Source: a virus. From it: a stretch of DNA of 39,195 bases. Shown in pieces: positions 1-39,195 of the stretch (positions are counted from its first letter, which is position 1; the number at the start of each line of letters is the position of its first letter). The stretch covers positions 1 to 39,195 of IMG/VR virus record IMGVR_UViG_3300049473_000032. One strand, written 5' to 3'. A program made the position numbers and the translations under genes. The notes beneath the pieces are model-generated. The model was not told where the DNA came from. It did no database searches and was given only the letters and a program-made list of their open reading frames with translations.

Positions 1-573
1 GGCCAGGACCACCCCATGGCACCCATGGCCTTTGCCCATGCCGTGACCCTACTTCAGGCGCTGGAGGTGATCCATGCGCAGCGGATGAAGGAGGAGAAGG
101 CACTCACCAAGCTGGCTGAGCAACTGCCGATTTCCGAGTGGGTGCGCGGAGTGAAGGGATTCGGAATCCTCAACTTGGGGCTGATCATCGCCGAGACCGG
201 AGACCTGTCCAACTACAGCAACCCGGGCAAGGTGTGGAAGCGGATGGGGTTGGCGCTGGTTGAGGGGGAGCGGCAGCGGATGAAGGCTGGCGCCGATATG
301 GCTCTCCTGCACGGCTACTCGCCACGGCGTCGGGCGGTAGCCTGGAACCTCTCCGACTGCCTGATCAAGCAGAACGGAGCCGATGGCGAATACAAGGCGC
401 TCTATGCCGCGAAGAAGGCGGAATACATGGAGCGAGAATGGACCAAGATCCACGCCCACAAGGCGGCGCAGCGCTACATGGGGAAGAGAGTGATTCGCGA
501 CCTGTGGCGGGCATGGCGGGATTTGCATGGAGTTGTTGATGAGCAGAAAATGGCTTATGGGGGTGAGGCATGA
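1..573 (+). CDS. IS110-type transposase C-terminal domain protein (5' partial)
   Basis: The frame is open to the left edge, so the true start may lie outside; the first internal ATG is at 16. Residues around GVKGFGILNLGLIIAETGDL followed by an SNYSNPGKVWKRMGL stretch match the helix-hairpin-helix 'transposase IS116/IS110/IS902' domain (Transposase_20), which in IS110 enzymes follows the catalytic DEDD domain. No catalytic RuvC-like domain, partner ORF or IS ends are seen in the visible part. The C-terminus is Lys/Arg-rich and helical. Stand-alone proteins of this type occur in phages, where they are probably DNA-binding rather than mobile. Family assignment is fairly sure; function is inference. 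The stop overlaps the next start (ATGA), so it heads or joins the early operon. Confidence 0.65.
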   Translation, partial: GQDHPMAPMAFAHAVTLLQALEVIHAQRMKEEKALTKLAEQLPISEWVRGVKGFGILNLGLIIAETGDLSNYSNPGKVWKRMGLALVEGERQRMKAGADMALLHGYSPRRRAVAWNLSDCLIKQNGADGEYKALYAAKKAEYMEREWTKIHAHKAAQRYMGKRVIRDLWRAWRDLHGVVDEQKMAYGGEA

Positions 574-638
574 GACACGCCACCAGTGAAGACATGGAAG
601 CTCTAGCCAAGGAGGTGGAGCGCGTGCGGAAGAACTGA
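570..638 (+). CDS. Very small coupled ORF, 22 aa
   Basis: ATG at 570 overlaps the stop of the preceding gene in an ATGA arrangement, the same coupling used throughout this operon. The product would be a charged 22-residue peptide ending in VERVRKN. A GGAGGTGGAG stretch lies inside it. It may only keep ribosomes moving to the gene at 648. No similarity is recognised. Confidence 0.25.
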   Translation: MRHATSEDMEALAKEVERVRKN

Positions 639-647
639 GGAAGAAGA

Positions 648-905
648 ATGCGGCATGAAGACTATCCGCACCCGTTTCTCGCTGGGATCAAGCGCCACCC
701 GCTGCATGCTGGGCTTTTCACGGTGAGTGAGATTCTCGACTTCGAGGAGCGGGCGGCGGTGTTGGAATACGACGGAGGCCACGACCGCGAGACGGCGGAG
801 CGGATGGCATTGGCGAATGTGGAGGAGGAGCGAATGATGATGGACTTGCTTAAAGCTGGCAGATTGCCCGTGAACGCCAAGGCTGAGCAGGAGGGGCGGC
901 GGTGA
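648..905 (+). CDS. Small protein with 'ERAAxLEYDGG' motif
   Basis: 85 aa, preceded by a purine-rich ribosome site (GAGGAAGAAG). Residues about 33-52 contain FEERAAVLEYDGGHDRETAE. This resembles the short motif found at the ends of many phage and plasmid replication or primase-like proteins in Proteobacteria, usually 'ERAAILEYDGGLxRxEAE'. Here it stands almost alone with no catalytic domain, so no enzymatic role is claimed. The stop overlaps the next GTG start (GTGA). Confidence 0.6.
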   Translation: MRHEDYPHPFLAGIKRHPLHAGLFTVSEILDFEERAAVLEYDGGHDRETAERMALANVEEERMMMDLLKAGRLPVNAKAEQEGRR

Positions 906-1231
906 GTGGGCAGGCCACAGCCTACCAGATCGCGGCGGATCATGACCACGATGTGTTTGTTGGCGATCCCCTGCGCTTTGGTGATGCGCGGCGGATCGTG
1001 TTGGACCTCATGTTGGTGCTGGATGCGCTGAAGGACAAACGTCCGGCTCAACTGGCCAGCGTTCAACGGCTACGGGCGGCTGGGCTTGAGCGGGTGGCCA
1101 GGGCCGCCGGGATCTGCCGGCGGGTGGCCGAGTGCTCGGCGTTGGCTGAATCCATCCCGGTGATCTCGGATAGGAACGTGGCCTTGGCCTGGGTAGCTGT
1201 GGACGCTGGAGATGCGGAGGGGGGCGCGTGA
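902..1231 (+). CDS. Hypothetical protein, 109 aa
   Basis: Starts with GTG at 902 overlapping the upstream stop by four bases and ends in another GTGA overlap. Mostly helical and Ala/Arg-rich, with no membrane segment and no recognised domain. It contains two cysteines in an ICRRVAEC arrangement. Codon use and spacing match the neighbours, which supports it being a real gene of the early operon. Confidence 0.55.
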   Translation: MSGQATAYQIAADHDHDVFVGDPLRFGDARRIVLDLMLVLDALKDKRPAQLASVQRLRAAGLERVARAAGICRRVAECSALAESIPVISDRNVALAWVAVDAGDAEGGA

Positions 1232-1692
1232 TCGTGGCCGATGAATACGGGATCGCCTTGCTCATCGTCGGCGTGCTGCTCCTCGTATACTGGGCAGGGG
1301 AAGTGACCGGGCACACGCGGCTCATCGGGGCCGTGATGATGAGCTTCGGGGCAGCCTTCGGCTTACTCCGCTTCGCCATCGACCCGGGCATCACGTTGCT
1401 CGCGCTGGTGGCGCTGATTCTCGCTTCCATCGCAGAAGACGCTGCGTGCCAGGCCAAGTTGGATGGGGAACGCATGCTGGAGACGCTTGATACTGACCAG
1501 ATCCGGACGGCGTGCGAGCGGCTGCGCGTCGCGGCGACCGATCTGGCTCTGGCTGACGCGCGCCGCGCCGCGATGTCCGATGATGACCAGGGGCGTGACC
1601 GTGCGACCTATGCGGTGATGCTTAGGCGCGCCGAGGTGCAGCTTGCGTTTGAGGGACTGGCACGTGTGACGCCTGGATGGTGGACGTCATGA
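1228..1692 (+). CDS. Membrane protein with soluble C-terminal half, 154 aa
   Basis: GTG start at 1228 (GTGA overlap). Residues about 8-65 are strongly hydrophobic (IALLIVGVLLLVYWAG, then FGAAFGLLRFA and ITLLALVALILASI), giving two or three membrane spans. The remaining 85 residues are charged and helical with many Asp/Arg, probably cytoplasmic. No family is recognised. It sits among DNA-metabolism genes rather than lysis genes, so a holin role is unlikely. It could be an exclusion or host-takeover protein, but that is only a guess. Confidence 0.6.
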   Translation: MIVADEYGIALLIVGVLLLVYWAGEVTGHTRLIGAVMMSFGAAFGLLRFAIDPGITLLALVALILASIAEDAACQAKLDGERMLETLDTDQIRTACERLRVAATDLALADARRAAMSDDDQGRDRATYAVMLRRAEVQLAFEGLARVTPGWWTS

Positions 1693-2039
1693 GCACCCAT
1701 GCCACCATCCTCTCCGTCTCCTGCGGGGCTGACTCAACGGCCATGTTGCTGCTGGCTTTGGAGCGGGGCGTGGAGATCGAGCGGTTGGTGGAGTGGGAGG
1801 CGCTGGTGGCCAAGGCGTGCAAGATGGGGCGGTCCTCGTTCTTCGCAGTGAACAAGATACCCGGAGCCAACCAGGTGGACCATAGCCTGCCCATGCCCGG
1901 GGTGCTGGAGGCGGTGCGGTTGGCTATGATCTGGCGCGGGGGTTGGGATTACGACCTGTTCGCCGCCGAGGTGGCGGAAGGGTGCATGAGCAGATATTGG
2001 CTGTGTGACGCGGGGATCGGGGAAAGGGGTGAGGCATGA
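1689..2039 (+). CDS. Shrunken PP-loop (PAPS reductase-like) protein
   Basis: 116 aa from the ATG at 1689, chosen because it forms the operon's usual ATGA overlap; an ATG at 1677 is possible. The N-terminus carries SVSCGADSTAMLLLALERG, the pyrophosphate-binding PP-loop of the adenine nucleotide alpha-hydrolase/PAPS reductase family (consensus SGGxDST; the first Gly is Cys here). Family members are usually well over 200 aa. Here the loop is followed almost at once by a C-terminal-like part with the cysteines of GCMSRYWLC, so the central substrate-binding region is missing. Either an internal deletion has made a relic, or it is a minimal protein of altered function. The family call rests on the P-loop and is moderately sure. 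Confidence 0.55.
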   Translation: MSTHATILSVSCGADSTAMLLLALERGVEIERLVEWEALVAKACKMGRSSFFAVNKIPGANQVDHSLPMPGVLEAVRLAMIWRGGWDYDLFAAEVAEGCMSRYWLCDAGIGERGEA

Positions 2040-2398
2040 GCGACAGGACACAAGTAATACCGGACGGCCTTGCCAAGTGGCTGGCCAGCGGCGAGCTGGG
2101 GATATCCTCGAATACCATTGCGACCAGGCTTTCGGGGATCGACTGCATGCCGAAAGGGTGGGACAGGGATCACCCGCATGACCCGGCAGATTTCATTCGG
2201 TGCCAAAAGCTATTGGATGCGGTGCCAGAATTCCGCCAACGGCTCTGCGAGATGAGTGGAGAATCACCCGAATGGGCAGGGCTGGTTGCGCGCTGGGATG
2301 AGATCCAGGGATTGATTGACGTAGATCTAGCTATGAACCTAGGGCACGCTCCGATGGCGTTTTCTTTGATGCGGGATATCCTGGAAGGGACTAGATGA
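2036..2398 (+). CDS. Conserved phage hypothetical protein, 120 aa
   Basis: ATGA overlaps at both ends. The pattern GISSNTIATRLSG, then DPADFIRCQKLLDAVPEFR and EWAGLVARWDEI, is one I associate with small soluble proteins of unknown function in early regions of proteobacterial phages. No catalytic motif or membrane segment. Function unknown. Confidence 0.6.
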   Translation: MSDRTQVIPDGLAKWLASGELGISSNTIATRLSGIDCMPKGWDRDHPHDPADFIRCQKLLDAVPEFRQRLCEMSGESPEWAGLVARWDEIQGLIDVDLAMNLGHAPMAFSLMRDILEGTR

Positions 2399-2931
2399 CC
2401 GAGCGACGCTACCCGTGCGACGCCGCCGGCTTTACCGTTACAGCCGACTGGTGCCGCGCAAACCGGGGCAACGCCAACACGGGAGAGTGGTGCGATGAGT
2501 GCGCCACGGGGAAAGAAATGCGGCGGCATGACCGTGTGGCCGCAGCCAGATGCGGAGAATATACCGTAGATCCAGGGCAACGGTTTGGCATGTATGTGAC
2601 TACCGGAGGATGCGAAAAGCGCGGGCGCGAATGGCATTGGGAGGTGCGATGCGACTGCGGGGCTATCGGGATGCCGCGTGGGTCAAAGCTGCGTGAAGGC
2701 GTCACCCGGGGCTGCTGCGCCTGCATGACGGCTATGAGTAACCGTAGGCGGATGCGGAAGCACTTTTGGAACGGGAAATGGCGGACGGTCACGGAGCTGG
2801 CCAAGATCGCTGGAGTGAGTCAGTCGGCGATGACGCGGCGACTCAGTAGAGGGTGGACGCTGGCCAAGGCCATGACAACGCCCCCGGATCAGCGGTATGT
2901 GACGCGTGGGGGCCGGAATGACACAACTTGA
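2395..2931 (+). CDS. Cysteine-rich AP2-like / HTH DNA-binding protein
   Basis: 178 aa. The middle part (WHWEVRCDCGAIGMPRGSKL followed by TRGCCACM) resembles the AP2-like, zinc-ribbon-type module 'CDCGNxxxVxGxxLRxGxTxSCGC' found in phage HNH-associated DNA-binding proteins. Residues about 130-165 (WRTVTELAKIAGVSQSAMTR) form a helix-turn-helix. Eleven or so cysteines in the first 110 residues suggest metal binding. No HNH nuclease residues are present, so binding rather than cutting is inferred. The gene is coupled by ATGA to its upstream neighbour and overlaps the next start. Confidence 0.6.
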   Translation: MTERRYPCDAAGFTVTADWCRANRGNANTGEWCDECATGKEMRRHDRVAAARCGEYTVDPGQRFGMYVTTGGCEKRGREWHWEVRCDCGAIGMPRGSKLREGVTRGCCACMTAMSNRRRMRKHFWNGKWRTVTELAKIAGVSQSAMTRRLSRGWTLAKAMTTPPDQRYVTRGGRNDTT

Positions 2932-3187
2932 GGCCCTAAACGTTCTCCCCCTTCTATCTGCTGACAGGAATTATATCAGGGACAAGCTGGGTGGCCGCCC
3001 AAGCATGGAGCGTGCCGACTTACTGGCAGGTTACCGGATGGCTTGGGAGGAGGGTGCTCGCGGGCAGCCTGAAGCGCGCCGTGACAACGCTGGGCGGGCG
3101 GCTGCAAATACATGGCTCCGGCAGATCGTCGAGGGCAGGCTTGCGGCGGAAGCGCACAACAGGCGGAAGAGGGAGGCTGAGCGATGA
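2918..3187 (+). CDS. Hypothetical protein, 89 aa
   Basis: ATG at 2918 is preferred over the in-frame GTG at 2906 because a purine-rich GGGGGCCGGA lies just before it. It overlaps the end of the previous gene and its own stop overlaps the dUTPase start (ATGA). The C-terminal half is highly charged (Arg/Glu) and helical. No domain recognised. Confidence 0.5.
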   Translation: MTQLEALNVLPLLSADRNYIRDKLGGRPSMERADLLAGYRMAWEEGARGQPEARRDNAGRAAANTWLRQIVEGRLAAEAHNRRKREAER

Positions 3188-3621
3188 AGATGAATGTGAA
3201 GGTCCTGCATGAAGGTACCAAAATCCCTAAATACAAGACAGAAGGGGCCGCCTGGCTCGATTTGGTCGCGGTGAGAAGCTTTACGCTTTGGCCCGGCGGG
3301 CACCGTTTGAGGATACCGACTGGCGTCGCGGTGAAAATACCGAGAGGATATGTTGGATTTGTGATGCAAAGAAGCGCTCATTCGTTAACAAATCAGGCGA
3401 GCGGTAGGGACTCGCCTGGGGTAATCGATAGTAATTATAGTGGGGAGATTTGCGTCCTCATGACCAACTCAACCGAAGCTCCATATGATGTGAAAGAGGG
3501 GGACATCATCGCGCAGCTTATAGTGGTGCCGGTGGTAACGGTTGAGCTGGTGGAGGTTGAGAGTCTGGAAGAGACCGAGCGGGGGGAAGGTGGCTTTGGG
3601 AGCACCGGGGCGGCCGTGTGA
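3184..3621 (+). CDS. dut: dUTP pyrophosphatase (dUTPase)
   Basis: 145 aa, the usual length of trimeric dUTPases. It hydrolyses dUTP to dUMP and pyrophosphate, keeping uracil out of phage DNA and feeding dTMP synthesis. Motif 1 is GAAWLDLVA (21-29). Motif 3 is GVIDSNYSGEI (79-89) with the catalytic Asp82 and uracil-stacking Tyr85. Motif 4 is GDIIAQLIVVPV (106-117). Motif 5, RGEGGFGSTG (133-142), is the flexible lid over the phosphates. Motif 2 is diverged: the usual PRSGLA is QRSAHS (62-67), though the key Arg-Ser remains. The gene is AT-richer than its neighbours, suggesting separate acquisition. Confidence 0.93.
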   Translation: MKMNVKVLHEGTKIPKYKTEGAAWLDLVAVRSFTLWPGGHRLRIPTGVAVKIPRGYVGFVMQRSAHSLTNQASGRDSPGVIDSNYSGEICVLMTNSTEAPYDVKEGDIIAQLIVVPVVTVELVEVESLEETERGEGGFGSTGAAV

Positions 3622-4061
3622 TGGCCAAGACGCTCATGGTCAAGACCATCGGCGGCAAGCTGGAGCCTCGCTTCGACGATGGGCGAGAAGCCCTCATGCG
3701 GATCAAGGCCGGGGCGGAGTTGATGGTGGAGTTCAAGCAGCCTCGCAGCATCCAGCATCACCGTTGGTTCTTCGCCCTGGTCAATTTGGTTCACGCCAAC
3801 GACCCCCAAAGCCGAACGGTTGAAGATCTGCGGAGTCAGATCACGGTCGCTGCTGGGCACTACAGCCATGGAATTCTGCCCGATGGCACTGTGGTGGCGG
3901 TGCCCAAGAGCATCGCGTTCCACAAGATGGACCAAGCTGAGTTCGCGGCGTTCGCTGATAGCGCCGTCAGAGCCGTGGTGCAGCACTTCCTGCCTGGCGT
4001 GACGGAGCAGGGATTGCGGAACGAAATTGCCGAGATGATTGGTATTGGGTGGGCGGTATGA
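3621..4061 (+). CDS. DUF1367 family phage protein
   Basis: 146 aa from ATG 3621 (TGATG overlap with the dUTPase stop; a GTG one codon earlier is also possible). KTLMVKTIGGKLEP at the start and KQPRSIQHHRWFFALVNLVH at residues 40-60 are characteristic of DUF1367, a family of lambdoid and related phages commonly found among nin-region/DNA-metabolism genes. The biochemical role is unknown. The basic, His-rich centre would fit nucleic acid contact, but this is inference. Confidence 0.75.
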   Translation: MAKTLMVKTIGGKLEPRFDDGREALMRIKAGAELMVEFKQPRSIQHHRWFFALVNLVHANDPQSRTVEDLRSQITVAAGHYSHGILPDGTVVAVPKSIAFHKMDQAEFAAFADSAVRAVVQHFLPGVTEQGLRNEIAEMIGIGWAV

Positions 4062-4264
4062 GGGAGTGCAACGATCCACACGCCTTCAATGGTATGTGCT
4101 GCTGCAACTGTCGCGGGATGCGCATAATCCCTGGCGAGACTTGGCCAGGGCTCCCTGACATCTGGTGGCTCTGCGTGCCGCCGGCAGAGGTGACAGGAGT
4201 CATCGATATCTTCCCTTGGGACGAGCCGCATGGGATCTGCGAACTGTGGGAGGAGGCGGGATAG
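4058..4264 (+). CDS. Small cysteine-rich protein, 68 aa
   Basis: ATG at 4058 in an ATGA overlap. Contains a tight cluster GMCCCNCRGM near the N-terminus and two further cysteines, suggesting a small zinc-binding fold; also several Trp and Pro. It is placed directly before a nuclease-like gene with no gap, so it may be co-translated with it. No family recognised. Confidence 0.5.
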   Translation: MRECNDPHAFNGMCCCNCRGMRIIPGETWPGLPDIWWLCVPPAEVTGVIDIFPWDEPHGICELWEEAG

Positions 4265-4978
4265 ATGAGACAGGCAGCCCAAAAATGGACTGAGCGCGAC
4301 CTTGCAGGGGCAGTGGTGCGCAAGCTGGAGGAGGAGCGGTGGACCTGCTACGGCGAAGTGGCGCCATATGGTGGTCGAGGGCCGCGCGCCGACATCGCGG
4401 CGGTGCTGGATGGTCGGTTGCTGCACATGGTGGAGTGCAAGCTGACGCTGTCGGTGGCTGTGGTCAGGCAGGCGCTGAGATGGACGGGCAGGGCACACTT
4501 CGTTTCGGTTGCTGTTCCACGGCGCGGTGAGTTGACACCAGACCAGGCGTTCTTGGCTGACATCCTTCGTACCAATGGCATCGGTTTGATAGGGGTGTCG
4601 ATGGATGCGTATGGTAAAATTGGAAGCGCGGCGACCATGAAGATGGTGAGGCCGCGGCTTCATCGCTCGGCGCACCGGACAGCGGAGGTCATCATCAGCA
4701 AGTTACGGCCAGAAATGCGCGCCGACACGGCAGGGGGCACGGCTGGTGAGACAGATTTTTTCACCCCATTCAAAATGACAATGCGTGAGTTGGTGAAGAT
4801 GGTGAAGAAGAACCCAGGCATTCCCATGAGAGAAGCCATCCGCCGTATTGACCATCATTACTCCAGCGACCAGTCGGCCAGGGCATCACTGAAAACGTGG
4901 CTGGATGGAAGTAGAGATATCGATATGCGCCAAATCGGTCGCGATTTGTGCTTATGGCCAAAGGGGGAGATGGGATGA
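4265..4978 (+). CDS. PD-(D/E)XK nuclease-like protein with C-terminal helical domain
   Basis: 237 aa. Residues 26-60 show the restriction-endonuclease-like core: WTCYGE (Glu31), RADIAAVLDG (Asp43) and HMVECKLTLS (Glu57-x-Lys59), i.e. E...D-x13-E-x-K. It likely binds Mg2+ and cleaves DNA, perhaps in recombination, VRR-Nuc-like resolution or host DNA attack. Residues about 165-215 (MTMRELVKMVKKNPGIPMRE and after) look like a winged or HTH specificity domain. No partner helicase is adjacent. The fold assignment is by motif only; the specific reaction is unknown. Confidence 0.6.
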   Translation: MRQAAQKWTERDLAGAVVRKLEEERWTCYGEVAPYGGRGPRADIAAVLDGRLLHMVECKLTLSVAVVRQALRWTGRAHFVSVAVPRRGELTPDQAFLADILRTNGIGLIGVSMDAYGKIGSAATMKMVRPRLHRSAHRTAEVIISKLRPEMRADTAGGTAGETDFFTPFKMTMRELVKMVKKNPGIPMREAIRRIDHHYSSDQSARASLKTWLDGSRDIDMRQIGRDLCLWPKGEMG

Positions 4979-5217
4979 GCGGAGAAGCCGGCTTAGAGTT
5001 GTTTGCACTGGTCTTTGAGTTGGTCATCATCGATGAAGTAGAGCGGTTCGCAGAAATTATAGGGAAAGAACTATGCTTTCCAACGGACGAAGAATTCGAA
5101 GAGGTGGACACGAGAGAGGGAGCGTTGCGACTAGCGAGGCTGACGGTGCTCCGATCCATGGAGCATCAGGCTAAGCTCTTGCGGGAGATGATTGGGATCT
5201 GCGAGCTGGAGGAATAG
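4975..5217 (+). CDS. Hypothetical acidic protein, 80 aa
   Basis: ATG at 4975 chosen for the ATGA overlap; an upstream ATG at 4948 would give a longer overlap. Acidic and helical with many Glu and Leu and no recognised motif. Could be a small nucleic-acid-mimic or adaptor protein, but nothing in the sequence proves it. Last gene before a 281-base gap. Confidence 0.5.
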   Translation: MSGEAGLELFALVFELVIIDEVERFAEIIGKELCFPTDEEFEEVDTREGALRLARLTVLRSMEHQAKLLREMIGICELEE

Positions 5218-5224
5218 AGTAGCA

Positions 5225-5353
5225 ATGGCCAAGACGGAAGAGCAAGGCCACTACGCCGCAGTGGCCAGCCGTGGGTGCGTTCTTGCTTATATTATGCTGC
5301 GGGGATGGCGTTCGCCGGTCACAAGTCCCGGGTGGAAACACGCTCAGTCGTGA
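5225..5353 (+). pseudogene. Short ORF resembling the start of a Ref/HNH-type nuclease
   Basis: 42 codons from ATG 5225. MAKTEEQGHYAAVASRGCVL resembles the opening of phage HNH proteins of the Ref/DUF968 type, which begin near 'HLxRVAxLGCVLC' and continue to a His-His-Cys zinc core. Here the second Cys is lost and the frame stops at 5351 before any HNH residue, so it is either a remnant or chance. The 3' part overlaps the tRNA-like element at 5296-5405, and both readings cannot be fully right. The ribosome site (GGAGGA at the end of the previous gene) is about 12 bases away. Confidence 0.3.
5246..5266 (+). other. Hairpin upstream of the tRNA-like element
   Basis: A perfect 7-bp stem GGCCACT/AGTGGCC with a 7-base loop ACGCCGC. 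There is no following U-tract, so it is not a typical terminator. It could help set the 5' processing site of the tRNA-like RNA or be incidental. Confidence 0.3.
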
Positions 5354-5405
5354 AAACAAGTTCCTGGTGGAAACGGAGGTCCAGGTTCGATTCCTGTCCG
5401 CAGCA
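5296..5405 (+). tRNA. tRNA-like element of 110 nt, atypical or decayed
   Basis: The 3' end has a textbook T-arm: CCAGG-TTCGATT-CCTGT including GGTTCGATTCC, followed by CCGCAGC and discriminator A. The matching acceptor strand GCTGCGG lies at 5296-5302, giving 7 bp (8 with a G-U pair). CCA is not encoded. The inside is abnormal: no convincing D-arm or anticodon loop, but an imperfect direct repeat (17 of 19 identical) at 5321-5339 and 5356-5374, period 35. Removing one 35-nt unit would leave 75 nt, a normal tRNA length, so an internal duplication in a decayed tRNA is one explanation. Others are a tRNA-mimic RNA or an att-like copy of a tRNA end. Confidence 0.4.
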
Positions 5406-5498
5406 GTTCGAACAAAGCCTGTAACCTGACGCATAAGGAGTGATTCAGATCGACCACATCAAGCTGACTCTAGGCAGGGTATACGGGGAGATGGAGCG
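5406..5498 (+). other. Leader before the gene at 5499
   Basis: 93 bases with no convincing gene. AAGGAG at 5435-5440 precedes a 20-codon GTG frame that ends in an ATGA overlap with 5499; this may be a tiny coupling peptide, but no start is well placed. GGGGAGATGGAG before 5499 supplies the ribosome site of the next gene. Confidence 0.3.
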
Positions 5499-5741
5499 AT
5501 GAAAGAAGCTGAAATCGAGGTTGGGATGCACTACCGTGGCGAAAGCGGCGAGGTGCGCGAGGTTACCGCCATTGGCCAGGAATATAGGCCAAATGTGTAC
5601 TGGAGAGCTGATCAGGATTGGGTGGAATACACCGTGACGCTCAACAGAAATGGGAAGGAAAAAGGCGCGAGGATCGGTAGGATTTTTATCATGACGCGGA
5701 CAGCATTCGCGAGATGGGCAAAGGAAGGGGTGGCGGCGTGA
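5499..5741 (+). CDS. Hypothetical phage protein, 80 aa
   Basis: ATG 5499 with GGAGATGGAG upstream. Beta-rich, with alternating aromatic residues (VGMHYRGESGEVREV, VYWRADQDWVEYTV), as in small SH3/KOW-like folds. I have seen similar small proteins beside nuclease genes in phage early regions but can give no function. Its stop overlaps the GTG start of the next gene. Confidence 0.5.
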   Translation: MKEAEIEVGMHYRGESGEVREVTAIGQEYRPNVYWRADQDWVEYTVTLNRNGKEKGARIGRIFIMTRTAFARWAKEGVAA

Positions 5742-6127
5742 GCGAGCGGATTAGTGCTGACGCCTACAAAGGCATGACGGGCAAGCAAGGCAGGAAGCGT
5801 GAGCCTGGGAAGCGGAGCGGGAAATACAACGCCGTGCCGGTGACAGTGGATGGCATACGCTTCGCCTCGAAGCTTGAGGCGCGGTATTACGAGGCGTTGA
5901 AACTGCGCCAGGCAGCTGGGCAAGTGGCTTACTTCCTGTGCCAGGTCCCGTTCCATCTGCCAGGCGGGGTGAAGTATGTTGTTGATTTTGTCGAGTTTCA
6001 TACCGACGGTGTGGTGCGGTATGTGGATACGAAGGGGCACGTTACAGAGACCTTCAAGATTAAGAAGAGGATGGTGGAGGAGCTGTTCCCGGTGAAAATC
6101 GAGGTCGTTAGGAGGATGGGGAGATGA
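5738..6127 (+). CDS. DUF1064 family endonuclease-like protein
   Basis: 129 aa from GTG 5738, chosen for the GTGA overlap and the GGAAGGGG ribosome site; an ATG at 5714 is an alternative. KYNAVPVTVDGIRFASKLEA then VKYVVDFVEF and VRYVDTKG are the hallmarks of DUF1064, a compact PD-(D/E)XK-like phage family. Glu of KLEAR, Asp of VVDF and Asp-x-Lys of VDTKG are the likely metal and catalytic residues. Members are thought to act as structure-specific or resolvase-like nucleases; that role is inference. Directly coupled to the methylase by ATGA. Confidence 0.8.
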   Translation: MSERISADAYKGMTGKQGRKREPGKRSGKYNAVPVTVDGIRFASKLEARYYEALKLRQAAGQVAYFLCQVPFHLPGGVKYVVDFVEFHTDGVVRYVDTKGHVTETFKIKKRMVEELFPVKIEVVRRMGR

Positions 6128-7185
6128 AAGCACCGTTCCCGTATTTTGGCGGAAAGTCTGCCGTGGTGCATCTTGTATGGGAGGCAATTGGAGCGGATGT
6201 GGCAAACTATGTGGAACCGTTCGCGGGGTCTTTGGCGGTGCTGTTGTCTAGGCCAACCCATGCAATAGGGATTGAAACAGTCAACGACGCTGACGGGCTG
6301 CTGGCAAATTTTTGGCGCGCAACTGCCATGATGCCAAAAAAGGTGGCTGAATATGCGGACTGGCCAGTTAACGAAGCAGATTTGCACGCCAGACATCTAT
6401 GGTTAGTTGGGCAGCGGGAGGCACTTACCGAGAGGTTGATGGGGGACTCAGAGTTTTGCGACCCCAAAGCCGCTGGATGGTGGGTGTGGGGCATTTGTCA
6501 GTGGATAGGGAGCGGCTGGTGTAGCGGGAAGGGCCCATGGCAATCTGTTGGCGGAGTTCTGCAAAAGGCAGCAGCCAGAGACAAGGGGAGGGGGATCAAT
6601 CGGCAGATCCCCCATCTAGGGAACAAGGGGAGGGGGATCAATCGGCAGATCCCCCATCTAGGGGACAAGGGGAGGGGGGAATCCCGCTCAGCATACGTAC
6701 ATGCAACGATGCAAGAGCTAAGGTCAAGACTTCGCGATGTTCGCGTGGCTTGTGGTGACTTTGAACGTGTACTTGGCCCATCTCCAACATATAGGCTTGG
6801 TGTAACAGGTGTTTTTCTCGATCCTCCATATGATACTGGAGATAGTAAGATCGACGCAGGTGTGATGTATAACCATTTTGGAGGGGCGGCAGCCAGGGCG
6901 CGCGAATGGGCTATTGAAGCTGGCAAAAATCCAAAAATGCGAATAGTATTAGCAGGATACGTAGAAGAGCACGAAGAACAGATGCAAGATGCTGGGTGGA
7001 AATTACTGCGATGGAAGGCACGAGGAGGATACGGCAGCCAAGGGGGCGGTGATGGAAGATTGAACGCGGGCAGGGAAGCGCTATGGTTTTCCCCGCATTG
7101 CAACAACATTGGTGCTAGCTATAATGGCGCAACTTTAGACAAGCTGTGGGCTAATGATGCGTCTTGTGACGCTTTGGGAGGCTGA
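6124..7185 (+). CDS. D12-class DNA adenine methyltransferase (Dam-like)
   Basis: 353 aa. FPYFGGK (5-11) and VEPFAGSLAVLL (30-41) are the AdoMet-binding motifs X and I; DPPY (233-236) is the catalytic motif IV of N6-adenine methylases. The enzyme probably protects phage DNA or times gene expression; target sequence unknown. Residues 153-185 are built of a 14-residue tandem repeat (DKGRGINRQIPHLG, NKGRGINRQIPHLG, then DKGRGESR) in the variable target-recognition region. Similar G-x-G-x-x-R repeats occur in phage relatives. A 30-residue tail after the usual end overlaps the next gene region. AT-richer than flanking genes, so probably acquired separately. Confidence 0.88.
   Translation: MKAPFPYFGGKSAVVHLVWEAIGADVANYVEPFAGSLAVLLSRPTHAIGIETVNDADGLLANFWRATAMMPKKVAEYADWPVNEADLHARHLWLVGQREALTERLMGDSEFCDPKAAGWWVWGICQWIGSGWCSGKGPWQSVGGVLQKAAARDKGRGINRQIPHLGNKGRGINRQIPHLGDKGRGESRSAYVHATMQELRSRLRDVRVACGDFERVLGPSPTYRLGVTGVFLDPPYDTGDSKIDAGVMYNHFGGAAARAREWAIEAGKNPKMRIVLAGYVEEHEEQMQDAGWKLLRWKARGGYGSQGGGDGRLNAGREALWFSPHCNNIGASYNGATLDKLWANDASCDALGG
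6580..6678 (+). repeat. 42-bp in-frame tandem repeat with GATC hairpins
   Basis: Two copies (6580-6621, 6622-6663) differing at the first base, plus a 15-base third start. Each copy holds an inverted repeat GGGGGATC-(8 nt)-GATCCCCC (first copy 6590-6597 and 6606-6613), so four GATC sites fall within 60 bases. The period is a multiple of three and leaves the methylase frame intact. Confidence 0.9.
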
Positions 7186-7189
7186 ATCG

Positions 7190-7579
7190 ATGAAGAGTAT
7201 CGGCTACGGGCATCCTGTGTTGGGACGGCCAGCTTGTATCGACCGCCTCACCTATCAGCGGCAGCAGGACGGGTGGATGTCATTCCTGCCAGAGCGGAAA
7301 GCGGTGGTAGAGTTGCACGTCGTTCATCCATCGTCTGGGAAAGTTTTCGTAACTGAGGATGGAGGAGAAGAGCGGCATATGGAATGCGGGGAATCCATCA
7401 CGCTTGAGAAATCATCTGTTACGATCCGCGTTGATGCTGACAAGGCCTGGATAACTGTATCGGGGTCTCCTCTGACCGCTATAGACATCAGAAATAGCAA
7501 GTCTTGTCTTGAAGAAAATAGAAATCATGGCATACAGATAGAGCCGCATAGAGGAGAGGTCTTGACAGTATCGGTATAA
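7190..7579 (+). CDS. Hypothetical protein, 129 aa
   Basis: ATG 7190 is preferred because GGGAGG stands about 10 bases upstream and it begins just after the methylase stop; a start at 7154 would overlap. Predicted mostly beta (VVELHVVHPSSGKVFVTEDG, SVTIRVDADKAWITVSG). No signal peptide or known motif. Function unknown. Confidence 0.5.
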   Translation: MKSIGYGHPVLGRPACIDRLTYQRQQDGWMSFLPERKAVVELHVVHPSSGKVFVTEDGGEERHMECGESITLEKSSVTIRVDADKAWITVSGSPLTAIDIRNSKSCLEENRNHGIQIEPHRGEVLTVSV

Positions 7580-7628
7580 GGCGCTTGTGGATTGATTTCG
7601 TGCGTGATTCAGAGCATGGGAGGCTCAA

Positions 7629-8057
7629 ATGGTGACGCGGATTGGACCACAAGCTGACGAATCAGAGGTATGGCAATGGGAAGTGAGGCATGACGACAAG
7701 CCCATGGAATCCAGGGGCCACGCCTTGCTGCTGGCGTGGGGGCGATGGGAGGCCAGAGAGAGGACTCTGCCACGGTCAAAGTGCTCGACCCTTGTCATCA
7801 TGGAACGCGGGCTTGCACGAATTGACGGGGGATACAGGGCTGCGGTTGAGCTTGACCCGCGCAAGGACCTGGAGAGAGTGGCCGAGATCGTTAGGCATCA
7901 ACTGACGGACAGGCAGCGGGAGGCCGTCCATGGTCGGTACTACTACGGGCACAGCATACGAGAAGTGGCGAAGCGTCTGAACAGACACCCATCAACGATA
8001 CGGGAGCACATCATAGAGGCGCAAAGAGCGGTGGATATGGCTTACAATTCGCATTGA
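7629..8057 (+). CDS. Q-like late antiterminator / sigma-region-4 HTH regulator
   Basis: 142 aa, start supported by GGGAGG eight bases upstream. Residues about 92-138 (LTDRQREAVHGRYYYGHSIR, then EVAKRLNRHPSTIREHI) form a sigma-70 region-4-type helix-turn-helix, as in phage Q-type antiterminators and related late activators. Position is telling: it is the last gene of the middle operon, and its stop codon overlaps a near-consensus promoter followed by a terminator and then the lysis and head genes, as with lambda Q. It likely binds the downstream promoter and lets polymerase pass the terminator at 8137. It could instead be a simple activator. Confidence 0.72.
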   Translation: MVTRIGPQADESEVWQWEVRHDDKPMESRGHALLLAWGRWEARERTLPRSKCSTLVIMERGLARIDGGYRAAVELDPRKDLERVAEIVRHQLTDRQREAVHGRYYYGHSIREVAKRLNRHPSTIREHIIEAQRAVDMAYNSH

Positions 8058-8082
8058 CTTGCCCCGTCAATTTTGATATAAA
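8054..8082 (+). promoter_or_regulatory. Predicted late promoter (pR'-like)
   Basis: TTGACT (8054-8059) and TATAAA (8077-8082) are separated by exactly 17 bases; each hexamer is five of six to consensus. The start would be near 8089. The spacer holds a 10-base inverted repeat TCAATTTTGA (8067-8076), a candidate binding site for the regulator encoded just upstream. The transcript would meet the terminator at 8137 after about 50 nt, giving a roughly 90-nt leader RNA unless antiterminated. Confidence 0.7.
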
Positions 8083-8136
8083 ATGTGAAAATCGCGTGTC
8101 GTGTGACAGTTAAGCGTTGAACCTCATCTTGATGTC

Positions 8137-8178
8137 AAACAAAGCCCAGCCATGAACAGCCATGGCTGGGCTTTGTTT
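8137..8178. terminator. Strong bidirectional terminator (tR'-like)
   Basis: An 18-bp perfect stem (8137-8154 with 8161-8178) and 6-base loop AACAGC; the core is ACAAAGCCCAGCCATG and its complement. The + strand exits into TTTGTTTTC and the minus strand into TTTGTTTG, so it can stop transcripts from both sides: the leader from 8089 and the minus-strand gene at 8208-8549. Confidence 0.88.
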
Positions 8179-8207
8179 TCATGCTCAATAATGAGTCATA
8201 TGGCCTG

Positions 8208-8549
8208 TCAATCGGTACATGACTTAGGCAGGATCTTCGACAAGTGGTGCAAAAGCGCCACTTTCTTTTCTTTTATCTCATCGTAATCATAGTTTACGAT
8301 TGCCAGAAGGTATGGATTGCTGGTTAAATACGATAGCGCCTCCTCGCCTGAGGCAAATGGACCATGTAAGTTAAGGCCGCTTTGGATATGCACGCCACGA
8401 TTCCCGGGCTCATATGAGGCCGTTTCGGCTTTGGCAGTTAGAGTGTCAGGGTCTTCGTAAGTTACCCACGTCGTATCAGGTCGTGCATATTCGATTGAAT
8501 CCATATTCACATAGAACCACTTTGAAGGTTTGGTGTCGGCGGTGCTCAT
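8208..8549 (-). CDS. Minus-strand single gene (moron-like), 113 aa
   Basis: The open frame is longer, but ATG 8549 has a clear ribosome site (GAGGAAAG) and avoids reading into the endolysin. The product is acidic, rich in Tyr and Trp (KWFYVNMDSIEY, AIVNYDYDEIKEKK), with no membrane segment or known motif. It lies opposite the late operon with its own promoter (8605-8633) and terminator, the pattern of a moron expressed in the prophage. The 3' half is AT-richer than surroundings. When late transcription reads through 8137 it produces antisense RNA over the whole gene. Could be an exclusion or defence protein; no function is assigned. Confidence 0.68.
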   Translation of the reverse strand: MSTADTKPSKWFYVNMDSIEYARPDTTWVTYEDPDTLTAKAETASYEPGNRGVHIQSGLNLHGPFASGEEALSYLTSNPYLLAIVNYDYDEIKEKKVALLHHLSKILPKSCTD

Positions 8550-8604
8550 GGTCTTTCCTCGTATGGTGGTTGGAAATGGGACGTTCTCCCACCGGCTTGG
8601 GTAA

Positions 8605-8633
8605 AGCATAACGCGCAGCGGACCGCACGGCAA
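8605..8633 (-). promoter_or_regulatory. Predicted promoter for the minus-strand gene
   Basis: On the minus strand, TTGCCG (8633-8628) and TATGCT (8610-8605) are 17 bases apart. Transcription would begin near 8598, giving a leader of about 50 nt before ATG 8549. The rest of the 8550-8711 gap shows no gene. Confidence 0.55.
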
Positions 8634-8711
8634 GCAAAAAGATAACGGCCTGGCATTTTTCCCATGCTGCCCCCGTTGGGCGAGTGATTGTGCCGTTGAT
8701 TGGAGCGGAAA

Positions 8712-9233
8712 ATGGACAACTTTTTGGGAGCCTTCGAGCGCACGATGGCATTTGAAGGCGGGTACGTCCTGCATCGCAACCCTGGGGAGAAGGGGTTGAC
8801 CTATGCCGGCATCTACCAGGCAGCCCATCCAGGATGGCCTGGGTGGAAGCTGATCAGCGAGCAGGGGGAGCGGGCGCCAGGGCTGACCCAGATGGTGAGG
8901 CAGTTCTATCGCGCCGAGTTCTGGGAGCGCATCCGAGGCGACGACCTTCCCCAAATCATTGCCGAAGATCTGTACGACATGGCCGTGAACGCCGGGGTCG
9001 GGCGGGCGGTGAAACTGGCTCAGAGGCTGGCCGGGGTGGCCCAGGATGGCGGCATCGGGCCGGTGACTGTCGAGGCACTAACCAAGATCCCTCCTGGCGA
9101 GTTCCGCGCGGCCTATCTCATCGCGCGCATCAACTATTACACCGGGCTGGCGAACGCTGACCCGAGAGGGAAAGGGCAGTTTTTGCGTGGCTGGGTCAAC
9201 CGTGCGTTGAAGTGCGCGGAGGTGATGGCATGA
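8712..9233 (+). CDS. GH108 endolysin (N-acetylmuramidase)
   Basis: 173 aa from ATG 8712 (GGAG six bases upstream). AFERTMAFEGGYVLHRNPGE and LTYAGIYQAAHPGW are the signature of glycoside hydrolase family 108; Glu15 of EGGY is the catalytic acid. The C-terminal part (residues about 95-170, NAGVGRAVKLAQRLAGV, then AAYLIARINYYTGLA) matches the family's peptidoglycan-binding domain. No signal peptide is seen, so release should depend on the holin. It cuts the glycan strands of the wall at lysis. First gene of the lysis cassette and of the late operon. Confidence 0.9.
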   Translation: MDNFLGAFERTMAFEGGYVLHRNPGEKGLTYAGIYQAAHPGWPGWKLISEQGERAPGLTQMVRQFYRAEFWERIRGDDLPQIIAEDLYDMAVNAGVGRAVKLAQRLAGVAQDGGIGPVTVEALTKIPPGEFRAAYLIARINYYTGLANADPRGKGQFLRGWVNRALKCAEVMA

Positions 9234-9676
9234 GCTTCCTTGGAACCCTGTTCGGCGGCGGGCTGGCCGATACCGTGAAGGCAGTCGGTGGCGTCATTGA
9301 CGACCTGCACACCTCTGACGATGAACGGCTCCAGGCTCAGATCAAGAGGATGGAGATCGAGGCTAGCCTTCTCCAGGGTCAGCAGGCGATCAACCAGACG
9401 GAGGCGCGGCATAAGTCCATTTTCGTGGCAGGGTGGAGACCAGCGATTGGCTGGGTGGGGGCAGCGGCGCTTGCGTATCAGTTCCTTCTCTATCCATTCA
9501 TGGCGTGGGGATGGTCTCTTGGGATCGCCCAGGGATGGATACCTGAAGGCGTTGAAGTCCCGCCGTCGCTAGACCCCGCCGTCCTGATGAACTTAATCAT
9601 GGCCATGCTCGGTGTCGGCGCCATGCGCAGCTACGACAAGACCAAAGGGACAGACACGGAAAGGGTGGCACGATGA
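9230..9676 (+). CDS. 3TM-type holin
   Basis: 148 aa from ATG 9230 (ATGA overlap with the endolysin). After a helical N-terminal half, SIFVAGWRPAIGWVGAAALA begins the hallmark of the 'holin of 3TMs' family, and two further hydrophobic segments follow (YQFLLYPFMAWGWSL, LMNLIMAMLGVGAM). The N-terminal amphipathic LFGGGLADTVKAVGGV is also typical. It forms the inner-membrane lesion that releases the endolysin. Confidence 0.85.
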   Translation: MSFLGTLFGGGLADTVKAVGGVIDDLHTSDDERLQAQIKRMEIEASLLQGQQAINQTEARHKSIFVAGWRPAIGWVGAAALAYQFLLYPFMAWGWSLGIAQGWIPEGVEVPPSLDPAVLMNLIMAMLGVGAMRSYDKTKGTDTERVAR

Positions 9677-9762
9677 GCACCATCATCCAGGGTCTCGTGT
9701 TTGCCAGCTTGGTTGGCCTGGCAGGTGTCAGCCTCTCATGGATAGCTGATCAGGTGGCCTGA
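9673..9762 (+). CDS. 29-aa single-span membrane peptide
   Basis: ATG 9673 overlaps the holin stop (ATGA) and the TGA overlaps the next start (TGATG), so it is tightly coupled on both sides. About 18 residues (GLVFASLVGLAGVSLSW) form one membrane span. Likely a lysis helper, antiholin or small membrane peptide; too short for family assignment. Confidence 0.5.
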   Translation: MSTIIQGLVFASLVGLAGVSLSWIADQVA

Positions 9763-10163
9763 TGGATGGGAGCATATCAATCGAGCTGGCGGCGGGCATC
9801 TTCTCCGGCATGGCAGGCCTGATCGGAACGCTTATCTGGATGTTGCACTCTAGGGCCATGCAGCGCATCGAAGCGCTTGAGGTTCTCGCTAAGGCATGGG
9901 GTGAGCATGTAGGTGAGTCAAACGGCGTCCGCGCGAAGGTGGAGCGCCTTGAAGAGCGGATTGACGAACTGGCCGACGAGGTAAAGAGCGAGAGGGTTGG
10001 GCTGGCCAGGCAGTTGGGCGAGGTTGGGGCAACCATGAAAGCAATCCTGGACAGCGTTCACGAGGTCCAGCAGCAAATCGGGGATGTGGCTAAAAGCACC
10101 CATGGGAGGATAGATGAGATAACGAAGCGGTGCGCTGGATGCGTTGGCAGGACAGGGAGTTGA
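9762..10163 (+). CDS. Membrane-anchored coiled-coil protein (spanin-like or holin-associated)
   Basis: 133 aa. One N-terminal membrane helix (AAGIFSGMAGLIGTLIWML, residues about 10-28) followed by a long heptad-rich region (RAKVERLEERIDELADEVK and onward to residue 115). This N-in anchor plus coiled coil is the topology of an inner-membrane spanin, but no outer-membrane lipoprotein partner was seen overlapping it. The DUF2730-like layout is another possibility. Ends with two Cys in the last ten residues. Confidence 0.6.
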   Translation: MDGSISIELAAGIFSGMAGLIGTLIWMLHSRAMQRIEALEVLAKAWGEHVGESNGVRAKVERLEERIDELADEVKSERVGLARQLGEVGATMKAILDSVHEVQQQIGDVAKSTHGRIDEITKRCAGCVGRTGS

Positions 10164-10165
10164 CC

Positions 10166-10288
10166 ATGCGAGATGGCTTGATGATCGCGGCAGCAATCTT
10201 TGCCGCTATAGCGATGGCACTCTGCATCGTCGGCCTGGGGATGTGGATCACTGGCGCTGACGGCGGCCTGATGATTTTTGGGGAGTAA
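10166..10288 (+). CDS. 40-aa single-span membrane peptide
   Basis: ATG 10166 preceded by GGGAG at good spacing. A hydrophobic segment runs from about residue 6 to 28 (IAAAIFAAIAMALCIVGLGM). Part of the lysis cassette by position; function unknown. Confidence 0.5.
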   Translation: MRDGLMIAAAIFAAIAMALCIVGLGMWITGADGGLMIFGE

Positions 10289-10290
10289 CG

Positions 10291-10740
10291 ATGACCACTA
10301 TAGCAGCGGGACATGATGAGCATGGCCATATCGTAATGGCCGGGGATAGCTTCGGTACGTTTGACAATCTGCTCGGCGCCACCAAGCACAAGAAGGTGTG
10401 GCGCGATGAGGCAACTGGATGCCTCGTTGGTTACGCTGGCCGTGTGTTTGACCTGCCGGCTCTCGAGGCGGTTGCGCTTGGACGGCCAGGAGCAGAGATG
10501 CCTGCGGGCGACGATGTGGATGGTGAGGTGTTGGTAGTCTGGCCTGATGGTCGGGCTGAGCTGACCTCGACGGTTGGCAATCGTTGTGAGCCTGTTGATC
10601 TGCCATTTTCGATTGGCTCAGGGTCACTGATTGCCCTTGGCGCGATGCTTTTTGGTGCGTCTCCAGAGGGCGCGGTGTCAGTTGCCGCGATGAGAGACGT
10701 AAAAACTGGTGGTGAGATTACGGTGGTGAGGTTTGACTGA
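10291..10740 (+). CDS. HslV-like Ntn-hydrolase (proteasome-type) protease
   Basis: 149 aa. It starts MTTIAAGHDEHGHIVMAGDS, closely paralleling HslV (MTTIVSVRRNGHVVIAGD). After Met removal Thr1 would be the nucleophile; the AGD aspartate and the KKV lysine correspond to HslV Asp17 and Lys33. GYAGRVFD and the late FSIGSGSLIALGAMLFGAS match the HslV 'GFAGG' and 'IGSGGxYA' segments. It is shorter than HslV (about 175 aa), missing part of the middle. No HslU ATPase is present nearby. Placed directly before terminase, it may process or clear a head or scaffold protein; that is inference. Confidence 0.75.
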   Translation: MTTIAAGHDEHGHIVMAGDSFGTFDNLLGATKHKKVWRDEATGCLVGYAGRVFDLPALEAVALGRPGAEMPAGDDVDGEVLVVWPDGRAELTSTVGNRCEPVDLPFSIGSGSLIALGAMLFGASPEGAVSVAAMRDVKTGGEITVVRFD

Positions 10741-11246
10741 TGACCTTGACCGCCAAACAGCAGGCGTTCGTGGCCGAGTATCTTATCGACTTCAACGCCA
10801 CACAGGCCGCGATACGAGCCGGGTATAGCAAGAAGACGGCTGAAGTCCAAGGATATGAAAACCTAAGGAAACCTAATATCGCTGAGGCCATCGCAGCCGC
10901 TCAGGCAGCCCGCGCCGAACGCACCCAGATCACTGCGGACATGGTGGTCCAGGAGCTGGCCAAGATCGGCTTTGCCAACATGGCGGACTATCTGAGCACG
11001 GGTGCCGATCCCCACATCGATCTGTCTACCCTGACCCCAGATCAGGCGGCGGCCATATCCGAGGTGTGGACCGAGGAGGTTGGCGGCGGCGACGCCCCAA
11101 TGATCCTCAAACGCAAGATCAAGCTGCACAGCAAGCTGGACGCACTGGATAAGCTGGCCAGACATCTGGGCATCTATGAGAAGGACAACAGGCAGGCGGC
11201 GGCCATGCCTACCTTCAACCTTATTATTGAGGGTGCGGGCGATTGA
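10740..11246 (+). CDS. terS: Terminase small subunit
   Basis: 168 aa, TGATG overlap with the protease gene. MTLTAKQQAFVAEYLIDFNA then TQAAIRAGYSKKTAEVQGYE is the classical N-terminal HTH of the terminase_2 family, which recognises the packaging site in phage DNA and stimulates the large subunit. The C-terminal part (KIKLHSKLDALDKLARHLGI) is the usual oligomerisation tail. Overlaps the large subunit by 14 bases. Confidence 0.92.
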   Translation: MTLTAKQQAFVAEYLIDFNATQAAIRAGYSKKTAEVQGYENLRKPNIAEAIAAAQAARAERTQITADMVVQELAKIGFANMADYLSTGADPHIDLSTLTPDQAAAISEVWTEEVGGGDAPMILKRKIKLHSKLDALDKLARHLGIYEKDNRQAAAMPTFNLIIEGAGD

Positions 11247-12660
11247 ATACCGGCTACACAAGGCGCAGGGCAGGGTCATTCAATCCCAGGCGAGGGAAAT
11301 CCTGTATGGCGGCGCCGCTGGGGCAGGCAAGAGCCATCTTCTGCGTATCCTGGCGCTGACAGTTTGTTTCAACGTCCCTGGCGCACAGGTCTACCTGTTC
11401 CGGCGGACCTATCCTGACCTGTGGCAGAACCACATGACCGGCAACATGGGCTTCCCCGCGCTGCTGGCTCCATGGATCGAGATGGGTGTTTGCGCCATCA
11501 ACTGGGGCAAGAACCAGATCCGGTTCCGCAACGGAGCCACCATACATTTGAGCCATTGCCAGCACGAGAAGGATGTTTTCGGCTTCCAGGGGGCCGAGAT
11601 CCATCTCCTTTTGTTCGATGAGTTGACCCACTTCACCGCGTCCATCTATCGCTTTCTGCGCTCCCGCGTCCGGGTCACCAACCTGGACGTGCCTGCTCGG
11701 TGGTCCCACCTGGTGCCACGCATCGTCGCCGGGTCCAACCCGGGCGGCAGGGGACATGATTGGGTCAAGGCCGCGTTCATCTCCCCGGCTCCGCCAGGAG
11801 AGATCTGGCGCACGCCTGACACCGAGGGCGGCATGGACCGCCAGTTCATCGCGGCGCGCCTGGCCGACAACCCGACGCTGGCGCTGTCTGACCCGGACTA
11901 CGTGAAGAGATTGTATGGTCTTGGGTCCCCGGAGCTGGTCGAGGCGATGCTTGATGGCAATTGGGATATCGTGTCAGGCGGGGCTTTGAGTGACCTCTGG
12001 CGCCGCGAACGGCATGTCATCAAGCCGTTCCTGATCCCGCCATCCTGGCGCATCAGCCGTGCTCTTGATTGGGGGAGTTCAACTCCATTCTCCGTCGGCT
12101 GGTGGGCGGAGAGCGACGGAACCGAGGCGGACATTCCTGGGAAGGGACGGATGACTTGGCCGCGCGGCACATTCTTCCGTATCGGCGAGTGGTACGGAGC
12201 CAAGCCTAACGGCGACGGACTCAGACTGACCAGCAGCCAGTTGGCAGACGGCATCCTGGAACGGGAAAAGAAGCTCGGCATTGCCGGGCGGGTCAAGCCG
12301 GGACCGGCGGACAACCAGATCTTCGCCAGCACGGATGGCCCCAGTATCCACGACAAGATGCAGGTGCGCGGCATCCGGTTCACCGAGTCTGACAAGTCAC
12401 CAGGCTCCCGCAAGATCGGTCTGGAGCTGATCCGCGAGCGTCTGCAAGCCACCCTGAAGCTCCCCATGGAGGAGCCTGGGCTTATGATCTTCGACCGCTG
12501 CACCGCATGGATCGACACGGTGCCCGTGTTGTCGCGCGATGAGTCCGACACTGACGACGTGGCCAAGTGCGCGTCAGACCACGCCTACGACGAGACGCGT
12601 TACATGCTGACCGCCAAGAAGCCATTTGTCGGACTCAGAACCGCCGGGACTTATAGGTAA
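11233..12660 (+). CDS. terL: Terminase large subunit
   Basis: 475 aa from GTG 11233; the open frame extends further upstream inside terS but lacks a sensible start. Walker A GGAAGAGKS (26-34), FRRTYPDL (56-63), Walker B LLLFDE (125-130) and coupling motif SNPGG (168-172) define the packaging ATPase. The C-terminal RNase H-like nuclease shows ALDWGSSTPFS (Asp279) and a late DHAYDE (near 449). It translocates DNA into the procapsid through the portal and cuts it. The domain layout fits a headful or cos enzyme; the type cannot be decided here. Confidence 0.95.
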   Translation: MRAIEYRLHKAQGRVIQSQAREILYGGAAGAGKSHLLRILALTVCFNVPGAQVYLFRRTYPDLWQNHMTGNMGFPALLAPWIEMGVCAINWGKNQIRFRNGATIHLSHCQHEKDVFGFQGAEIHLLLFDELTHFTASIYRFLRSRVRVTNLDVPARWSHLVPRIVAGSNPGGRGHDWVKAAFISPAPPGEIWRTPDTEGGMDRQFIAARLADNPTLALSDPDYVKRLYGLGSPELVEAMLDGNWDIVSGGALSDLWRRERHVIKPFLIPPSWRISRALDWGSSTPFSVGWWAESDGTEADIPGKGRMTWPRGTFFRIGEWYGAKPNGDGLRLTSSQLADGILEREKKLGIAGRVKPGPADNQIFASTDGPSIHDKMQVRGIRFTESDKSPGSRKIGLELIRERLQATLKLPMEEPGLMIFDRCTAWIDTVPVLSRDESDTDDVAKCASDHAYDETRYMLTAKKPFVGLRTAGTYR

Positions 12661-12665
12661 AGGTT

Positions 12666-14120
12666 ATGACCAAAGACGAACTCGAAGCCAGGCACCAGTT
12701 GTATCAGAGGTATGTCCAGCGATGGGCTTTCCATCAAGCAGCCTACGACGGTCCTGATGAGTTGCTTGAACAGAACCTTGTGCTTACCAGGTACACCGAT
12801 CCGAACGACGCGAACGGCGGGGAGAGCGACGAAAACTTTCGCCGCCGCAAGCGGGAGGCGGTCGGGTTCGGTTACTCGCGCATGGTGGTGTCCATCATGG
12901 TGGAGTTTTTGAGCAGCCGGGACCCGGTTCGGGATTGGGGCGTGCTCGGGGCGGACGACCAGTTCATGGCGTTCATCTATGACTGCGACTACAGCGGCAT
13001 GGACTATCAGGCCAAGCTCCTCCAAATGTCTCACTACGCTGGCGCCCTCGGTCATGTGGTCTATCTGGTGGACAAGCCGCCGGGCGGTGGAGGCACGGTC
13101 GCCACCGACAAGGCGAAACGCATCCACCCATATCTGGCCACCTATCTGCCCCAGGCGGTCCTTGACTGGACAATCGAGCGCGTGGATGGCGTGCCTACGC
13201 TTACGCGCATCAAGCTTCGCGACGACAATGGCGACATCCGTATCTGGACCGCTGAGACATGGGAGGTATGGAGGCTTGGCGAGGATGGCGATGGGGACGA
13301 GCCTATCCTGATCGACAGCGGGGAGAACCCACTCGGTGAGGTGCCGGCGGTGTGGCAGTACAATGAGCGCAGCCTCTACCCTGGGATCGGAGAGTCTGAC
13401 CTTGGCACGGTCGCCCGCATCGACGCATCCATCATGCGGCTGTGGTCTCATGCTCAAGAGATCGCGGCCCTTGCGTCGGCGCCGATGCTCCAAATTCCTA
13501 TTGCCAAGGAGGAGACCGGGGAGAGGTCGGTCCAGGCCGGGCCAGGGGTCGTGATCGAGTATGACGGAGACAACCCGACCGCAAAAGCTGACTGGCTTCG
13601 TACCGAGGTGCAGGGGCCGATAGCCGCCATTCTCTCCATGATCGAGCAGGCGGCGGCGGAGGTCTTCCGACCCGCAAATGTCGGGGCCCGGGCGACCAGC
13701 AAGACCGGCGGGGACGGACAGGCAAAGAGCGGCATCGCATTGGAGCGCGAGTTTCAACACCTGAATGCCCGGCTGCGGCGCCGCGCGGCCAACATCCAGG
13801 AGGCCGAGCATCAGATTATCCGGTTGGTCGCCAAATGGATGGGCAAGGAGAAGGCTGCCGATGCGGTGGTGGTCCAGTGGCCTGACGACTACGACGTGGA
13901 CTCCTCCGACACCGTCATCGAGCGCTACATGACGCTGAGCACGGTGGTGCGGAGCGACGAGGCGACCGAACTGTTCTTGGGTCGCCTGTTGCGCCAGCTG
14001 CTCCCGGATGAGAGCCCGGACACCTTGGATAGGATCATGAAGGCCGAAATGGGGGCGCTGAATGCCGCAGACGGCACGGCGAGCGAGAATGACGGCGATG
14101 GCGAGCCGATGGTTGCCTGA
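12666..14120 (+). CDS. Portal protein (DUF4055-like)
   Basis: 484 aa. It follows terL with a 5-base gap and precedes the MuF gene, the standard portal position, and its length fits. Segments such as EFLSSRDP, NLVLTRYTDP, EVPAVWQYNE and the clip/crown-like helical end (REFQHLNARLRRRAANIQEA) match the portal family seen with SPP1-type MuF proteins. It forms the dodecameric DNA channel at one capsid vertex. A 386-codon minus-strand frame opposite it is a shadow. Confidence 0.82.
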   Translation: MTKDELEARHQLYQRYVQRWAFHQAAYDGPDELLEQNLVLTRYTDPNDANGGESDENFRRRKREAVGFGYSRMVVSIMVEFLSSRDPVRDWGVLGADDQFMAFIYDCDYSGMDYQAKLLQMSHYAGALGHVVYLVDKPPGGGGTVATDKAKRIHPYLATYLPQAVLDWTIERVDGVPTLTRIKLRDDNGDIRIWTAETWEVWRLGEDGDGDEPILIDSGENPLGEVPAVWQYNERSLYPGIGESDLGTVARIDASIMRLWSHAQEIAALASAPMLQIPIAKEETGERSVQAGPGVVIEYDGDNPTAKADWLRTEVQGPIAAILSMIEQAAAEVFRPANVGARATSKTGGDGQAKSGIALEREFQHLNARLRRRAANIQEAEHQIIRLVAKWMGKEKAADAVVVQWPDDYDVDSSDTVIERYMTLSTVVRSDEATELFLGRLLRQLLPDESPDTLDRIMKAEMGALNAADGTASENDGDGEPMVA

Positions 14121-14122
14121 CC

Positions 14123-15868
14123 ATGGCGGGCACCGACGACCTGCTCGAAGCGCTAGGCAAGGCGGGGGAGGATGGGATACGGCGCGCCATCAACCGGCTG
14201 AATGCGCAGTTGTTGGACTTGGCGGCCAGCGCCTACGCTGGGCGCGGCTACCCCAAAGTGACCTTCGCCCAGGCGCAAGAACTGGCGGCAGAGATGGCGG
14301 CGGCCTTCGCGCCCTACATGGCCGAGGCGAGGGCGCTCGGACGTACCCTGCAAAAGGTCAATAAGACTGTCATTTCAGACATGCGGGATGGCGGGTTCGC
14401 CTACTCTTTCGACGACGAAGACCAGGCGGTCATGGCGGGGCTCAGGTCAACCGCCGTAAACGACCTGACTCGATACGGACAGACCATATCGGACAGCGTG
14501 CGCAAGACCCTGATCGAGTCGGTGCTGACCAAGCGTAAATGGTCCGATCTGGAGGCAGACATCCGCCAAAAGGTGGAGGGATACAAGGACAAGCGCGGCC
14601 AGTCCTTGGCCCGCTACGCAGGGGTCTACGCCCGCGACGCGGTGCATGACTACCACGCAGGCATTCATGCCCACGTCGGCGAAAAGGCTGGCGTCACCCA
14701 CTATCGGTACACCGGGACATCGGTCAAAGACTCGCGGCCCTTCTGTGTCGCTCGCGTAGGGCGGGTGTTCCCCATTGAGGACATTCAGAGTTGGGACGCC
14801 CTGGACTGGGACGGCAAGAAGCCCGGGCCAACCCTGATCAACCGGGGCGGGTACAACTGCCGGCACCACTGGCGGCCGGTGGATGTGCGGGATGTGGATG
14901 AGGGGGAGGTCGGGCTGGAAGGCGGCGCCGATGATGAGGCTACGAAGAAGGACAAGCCGCAGCCGCAGCAGGCAACAGCACCAGCAGCACCAGCAGCACC
15001 AGCAGCACCAGCAGCACCAGCAGCACCAGCAGCACCAGCAGCACCAGCAGCACCAGCAGCACCAGCCAGGGAGACGGCTAAAGCCCCTGACGAACTGATG
15101 CCAATCCTGGACATGCAGAAGGCGCTTGGGCGTTACATGCCGGATGGAGTCCCTGGTGAGTTGGCCGAATGGTGGGAGGACACCATAAAAGAACATCCGC
15201 AGAAGGTGATCGAGGCCTTCACGGCTGGCGTACCTGATAATAAATACTTGGTGCGGAATGCCACGATCGAGTGGAATCCTTATAAGAAGATGGCGTCAGT
15301 TGTAAGCTATGGGGCTGGCATTAAGGAAATCAGACGCAATTTCTTGCGAGATTCTGATGGCAGACTGGTCGTTGAGCATGACACCCTGGTAATAGATGTG
15401 AGGCTGCAAGGCCAGGGGGTGACCAAGCGGATTTTCCGCGATAGCTACGCCCTATACCGCAGAATTGGTGTGCAGCGCATTAACGTGCATGCTAATATCG
15501 ATATTGGTGGTTATTCCTGGGCGCGGTATGGATTCGTGCCAGAACAGACCTATCGCGGGCTGGAAAGCGCGCAGGACGACGCGCGCAAGAGGTTCGACTT
15601 GATTGCTGATCAACTTGACCAGGATACGCGGTCTAATCTGCAAGGCCTGCTGTCGAGCGATGATCCATATTCATTGTTGGACATCGCCGACATTAAAACC
15701 ACAGTGAGGTTTACCTTCCCAAGCAATAGCTCAAGACGAACGGCGGAGGTTGAAACTACCGTGGGCAAGGCGTTGTTGATCGATAGCGACTGGTTTGGGT
15801 TCATCGATATGGATGACCGGCGCATGACCGAAAGGTTGGAGGGATACTTGGGGCTGAACAATGGCTGA
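14123..15868 (+). CDS. MuF head protein fused to a GNAT-like C-terminal domain
   Basis: 581 aa. Residues about 165-255 carry the SPP1 gp7/Mu gpF core (HYRYTGTSVKDSRPFCVARV, then RGGYNCRHHWRPVD). Residues about 285-313 are an (Ala-Ala-Pro)n linker. The last 260 residues form a separate domain; residues about 423-475 (VRLQGQGVTKRIFRDSYALY, VHANIDIGGYSWARYGFVPE) look like motifs A and B of a GNAT acyltransferase, with QGQGVT as the acyl-CoA loop. This 3' third is visibly AT-richer than the rest. MuF proteins enter the capsid, and MuF-linked variable C-terminal toxin domains are known in prophages, so an injected effector is plausible but unproven. Confidence 0.8.
   Translation: MAGTDDLLEALGKAGEDGIRRAINRLNAQLLDLAASAYAGRGYPKVTFAQAQELAAEMAAAFAPYMAEARALGRTLQKVNKTVISDMRDGGFAYSFDDEDQAVMAGLRSTAVNDLTRYGQTISDSVRKTLIESVLTKRKWSDLEADIRQKVEGYKDKRGQSLARYAGVYARDAVHDYHAGIHAHVGEKAGVTHYRYTGTSVKDSRPFCVARVGRVFPIEDIQSWDALDWDGKKPGPTLINRGGYNCRHHWRPVDVRDVDEGEVGLEGGADDEATKKDKPQPQQATAPAAPAAPAAPAAPAAPAAPAAPAAPAAPARETAKAPDELMPILDMQKALGRYMPDGVPGELAEWWEDTIKEHPQKVIEAFTAGVPDNKYLVRNATIEWNPYKKMASVVSYGAGIKEIRRNFLRDSDGRLVVEHDTLVIDVRLQGQGVTKRIFRDSYALYRRIGVQRINVHANIDIGGYSWARYGFVPEQTYRGLESAQDDARKRFDLIADQLDQDTRSNLQGLLSSDDPYSLLDIADIKTTVRFTFPSNSSRRTAEVETTVGKALLIDSDWFGFIDMDDRRMTERLEGYLGLNNG
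14974..15063 (+). repeat. 9-bp microsatellite encoding Ala-Ala-Pro linker
   Basis: Nine perfect copies of AGCAGCACC (14983-15063) after one variant copy (14974-14982). In-frame with MuF, so copy-number change alters linker length by three residues without frameshift. Not a CRISPR array: there are no spacers. Confidence 0.93.
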
Positions 15869-16082
15869 CCAAGGAAGAAGCGAAGCAAGAGAATGCTTTT
15901 CCGTCGATAAAGACGGCAAGAAAGTTGACGCATGGATTCATGCCGAATTGCTTGGGAGCGAAGCGGCAGACCGGTTCGTGTCCGAGCAGGCCGTCAGACG
16001 CGCCATCAAGCGTGGGGTGAAGCCTGACTCCGCAAAGAGGATGTACGGCTACAGACCAAAGTCGGAAAGCGATATCATCTAA
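15861..16082 (+). CDS. Small protein coupled to the MuF fusion, 73 aa
   Basis: ATG at 15861 overlaps the MuF stop by eight bases. The product is charged and helical (DKDGKKVDAWIHAELLGSEA, FVSEQAVRRAIKRGVKPDSA) with no membrane span or known family. It is the last gene before two terminators, so it is co-transcribed with MuF. The position fits an immunity or chaperone partner for the C-terminal domain; it could equally be an unrelated small head protein. Confidence 0.6.
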   Translation: MADQGRSEARECFSVDKDGKKVDAWIHAELLGSEAADRFVSEQAVRRAIKRGVKPDSAKRMYGYRPKSESDII

Positions 16083-16114
16083 TCCGACTGGAGAGTAGAA
16101 GTATTGCCCGACAG

Positions 16115-16140
16115 ACCCGCCCATTGTGGCGGGTTTTGTT
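16115..16140 (+). terminator. Intrinsic terminator 1 after MuF operon
   Basis: Stem ACCCGCC/GGCGGGT (7 bp) with loop CATTGT followed by TTTGTTGTT. Placed 33 bases after the stop of the 73-aa gene. Confidence 0.75.
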
Positions 16141-16148
16141 GTTCATGG

Positions 16149-16177
16149 CCCCGACGCTCATGCGTGCGGGGTTTTTT
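16149..16177 (+). terminator. Intrinsic terminator 2
   Basis: Stem CCCCGACGC/GCGTgCGGGG (9 bp with one bulged G), loop TCAT, followed by six T (16172-16177). Only eight bases after terminator 1, making a tandem stop inside the head gene cluster. Confidence 0.75.
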
Positions 16178-16179
16178 CA

Positions 16180-16265
16180 TGGGCGGAAGCCCAAGCAATC
16201 CATCGGGCCGGAAGGCCCACATCAAGGACACGGCCAGCCGGAAGGCTCGGCCAAGCGCGGAAGCG
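16180..16265 (+). promoter_or_regulatory. Scaffold leader with four GGAA-tetraloop hairpins
   Basis: Four short hairpins, each closing the same GNRA loop GGAA, stand in a row: 16180-16193 (5 bp), 16205-16218 (5 bp), 16232-16252 (8 bp with one bulge) and 16256-16265 (3 bp). The last abuts the scaffold ribosome site (GGAG, 16265-16268). A repeated RNA motif in a non-coding leader suggests a protein- or RNA-binding control of scaffold translation. No clear -35/-10 pair was seen here. Confidence 0.5.
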
Positions 16266-16276
16266 GAGTGAAACAC

Positions 16277-17065
16277 ATGCCTTTTGAGCTGATGAAGACC
16301 GAAGACGGCCACGTAAAGTTAAGCGACGACGGCCACCCCGTCTACAGGGACACAGAGAGCGGAGCGGAAACGCCGATCAACGGGCCGCAGGCGCTGGAGA
16401 AGATTACCAGCCTGAACAGTGAGAACAAAAAGTGGCGAGAGCAGTACGAAGGCGCCAGCGAGAAGGCGAAACGTTTCGAGGCCATCGGTGACCCGGAAGT
16501 GGCACTCAAGGCACTTGAGACCGTCAAGGCGCTTGATGACGGCCAGCTTGTGAAGGTTGAGAAGCTGGAGGCCGCGAAGAAGGAGGCCATCTCCGGGCTT
16601 CAGGCTGAGCTTGAGCAGGCGCGCCAGACGCTCCAGCGTGAGCAAGCGGCCTTCGAAAGCGCCGCAAAACTTCGCCTGTTCGGAGGCGACACCTTCAAGG
16701 GGACGCGCTTTGAGGGCGTCGAGGAAGCGGCCTACAGCCTTTTGGCCAATAGCCTTGAAGTCGTCCGAAATCGGGAGACGGGGGCCGTGGCCTACGGCGC
16801 CGATGGCCAGCCCGTCATCATCGCCAAGCACAACGGCGAACCGATCATCAGCCAAACCCAGCACGGCGAAACCGCCACTGGGCAAGAAGCACTGCAACTC
16901 CTCCTCGCCAAAAGCGGCTTACGCGACCGCATCCAGATGACCGCAGGCGGCTCAGGAGCCAGCGGCGGCCTGGGTGGCGGGAAAGGCCCGCTCACGCCAG
17001 AGGCCGTCAAAGGGCTCAGCATGGGCGAATATGCGAAAGCGCGCGCTGATGGGAGGATCAAATAA
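16277..17065 (+). CDS. Head scaffolding protein
   Basis: 262 aa from ATG 16277 (GGAG eight bases before). Upstream codons of the open frame run through the two terminators and are not coding. The protein is acidic and strongly helical: coiled-coil from about residue 45 to 130 (LEKITSLNSENKKWREQYEG, KKEAISGLQAELEQARQTLQ), then a Gly-rich hinge (GGSGASGGLGGGKG) and a short C-terminal helix GLSMGEYAKAR. This layout and its place just before the coat gene mark a scaffold, which directs coat assembly and is then removed. Confidence 0.82.
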   Translation: MPFELMKTEDGHVKLSDDGHPVYRDTESGAETPINGPQALEKITSLNSENKKWREQYEGASEKAKRFEAIGDPEVALKALETVKALDDGQLVKVEKLEAAKKEAISGLQAELEQARQTLQREQAAFESAAKLRLFGGDTFKGTRFEGVEEAAYSLLANSLEVVRNRETGAVAYGADGQPVIIAKHNGEPIISQTQHGETATGQEALQLLLAKSGLRDRIQMTAGGSGASGGLGGGKGPLTPEAVKGLSMGEYAKARADGRIK

Positions 17066-17093
17066 TCAATGCCACCACACGGAGTAACATATC

Positions 17094-18221
17094 ATGACTG
17101 CAAATGTTCTGATCACCGCCGATACCCTCGCCCGCGAAGGCGTGATGGCGCTTGAGCGGACCATCGTTTCCCCTCGCTTGGTGTACCGCGACGCCACCCA
17201 GGATTTCACTGGCGGCGCGAAAGGTGACACCGTCGTGCTGCGTAAGCCATCCACCTTCGTCGCGGACGAGTTCGATGGTGACACCACGCTGCAATACGGG
17301 GCAGAGTCAAGCGTGAATCTGACCCTGGACTACCACTTTGACGTGTCATTTCCGCTGACGGCGAGGGACCTGACGCTGTCTCTCGATGACTTCACCGGGC
17401 AGTTCGTTGCCCCTGCTATGCGGGCTATCTCAAAGAGCGTCGGCGATTACGTGGCCAGCCAATACATCGGCATCCCGTATTTCGCTGGGACGGCTGGGAC
17501 CCCCCCGGCGGAGCTGGCCGACCTGACCGGACCTGGAGAGGTGCTTGACAGCAATTTTGCGCCTCCTGATGATCGTTTCGGTCTGGTTTCGTCCAGGACC
17601 AAGGCGAGCATGCTGTCTATTCCTGAGGTCGTCAGCGCTGAGAAGCGCGGCGACAATGGAACGGCCCTGCGCACGGCGTCTGTCGGGAACGTCATGAATA
17701 TCGAGTATTTCATGGACCACACCGTGAAGACTCACACCTGTGGCACCTGGCAGGCTGGGACGTGCGTGGTGGACGGAGACGTGGACGCGGACGCCACGAC
17801 CATGGACATCGATGGTGGCGTGGGCACCGAGACCCTGCTGAAGGGGGATATCTTCACCGTGGCAGGCGTCACTGGCCAGTATGTGGTGACCGCCAACGCC
17901 ACGGCGACCGCCGGTGCAGCGACCGGGGTTGCCTTCTACCCCGCCGCCCCGACTGGCGGCTTCCCTGATGACTCCGCGATCACCATCATCGCCTCTCACA
18001 CGGCGAATATTATCGCGCACCCCCACGCCATCGCCCTTGCCCTCGTGCCGCCGAATGTGCCGCGCTCCAATGTGGACGCCGCCTATATGAACTACAACGG
18101 CGTGAGCATGCGCGTTGTCATCGGCTGGGACCCTGCCAAGCAGCAGGATGTTGTCTCCTTCGGCGTCCTCGCCGGCGCCGCGCTCATTCAGCCAGAGCTG
18201 GCCTGTCGTCTGCTGGGCTGA
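17094..18221 (+). CDS. Major capsid protein (P22 coat-like)
   Basis: 375 aa. The N-terminus (TLAREGVMALERTIVSPRLV, RDATQDFTGGAKGDTVVLRK) matches the P22 gp5 coat family with the HK97 fold. A beta-rich insertion at about residues 220-290 (CGTWQAGTCVVDGD to VAGVTGQYVVTANA) corresponds to an inserted telokin-like domain. The end YNGVSMRVVIGWD...VLAGAALIQPELA fits the family. It builds the icosahedral shell. The ribosome site GGAG is nine bases upstream, and a strong hairpin follows the gene. Confidence 0.9.
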   Translation: MTANVLITADTLAREGVMALERTIVSPRLVYRDATQDFTGGAKGDTVVLRKPSTFVADEFDGDTTLQYGAESSVNLTLDYHFDVSFPLTARDLTLSLDDFTGQFVAPAMRAISKSVGDYVASQYIGIPYFAGTAGTPPAELADLTGPGEVLDSNFAPPDDRFGLVSSRTKASMLSIPEVVSAEKRGDNGTALRTASVGNVMNIEYFMDHTVKTHTCGTWQAGTCVVDGDVDADATTMDIDGGVGTETLLKGDIFTVAGVTGQYVVTANATATAGAATGVAFYPAAPTGGFPDDSAITIIASHTANIIAHPHAIALALVPPNVPRSNVDAAYMNYNGVSMRVVIGWDPAKQQDVVSFGVLAGAALIQPELACRLLG

Positions 18222-18247
18222 TCTGCAACATGACACCAAGAGGCCAT

Positions 18248-18277
18248 GACGGGCGGCCCTTCGCGGGGCCGCTCGTC
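18248..18277 (+). other. 12-bp hairpin directly after the coat gene
   Basis: Perfect stem apart from one G-U pair (18248-18259 with 18266-18277), loop TTCGCG, very GC-rich. No U-tract follows, so it is probably an RNA-stability or pausing element that keeps the coat message abundant relative to downstream genes. Confidence 0.6.
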
Positions 18278-18294
18278 GGCGTCTGGAGAGAGAT

Positions 18295-18639
18295 ATGTCT
18301 AAGATGATCACGCTTTATCGCGGCAAAGACACCGCGCGGCTTGACGCTGGCAACGCCACCGGCATTGCGCGCTTCAAGGCCAAGGGCTGGACCGATAAGC
18401 CTCCCAAGGAGGCGCCGAAGCCAGCCCACACCACCGACAGCCAGGACGGCGCGGACGACGCTCCCCATCAGTCCGAGCCAGATGCCGCTGATGGCTCCTA
18501 CACCATCTCCGGCAACGCTGGGTACTGGAAGGTCGAGAACGCCGACGGATCTATTGTATTCGACCCGCCAGGGCGCGGCCAGGAGGCTAAGGACGCCTGC
18601 GAGGCATGGATCATCGAGCAGATCGGTGAGGGCACCTGA
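18295..18639 (+). CDS. Hypothetical head-region protein, 114 aa
   Basis: ATG 18295 with GGAGAGAG upstream. A short N-terminal segment (MITLYRGKDTARLDAG), a Pro/Asp-rich linker and a C-terminal segment (GYWKVENADGSIVFDPPGRG). Small proteins of this kind sit between coat and head-tail connectors in many siphophages, perhaps as decoration or head completion factors. No firm family. Confidence 0.6.
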   Translation: MSKMITLYRGKDTARLDAGNATGIARFKAKGWTDKPPKEAPKPAHTTDSQDGADDAPHQSEPDAADGSYTISGNAGYWKVENADGSIVFDPPGRGQEAKDACEAWIIEQIGEGT

Positions 18640-18641
18640 CC

Positions 18642-19082
18642 GTGGCCGAGTTCTGTTCCATCTCCGATCTGACGGAAGAGCGGGCCGACATCTACGGCCT
18701 GATGTCAGAGGACGACGCCGCGTTGACGCTTAAGATCGAGGAAGCCGGGTTGATCCTCGACAGGGACCTGAAGGCGAAATGGTTCCGCCCCACCTACCCT
18801 GACGCCGAGGCCTTAGGCATCGTCTACAGCCGCGACGACCTGGAGTTGTCAGAGCTGAAGCGATCTGGAATTTTCCTCACTCTGTCAGAGAGCTTCCGCT
18901 TCCTCGCACAGGACGCGGGCGACGACATCCGCCACGGGCTGGCTGAGTACTATCGGGGGCTCTATGAAGACGAACTTGCCAAGGCCATCGCGGCGGGGCT
19001 GACCTACAGCGCCAGCCAGACAGAGCCTATCCAGACAGGAGGTGGGTTCCGTATGGGGTACAAGATGCTGGTGCGCGCCTGA
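18642..19082 (+). CDS. Head-tail connector (gp6-like adaptor)
   Basis: 146 aa from GTG 18642, two bases after the previous stop. Helical with the acidic opening FCSISDLTEERADIYGLMSE and a C-terminal YYRGLYEDELAKAIAAGL, as expected for an adaptor ring below the portal. Identified by position (first of four connector/tail genes) more than by motif. Confidence 0.6.
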   Translation: MAEFCSISDLTEERADIYGLMSEDDAALTLKIEEAGLILDRDLKAKWFRPTYPDAEALGIVYSRDDLELSELKRSGIFLTLSESFRFLAQDAGDDIRHGLAEYYRGLYEDELAKAIAAGLTYSASQTEPIQTGGGFRMGYKMLVRA

Positions 19083-19519
19083 TGGCGGTCGTGATTGATG
19101 ACCGGATCGGCGATCTACGCCCGATCCGAGATCCAGTTCAGGCGCTCAGGCGTATCGGGCTTTTTCTGGCCGACTCCATCATCGAGGCCACGCAGGGTGG
19201 CAAGGGGCCGGATGGGCAACGTCTTCCCGGCTACTCCAAACGGTGGGCCATGGTCCGCCGCAAGCACGGGCGGCAGACAAGCCGCCGTGATCTGAATTTC
19301 AATGGAACCATGCTCAGCAGCATCACCCAGCGCATCGAGCGCATGGGCGATGGCGTGGCGGTTCGCCTCTTCTTCGCGCGGCCAGAGGATGGCCTGAAGG
19401 CCCATGGGCACCATCATGGGAATCCCAAAACTAGGTTGCCAGCGACGCGGTTCTTCAGCCTGAACGACAAGCGGCGCGAGAGGGCCACGCGCATCATCAG
19501 GGAAGAGATGAATGGCTGA
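19082..19519 (+). CDS. Tail completion / virion morphogenesis protein (gpG/gp10-like)
   Basis: 145 aa, start overlapping the connector's stop (TGATG). GGKGPDGQRLPGYSKRWAMV is typical of Mu-type virion morphogenesis and HK97 gp10-like proteins ('xGxPWxPLSxxTxxRK'). ATRFFSLNDKRRERATRIIR near the end is the family's closing 'RxFxGLsxxdxxxI' feature. It probably joins the finished tail to the head. Confidence 0.72.
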   Translation: MAVVIDDRIGDLRPIRDPVQALRRIGLFLADSIIEATQGGKGPDGQRLPGYSKRWAMVRRKHGRQTSRRDLNFNGTMLSSITQRIERMGDGVAVRLFFARPEDGLKAHGHHHGNPKTRLPATRFFSLNDKRRERATRIIREEMNG

Positions 19520-19979
19520 CACAACGCACCGTGAAGAGATCATCACCACCCTGGTTGCGGCCCTCGAAGGCATGTCAGGTGTGAAGATCGTGAAGCGTGA
19601 GCTTCCCTTTGATGCGGCCGACCTTCAACGGCTGTTCCCATCCGGGCAGACCCCGGGCATCGCCGTTGGCTTCGGCCTCCCGGAGCCAGAGAAATACGCA
19701 AGCTCGCCGACCGGAGACGTCGCGCGCGTCCCGGTGCTGGTCCGGCTCGAAGGGGGCGTGGCACTGTACGGCAGCACGGGCAAGGACGACGTGGCCGATA
19801 CGGTAATCAGTGCCCAGGCAAGCGAAATGCTGCGCATCCTTCATGCCCCCGCGACATACGCCGCTGGAGTGGTCGCGAAGATCGTCACCCCTGACCCAAT
19901 CGTGTACATCAAACAGCCGTACTACGGCTTTGGCTTTGATATAACCGTCACATACAAGCCTACAAACGACACCATCTAA
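19512..19979 (+). CDS. Tail terminator protein
   Basis: 155 aa overlapping the previous gene by eight bases. Mixed alpha/beta with VKRELPFDAADLQRLFPSGQ and FGFDITVTYKP. Positioned between tail completion and tail tube genes, as the gpU-type terminator is. It stops tube growth and makes the head-facing ring. The assignment depends on gene order and size. Confidence 0.65.
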   Translation: MADTTHREEIITTLVAALEGMSGVKIVKRELPFDAADLQRLFPSGQTPGIAVGFGLPEPEKYASSPTGDVARVPVLVRLEGGVALYGSTGKDDVADTVISAQASEMLRILHAPATYAAGVVAKIVTPDPIVYIKQPYYGFGFDITVTYKPTNDTI

Positions 19980-19994
19980 TCGGAGACTGAAGCA

Positions 19995-20777
19995 ATGACC
20001 GCCCCTCCTTCGCGTATCACTGAAAACTTCACCCTCGGGCGCGGGCGCGCCTATCTTGCAATCCTGGATCAAACCACCAAGCAGCGTACCGGAGTGCGTT
20101 ATTTCCTGGGAGAAATGCCGGAACTGAACATTTCTGCCGATGAGGAGACCATCGAGTATTTCACCAACCTGGAAGGGTTGCGGAATAAGGTGATGGAAAT
20201 TCCGTATATGTATGACGTGACTTTCAGCGGTCAACTCGACGAAATGGCCCAACAGAATCTGGAGCTGCTCTACAGCACCACCAAAGCCACCGTCAGCCAG
20301 GCGGCTGACACCGATGTCGCTTTCAGCATCGCCAGCACCACCAAGGGTTCCGGGTATGACCTGGGTAAGAAGGTGATTTCGAACTTCGTCTGTGCGGGAT
20401 TGGACGCATTCGATGAGGGCGATGCCAATGATCCGAAGGACTACATCATCGACTACGATCTAGGAATCCTGTGGATCAGCCTGGACGGCGCCATCCCAGA
20501 CGCAACCGCCCTGACCGGCACTATCGACTGCGCCGATGTGGACGAGGTGGAGATGGCGGTGAATGAGGCTGGCGACACCCTGTATTCCTTCATCTACCAA
20601 GGCACCGGTCCGGTCGGCCAGAACTACCGCTGGGAGGTGCCCGCGTGCCGATTCAAGGCCGGCGGTGACACCAGCCTCGTGACCGAAGGAAACAATCACC
20701 AGCAACTCCCTTTCACCGGCACAAGCCAGAAACTTGCCGATGAGCCGGTGATGAAGATCATCAAGCGCGCTGCGTGA
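19995..20777 (+). CDS. Major tail tube protein
   Basis: 260 aa. Beta-rich, with segments RGRAYLAILDQTTKQRTGVR and MPELNISADEETIEYFTNLE that fit phage tail tube proteins. The C-terminal half (YRWEVPACRFKAGGDTSLVT, then QQLPFTGTSQKLADEPVM) is the common 'wxvpxvxfxpxgdlsLi' end of the family. Followed by the tail chaperone and tape measure as expected. It stacks as hexamers around the tape measure. Confidence 0.78.
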   Translation: MTAPPSRITENFTLGRGRAYLAILDQTTKQRTGVRYFLGEMPELNISADEETIEYFTNLEGLRNKVMEIPYMYDVTFSGQLDEMAQQNLELLYSTTKATVSQAADTDVAFSIASTTKGSGYDLGKKVISNFVCAGLDAFDEGDANDPKDYIIDYDLGILWISLDGAIPDATALTGTIDCADVDEVEMAVNEAGDTLYSFIYQGTGPVGQNYRWEVPACRFKAGGDTSLVTEGNNHQQLPFTGTSQKLADEPVMKIIKRAA

Positions 20778-21403
20778 TGAACCGGCTGGCCGCGATCCGG
20801 CTGTTCGACCAAGGCCTATCGATCACGCTCGAAAGTGGGGCGGCCGTTTCCATCCGGTCTCCAACTATTGAGTTGGTGGACCGGATAGGGCGCATGGCCG
20901 AACAGCCGATCGCGATCATCGAAGCCCTGACAGGTCTCCCACGAGAAAGCGTGCAGGAGCTGGACGCCGCTACAGTGATGGAGCTGCGCGACAAGGCGAT
21001 TGCCCTGTACCTGGCCGAGCATGACCGCCTTGCCGAAGTGATCGGAGGGCCGAGCAGGGGCGAAGACGGGCCAGAGTATGAGAAGGCCGAAGACAGCAAG
21101 GATGGCCTGGTCAGGGTGTCCCACGCGCTTGTCTCAAGAGGGCATGATCTGGCGGACATCGTTCACTACCCGCTCAGCATGCTGGGGACGTTGTGGCGAC
21201 AGACCAGGGAGGACATGGCCATGGATCGGGCTATCATGGCGAGAACCATCAGGATCGCTGTGTGGGGCGGGGATGATGCCTACGTGGACCTGATGACAGA
21301 CTTGTCCGGAGGTCTAGATGGCGGACCGGCTGCCACGAAGGATGATGACCCTGAGCAGGGGTGGTTCCGGCTCGCCGGAAAATGCGACTCACTGAAGAAA
21401 TGA
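20777..21403 (+). CDS. Tail assembly chaperone
   Basis: 208 aa from ATG 20777 (TGATG overlap). EQPIAIIEALTGLPRESVQE and MELRDKAIALYLAEHDRLAE resemble tail chaperones in which 'LtGl' precedes a conserved Asp-Leu stretch; HYPLSMLGTLWRQTREDMAM fits the second half. One uninterrupted gene: no slippery heptamer was found for the -1 frameshift used in lambda gpG/gpGT. Ends just before a terminator that separates it from the tape measure. Confidence 0.68.
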   Translation: MNRLAAIRLFDQGLSITLESGAAVSIRSPTIELVDRIGRMAEQPIAIIEALTGLPRESVQELDAATVMELRDKAIALYLAEHDRLAEVIGGPSRGEDGPEYEKAEDSKDGLVRVSHALVSRGHDLADIVHYPLSMLGTLWRQTREDMAMDRAIMARTIRIAVWGGDDAYVDLMTDLSGGLDGGPAATKDDDPEQGWFRLAGKCDSLKK

Positions 21404-21406
21404 ACG

Positions 21407-21427
21407 GCCCCAGATCGGGGCTTTTTT
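21407..21427 (+). terminator. Intrinsic terminator between tail chaperone and tape measure
   Basis: Stem GCCCC/GGGGC (5 bp), loop AGATC, then six T. The short stem suggests partial termination, which would lower tape measure expression relative to the tube. Confidence 0.7.
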
Positions 21428-21440
21428 ATTGGACATAGAC

Positions 21441-24400
21441 ATGGCCCAAGACCAGCAAATGAACATCATCGTGCGCATGGTCGATAATACGACCAGCGCA
21501 CTGCGCGGCATCCTGGGCCAGTTTGGTAGCCTGAAAACGGAGGCGACGGCAGCCGGTGCTGCGGTGGACCGTCTCCCGCGCAAGGTCAGCTCGGTCACCG
21601 GCGCGCTGGCCGGCATGGCCGCCAAGGGCGCGCTGGCAGTCGCTGGGTTCCTCGGCCTGACATCTGCCATATCCGGACTGATCGGCGCCGTGCGAGAAGG
21701 CATCGCCGGATTCGCGGCATTCGATGACGCCATTCGCGAGGCTGGGGCCAAGGCCAACGCCACGACCGAGGACATGAAGGCGATGCGCGCCCAGGCGGCG
21801 GAGCTGGGCGAGACCACCAGCTTCTCAGCCTCTCAGGCAGCTGAGGGCATGACTTACCTAGCCATGGCCGGGCTCGATGCCCAGGAGGTCATGGCCGCGA
21901 TGCCTGGCGTGCTGAAGCTGGCCGCCGCCGAACATATGGAGCTGGCCCGGGCGGCTGACATCGCCACCAACATCATGTCGCAGACCGGGCAGGGCGTGGA
22001 GGACTTAAGCCACATCCTCGACACCCTGGCCTATGCATCATCGAACTCGAACACCAATATCGAGGGCTTGGGTCTGGCCATGCAGTACGCCGGCGGTCTG
22101 GCCACCGGAGCGAACCAAACCTTCGAGGAGACGGCTGCGGTCCTGGCCGTCCTTGCTGATGCAGGCGTCCGTGGGGAGCGGGCAGGTACGGCGCTTCGCG
22201 GCGCTTTCACTCAGCTCCTTCATGGGACGAAGGAACAGACGGAGGCGCTTGACGCTCTTGGGGTTTCGATCACGGATTCGCTCGGTGCCATGCGGCCGAT
22301 GGGCGACATCCTGCGGGACCTGGCCATGGCCGGGGCAGACGCTGGCGACATGGTGGCGATCTTCGGGTCAGAGGCGGGCGCCCAACTCGCCAACACCATG
22401 ACTAAGTCAATTCAGCGGCTGGACGAATTCCGCAATGGAATCGAGCTTGCTGGGGGGACTGCTGAGCGTCTCGCTGACCAGATGGAGGCAGGGCTTGGCG
22501 GCGAGGTCCGGAGACTGAATTCCCTTTGGGAGTCATTCACCAACACCCTCGGCGAGGACTTCGGGGCGCCCATCGTATCTGGGCTTTCAAGCGTGGTGGA
22601 TGGCCTGAAGGAGGCCTACAAGTACACCAAGGACTGGGGGGGCTATTGGGCGACCACCTTTGCCTCCGGGCTTCTCGCCGTCAACTGGGCTACCGTAGCC
22701 GGTGGGATCGGCACGGTCACCACGGCGGCGATCACGGCAGCAGGGGCATTGAGAACCTTCGGCGCGGCAATGCTGTGGGTGGTGACGAAGCCTGTGCAGG
22801 CGCTGCTTGTCGGGCTGCTGTCTGTCCGGTTCGCGTTGTCGGCGATCAACCCCCTGGCCGCTGTGTTGACCGCAGCGGCTGCGGCCATCGGGTACGTCAG
22901 GTATAGGCTGAACGAATCCAATATCGCATACGAAGCGACTGGCAAGCTGTTGGAGCAGGCGCGGCAAAAGGTGGACGAACTGGCGAAGGCCGCGCCCGAG
23001 GCCGCGCGCGCCGTGCGCGATCTTGCCAGCGGGAACCGCGAGGCCACCCAGTCGGCCATGGACCTGGTGAGCGCTGGCGGTGAACTTGGATCGGCGCTGG
23101 ACCGCATCGCTAAGGGGCATGTCTCCGCCGCTCAGGAATACGCAGATGCGCAGGCCGCACAGAGGCAGGCGATGGATCAGCTGCGGGGAGCGGCGAAGGG
23201 AAGCGACGCGGCCATTGAGCTGGAGGCGGTCGTTAAGCAAAAGCAGGCGCTTGCGGAGGCGCTTCGTGGCCTGGTCAGCGACGAGAAGGCATGGGAGGAT
23301 GCCTTGTCGCGGACGCTGGAGGTGGCGAAGGAGTACGGCGGTGAGATCGTGAAAACCGTCCAGCGCATCGCCGATGGGGAAGTGACGGCGGCGGCCACGG
23401 CGGAGCGGCTGCGGGAGGCTGGATCACCATTTGCTGACCGGATGGCTGAGCTTGCGAAGTTGGAAATTTCCCGAGCTGAAATCGAGAAGAAAGCGGCCAG
23501 CGTCAGGGCGAAGGTCCGGGAGCAGACGATTGAACAGCTCAAGGCTCAGCATCAGTTGCTGGCCAGGGAGGCCATCGACCTTGAGCGGTCAAACAGTTTC
23601 ATCGGAGAGAACAACGGGAAATTGGCGGGAAACGTGGCGCAAAGGAAACGCATCCTTGAGGCAATAGTAGGCATGCGTGAGGCTGGGCGCGCGGAGATGG
23701 AGGAGCAGAAGGCAGCCCAGGAAGTTGAGCGTGAGCGAGCGTTGCAGGCGCGGGAGCGGGCACAGATTGCCAGGGTGGCGAGAGAGGACGCGGCCAAGGC
23801 AGCGGAGCAGTCTATCAAGACCTACGAGGACGAGGCGAAGGCGATAGAACGCGCGATGGACCTGCGCCAGAAAGCCCTTGACACCCTGCTTGGCAGTGGC
23901 CTGATTTCCGAGAAGCAGCATGTCGCCAAAATCGCTGACCTGAACGAGGAGAAGTACCAACAGCTCGAAGACCTGGCCAGCAGGCACGCCGCCACGGTCA
24001 AGGCTGGGCTCGGTGAAGAGTCCAAGGAATACCGAGAGGCGTCGGCGGAAGTTGTCCGGATAGCGACCGACCGCGCGCAGGCTCGCATGGACGCGGCGAC
24101 CCGGGCTTCAGATTGGGTGAAGGGAAAGCTAAAGGAGGAGCAAGACGAGCTTAAGCGTCTCAGGAAAGAGGCCGAGGACGAGCACAAGCGCAGCGCGGAT
24201 GTGATCCAGTCCATCGACGACGCCATCCGCGACAAGCGGCGCCAAGGCATGGACGAGGAGGCTCAACAGCAGGACATTCTGACCGAGGCCAGAGAGAAGG
24301 CGGCGCAGGCGCGGAAGGCGTTGGACGAGGGGAACGCCAGCGCGGCCCGCGACCTGGCGCAAGAGGCGGCGTCGGTCTTCCAACAAGTGAAGGACATCAA

Positions 24401-25739
24401 CACGTCGGTGAAGGGGCTAGAGGGCGTGCGTAAGATCGCCACGGAAGCCGCGGCGGCCATCGACAAGCAGCAGCAGGCGCTTATCGACGCTCAGGAAGCA
24501 CAGGTTCGCGCGGTGGAAAACCTCCAGCGCCAGATCCAGACCTATATCGGGCGCCTGATCGAGGCCATCCAGAGCTTCGAGCGCGCGGTCCAGGGCGCGG
24601 GGCCGAAGGTGGTTGGGGTGGAAGCTGACACCAGCCAGGCGAAGGCCGACATCCAGGACCTGACCAGGGAGGAGGAGAAGCACATACGAGCCAGGCTCGA
24701 TGCAGAGGAGGCCAGGCGCACGGAGCTGGAAATCACGCGCGACGGCAACAAAACCATCATCACCCACGCCAACACCCAGCCCTTTGATTCAGCCCTCCAG
24801 ATGATCACCTCCCAGGACGGGACGAAGACTATCCATACCATCGCCGAGCATGGGGCTTTCGATACCGATCTGGCCGTGATCCAGGAGGATGGGCATAAGC
24901 GCATCATCACCGAAGCGGACACGGGTGAGGCGGATAAGGACCTGGAGGGCGTGACGGCCGAGGAGCGTGCGGCGCCGATCATCGCCATGGCCGACACTCA
25001 GCAGGCGGTGGGCGAACTGGATGCGGTCGCCGCCGCCGGCCGGCAGGCTAACATCGTTGCCACCTCGACGGGAGAGCCAGCCCGTGGGAAAATCGCTGAG
25101 ATCGCTGGGCGAGATTGGCGCGCGACGATCAAGATCGATACGCCGAACTACGCGAAGGTCATGTCGGCCTTCAATAGGCTGACGGTTACCGGGCACAAGA
25201 CGATCCTGATCCACTACCGTACAGCGGCGAACGCCGGCGGCCCGGTCCTGCCAGTCGGGCTCAACGGTGGCGGGTCGGCGCCGCATCCTCAAGGCCAGCT
25301 TCCTGGGTACGGCACACGCGACACCGTGCCAGCGATCCTGACCCCTGGCGAGTTCATCACCCGGGCGCCAGCCACCAAGGCAATCAGCAGTGTTGCCCCC
25401 GGGCTCCTTGACGCCATGAACCGCGTCAGCACAACCGGGGACGCGCGGGCGCTTCTGGACAAGATGCGGTTTGACTTCCCTGAGCCGTCGCGGCCATCGA
25501 TCAGTGGCTTCAACCAGGGCGGCATTGTGGGTGGAGGACAGGACTTGGTGCAGCGACTGGCGGGAGGGAAGGGCGGAGACATCCATATCAGCCAGGCGCC
25601 TATCAGCGTTGAAGTCCACCAGCAACCTGGCGCCGACGCTAGGCAGATGGGTGACGCGGTGGCGCGGGCCGTGGCCGATGCGGTTGACAGGAACACAGCC
25701 GGGCTCAGAACCGCGATAAGAGAGGCCGCCCGTGGGTAA
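21441..25739 (+). CDS. Tail tape measure protein (TP901 type)
   Basis: 1432 aa from ATG 21441 (GGA upstream; a TTG at 21429 lies in the terminator tail). Residues about 80-270 are the TP901-type core (TSFSASQAAEGMTYLAMAGL, DIATNIMSQTGQGVEDLSHI). Hydrophobic segments near residues 415-485 are the usual membrane-insertion region. Long Ala/Glu/Arg-rich coiled coils run from about 490 to 1060. A repeat-like Asp/Thr segment (VVGVEADTSQAKADIQ, IITHANTQPFDSAL, IITEADTGEADKDL) precedes GYGTRDTVPAILTPGEFITR, a typical tape measure ending. It sets tail length, about 215 nm at 0.15 nm per residue, and helps DNA entry. Confidence 0.95.
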   Translation: MAQDQQMNIIVRMVDNTTSALRGILGQFGSLKTEATAAGAAVDRLPRKVSSVTGALAGMAAKGALAVAGFLGLTSAISGLIGAVREGIAGFAAFDDAIREAGAKANATTEDMKAMRAQAAELGETTSFSASQAAEGMTYLAMAGLDAQEVMAAMPGVLKLAAAEHMELARAADIATNIMSQTGQGVEDLSHILDTLAYASSNSNTNIEGLGLAMQYAGGLATGANQTFEETAAVLAVLADAGVRGERAGTALRGAFTQLLHGTKEQTEALDALGVSITDSLGAMRPMGDILRDLAMAGADAGDMVAIFGSEAGAQLANTMTKSIQRLDEFRNGIELAGGTAERLADQMEAGLGGEVRRLNSLWESFTNTLGEDFGAPIVSGLSSVVDGLKEAYKYTKDWGGYWATTFASGLLAVNWATVAGGIGTVTTAAITAAGALRTFGAAMLWVVTKPVQALLVGLLSVRFALSAINPLAAVLTAAAAAIGYVRYRLNESNIAYEATGKLLEQARQKVDELAKAAPEAARAVRDLASGNREATQSAMDLVSAGGELGSALDRIAKGHVSAAQEYADAQAAQRQAMDQLRGAAKGSDAAIELEAVVKQKQALAEALRGLVSDEKAWEDALSRTLEVAKEYGGEIVKTVQRIADGEVTAAATAERLREAGSPFADRMAELAKLEISRAEIEKKAASVRAKVREQTIEQLKAQHQLLAREAIDLERSNSFIGENNGKLAGNVAQRKRILEAIVGMREAGRAEMEEQKAAQEVERERALQARERAQIARVAREDAAKAAEQSIKTYEDEAKAIERAMDLRQKALDTLLGSGLISEKQHVAKIADLNEEKYQQLEDLASRHAATVKAGLGEESKEYREASAEVVRIATDRAQARMDAATRASDWVKGKLKEEQDELKRLRKEAEDEHKRSADVIQSIDDAIRDKRRQGMDEEAQQQDILTEAREKAAQARKALDEGNASAARDLAQEAASVFQQVKDINTSVKGLEGVRKIATEAAAAIDKQQQALIDAQEAQVRAVENLQRQIQTYIGRLIEAIQSFERAVQGAGPKVVGVEADTSQAKADIQDLTREEEKHIRARLDAEEARRTELEITRDGNKTIITHANTQPFDSALQMITSQDGTKTIHTIAEHGAFDTDLAVIQEDGHKRIITEADTGEADKDLEGVTAEERAAPIIAMADTQQAVGELDAVAAAGRQANIVATSTGEPARGKIAEIAGRDWRATIKIDTPNYAKVMSAFNRLTVTGHKTILIHYRTAANAGGPVLPVGLNGGGSAPHPQGQLPGYGTRDTVPAILTPGEFITRAPATKAISSVAPGLLDAMNRVSTTGDARALLDKMRFDFPEPSRPSISGFNQGGIVGGGQDLVQRLAGGKGGDIHISQAPISVEVHQQPGADARQMGDAVARAVADAVDRNTAGLRTAIREAARG

Positions 25740-26505
25740 ATTTCGCTACTGCACAGAAGACGTTTGCGCAGGGGCCGATGTGGTTGTGGTCGGGCTCACC
25801 GAAGACGAGGAGTCTCCGGCGGAAAACCTGACGGACGGGCAGCCGTGGAACCCCGCGCGGTTCACCGGCACATCCGGCTCGCTGTCCGTGGCCGTCGATG
25901 CCGACGTGGATTTCGTCCTGGTCCACCATCACAACTTGTCCGCGACCGGCACGCTCTCGGTCTCCATCAACGGCGGCGCCGCCGAGCCCATGAGCACAGC
26001 CGGCTACGGCTTCATCGCCTATCTGGACACCGTGGCGGCGACCAGTATCCGGGTGGATGTGTCAGATCCAGATCGGACCGCGCCGCTACGCCTCGGTGGT
26101 CTCTATGCCGGCACCTTGATCCAACCATCCAGGGACCATGCATGGGACTGGCGGGAGACGGTAAGCGTGACGGAGAGGCGGCATGCACTGGATGGCGGCG
26201 GGGAGCGGCGTCTCCCTATCGGCGAGAGGGTCGAGTATGAGCTGACATGGGGCGACATGACGGACGCTGACCAGGGCGACGTGACCGCCTTCGTCCGCGC
26301 GGCGCAGCGCACCGAAGTTCCATTCGTGGCCATCATCGGGGACATCCCCAGGGTGGTGTCGATCAGCGGCGGCGCCCAGTTCATCCGGGTATTCGCGGTC
26401 GCGGGTTTCGAAGCGCACCCACGGGACGACTACCCAGTCCCGCGCACGCATGCGTCAAGCGCTGTTAGGCTCATTGAAGCTGGAATCGGGATCGATCTCG
26501 CATGA
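25732..26505 (+). CDS. Distal tail protein-like, 257 aa
   Basis: GTG 25732 overlaps the tape measure end by eight bases. Beta-sandwich-like (SLSVAVDADVDFVLVHHHNL, GTLSVSING), then a C-terminal part with VEYELTWGDMTDADQGDVTA. Placed where siphophages have the distal tail (Dit) protein, the hub that links tube and fibres. The motif evidence is weak; the assignment is by order and fold impression. Confidence 0.55.
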   Translation: MGKFRYCTEDVCAGADVVVVGLTEDEESPAENLTDGQPWNPARFTGTSGSLSVAVDADVDFVLVHHHNLSATGTLSVSINGGAAEPMSTAGYGFIAYLDTVAATSIRVDVSDPDRTAPLRLGGLYAGTLIQPSRDHAWDWRETVSVTERRHALDGGGERRLPIGERVEYELTWGDMTDADQGDVTAFVRAAQRTEVPFVAIIGDIPRVVSISGGAQFIRVFAVAGFEAHPRDDYPVPRTHASSAVRLIEAGIGIDLA

Positions 26506-27101
26506 AAGTCTACACCACCACCGTCGAGCTGACCGCAGTGGACGGCGCCATCTACCGGTGGGCAAGCCATCCTGTAACGACCGGTGGGGCTTTCTTCCCC
26601 GGTGGTTTGATCCGGAAAGGCTCGGTCAGCCGCGACACCTCAGACCCAGGCAGCGCCATGGTGACGTCGAGCTATGGCTGCACGGTGTCAGACCTGGGAG
26701 GGATCATCACCGATCCGGATACCCTTGATGGCGGCGGGTTGATCGTCAAGCTGCTGACAGTCGAGCAGGCGGAGCGCTCGATTGACTTGGTCTACAGCGA
26801 AGACGGCCAGGCGGTCAACTCCGATGACGGCACGCTGGTGCAGCGCGGGCTCGACCTGGACGGACAGGACACATTGTTGCACGAGCGGAGGATCTTCACC
26901 GGTCTCGTGGTCAGCACCGAGCTTGCCGATGGGCAGGTGATGATCGGCGCCCGGTCCATGGATCATGCCTGGCGCGGTAGGCGGTTCGTCACGACCATCA
27001 CCAGGGAGAGGTTCCCGAACGCAGCTGAGTCCGCCATCGGCTCGGTTGGCCCGATCATCTATGGGACGGTGGACGCCACCGCATCGGAGGCGGCGGAATG
27101 A
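26502..27101 (+). CDS. Tail hub protein, N-terminal-like portion
   Basis: 199 aa, ATGA overlaps at both ends. The pattern of alternating strands (YTTTVELTAVDGAIYRWASH, FFPGGLIRKGSVSRDTSDPG) leading to SAIGSVGPIIYG resembles the front half of siphophage hub or DUF2163-like tail proteins, in which the PxxYG element marks the boundary before the next hub domain. Here the gene ends shortly after PIIYG, and the continuation appears to be in the C-terminus of the next gene and in 30985-31428. The hub role is inferred. Confidence 0.5.
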   Translation: MKVYTTTVELTAVDGAIYRWASHPVTTGGAFFPGGLIRKGSVSRDTSDPGSAMVTSSYGCTVSDLGGIITDPDTLDGGGLIVKLLTVEQAERSIDLVYSEDGQAVNSDDGTLVQRGLDLDGQDTLLHERRIFTGLVVSTELADGQVMIGARSMDHAWRGRRFVTTITRERFPNAAESAIGSVGPIIYGTVDATASEAAE

Positions 27102-30100
27102 AGGCTCGCGTCAACATCGAGGCGACAGATGACACCCGCGTTACCGCCACGTCCGCCGACTACTCCAGCGGCAGGCTGGCAGATGCCATCGTGGGGGACA
27201 CGGCGCGCGTATGCCTGACCTTCGATGGGTGGGGGTCGCGCATCCCCTGGGGCGCTCTCGATCCGGATGACGTAGACGTCTACCTCTATGTCCACGGGTA
27301 TCTGTCAGACGGCGCCGCGGTATCGGTCTACGAGTCCACGCACGCCGACGAGCCCACGGAGGCGGACTTCGGCGCCTACACAGGGTCGGCCCTTGATGCC
27401 GTCACGTGGGAGGTGGAATGGAATCGCTTCAGCCTCCCGTCCGACTGGGTGCGCGAGCGCATCATGGCCGAAGAATCCATCAAGCTGATGCTGCGGTCAA
27501 CCACCGGCACCAGCGGCATGGTTTTCCTGGAAGACTCCGGATCGAATCGGCCACATCTCCAAATCCGGTGGCGCCTACCGGTGCCCGCGCCACTGCCCCC
27601 GATCCGGGAGACGGACGCGGGATATGTGGCGGCGATCATCGCGCCCGGGGACGAACCGAACTGGGCGCGCGTCGAGGCGCGCATGCGTAGCGGCGCCGCG
27701 GTGGAGTATGACGAAACCCAGTACCTGGCCAACAACCCGGACGTGGCGGCGGCGGTGTCGGGCGGCGGGTACACGTCGGGATGGGATCACTATGTCCAGT
27801 GGGGCATCCCTGAAGGGCGGAACGCGGGAACGGTCGGTGACAGTGCTTGGCTGTCAGGCGTCCGCGTCCCTGCCGTCACCGTCGAGGGCTCCGAGTGGAC
27901 CGGGCGGGGGCCGCAATCCATCGTCCTGCCCATCAACGACACGGCAGGCACGGCAAACGTCCAGAAGTTCGTGGCCTTCGAGGGAGAGGGACGATTGGTT
28001 GTCCGGGCGTTCGCTGTCGGCGCAGATGGGACGACCGCCGTCGGGCCGAGCCTCGGCGCCTTGCTGGACTGGTGGCCCAAGCAGATCGCGGTGGAAATCG
28101 TGGTCAAGCAGGCGACGACGACGGGCGAGGCGATTGCGTTGCTCGCCTATTCCGTTGGTTCAGACATCAAGCTGGCCAGGGTCAGAATCACGAACGACTC
28201 GACGATCATCGATGGCACGGTGTCCATCGGCTCCAGCCTTTCGCAGTACGACCAACCGGCGGGCGCCAGCCGGACAATCGACCTGACCCTGATCGAGGAG
28301 GGCGTGTGCGCCTTGGTTTATGCGCGGGGCGATGGTGGGGCCAAGGGGTACTACCGGCGCGTGGTCGCTGACGCGGACACCTTCACGGTTGGGGATGAGG
28401 TGCTGGCGCTTGATCCATACGAAATGGGGGTAGTCGGCGCGCCTGACCATACGCACATGGCCATAATCGGCACATACAGTAATTACGGCATTGAGAACTG
28501 GAATTTTAGGCGTCCTATACTGTATTTGCCCTTATCGCATAAGCTGTTTTCGATCATTGTCCCACAAGGCGAGCAGTGGGAAATAAAGGTCAGCACTGAA
28601 TACGGGCACACGCATGCTCTCCCGGTTTATTCATGGGACGATGTGCCACATGATGAAGGCTATTTTATGTTAATCGGAGTGCCGCCAAGGATAAGGAAGG
28701 CTGGGACGGCATGGGTAGAGACTGAAGATGCTGAAGGTCATATGCATAGGCTGACTATCGAATGTGACCCAGAAATGAATATTCTAACAGACGATTATGG
28801 CGAGGGGTATACGTGGGGGCATTACCAGCACTACCGCAACTTTTGGGCAATGGCAGACACGAGGGATGCGTTTATTTTCAACGTGTGGGGTGCTGATCTT
28901 GGCATATGGGCTGGTTATGAATACGTTCCTGGCAATATAGGTCAGCCTGTTCTGACAGAGCCGGATGCGCCGCCGAGCACTGGCCTTGAGGTTGAATTGA
29001 GCGAGGAAAGCACGGCCGAACACCCCCTCGAAGAGTCATCCATCGACAACCTGTCCGCCGTCGTCGTCGAACACCCCACCCACGTCGGCAAGGCCATCAT
29101 GCTCGCCTACGGCCTGACCGATGGCGCCGACTCCATGGCCCAGGGCATGCGCATCGCGTGGGCCAAGCTGGATGGGGACGGGCTGGCCGATATGGTTCTG
29201 AACGACGGCAGCCAGCCGCTGAACACCGGATTCTACCCGAGCTTCACCAAGCTCGGCGACGGCATAGACGAGCGCGTGCTGATGCGGACCCGCTGCGGAG
29301 TCACCGGGGTGGAGCTGGCATGGGACGGCATCCATGTGACCGGCGCCATGCAGCTCGGGGACCCGGGGATTCATTACTCCCGCGCGGTGAAGGTGGACAA
29401 GTCAACCGCCATCGTCCCCTACCACAAGGTCGTTCTCGACGGCAGCAAGGCACTCTACCAGCAATGGATGGCGTGCGTGACCTTCGAGGCGGGCAAGGCC
29501 ACTCGCGGCATTTGTTCGTCGAGCAGCCAGTCACCAGCCATGGACCAGCTTGTGAAGAGGTGGGAAAAGCTGATCAAGGAAATCCAAGTCGGCGACGCGA
29601 GCGCGCCGTACTCGCCGCCAATCGTCTGCTCAGGGGACCGCCAGACTGGCGTGATCCTGTTCCACGACACTTTGAGCGCCATGCGGGTGCGCGGCGTGGT
29701 GCAGGACGATGCGGCCCATCTCTCAGAGGGCACCCATGTCCTGACTGGAGACGTTGCATGGGCTGGGTATCGTCGAGGTGATATCCAAGATGGGTCAGAG
29801 GTTGATCGACCGCTCATTGCGTTTGACAGCGGTCTAATTCCGGAGGAGGTCCTCCGCCAGGTGAGAACGGCGTCTCTCGTCCTGAGGTGGGTGACGGCAA
29901 TCGGCGGCGCCACTGTCCGGATGCATGTGGTGGCCAGCGAATGGTCGCCGTCAAAGGAATTGGAGGTGGGCGACTTCACTAGCTTCACGACGCCGAGTCT
30001 TGGGTTCGCAGACATACCGGTTGGTATGCACGAGTCTGTGGCAATTCAGCTCAACGAAACTGGGGCGGCATATGTCCGCGACAATCGGGGCAGAGTGTCG

Positions 30101-30988
30101 TTCATGTTGGTGCAGGGGCTGGCAGAACTGGAAGGCGGCGAGTTGCCGTTCGGCGAGTCGAGGATTTCCTTCTCAAGCGCCGATGCGGACGAGGAAGACC
30201 GGCCGACGCTTGAGCTTACCCCTCGCGTGACGCCGGCTGGCGTGGTCCACCGCGTACCGAAAGACGTGTGCAAAGACGTTGGGTGGGGCTGGTGGTCAGG
30301 GTTTTGCCATCCGGAGATGCCAGCCACCCAAGAGGCATGCTGTGCCGCCGGATTTGACTGGGTGAATGGGGCATGCGTGGACCTTTCGGTCTACGACCGG
30401 CATGACCAGGAGGAAGAGGCTGGTACGTTCTGGATCGGGGGCCGAGCCATGCGGCGTGATCTGGCTGGCGCCATCCCACTGGTCTGCATCGATGCCATCG
30501 AGAACAAGTGGCTGGTCGCCATGCATGCGTGCCACTCGGTGACCGCAGTCTTTGCCACCACGTCGGACCAGGACCGCGGACTTGTTGACCGGTGCGGCGG
30601 ATGGTCCTGGCAGGTTGAGGCGCACGAAGACGGCCTTGATGGGATGATCACCACCGTCACCATTGAGGAAGACCCGCCGGACCCTGAAGCCGGTGAGGTG
30701 CTGGTGAATGTCAAGGGCATGATCGATGGCGCGGGCGCCTTGATCGACTCACTCCCGGACGCCCTGGCCCACTTCGCCGAGAACTATTGGGGCGTGACTG
30801 ATCGCAACGATGCGTCCTTTGCCGCGGCGAAGGCCAGCATGGATAGCCGTGGCCTGAAGCTGGCTGGGGCGATCCTGGACGACGCCGACGCCCAGCGGGT
30901 GGCTGAGTCCATGGCTGGCGCCCACTATGTCGCGGTCTACTGTGACATGGATGGGCGCCTCACCATCCAGGAGCTTGGTGAGTCATGA
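27098..30988 (+). CDS. Large multidomain tail hub/adhesin protein
   Basis: 1296 aa. The N-terminus (about 40-165: VDVYLYVHGYLSDGAAVSVY, SIKLMLRSTTGTSGMVFLED) looks like a DNRLRE-type beta-sandwich; a second similar domain lies near 890-1040. Residues about 205-245 hold YLANNPDVAAAV with HYVQWGIPEGRN, a repeat seen in secreted calcium-binding and adhesin proteins. An AT-rich segment (residues about 450-625) has four H-x-H or H-x-x-H clusters (DHTHMA, GHTHA, GHMHR, HYQHY). After a Cys-rich patch near 1075-1095, the C-terminal 200 residues look like hub sequence (FWIGGRAMRR, ALAHFAENYWGVTD, YCDMDGRLTIQELG). It probably forms the tail tip that contacts the host. Confidence 0.6.
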   Translation: MKARVNIEATDDTRVTATSADYSSGRLADAIVGDTARVCLTFDGWGSRIPWGALDPDDVDVYLYVHGYLSDGAAVSVYESTHADEPTEADFGAYTGSALDAVTWEVEWNRFSLPSDWVRERIMAEESIKLMLRSTTGTSGMVFLEDSGSNRPHLQIRWRLPVPAPLPPIRETDAGYVAAIIAPGDEPNWARVEARMRSGAAVEYDETQYLANNPDVAAAVSGGGYTSGWDHYVQWGIPEGRNAGTVGDSAWLSGVRVPAVTVEGSEWTGRGPQSIVLPINDTAGTANVQKFVAFEGEGRLVVRAFAVGADGTTAVGPSLGALLDWWPKQIAVEIVVKQATTTGEAIALLAYSVGSDIKLARVRITNDSTIIDGTVSIGSSLSQYDQPAGASRTIDLTLIEEGVCALVYARGDGGAKGYYRRVVADADTFTVGDEVLALDPYEMGVVGAPDHTHMAIIGTYSNYGIENWNFRRPILYLPLSHKLFSIIVPQGEQWEIKVSTEYGHTHALPVYSWDDVPHDEGYFMLIGVPPRIRKAGTAWVETEDAEGHMHRLTIECDPEMNILTDDYGEGYTWGHYQHYRNFWAMADTRDAFIFNVWGADLGIWAGYEYVPGNIGQPVLTEPDAPPSTGLEVELSEESTAEHPLEESSIDNLSAVVVEHPTHVGKAIMLAYGLTDGADSMAQGMRIAWAKLDGDGLADMVLNDGSQPLNTGFYPSFTKLGDGIDERVLMRTRCGVTGVELAWDGIHVTGAMQLGDPGIHYSRAVKVDKSTAIVPYHKVVLDGSKALYQQWMACVTFEAGKATRGICSSSSQSPAMDQLVKRWEKLIKEIQVGDASAPYSPPIVCSGDRQTGVILFHDTLSAMRVRGVVQDDAAHLSEGTHVLTGDVAWAGYRRGDIQDGSEVDRPLIAFDSGLIPEEVLRQVRTASLVLRWVTAIGGATVRMHVVASEWSPSKELEVGDFTSFTTPSLGFADIPVGMHESVAIQLNETGAAYVRDNRGRVSFMLVQGLAELEGGELPFGESRISFSSADADEEDRPTLELTPRVTPAGVVHRVPKDVCKDVGWGWWSGFCHPEMPATQEACCAAGFDWVNGACVDLSVYDRHDQEEEAGTFWIGGRAMRRDLAGAIPLVCIDAIENKWLVAMHACHSVTAVFATTSDQDRGLVDRCGGWSWQVEAHEDGLDGMITTVTIEEDPPDPEAGEVLVNVKGMIDGAGALIDSLPDALAHFAENYWGVTDRNDASFAAAKASMDSRGLKLAGAILDDADAQRVAESMAGAHYVAVYCDMDGRLTIQELGES

Positions 30989-31428
30989 CGATCTACTCCC
31001 ATGAGAACGCCATCATCCAAGGGACTCTGCGGAACAGCACCGACTCAAGGGAGTTGGCGACCGGCATCGAGGGTCAATTCAAGCCAGACTTTGCCGGCGG
31101 CCATGGCTACCGCCAGGTGGAGCGGCAGGACGACGCGGGGACGCTGGACCGCATAGGCCGTGAGTTGATCCAGGAGCGGAGCCTTGCTTGGGTCCGGGTG
31201 CGCGACACTGCGGTGGATGTGGTCACCAGGATCATGTCGCGAGCTGCGGAGGCGCGGCGCCTGGTGACATTCTCTATTCCCATTGATGTCGCCCCGGATG
31301 ATCTTTTTGAGGTGATCGAGGTGCGCCAGATTTTTCACCCAACCGCTTTCTCCGGGCTGGTCGTCGGCATGGCCTTTGACCTTGATGGGCTCACCGCTTC
31401 TCTGACCGTGGAGGTCATCGATGGCTGA
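30985..31428 (+). CDS. Tail hub protein, C-terminal-like portion
   Basis: 147 aa coupled by ATGA to the large protein. Mixed strands and helices, ending FSGLVVGMAFDLDGLTASLT, as in the last domain of gp27-type hubs. Size and direct coupling suggest it completes a hub split over three genes, although an independent small tail protein remains possible. Confidence 0.5.
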   Translation: MTIYSHENAIIQGTLRNSTDSRELATGIEGQFKPDFAGGHGYRQVERQDDAGTLDRIGRELIQERSLAWVRVRDTAVDVVTRIMSRAAEARRLVTFSIPIDVAPDDLFEVIEVRQIFHPTAFSGLVVGMAFDLDGLTASLTVEVIDG

Positions 31429-32947
31429 TCACAAAAGGCTGACCGGCACAGACCTTCATGCCGGTCTGATTGAGGCGACCGGGAACGGCTCCCCCGTCGG
31501 GGTGTTCACGCCGAGCGCGGCCAGGGTCCTTTACCGAGACGACAGCTCGGGCGCTCTGTGGTCATCGACTGGGGCGACAGACCAGGACTGGATGATCGTG
31601 CCCGGGGGGGCCGGAGATGTCGCGGCCCATGTGGCCGACAAGGACAACCCACACGAGGTCGATCACACCGACGTAGCCAGCGACCAAGAGTGGTGGAACG
31701 CAGCGCAGATCAAGAGCCTCGACGTAACGGACGATGCCCCGGCTGATGGTGAGGTCCTGGCATGGAGCGTGGCCGACGACAAGCTGATGTGGACGGCGGC
31801 GGGCGCCGCGGCTCTCGCCGCGCATGTGGCCGATCCGGACGCCCACGGCTGGGACCCGGACGAGGCGATTTACAATGCCAGTCAACTGCAAGGGCAGGAC
31901 GTCGCCGCCACAGCTCCATCGGACGGCGAGGCTCTTGTGTGGAGCGATGGATCAGGCGCATATGTGCCGTCCGGCATCCTGACTCTGACCCTATTCACCG
32001 ACCATACGGACGACGATGAGAACCCTCACGCTGTCACGGCGGCGCAGGTTGGCAGTGGCACAGCCCAGTGGAACGCAAGCCAGCTCCAGGGCATTGACAT
32101 CACGGAAGACGCCCCCGCAGATGGACAGGCGGCGGTCTACAGCTCGGCGGCTGGAGAGGTGGTGTGGGGCAACGTCCTGACGCAGGCTTTGCTAGAAGAA
32201 CACGCCGAAGACACGAACAACCCTCATGACGTCACGGCGGCTCAGGTTGGCAACACGACCGCGCAATGGAACGCAAACCAACTCCAGGGCCGCGCCATCT
32301 CCGCCACCCCGCCGACCACGGGCCAGGCACTGATTTACACCGGCACCGAGTACGCCCCGGCTGAGCTTGCGAGCGCCGATGCCATGGGAGAGCACCTCGC
32401 CCGCACCGACAACCCACATGACGTGACGGCAACCCAAGTGGGACGGCTGATCGCGCAGTGGAATGCGGCCTTCATTTGGGGCAACGAAATCTCCGGCGCG
32501 ACCCCCGTAGATGGTCAGGTGCTGACTTGGGATGACGGATCGGAGCTTTGGACGCCAAAGCTCCCACAGACCGTCCCAGGGCTGACGCTCGAAGTCCACG
32601 ACGCCGTGATTCAAGAGGGGGCCCTTGTGGCCTTGGTCAATGACGGCGGCATAGTCAAGGCGGTGCCCGCGAATGCCGCCGATCCGGACCTGGTTGCAAT
32701 CGGCGTTGCCGACTCCACCGAGGTCCCAGGAGAGAACATCACAGTCCGAGTGGTCGGGATTGGCTATCTGCCGAGCGGGACCATGACCCCAGGGGCGCGC
32801 CAGTTCCTGGCGAAGGGGGGAGACCCGCTCGGCGGGGTGACAGAAGACCCCAGCGGATACACGACAGGCGACCATATCCAGGAGGTCGGGGTGGCCATCT
32901 CGGCGAGTCAGATTTTGATCAACATCCAACGGCCAATCGAGCTATAG
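31421..32947 (+). CDS. Repeat-built tail fibre protein
   Basis: 508 aa. About five units of 55-65 residues run from residue 70 to 385, each with NPHxVTAxQVG, WNAxQLQG and PxDGQxLxW elements (for example ENPHAVTAAQVGSGTAQWNA and NNPHDVTAAQVGNTTAQWNA). NPH-type repeats are characteristic of phage tail fibres. The last 125 residues (VIQEGALVALVNDGGIVKAV, VRVVGIGYLPSGTMTPGARQ) resemble DUF2190-like trimeric capping domains. Likely a trimeric, elongated side or tip fibre. Confidence 0.8.
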   Translation: MADHKRLTGTDLHAGLIEATGNGSPVGVFTPSAARVLYRDDSSGALWSSTGATDQDWMIVPGGAGDVAAHVADKDNPHEVDHTDVASDQEWWNAAQIKSLDVTDDAPADGEVLAWSVADDKLMWTAAGAAALAAHVADPDAHGWDPDEAIYNASQLQGQDVAATAPSDGEALVWSDGSGAYVPSGILTLTLFTDHTDDDENPHAVTAAQVGSGTAQWNASQLQGIDITEDAPADGQAAVYSSAAGEVVWGNVLTQALLEEHAEDTNNPHDVTAAQVGNTTAQWNANQLQGRAISATPPTTGQALIYTGTEYAPAELASADAMGEHLARTDNPHDVTATQVGRLIAQWNAAFIWGNEISGATPVDGQVLTWDDGSELWTPKLPQTVPGLTLEVHDAVIQEGALVALVNDGGIVKAVPANAADPDLVAIGVADSTEVPGENITVRVVGIGYLPSGTMTPGARQFLAKGGDPLGGVTEDPSGYTTGDHIQEVGVAISASQILINIQRPIEL

Positions 32948-32958
32948 GAGCAAGAAGG

Positions 32959-33228
32959 ATGCCAATCCCTACCGTAAAGCATCTTGCGTCGCAAGCGCAC
33001 CAAGTAACCGATCCCATCGGGGGGCTGACTGATTATGCGGTCGAGTACAACGCCAATGGAACGCTGCTGTATGAGGCCATGGGCGCCCCGGGCGCATCGT
33101 CCGATACAGCGGCATGGCGCATCGTCAAGTGGACCCATGATGGCAGTATCTCCATTATGCGACATGCCGACGGAGACCCCCAGACTCTTCATGCCTGGGA
33201 CGACCGGGCCAGCCTGACCTACCCGTAA
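32959..33228 (+). CDS. Small tail-region protein, 89 aa
   Basis: ATG 32959 (AGGAGCAAGAAGG upstream). Beta-rich (GGLTDYAVEYNANGTLLYEA, WRIVKWTHDGSISIMRHADG), ending in a Trp-Asp-Asp-Arg stretch. Small proteins of this type accompany fibre genes. No firm family; may cap or decorate the fibre. Confidence 0.55.
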   Translation: MPIPTVKHLASQAHQVTDPIGGLTDYAVEYNANGTLLYEAMGAPGASSDTAAWRIVKWTHDGSISIMRHADGDPQTLHAWDDRASLTYP

Positions 33229-33238
33229 GGAGAGCACT

Positions 33239-34858
33239 ATGTCTCGCGTCGCTCAACTCAGCCTAAATGGCCGTCTTGTAATCGTAAATATCCCACAATA
33301 CAAGCTCGACGGTGACGGCGCCCCTGGCGTTGATGATGACTCGACTGCTGGGTATGAGCCCGGCTCCATGTGGGTGGACCTGACCAATGACACGGTGTAC
33401 TTCTGCGTGGATGGCACCGAGGGGGCCGCCGTGTGGTCTGAGGGCGGAGGCTCATCTGGGCCGATTGCCCTTGCGACTCCGACAGTCAGCGGCCCCGATG
33501 GGGACGTGGCGGATGACGCCCCGCAGACATACACTTTCGGGAATGTCGATGCCAACTTGACGTCGTTCCGAATGAAAATCACGACCGGAGACGGCACCGC
33601 GAACGGGGTCACTCTGTCAACCGCATTTGACACCACTGAGACCACCACCAGCGGAGAATACACCGGCACGTGGGACGAAGCTCCGGCTGGGGTGGATATA
33701 ACGTTCAATGCGCCAGGCACATATACGATCATCGTCCAGGCTGTTGGAGATGGCGCTCCCTACACCACGTCGCCAACGTCAGACACCCTTACGCCTACGG
33801 CCATCACGCCGGCCGCGCTCCCAACTCCATCCGTGTCAGGACCTGGAGACGTGGATATTGGGGAGGAATTCACATTGACGTTCTCGAACGTCAGCGCCAA
33901 CGCTACAGCCATTGAGATCACCATCGCTTCCCCGAATGGGGATGCCAGTTCAACCCAGCTCGTGCCATCGCTGGCCTATGACAATCCAATCGACACGAAC
34001 ACAGCCGCGCTCCTCGTCGCCCAGTGGACGAGCAAGCCTGCCACCGTTGACTATACGGCTGCTGTTGATGGTACGTACAATGTGACGATTAAGGCAATCG
34101 GCAACGACGACATATATCTTGATAGTGCTAGTTCAGACACGTTTGAGGTTCAAGTTCACTCCGTCAGTCGGCATGATAACCTGTTTTTGTTCGAGAGCGA
34201 CGAGAGCAATGAAGGACCAGGACTCGTGACGGTGAGCGCGGCAAACACCACCTACGAAACAGTATCCCCGTTGCATGGTACAGCATCCATTAACATCCCA
34301 GCCAATCCGCAAGGCCGTGTGTTATTGGACTCGTCTATTTCTGGCGTGACGGAGTTTACATATTCCGTAGTCATCAAGGTTCTTAGTGGAAGCGGCCAAA
34401 CCAACGTGTTGTTGCGGGAAGGATCGCTGTACGAAGGCACAATCGGGCTCAATACAACAGATGGACTTTTGCTGGGCTTCAATGGCGCAAACCTCGCAAC
34501 AGCCCTGCCTGCGGAATACAACACCTATACGTCATGGCAGACCGCGACATTCATCTGCATCGTCTGGGATGCGACAGGAGGTCCTGGCACAACCGCTGGT
34601 GATCCCGTGGTGTACATCGGGAGGTCAGGGTTCACTGGCGGTTCTCTGGTGTCAGGAAAGCTCCACAAGGTCGAATGCAGCAATGTCAATCGAACCCAGG
34701 CGCTAGCTGACCCGCTCACCCATCTGCTGGGGTGGAGCACAGCCAACGGTACTGATATAGGGTTCACAGCTGATCAGGTTGGGCTGACGACAGAGGCGTT
34801 CACGGAGCAGGAAATCGTGGACGAATTCAATAGGCTTCTGACCGCTGGCGCGGTGTAA
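33239..34858 (+). CDS. Ig-like / lectin-like tail tip protein
   Basis: 539 aa with TAAGGAG just upstream. N-terminal 75 residues include a phage-typical 'MWVDLTNDTVYFCVDG' segment. Two Ig-like beta-sandwich repeats follow at about 78-185 (PTVSGPDGDVADDAPQTYTF, GTYTIIVQAVGDG) and 196-300 (PSVSGPGDVDIGEEFTLTFS, GTYNVTIKAIGND). The last 230 residues look like a concanavalin/LamG-type sandwich (SISGVTEFTYSVVIKVLSGS, DGLLLGFNGANLA). Probably binds surface polysaccharide. The C-terminal domain is AT-richer than the Ig part, suggesting exchange of the binding domain. Confidence 0.68.
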   Translation: MSRVAQLSLNGRLVIVNIPQYKLDGDGAPGVDDDSTAGYEPGSMWVDLTNDTVYFCVDGTEGAAVWSEGGGSSGPIALATPTVSGPDGDVADDAPQTYTFGNVDANLTSFRMKITTGDGTANGVTLSTAFDTTETTTSGEYTGTWDEAPAGVDITFNAPGTYTIIVQAVGDGAPYTTSPTSDTLTPTAITPAALPTPSVSGPGDVDIGEEFTLTFSNVSANATAIEITIASPNGDASSTQLVPSLAYDNPIDTNTAALLVAQWTSKPATVDYTAAVDGTYNVTIKAIGNDDIYLDSASSDTFEVQVHSVSRHDNLFLFESDESNEGPGLVTVSAANTTYETVSPLHGTASINIPANPQGRVLLDSSISGVTEFTYSVVIKVLSGSGQTNVLLREGSLYEGTIGLNTTDGLLLGFNGANLATALPAEYNTYTSWQTATFICIVWDATGGPGTTAGDPVVYIGRSGFTGGSLVSGKLHKVECSNVNRTQALADPLTHLLGWSTANGTDIGFTADQVGLTTEAFTEQEIVDEFNRLLTAGAV

Positions 34859-34869
34859 GGAGGAACGCC

Positions 34870-35349
34870 ATGTTCTACTTGAATCCAGATCTATCTCTGG
34901 CCCAGAATCACCAGTGGGGGAGTGATGGGGCCCCAACAGCCCTTGCCCCATACAGCTACCATCCTGTCGCGCAGGATGGAGCCCATGTTTGGTGGTTCGT
35001 AGATGGAGACACGACCCAGTTCGAGGCAGACACAGGGGCGGTTCCTGTCACTGTCCCCGCTGACATCCTGCGCCTGAATCAGTGCGTTTCAAGCCTGAAG
35101 CATGGCGTCCGTGCGATCATGGAGTCCAACGGTGCTGTGACCCCCGTCACCGGGTCCAACGGCATCCCCATCGTGGTTCAGTGCGACGTGGAGTCCATCG
35201 GGCGTCTCATGTTCACAGCTGACAAGACCTGGGTACGCGACATCTTCAACCAGGACCACGACATGGTTGACCCTGGAGATTTCGATGCCATAATCGATGC
35301 CGCGCGTGCGCGAGCAACCTCCATTACGGCTATCTGCCGCACGCTGTAG
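34870..35349 (+). CDS. Tail-region protein, 159 aa
   Basis: GGAGG ten bases before ATG 34870. Begins MFYLNPDLSLAQNHQWGSDG and ends with a helical stretch DAIIDAARARATSITAICRT. Resembles no named family I can recall. Last gene of the late operon; only 16 bases separate its stop from the convergent minus-strand gene, and no clear terminator is visible between them. Confidence 0.55.
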   Translation: MFYLNPDLSLAQNHQWGSDGAPTALAPYSYHPVAQDGAHVWWFVDGDTTQFEADTGAVPVTVPADILRLNQCVSSLKHGVRAIMESNGAVTPVTGSNGIPIVVQCDVESIGRLMFTADKTWVRDIFNQDHDMVDPGDFDAIIDAARARATSITAICRTL

Positions 35350-35365
35350 TCGTCGGCTTCGCTGA

Positions 35366-35989
35366 TCAAATGGCCGCTGGCATGTTCATTCTGCCATGGG
35401 CAGGAAGAGCTGAACGGATCGGGAAGGCGTGGTGTGAGCACGTGTCCATAAAGAACTTCGCTGACCCGTCATACAGTGGAATCTCCTGGTTTGCATCAGG
35501 TACTTGAGAGCCAGGCAGGAACGGCACAGGGACAAACGGCAAAGGCAGTTCACATTGGCCCTGATCGCCAGGGCGGAAATCTTCATGGGCAGAAAAGTGT
35601 AGGCAAGTGCCGCATACCTTTGGCATAGAGCTATAAGCGATATTGAAATAGCGGTAAGTCCCGCTATTGAACAGCTCGCGTGGGTTTAATATAAAGTCGA
35701 TTATTTCAGGAGGTCCGCCGGCAGCGCTCGTTTTAAGCCAGGACACGGCCGCACTTCGTTTATTTCCATGGCGGCCACCTGGCCCAGGATCGCCGTGCAA
35801 AGGCACCATGTATGTAATGGCATCGTCCACGGTAAATGTTAAACATCCAGCACTGGGGGCTGTGTAGCAACTAATATCGCGCGCCTGCGCATAGCACCGT
35901 AGGCGCCCCAGCCGGTCGTAAAAGAAGACGACGATATGGTCGTCTGGTTCGATAGGCCGTTCACATCCTGGCTTGGCAAGAAATTTCAT
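35366..35989 (-). CDS. Hypothetical protein with Cys cluster, 207 aa
   Basis: ATG 35989 is chosen because GGGGAGAG stands directly before it; the frame is open further upstream without a ribosome site. The product starts MKFLAKPGCERPIEPDDHIV. Residues about 125-145 (PKVCGTCLHFSAHEDF, then GQCELPLP) carry a C-x-x-C...C arrangement, possibly zinc-binding. A TATAGT -10 element on the minus strand (36038-36033) suggests a separate promoter with a weak -35. Function unknown. Confidence 0.55.
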   Translation of the reverse strand: MKFLAKPGCERPIEPDDHIVVFFYDRLGRLRCYAQARDISCYTAPSAGCLTFTVDDAITYMVPLHGDPGPGGRHGNKRSAAVSWLKTSAAGGPPEIIDFILNPRELFNSGTYRYFNIAYSSMPKVCGTCLHFSAHEDFRPGDQGQCELPLPFVPVPFLPGSQVPDANQEIPLYDGSAKFFMDTCSHHAFPIRSALPAHGRMNMPAAI

Positions 35990-36074
35990 GGCGCTCTCCC
36001 CTTTTTGCTGTTGCTGCTGCGATCTAGCGTAGACTATAGGCAGTGGCATTCATGGTGCTACAGACCAATTCTCA

Positions 36075-36116
36075 AGCGCGCTTGCGGCACAGATCAGCCT
36101 CAGCCGCAAGCGCGCT
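36075..36116 (-). terminator. Large hairpin between minus-strand units
   Basis: A 14-bp perfect stem AGCGCGCTTGCGGC with its complement (36075-36088, 36103-36116) and a 14-base loop. It lies just after the stop of the gene at 36126 (minus direction). The U-tract is poor (TTGAGAATTGG), so it is a weak or Rho-assisted terminator, or an mRNA 3' end protector. It separates the small-gene operon from the 207-aa gene. Confidence 0.65.
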
Positions 36117-36125
36117 GAGCCTTCA

Positions 36126-36431
36126 CTATGACGCATCATCTTGGTCCAAAATGGATTCGATCATTGCGCCGAGCCCTTCGGTAAATGCTGCCCTGTAAGA
36201 CGAGTCTTTTTTTAAACTGTCCATAACTGCAATCCCCGCCGAATATTCTGCTTCAAATGGCGGCCTCCTCATGGCGTTAATAGCAGCTCGTGCCATCGTC
36301 TTAAGCGCCTCTCGGTGATCATGTCCCAACTCAAAAAACGGCGGCGTCCCCTCGCCTTCCCCATCAATCCGGCACCATGCGTCGTACATCTCAGACGCTA
36401 CATGCTCCACCATCGTGGGTATTTCCCTCAT
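36126..36431 (-). CDS. Hypothetical protein, 101 aa (paralogue of next gene's N-terminal domain)
   Basis: ATGA overlap with the upstream gene. The order of elements (MVEHVASEMYDAW, ARAAINAMRRPPF, GLGAMIESILDQD) parallels the first 110 residues of the protein at 36428-36916 (MVEIVARAMYEAT, ASAAIEAMREPPL, GLNTMIDAALEGS). The two thus form a tandem duplicate pair. Helical, acidic, no known domain. Confidence 0.58.
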   Translation of the reverse strand: MREIPTMVEHVASEMYDAWCRIDGEGEGTPPFFELGHDHREALKTMARAAINAMRRPPFEAEYSAGIAVMDSLKKDSSYRAAFTEGLGAMIESILDQDDAS

Positions 36432-36916
36432 CGTTCTCCCTCCTCCTTTACTCTCGGCGCCCAGCGGTCACATCCGCCCTTGCCGGCAACACGGAACAGG
36501 TTCCGCGTCCCGTGACGCTTGCATTGCATATAGACTGAGCAGAAGCTCCAGCGGCACAAAGCACAGCGCTTACTCGGCTCGCTAGGGTTTTTGTATCCAG
36601 ACATCTGTTTCAGGTCGCGATGCGAGAGCGCCATCATGCTTCCTTCCAGCGCGGCATCGATCATGGTATTCAGCCCCACTTTGAACCTCTGCTGAGGTGA
36701 TGGCTCTGGCCCCAGCTTGTATAGCGCATCCACGGCGGCATGCACGGCATACAACGGCGGCTCCCTCATGGCTTCGATGGCTGCGCTGGCGTAATCGAGC
36801 ATGCGTTCCTTGTCCCAGTCATCATCAGGCAGGTCGGCAAACTTCCCGTGGTGCGTAGCCTCGTACATCGCCCGCGCAACAATCTCAACCATCTCAACCA
36901 TGCGCAGATCAGGCAT
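36428..36916 (-). CDS. Hypothetical protein with C-terminal Cys-rich tail, 162 aa
   Basis: ATG 36916 with a very strong ribosome site GGAGGAG. The N-terminal helical domain is paralogous to the gene at 36126. The C-terminal 45 residues add KRCALCRWSFCSVYMQCKRH and a late GGCDRW, a likely zinc-binding or iron-sulfur patch absent from its paralogue. Function unknown. Confidence 0.58.
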   Translation of the reverse strand: MPDLRMVEMVEIVARAMYEATHHGKFADLPDDDWDKERMLDYASAAIEAMREPPLYAVHAAVDALYKLGPEPSPQQRFKVGLNTMIDAALEGSMMALSHRDLKQMSGYKNPSEPSKRCALCRWSFCSVYMQCKRHGTRNLFRVAGKGGCDRWAPRVKEEGER

Positions 36917-37313
36917 CGATCTCCTCCTGCTGTAGTGCCTTTAGAGCGGCGATGCATATGGCTATAGGCAAGACGCCGCTTTCCCCTTCGTGTGATTCGT
37001 TTTCAATCTCTCCCTGGTGCCATACCCTGGCCCGCCACATCTCTTCCGGCGGAAAAGTCTCCGAGTCTGCATCCAGTAAGTGCCACCCATCAGGCACCAG
37101 CGACAGCGCGGCGTCGATTGATGTAGTGTACCTCGGCAAATGGCATGGTTGCCCTGTCATAGCCCCGGATGTCCACCTCTGAGGACCGCCCACGGCTACA
37201 ACGGCATTCTCTGGTGCGGCGCCGCACCATTTCTCGATCATCAGATCAAGCTCGGCGCTGCCTTCGTTTGCAGCTTCCAGTTCTGTGATCACTTCTTCAA
37301 GGGTATTCTTCAA
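36909..37313 (-). CDS. 'TTSIDAA' family phage protein, copy 1
   Basis: 134 aa using TTG 37313 as start: GGGGAG stands seven bases upstream, and the resulting N-terminus aligns with the paralogue next door (NTLEEVITELEAANEGSAEL versus SALQEAISVLEGATAGSPEL). The open frame runs on upstream but would read far into the neighbour. YTTSIDAALSLVPDGWHLLD is the core of a small phage family of unknown function, usually 'xxTASIDAALTLVPEGW'. It overlaps both neighbours. Confidence 0.62.
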   Translation of the reverse strand: MKNTLEEVITELEAANEGSAELDLMIEKWCGAAPENAVVAVGGPQRWTSGAMTGQPCHLPRYTTSIDAALSLVPDGWHLLDADSETFPPEEMWRARVWHQGEIENESHEGESGVLPIAICIAALKALQQEEIDA

Positions 37314-37710
37314 AGCACTTCTCCCCGTAGATAGCGCATAAGGCGGCCATGCAATGCGCCACCGCCTCGATGTCATGCCTTCCGCTATACCCCTCGTCGT
37401 CCTTGGCATATCCCCATGCCAGCCACAGCCCAGAACTATTTTCAAAGGGTTTCCGCGTCAGCCCCCACCACTCAAACCCGGGCGGGGCAAGGGCGCGGGC
37501 AGCGTCGATTGACGTTGTGACCTGGGCGATTTTTCCTGTCGGGCCGATTGGGAGACCTTGGTGAAATCCGCTGACCCAGTGGCCCGAGCAGTCTAGATCT
37601 AGGGCTTTTTCAGGGATAACCCCGGCGGCCTTCAGCACCATCAAGTCAAGCTCAGGGCTTCCAGCTGTAGCGCCTTCCAGGACTGAGATTGCCTCTTGCA
37701 AGGCGCTCAT
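37297..37710 (-). CDS. 'TTSIDAA' family phage protein, copy 2
   Basis: 137 aa. Shares with copy 1 the opening helix, ELDLMVLKAAGV, VTTSIDAARALAPPGFEWWG and the closing Ala/Cys helix VAHCMAALCAIYG. Same family, clearly diverged, so the duplication is not recent. Probably soluble. Function unknown. Its start overlaps the stop of the gene at 37710. Confidence 0.62.
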   Translation of the reverse strand: MSALQEAISVLEGATAGSPELDLMVLKAAGVIPEKALDLDCSGHWVSGFHQGLPIGPTGKIAQVTTSIDAARALAPPGFEWWGLTRKPFENSSGLWLAWGYAKDDEGYSGRHDIEAVAHCMAALCAIYGEKCFEEYP

Positions 37711-38090
37711 TATTCTGTCCCCCTTGTTGCTTCTATTATCTGGTGTACCAGCTCATGCACTTCATTTTCAGCATACTTAAGGACCAAAAGTTGCAACTTA
37801 AAGGCCAGCTTTCTAATGTCTCCATACACGGCCTCGTTTACATGCTCTATAAACGCGCGCCTGGCATATTCAATCGCACACTCTGTTGAGCGTCCATCGT
37901 CAGGGCCCAAATCAACATATTGAGTGATAGAAAAGTCCAAGCAGTAAAGTTTATGATTATAGCTTTCCTCTGCGCTTAACCTGACTTCGCGCGTATCTAA
38001 CCACTCCTTCGCTTGAAGCCCTGGGATGTACGGCGCCCTTGGCCTGTCGCTCACTAGAGTGGCGCGGAATTCTCTCCCAACTTTGCTCAT
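37710..38090 (-). CDS. Hypothetical protein, 126 aa
   Basis: ATG 38090 has an excellent ribosome site (GGAGGA); longer readings overlap the upstream gene. N-terminus MSKVGREFRATLVSDRPRAP, C-terminal helix LVLKYAENEVHELVHQIIEA. No recognised motif. It may form a helical bundle. Confidence 0.52.
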   Translation of the reverse strand: MSKVGREFRATLVSDRPRAPYIPGLQAKEWLDTREVRLSAEESYNHKLYCLDFSITQYVDLGPDDGRSTECAIEYARRAFIEHVNEAVYGDIRKLAFKLQLLVLKYAENEVHELVHQIIEATRGTE

Positions 38091-38155
38091 TATATCCTCC
38101 TCTATCTCCACGTTATGGCCTCTGGGGCCGTAAGCCTGGCACGCTTCCCCAAGCG

Positions 38156-38407
38156 TTATGGGGATATGTCCCCAATGCGCAGAATCTGGCGGCACCACAC
38201 AACTCCATCTATAAAACTTACCAATGATTCAACATCGTCAAACCAGTGCATCGGTGAGTCTCGCGCAACGCCAGGCCACTTTCCAGGGTCGTCTATGTAC
38301 AGTTCAATCCTCACGCTTCGGGTTGCCGTCTCTACCCGGAACCCTGCACTTGTCGCTCCATTTATTGCTGACTTAATCAACCTCATTTGCTCAGTTGTTG
38401 TTGGCAT
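38156..38407 (-). CDS. Hypothetical protein, 83 aa
   Basis: ATG 38407, overlapping the stop of the upstream gene; a GTG one codon earlier is possible. Alpha/beta with RLIKSAINGATSAGFRVETA, VRIELYIDDPGKWPGVARD and FDDVESLVSFIDG. Small size and coupling fit the operon. Function unknown. Confidence 0.52.
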   Translation of the reverse strand: MPTTTEQMRLIKSAINGATSAGFRVETATRSVRIELYIDDPGKWPGVARDSPMHWFDDVESLVSFIDGVVWCRQILRIGDISP

Positions 38408-38625
38408 CACGATGCTCCTTCCGGTTTTTGTCCGATGTAAAAGTCAAACATATCGGCCCCTGTCAGCCTGTACCCAGGCTGACAGTCGAACAGGCAGTCG
38501 AGATCACCGCAGGGCGCTAGGTCTTCGATGGTGCAACCGCACTCGCCAGGGTAATACAAGCCTTGGTAGCCGGCGGCAAAGAGCGTGATCCTACGCGCGT
38601 CTCTGTGGCTCTCGAAGTCAGCCAT
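38407..38625 (-). CDS. Cys-rich 'GECGCxxxDLAPCG' phage protein, 72 aa
   Basis: ATG 38625 is preferred because GGGAGAGAG precedes it at good distance; an ATG at 38652 has no ribosome site. LYYPGECGCTIEDLAPCGDL then DCLFDCQPGY is a pattern I recognise from small phage proteins of Pseudomonadota ('CGCxLDDLxPCGExxxDCxPGY') whose function is unknown. Six Cys suggest metal binding. Confidence 0.62.
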   Translation of the reverse strand: MADFESHRDARRITLFAAGYQGLYYPGECGCTIEDLAPCGDLDCLFDCQPGYRLTGADMFDFYIGQKPEGAS

Positions 38626-38737
38626 CAACTCTCTCCCAGTGCTGTCCTTCATTCATTGTGCGGCGCCCCCTTCTATCCTGGTAGTATCTGGATGCGTCTG
38701 ATAAAAGGTGCCTTGAGAAGCGAGAGCACACACCCAT
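38618..38737 (-). CDS. Possible 39-aa ORF
   Basis: ATG 38737 frame, basic (Arg-rich), overlapping the next start by eight bases as other genes here do. Its ribosome site is weak (TTAGGCA). It fills part of the 185-base space between 38625 and 38810, which otherwise shows no gene. Confidence 0.25.
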   Translation of the reverse strand: MGVCSRFSRHLLSDASRYYQDRRGRRTMNEGQHWERVDG

Positions 38738-38809
38738 TGCCTAATGTTAGCGCACAGTTATCGCTATCGTCAACCCATTCCAATTGGCATTGGGGAGCGG
38801 TTTCGCTTA

Positions 38810-39195
38810 TCAATTGCTAAGCTCCCTCGCCTTGGCGATGGCCGTCCGCGCCTTGCTCGCCTTTTCCGCGACCCATTTGTTCCATGCCTCCGCGCGAGCC
38901 TCGTCATCAGCTCCAGCCATGGGAAACGCGTATCTGCCAGGCGCAATAAGTCCGGTCTCACGCCAGAACGCGGCCGACGCCCGGCCGTATGCCGCCGCAT
39001 CGCTTTCACCAGGCAGCCGGAAGAATAGGGTCAGCCCTTCGAGCGCTTCCAGCAGATCTGGGGAGGCAACAATCAGGCTGGCGTTTGCCCCATCATCCAA
39101 TCCTGCTGGGTCGAATGACCCAAACCGCGTAAGCAGAATCCATGTCCCGTCACCAGAAACAAGCTCTATTTCTCCGCCGCAATCTTTCCAAGACC
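38810..39195 (-). CDS. Conserved phage protein with 'ASPDLLEALE' motif (5' partial)
   Basis: The frame is open through the right edge, so the start lies outside; residues at the edge read SWKDCGGEIELVSGDG. LDDGANASLIVASPDLLEAL is the end-motif of a widespread phage family ('NARLIAAAPDLLEAL'), normally close to the C-terminus. Here some 75 more residues follow (AFWRETGLIAPGRYAFPMAG, EARAEAWNKWVAEKASKART), perhaps a fused helical tail. First visible gene of the minus-strand operon. Confidence 0.65.
   Translation of the reverse strand, partial: SWKDCGGEIELVSGDGTWILLTRFGSFDPAGLDDGANASLIVASPDLLEALEGLTLFFRLPGESDAAAYGRASAAFWRETGLIAPGRYAFPMAGADDEARAEAWNKWVAEKASKARTAIAKARELSN

Follow-up and report, generated by a model that had tools for sequence, protein, structure and literature searches.

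A probable Q-type late antitermination switch of the phage 21 kind in a virus record without a close relative in the collections searched

How the lysis and head genes of this virus might be switched on is a question raised by a short region in which a gene for a sigma-region-4-like protein ends inside a promoter, with a strong hairpin a short distance beyond. The window analyzed is the whole stretch of the virus record, with 39,195 bases and a GC content of 60%. A preliminary description had compared the region with the Q-pR'-tR' logic of lambda, and this comparison is supported by the layout, the synteny and the homology reported below. The lysis and head genes are probably controlled by a late antitermination switch of Q type, similar to that of phage 21. 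The reading is well supported by the layout, the homology, the modelled fold and the recurrence of the arrangement across the family, and from these we infer the transcript ends, the binding site and antitermination itself. The features of the region are as follows.

3618–4061, plus strand: NinB/Orf-like gene, upstream (nin-region synteny)
5714–6127, plus strand: Holliday-junction resolvase-like gene (phrog_190), upstream (nin-region synteny)
7629–8057, plus strand: Q-like regulator gene, 142 aa, with a WG.W helix H1 (residues 37–40), a putatively flexible H2 segment and sigma-R4-like H3–H6
8054–8059, plus strand: -35 element TTGACT, holding the regulator stop TGA (8055–8057), with the same overlap in L013, L014 and L238
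8077–8082, plus strand: -10 element TATAAA, separated from the -35 by a 17-nt spacer
8087–8092, plus strand: GAAAAT, the sole -10-like hexamer (A2, T6) near the start
8089–8178, plus strand: predicted leader transcript of ~90 nt, deduced from promoter and terminator
~8137–8178, both strands: tR'-like intrinsic terminator, a near-perfect palindrome, bidirectional
8208–8549, minus strand: convergent orphan gene, 113 aa, between the terminator and the lysis genes
8242–8263, plus strand: a further terminator-like hairpin, followed by a T-rich tail, within the minus-strand gene
8712–9233, plus strand: GH108 endolysin, first late gene
9212–9676, plus strand: holin (GTA_holin_3TM)
10740: TerS-like gene, called by position
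11176–12660, plus strand: terminase large subunit (TerL) of the downstream head cluster, followed by structural genes

The gene order is lambdoid (NinB, resolvase, Q, lysis, terminase), and the regulator lies between the nin/resolvase genes and the lysis/terminase genes. Between the resolvase and the regulator, a methylase-like gene is followed by a small gene that matches cupin weakly; the methylase-like gene (6124–7185) harbors an in-frame tandem repeat, NKGRGINRQIPHLG, in about three copies. A gene for an HslV-family (Ntn-hydrolase) peptidase-like protein (10291–10740, phrog_1040) is located between the lysis and terminase genes, and one head-gene product (14123–15868) carries a long Ala-Pro repeat (APAAPAAPAA...) in the middle of the protein.

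The regulator gene does end inside TTGACT-17-TATAAA, as had been described, with its TGA falling within the -35 element. This promoter matches the consensus at 10 of 12 positions and is one of only four such matches on the plus strand in 39 kb, while the chance of a 10/12 promoter in a random 60-nt window of local composition is ~0.008. Between 8330 and 8712, no plus-strand promoter of at least 9/12 was found. The hairpin at 8137–8178, which comprises a stem of 17–18 bp, a 6-nt loop and TTTT, outscored every other terminator-like site of the window, whichever strand was taken, and the terminator ends 117 nt beyond the regulator stop. Both promoter and hairpin had been overlooked by one scan because its -10 pattern had to carry T at position 6 and its terminator pattern required a tail richer in T. 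The predicted leader, folded as 93 nt, gave -40.5 kcal/mol (z -6.5). It had been likened to 6S RNA, which holds only in the sense of a lambda leader transcript; a bacterial 6S RNA was rejected, since no Rfam family matches anywhere in the window.

The earlier account of an 18-bp-stem terminator ahead of the lysis and head genes stood in part: the hairpin is real and these genes lie downstream, but the minus-strand ORF 8208–8549 intervenes and the hairpin is bidirectional. No relatives of the product of this ORF were found in Pfam, PHROGs, NCBIfam, phages or viral_contigs. The gene has a lower GC content (GC3 0.51) and resembles a moron equipped with its own (shared) terminator, and the hairpin at 8242–8263 inside it is possibly a tandem late terminator. 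An antisense gene before the endolysin is not unusual, because in DLP12 the minus-strand nmpC is similarly placed between quuD and essD. The orphan gene ends ~30 nt from the hairpin, which tops both strands, so the region could be read as mere punctuation between convergent genes, with a bidirectional terminator that serves both the early operon and the gene on the minus strand, and with a promoter that is fortuitous or the source of a short RNA. This explanation is quite unlikely: a 10/12 promoter is placed exactly at the regulator stop (~0.8% by chance), the arrangement recurs in relatives of Q, including the stop inside the -35, and the role of a tR' is compatible with a bidirectional terminator.

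In the proposed mechanism, the regulator would be the final gene of the early operon, and RNA polymerase would initiate constitutively at TTGACT-17-TATAAA, with a start near 8089. Without the regulator, transcription would halt after ~90 nt at the hairpin 8137–8178 and the lysis and head genes would stay off; with it, the regulator would be loaded onto RNA polymerase at the promoter in the manner of Q, and the terminator would then be read through. GAAAAT at 8087–8092 sits 10 nt past the -10 against the usual ~13, that is, 3 nt too far upstream, and makes a weak candidate for a sigma-dependent pause element; no -10-like pause element was observed at the canonical place (~+1 to +8) of this promoter. 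Many phage late regulators are activators, and with its sigma-R4-like C-terminus the regulator might likewise recruit RNA polymerase to the stop-codon promoter, or to another late promoter, without any antitermination. This is unlikely, as the promoter, at 10/12, already comes close to the consensus, the N-terminal half of the protein fits the Q family, and the transcript would stop ~90 nt on at the strongest terminator of the window, so that activation alone would not reach the late genes.

The ORF 7629–8057 proved to be a real gene for a sigma-region-4/HTH protein of 142 aa, as the preliminary description had it, with Pfam matches to HTH_38 (9.6e-10) and Sigma70_r4_2 (2.4e-7), and with Sigma70_r4 and HTH_38 exceeding their cut-offs. 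The sigma-R4-like HTH is present at the C-terminus, according to both Pfam and the model, which aligns to 21Q and sigma-R4, and besides the HTH an N-terminal WG.W helix was observed. The best sequence matches in NCBIfam and PDB are ECF sigma factors, mostly in region 4, and might suggest a true (ECF-like) sigma factor for the late genes; however, no Pfam match to sigma region 2 was found in the regulator, which has just 142 aa and carries the WG.W helix instead, and this possibility is very remote. The Q of phage 21 (21Q) has a sigma-R4-like fold plus an additional N-terminal helix (PMC6606751), so a sigma-R4 gene at this place has the look expected of a 21-type Q. It was thus wrong to call the regulator unrelated-looking, as both proteins combine the N-terminal WG.W helix with the HTH. 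PF06530 (Phage_antitermQ) matches the regulator weakly over residues 34–136 (E 0.0035), with 17.7 bits against a curated score of 26, a cut-off that is a rule of the database and not a biological trait, and for this reason the protein is described here as a divergent relative and not as a curated PF06530 member. 21Q itself falls in PF06530 (8.8e-25), and QuuD as a query retrieves the solved 21Q chains.

The full-length profile score of the regulator was 30.7 bits, and some sigma factors score as high through the HTH, so this score was rejected as proof of a Q identity. The claim of a Q relationship therefore rests on the N-terminal half, which was assessed apart because HTH similarity is cheap. 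In a first test, a profile was built from 27 relatives with the regulator left out, and the N-terminal half without the HTH scored 12.9 bits, against a maximum of 6.6 bits among 2,000 shuffles. In a second test, which used an N-terminal-only profile from 34 relatives and ~5,650 ORFs, including sigma factors from the same searches, the regulator ranked first among the non-members and also above 3,000 shuffles. The block in common, L..WG.W....(L/V/I)PR...., is sharpest against the YA3-type Qs of Pseudomonas phages, where BLASTP aligned residues 33–136 with 27 of 105 positions identical (26%; E 1e-5 for a single comparison). An hhalign comparison of the single regulator sequence with the enteric Q profile was weak. 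By its sequence, the regulator is related to the phage-21 Q family, though very divergent from it.

A single-sequence AlphaFold model of the regulator was discarded (pLDDT 34.5), and a usable model was built on an alignment that included five other Qs. It contains six helices, with a pLDDT of ~80 in H1 and H3–H6 and a low value in H2 (predicted H54–64). The structural comparison with Q families, which the preliminary description had suggested, agreed with the proposed kinship: against the 21Q chains, 91–96 residues were aligned with Z 7.3–8.6 and an rmsd of 2.4–4.0 Å, compared with ~60–75 residues against most sigma factors, though a Z of ~8 in a small helical protein may mean a common arrangement and alone is no proof of kinship with 21Q.

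In addition, the region was compared with known systems. Phage 21 Q (PF06530; PDB 6P18, 6JNX) shares the sigma-R4-like HTH, the N-terminal WG.W helix, which is what touches the RNA polymerase dock in 21Q, and perhaps the flexible segment, predicted here with low confidence, and phage 21 also has a promoter directly past the Q stop, a 17-nt spacer, a terminator soon after and the position between nin and lysis genes. In its annotation, the -35 starts 7 nt past the Q stop, the 17-nt spacer carries a direct-repeat QBE and no more than 50 nt separate the start from the end of the terminator. However, the two proteins are only ~16% identical in the alignment, the window has neither the direct-repeat QBE nor a canonical pause element, its leader is ~90 nt against ~50, and a convergent orphan gene follows. 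The YA3-type Qs of Pseudomonas phages are the nearest Qs detected with the N-terminal block (21–27% identity, WG[KR]W...PR...IM); they have a promoter past the Q stop and a dyad overlapping the -35, and in L174, L181 and L182 a terminator ~100 nt past the stop, but the dyad sequence is another one and their -35 lies 20–30 nt past the stop. The -35 TTGAC(A/T) of Proteus Pm34 and Providencia PSTCR7lys begins at -3 with the Q stop inside and is followed by a 17-nt spacer, as here, with terminators that end 95–96 nt past the stop versus 117 in the window; their Qs are nearer to 21Q, with an 8-bp direct-repeat site, and the one from Providencia clearly belongs to PF06530. Lambda Q/pR'/tR' is alike in logic and gene order, whereas the Q protein is different and the leader, ~194 nt, much longer. 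The antiterminators AlpA of Pseudomonas aeruginosa and GafZ of Caulobacter have a site between the -35 and the -10 and a terminator downstream (PMC9371919, PMC7969949, PMC11150451); AlpA has a single 6-bp site and GafZ a palindrome, and they are likened to the window by description and not by sequence.

Where the regulator might bind was considered for two palindromic sequences of the promoter.

8067–8076, no strand: TCAATTTTGA, the candidate site of the preliminary description
8053–8071, no strand: dyad ATTGAC-N7-GTCAAT, candidate regulator site that spans the -35 and extends over the spacer's upstream portion

The first was rejected as the binding site, because a palindrome of this kind is expected by chance in 11–19% of such spacers and is not significant. 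The dyad ATTGAC-N7-GTCAAT (~7% by chance) is placed like the conserved dyad CCGTGTTAACACGG of the YA3-type relatives, overlapping the -35, and is the better, though unproven, candidate. The 21-type Qs carry two tandem 8-bp repeats ahead of the -10 (6–8 of 8 positions matching), and a direct-repeat QBE of this type was not found in the window promoter, where 2 of 8 positions match. As a tentative and rather doubtful proposal, the regulator might use the dyad in place of the 21-type direct repeat, and might then act as a repressor of initiation in addition to its antitermination role. If this were true, sigma region 4 would lose its place on the -35 when Q loads at ATTGAC-N7-GTCAAT, and the YA3-type Qs with CCGTGTTAACACGG would share this geometry.

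The arrangement was then followed across the wider family. A strong terminator lies within 230 nt after the stop in 17 of 29 Q genes, that of the window included, compared with 7.1% of random windows from the same records, and this count is an underestimate, as the bulged terminator of phage 21 itself is missed. Near-consensus promoters with terminators ending 89–106 nt past the stop were observed in the relatives L152 and L161, and in L238, from viral_contigs, the Q stop likewise lies within TTGAC. Among the YA3-type loci, L167, L169 and L102 (YA3) harbor, after the pR' leader, a different sequence that starts near GGGTTGCGACTA and replaces the terminator hairpin of L174, L181 and L182, perhaps because the terminator site received an insertion; in L167, no Rfam match was found. 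The QuuD-type Qs L243, L262 and L242 carry past the Q stop, where the late promoter is likely to lie, a palindrome, TTTACGTACGTAAA, which differs from the direct-repeat site of phage 21.

No direct relatives of the regulator were detected in viral_contigs, genome_contigs or phages, and a profile of enteric Qs and the regulator, searched against viral_contigs, gave no relative that was confirmed against the regulator. The TerL neighbors at 79 genome loci had no Q nearby, and searches of Pseudomonadota, Desulfobacterota, Alphaproteobacteria and Gammaproteobacteria with the regulator or its profile returned only distant Qs or sigma factors. In the collections searched, no relative was near enough for DNA conservation to be assessed, so the phage itself is unusual, while the device is not.

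Each of the three alternatives, activator, punctuation and sigma factor, explains less of the evidence than the Q switch does. The device at this locus is a known one and not new; the locus adds a further example, albeit with a very divergent regulator, and widens the range of the 21Q-type late switch to include a phage without a close sequenced relative in the collections searched. Proteins of the 21Q type may resemble stray 'sigma region 4' genes and escape the Pfam cut-off. Many unrecognized Q genes could be annotated by a simple rule, namely a gene with WG.W and sigma-R4 whose stop codon coincides with a promoter and is followed by a terminator within about 120 nt.
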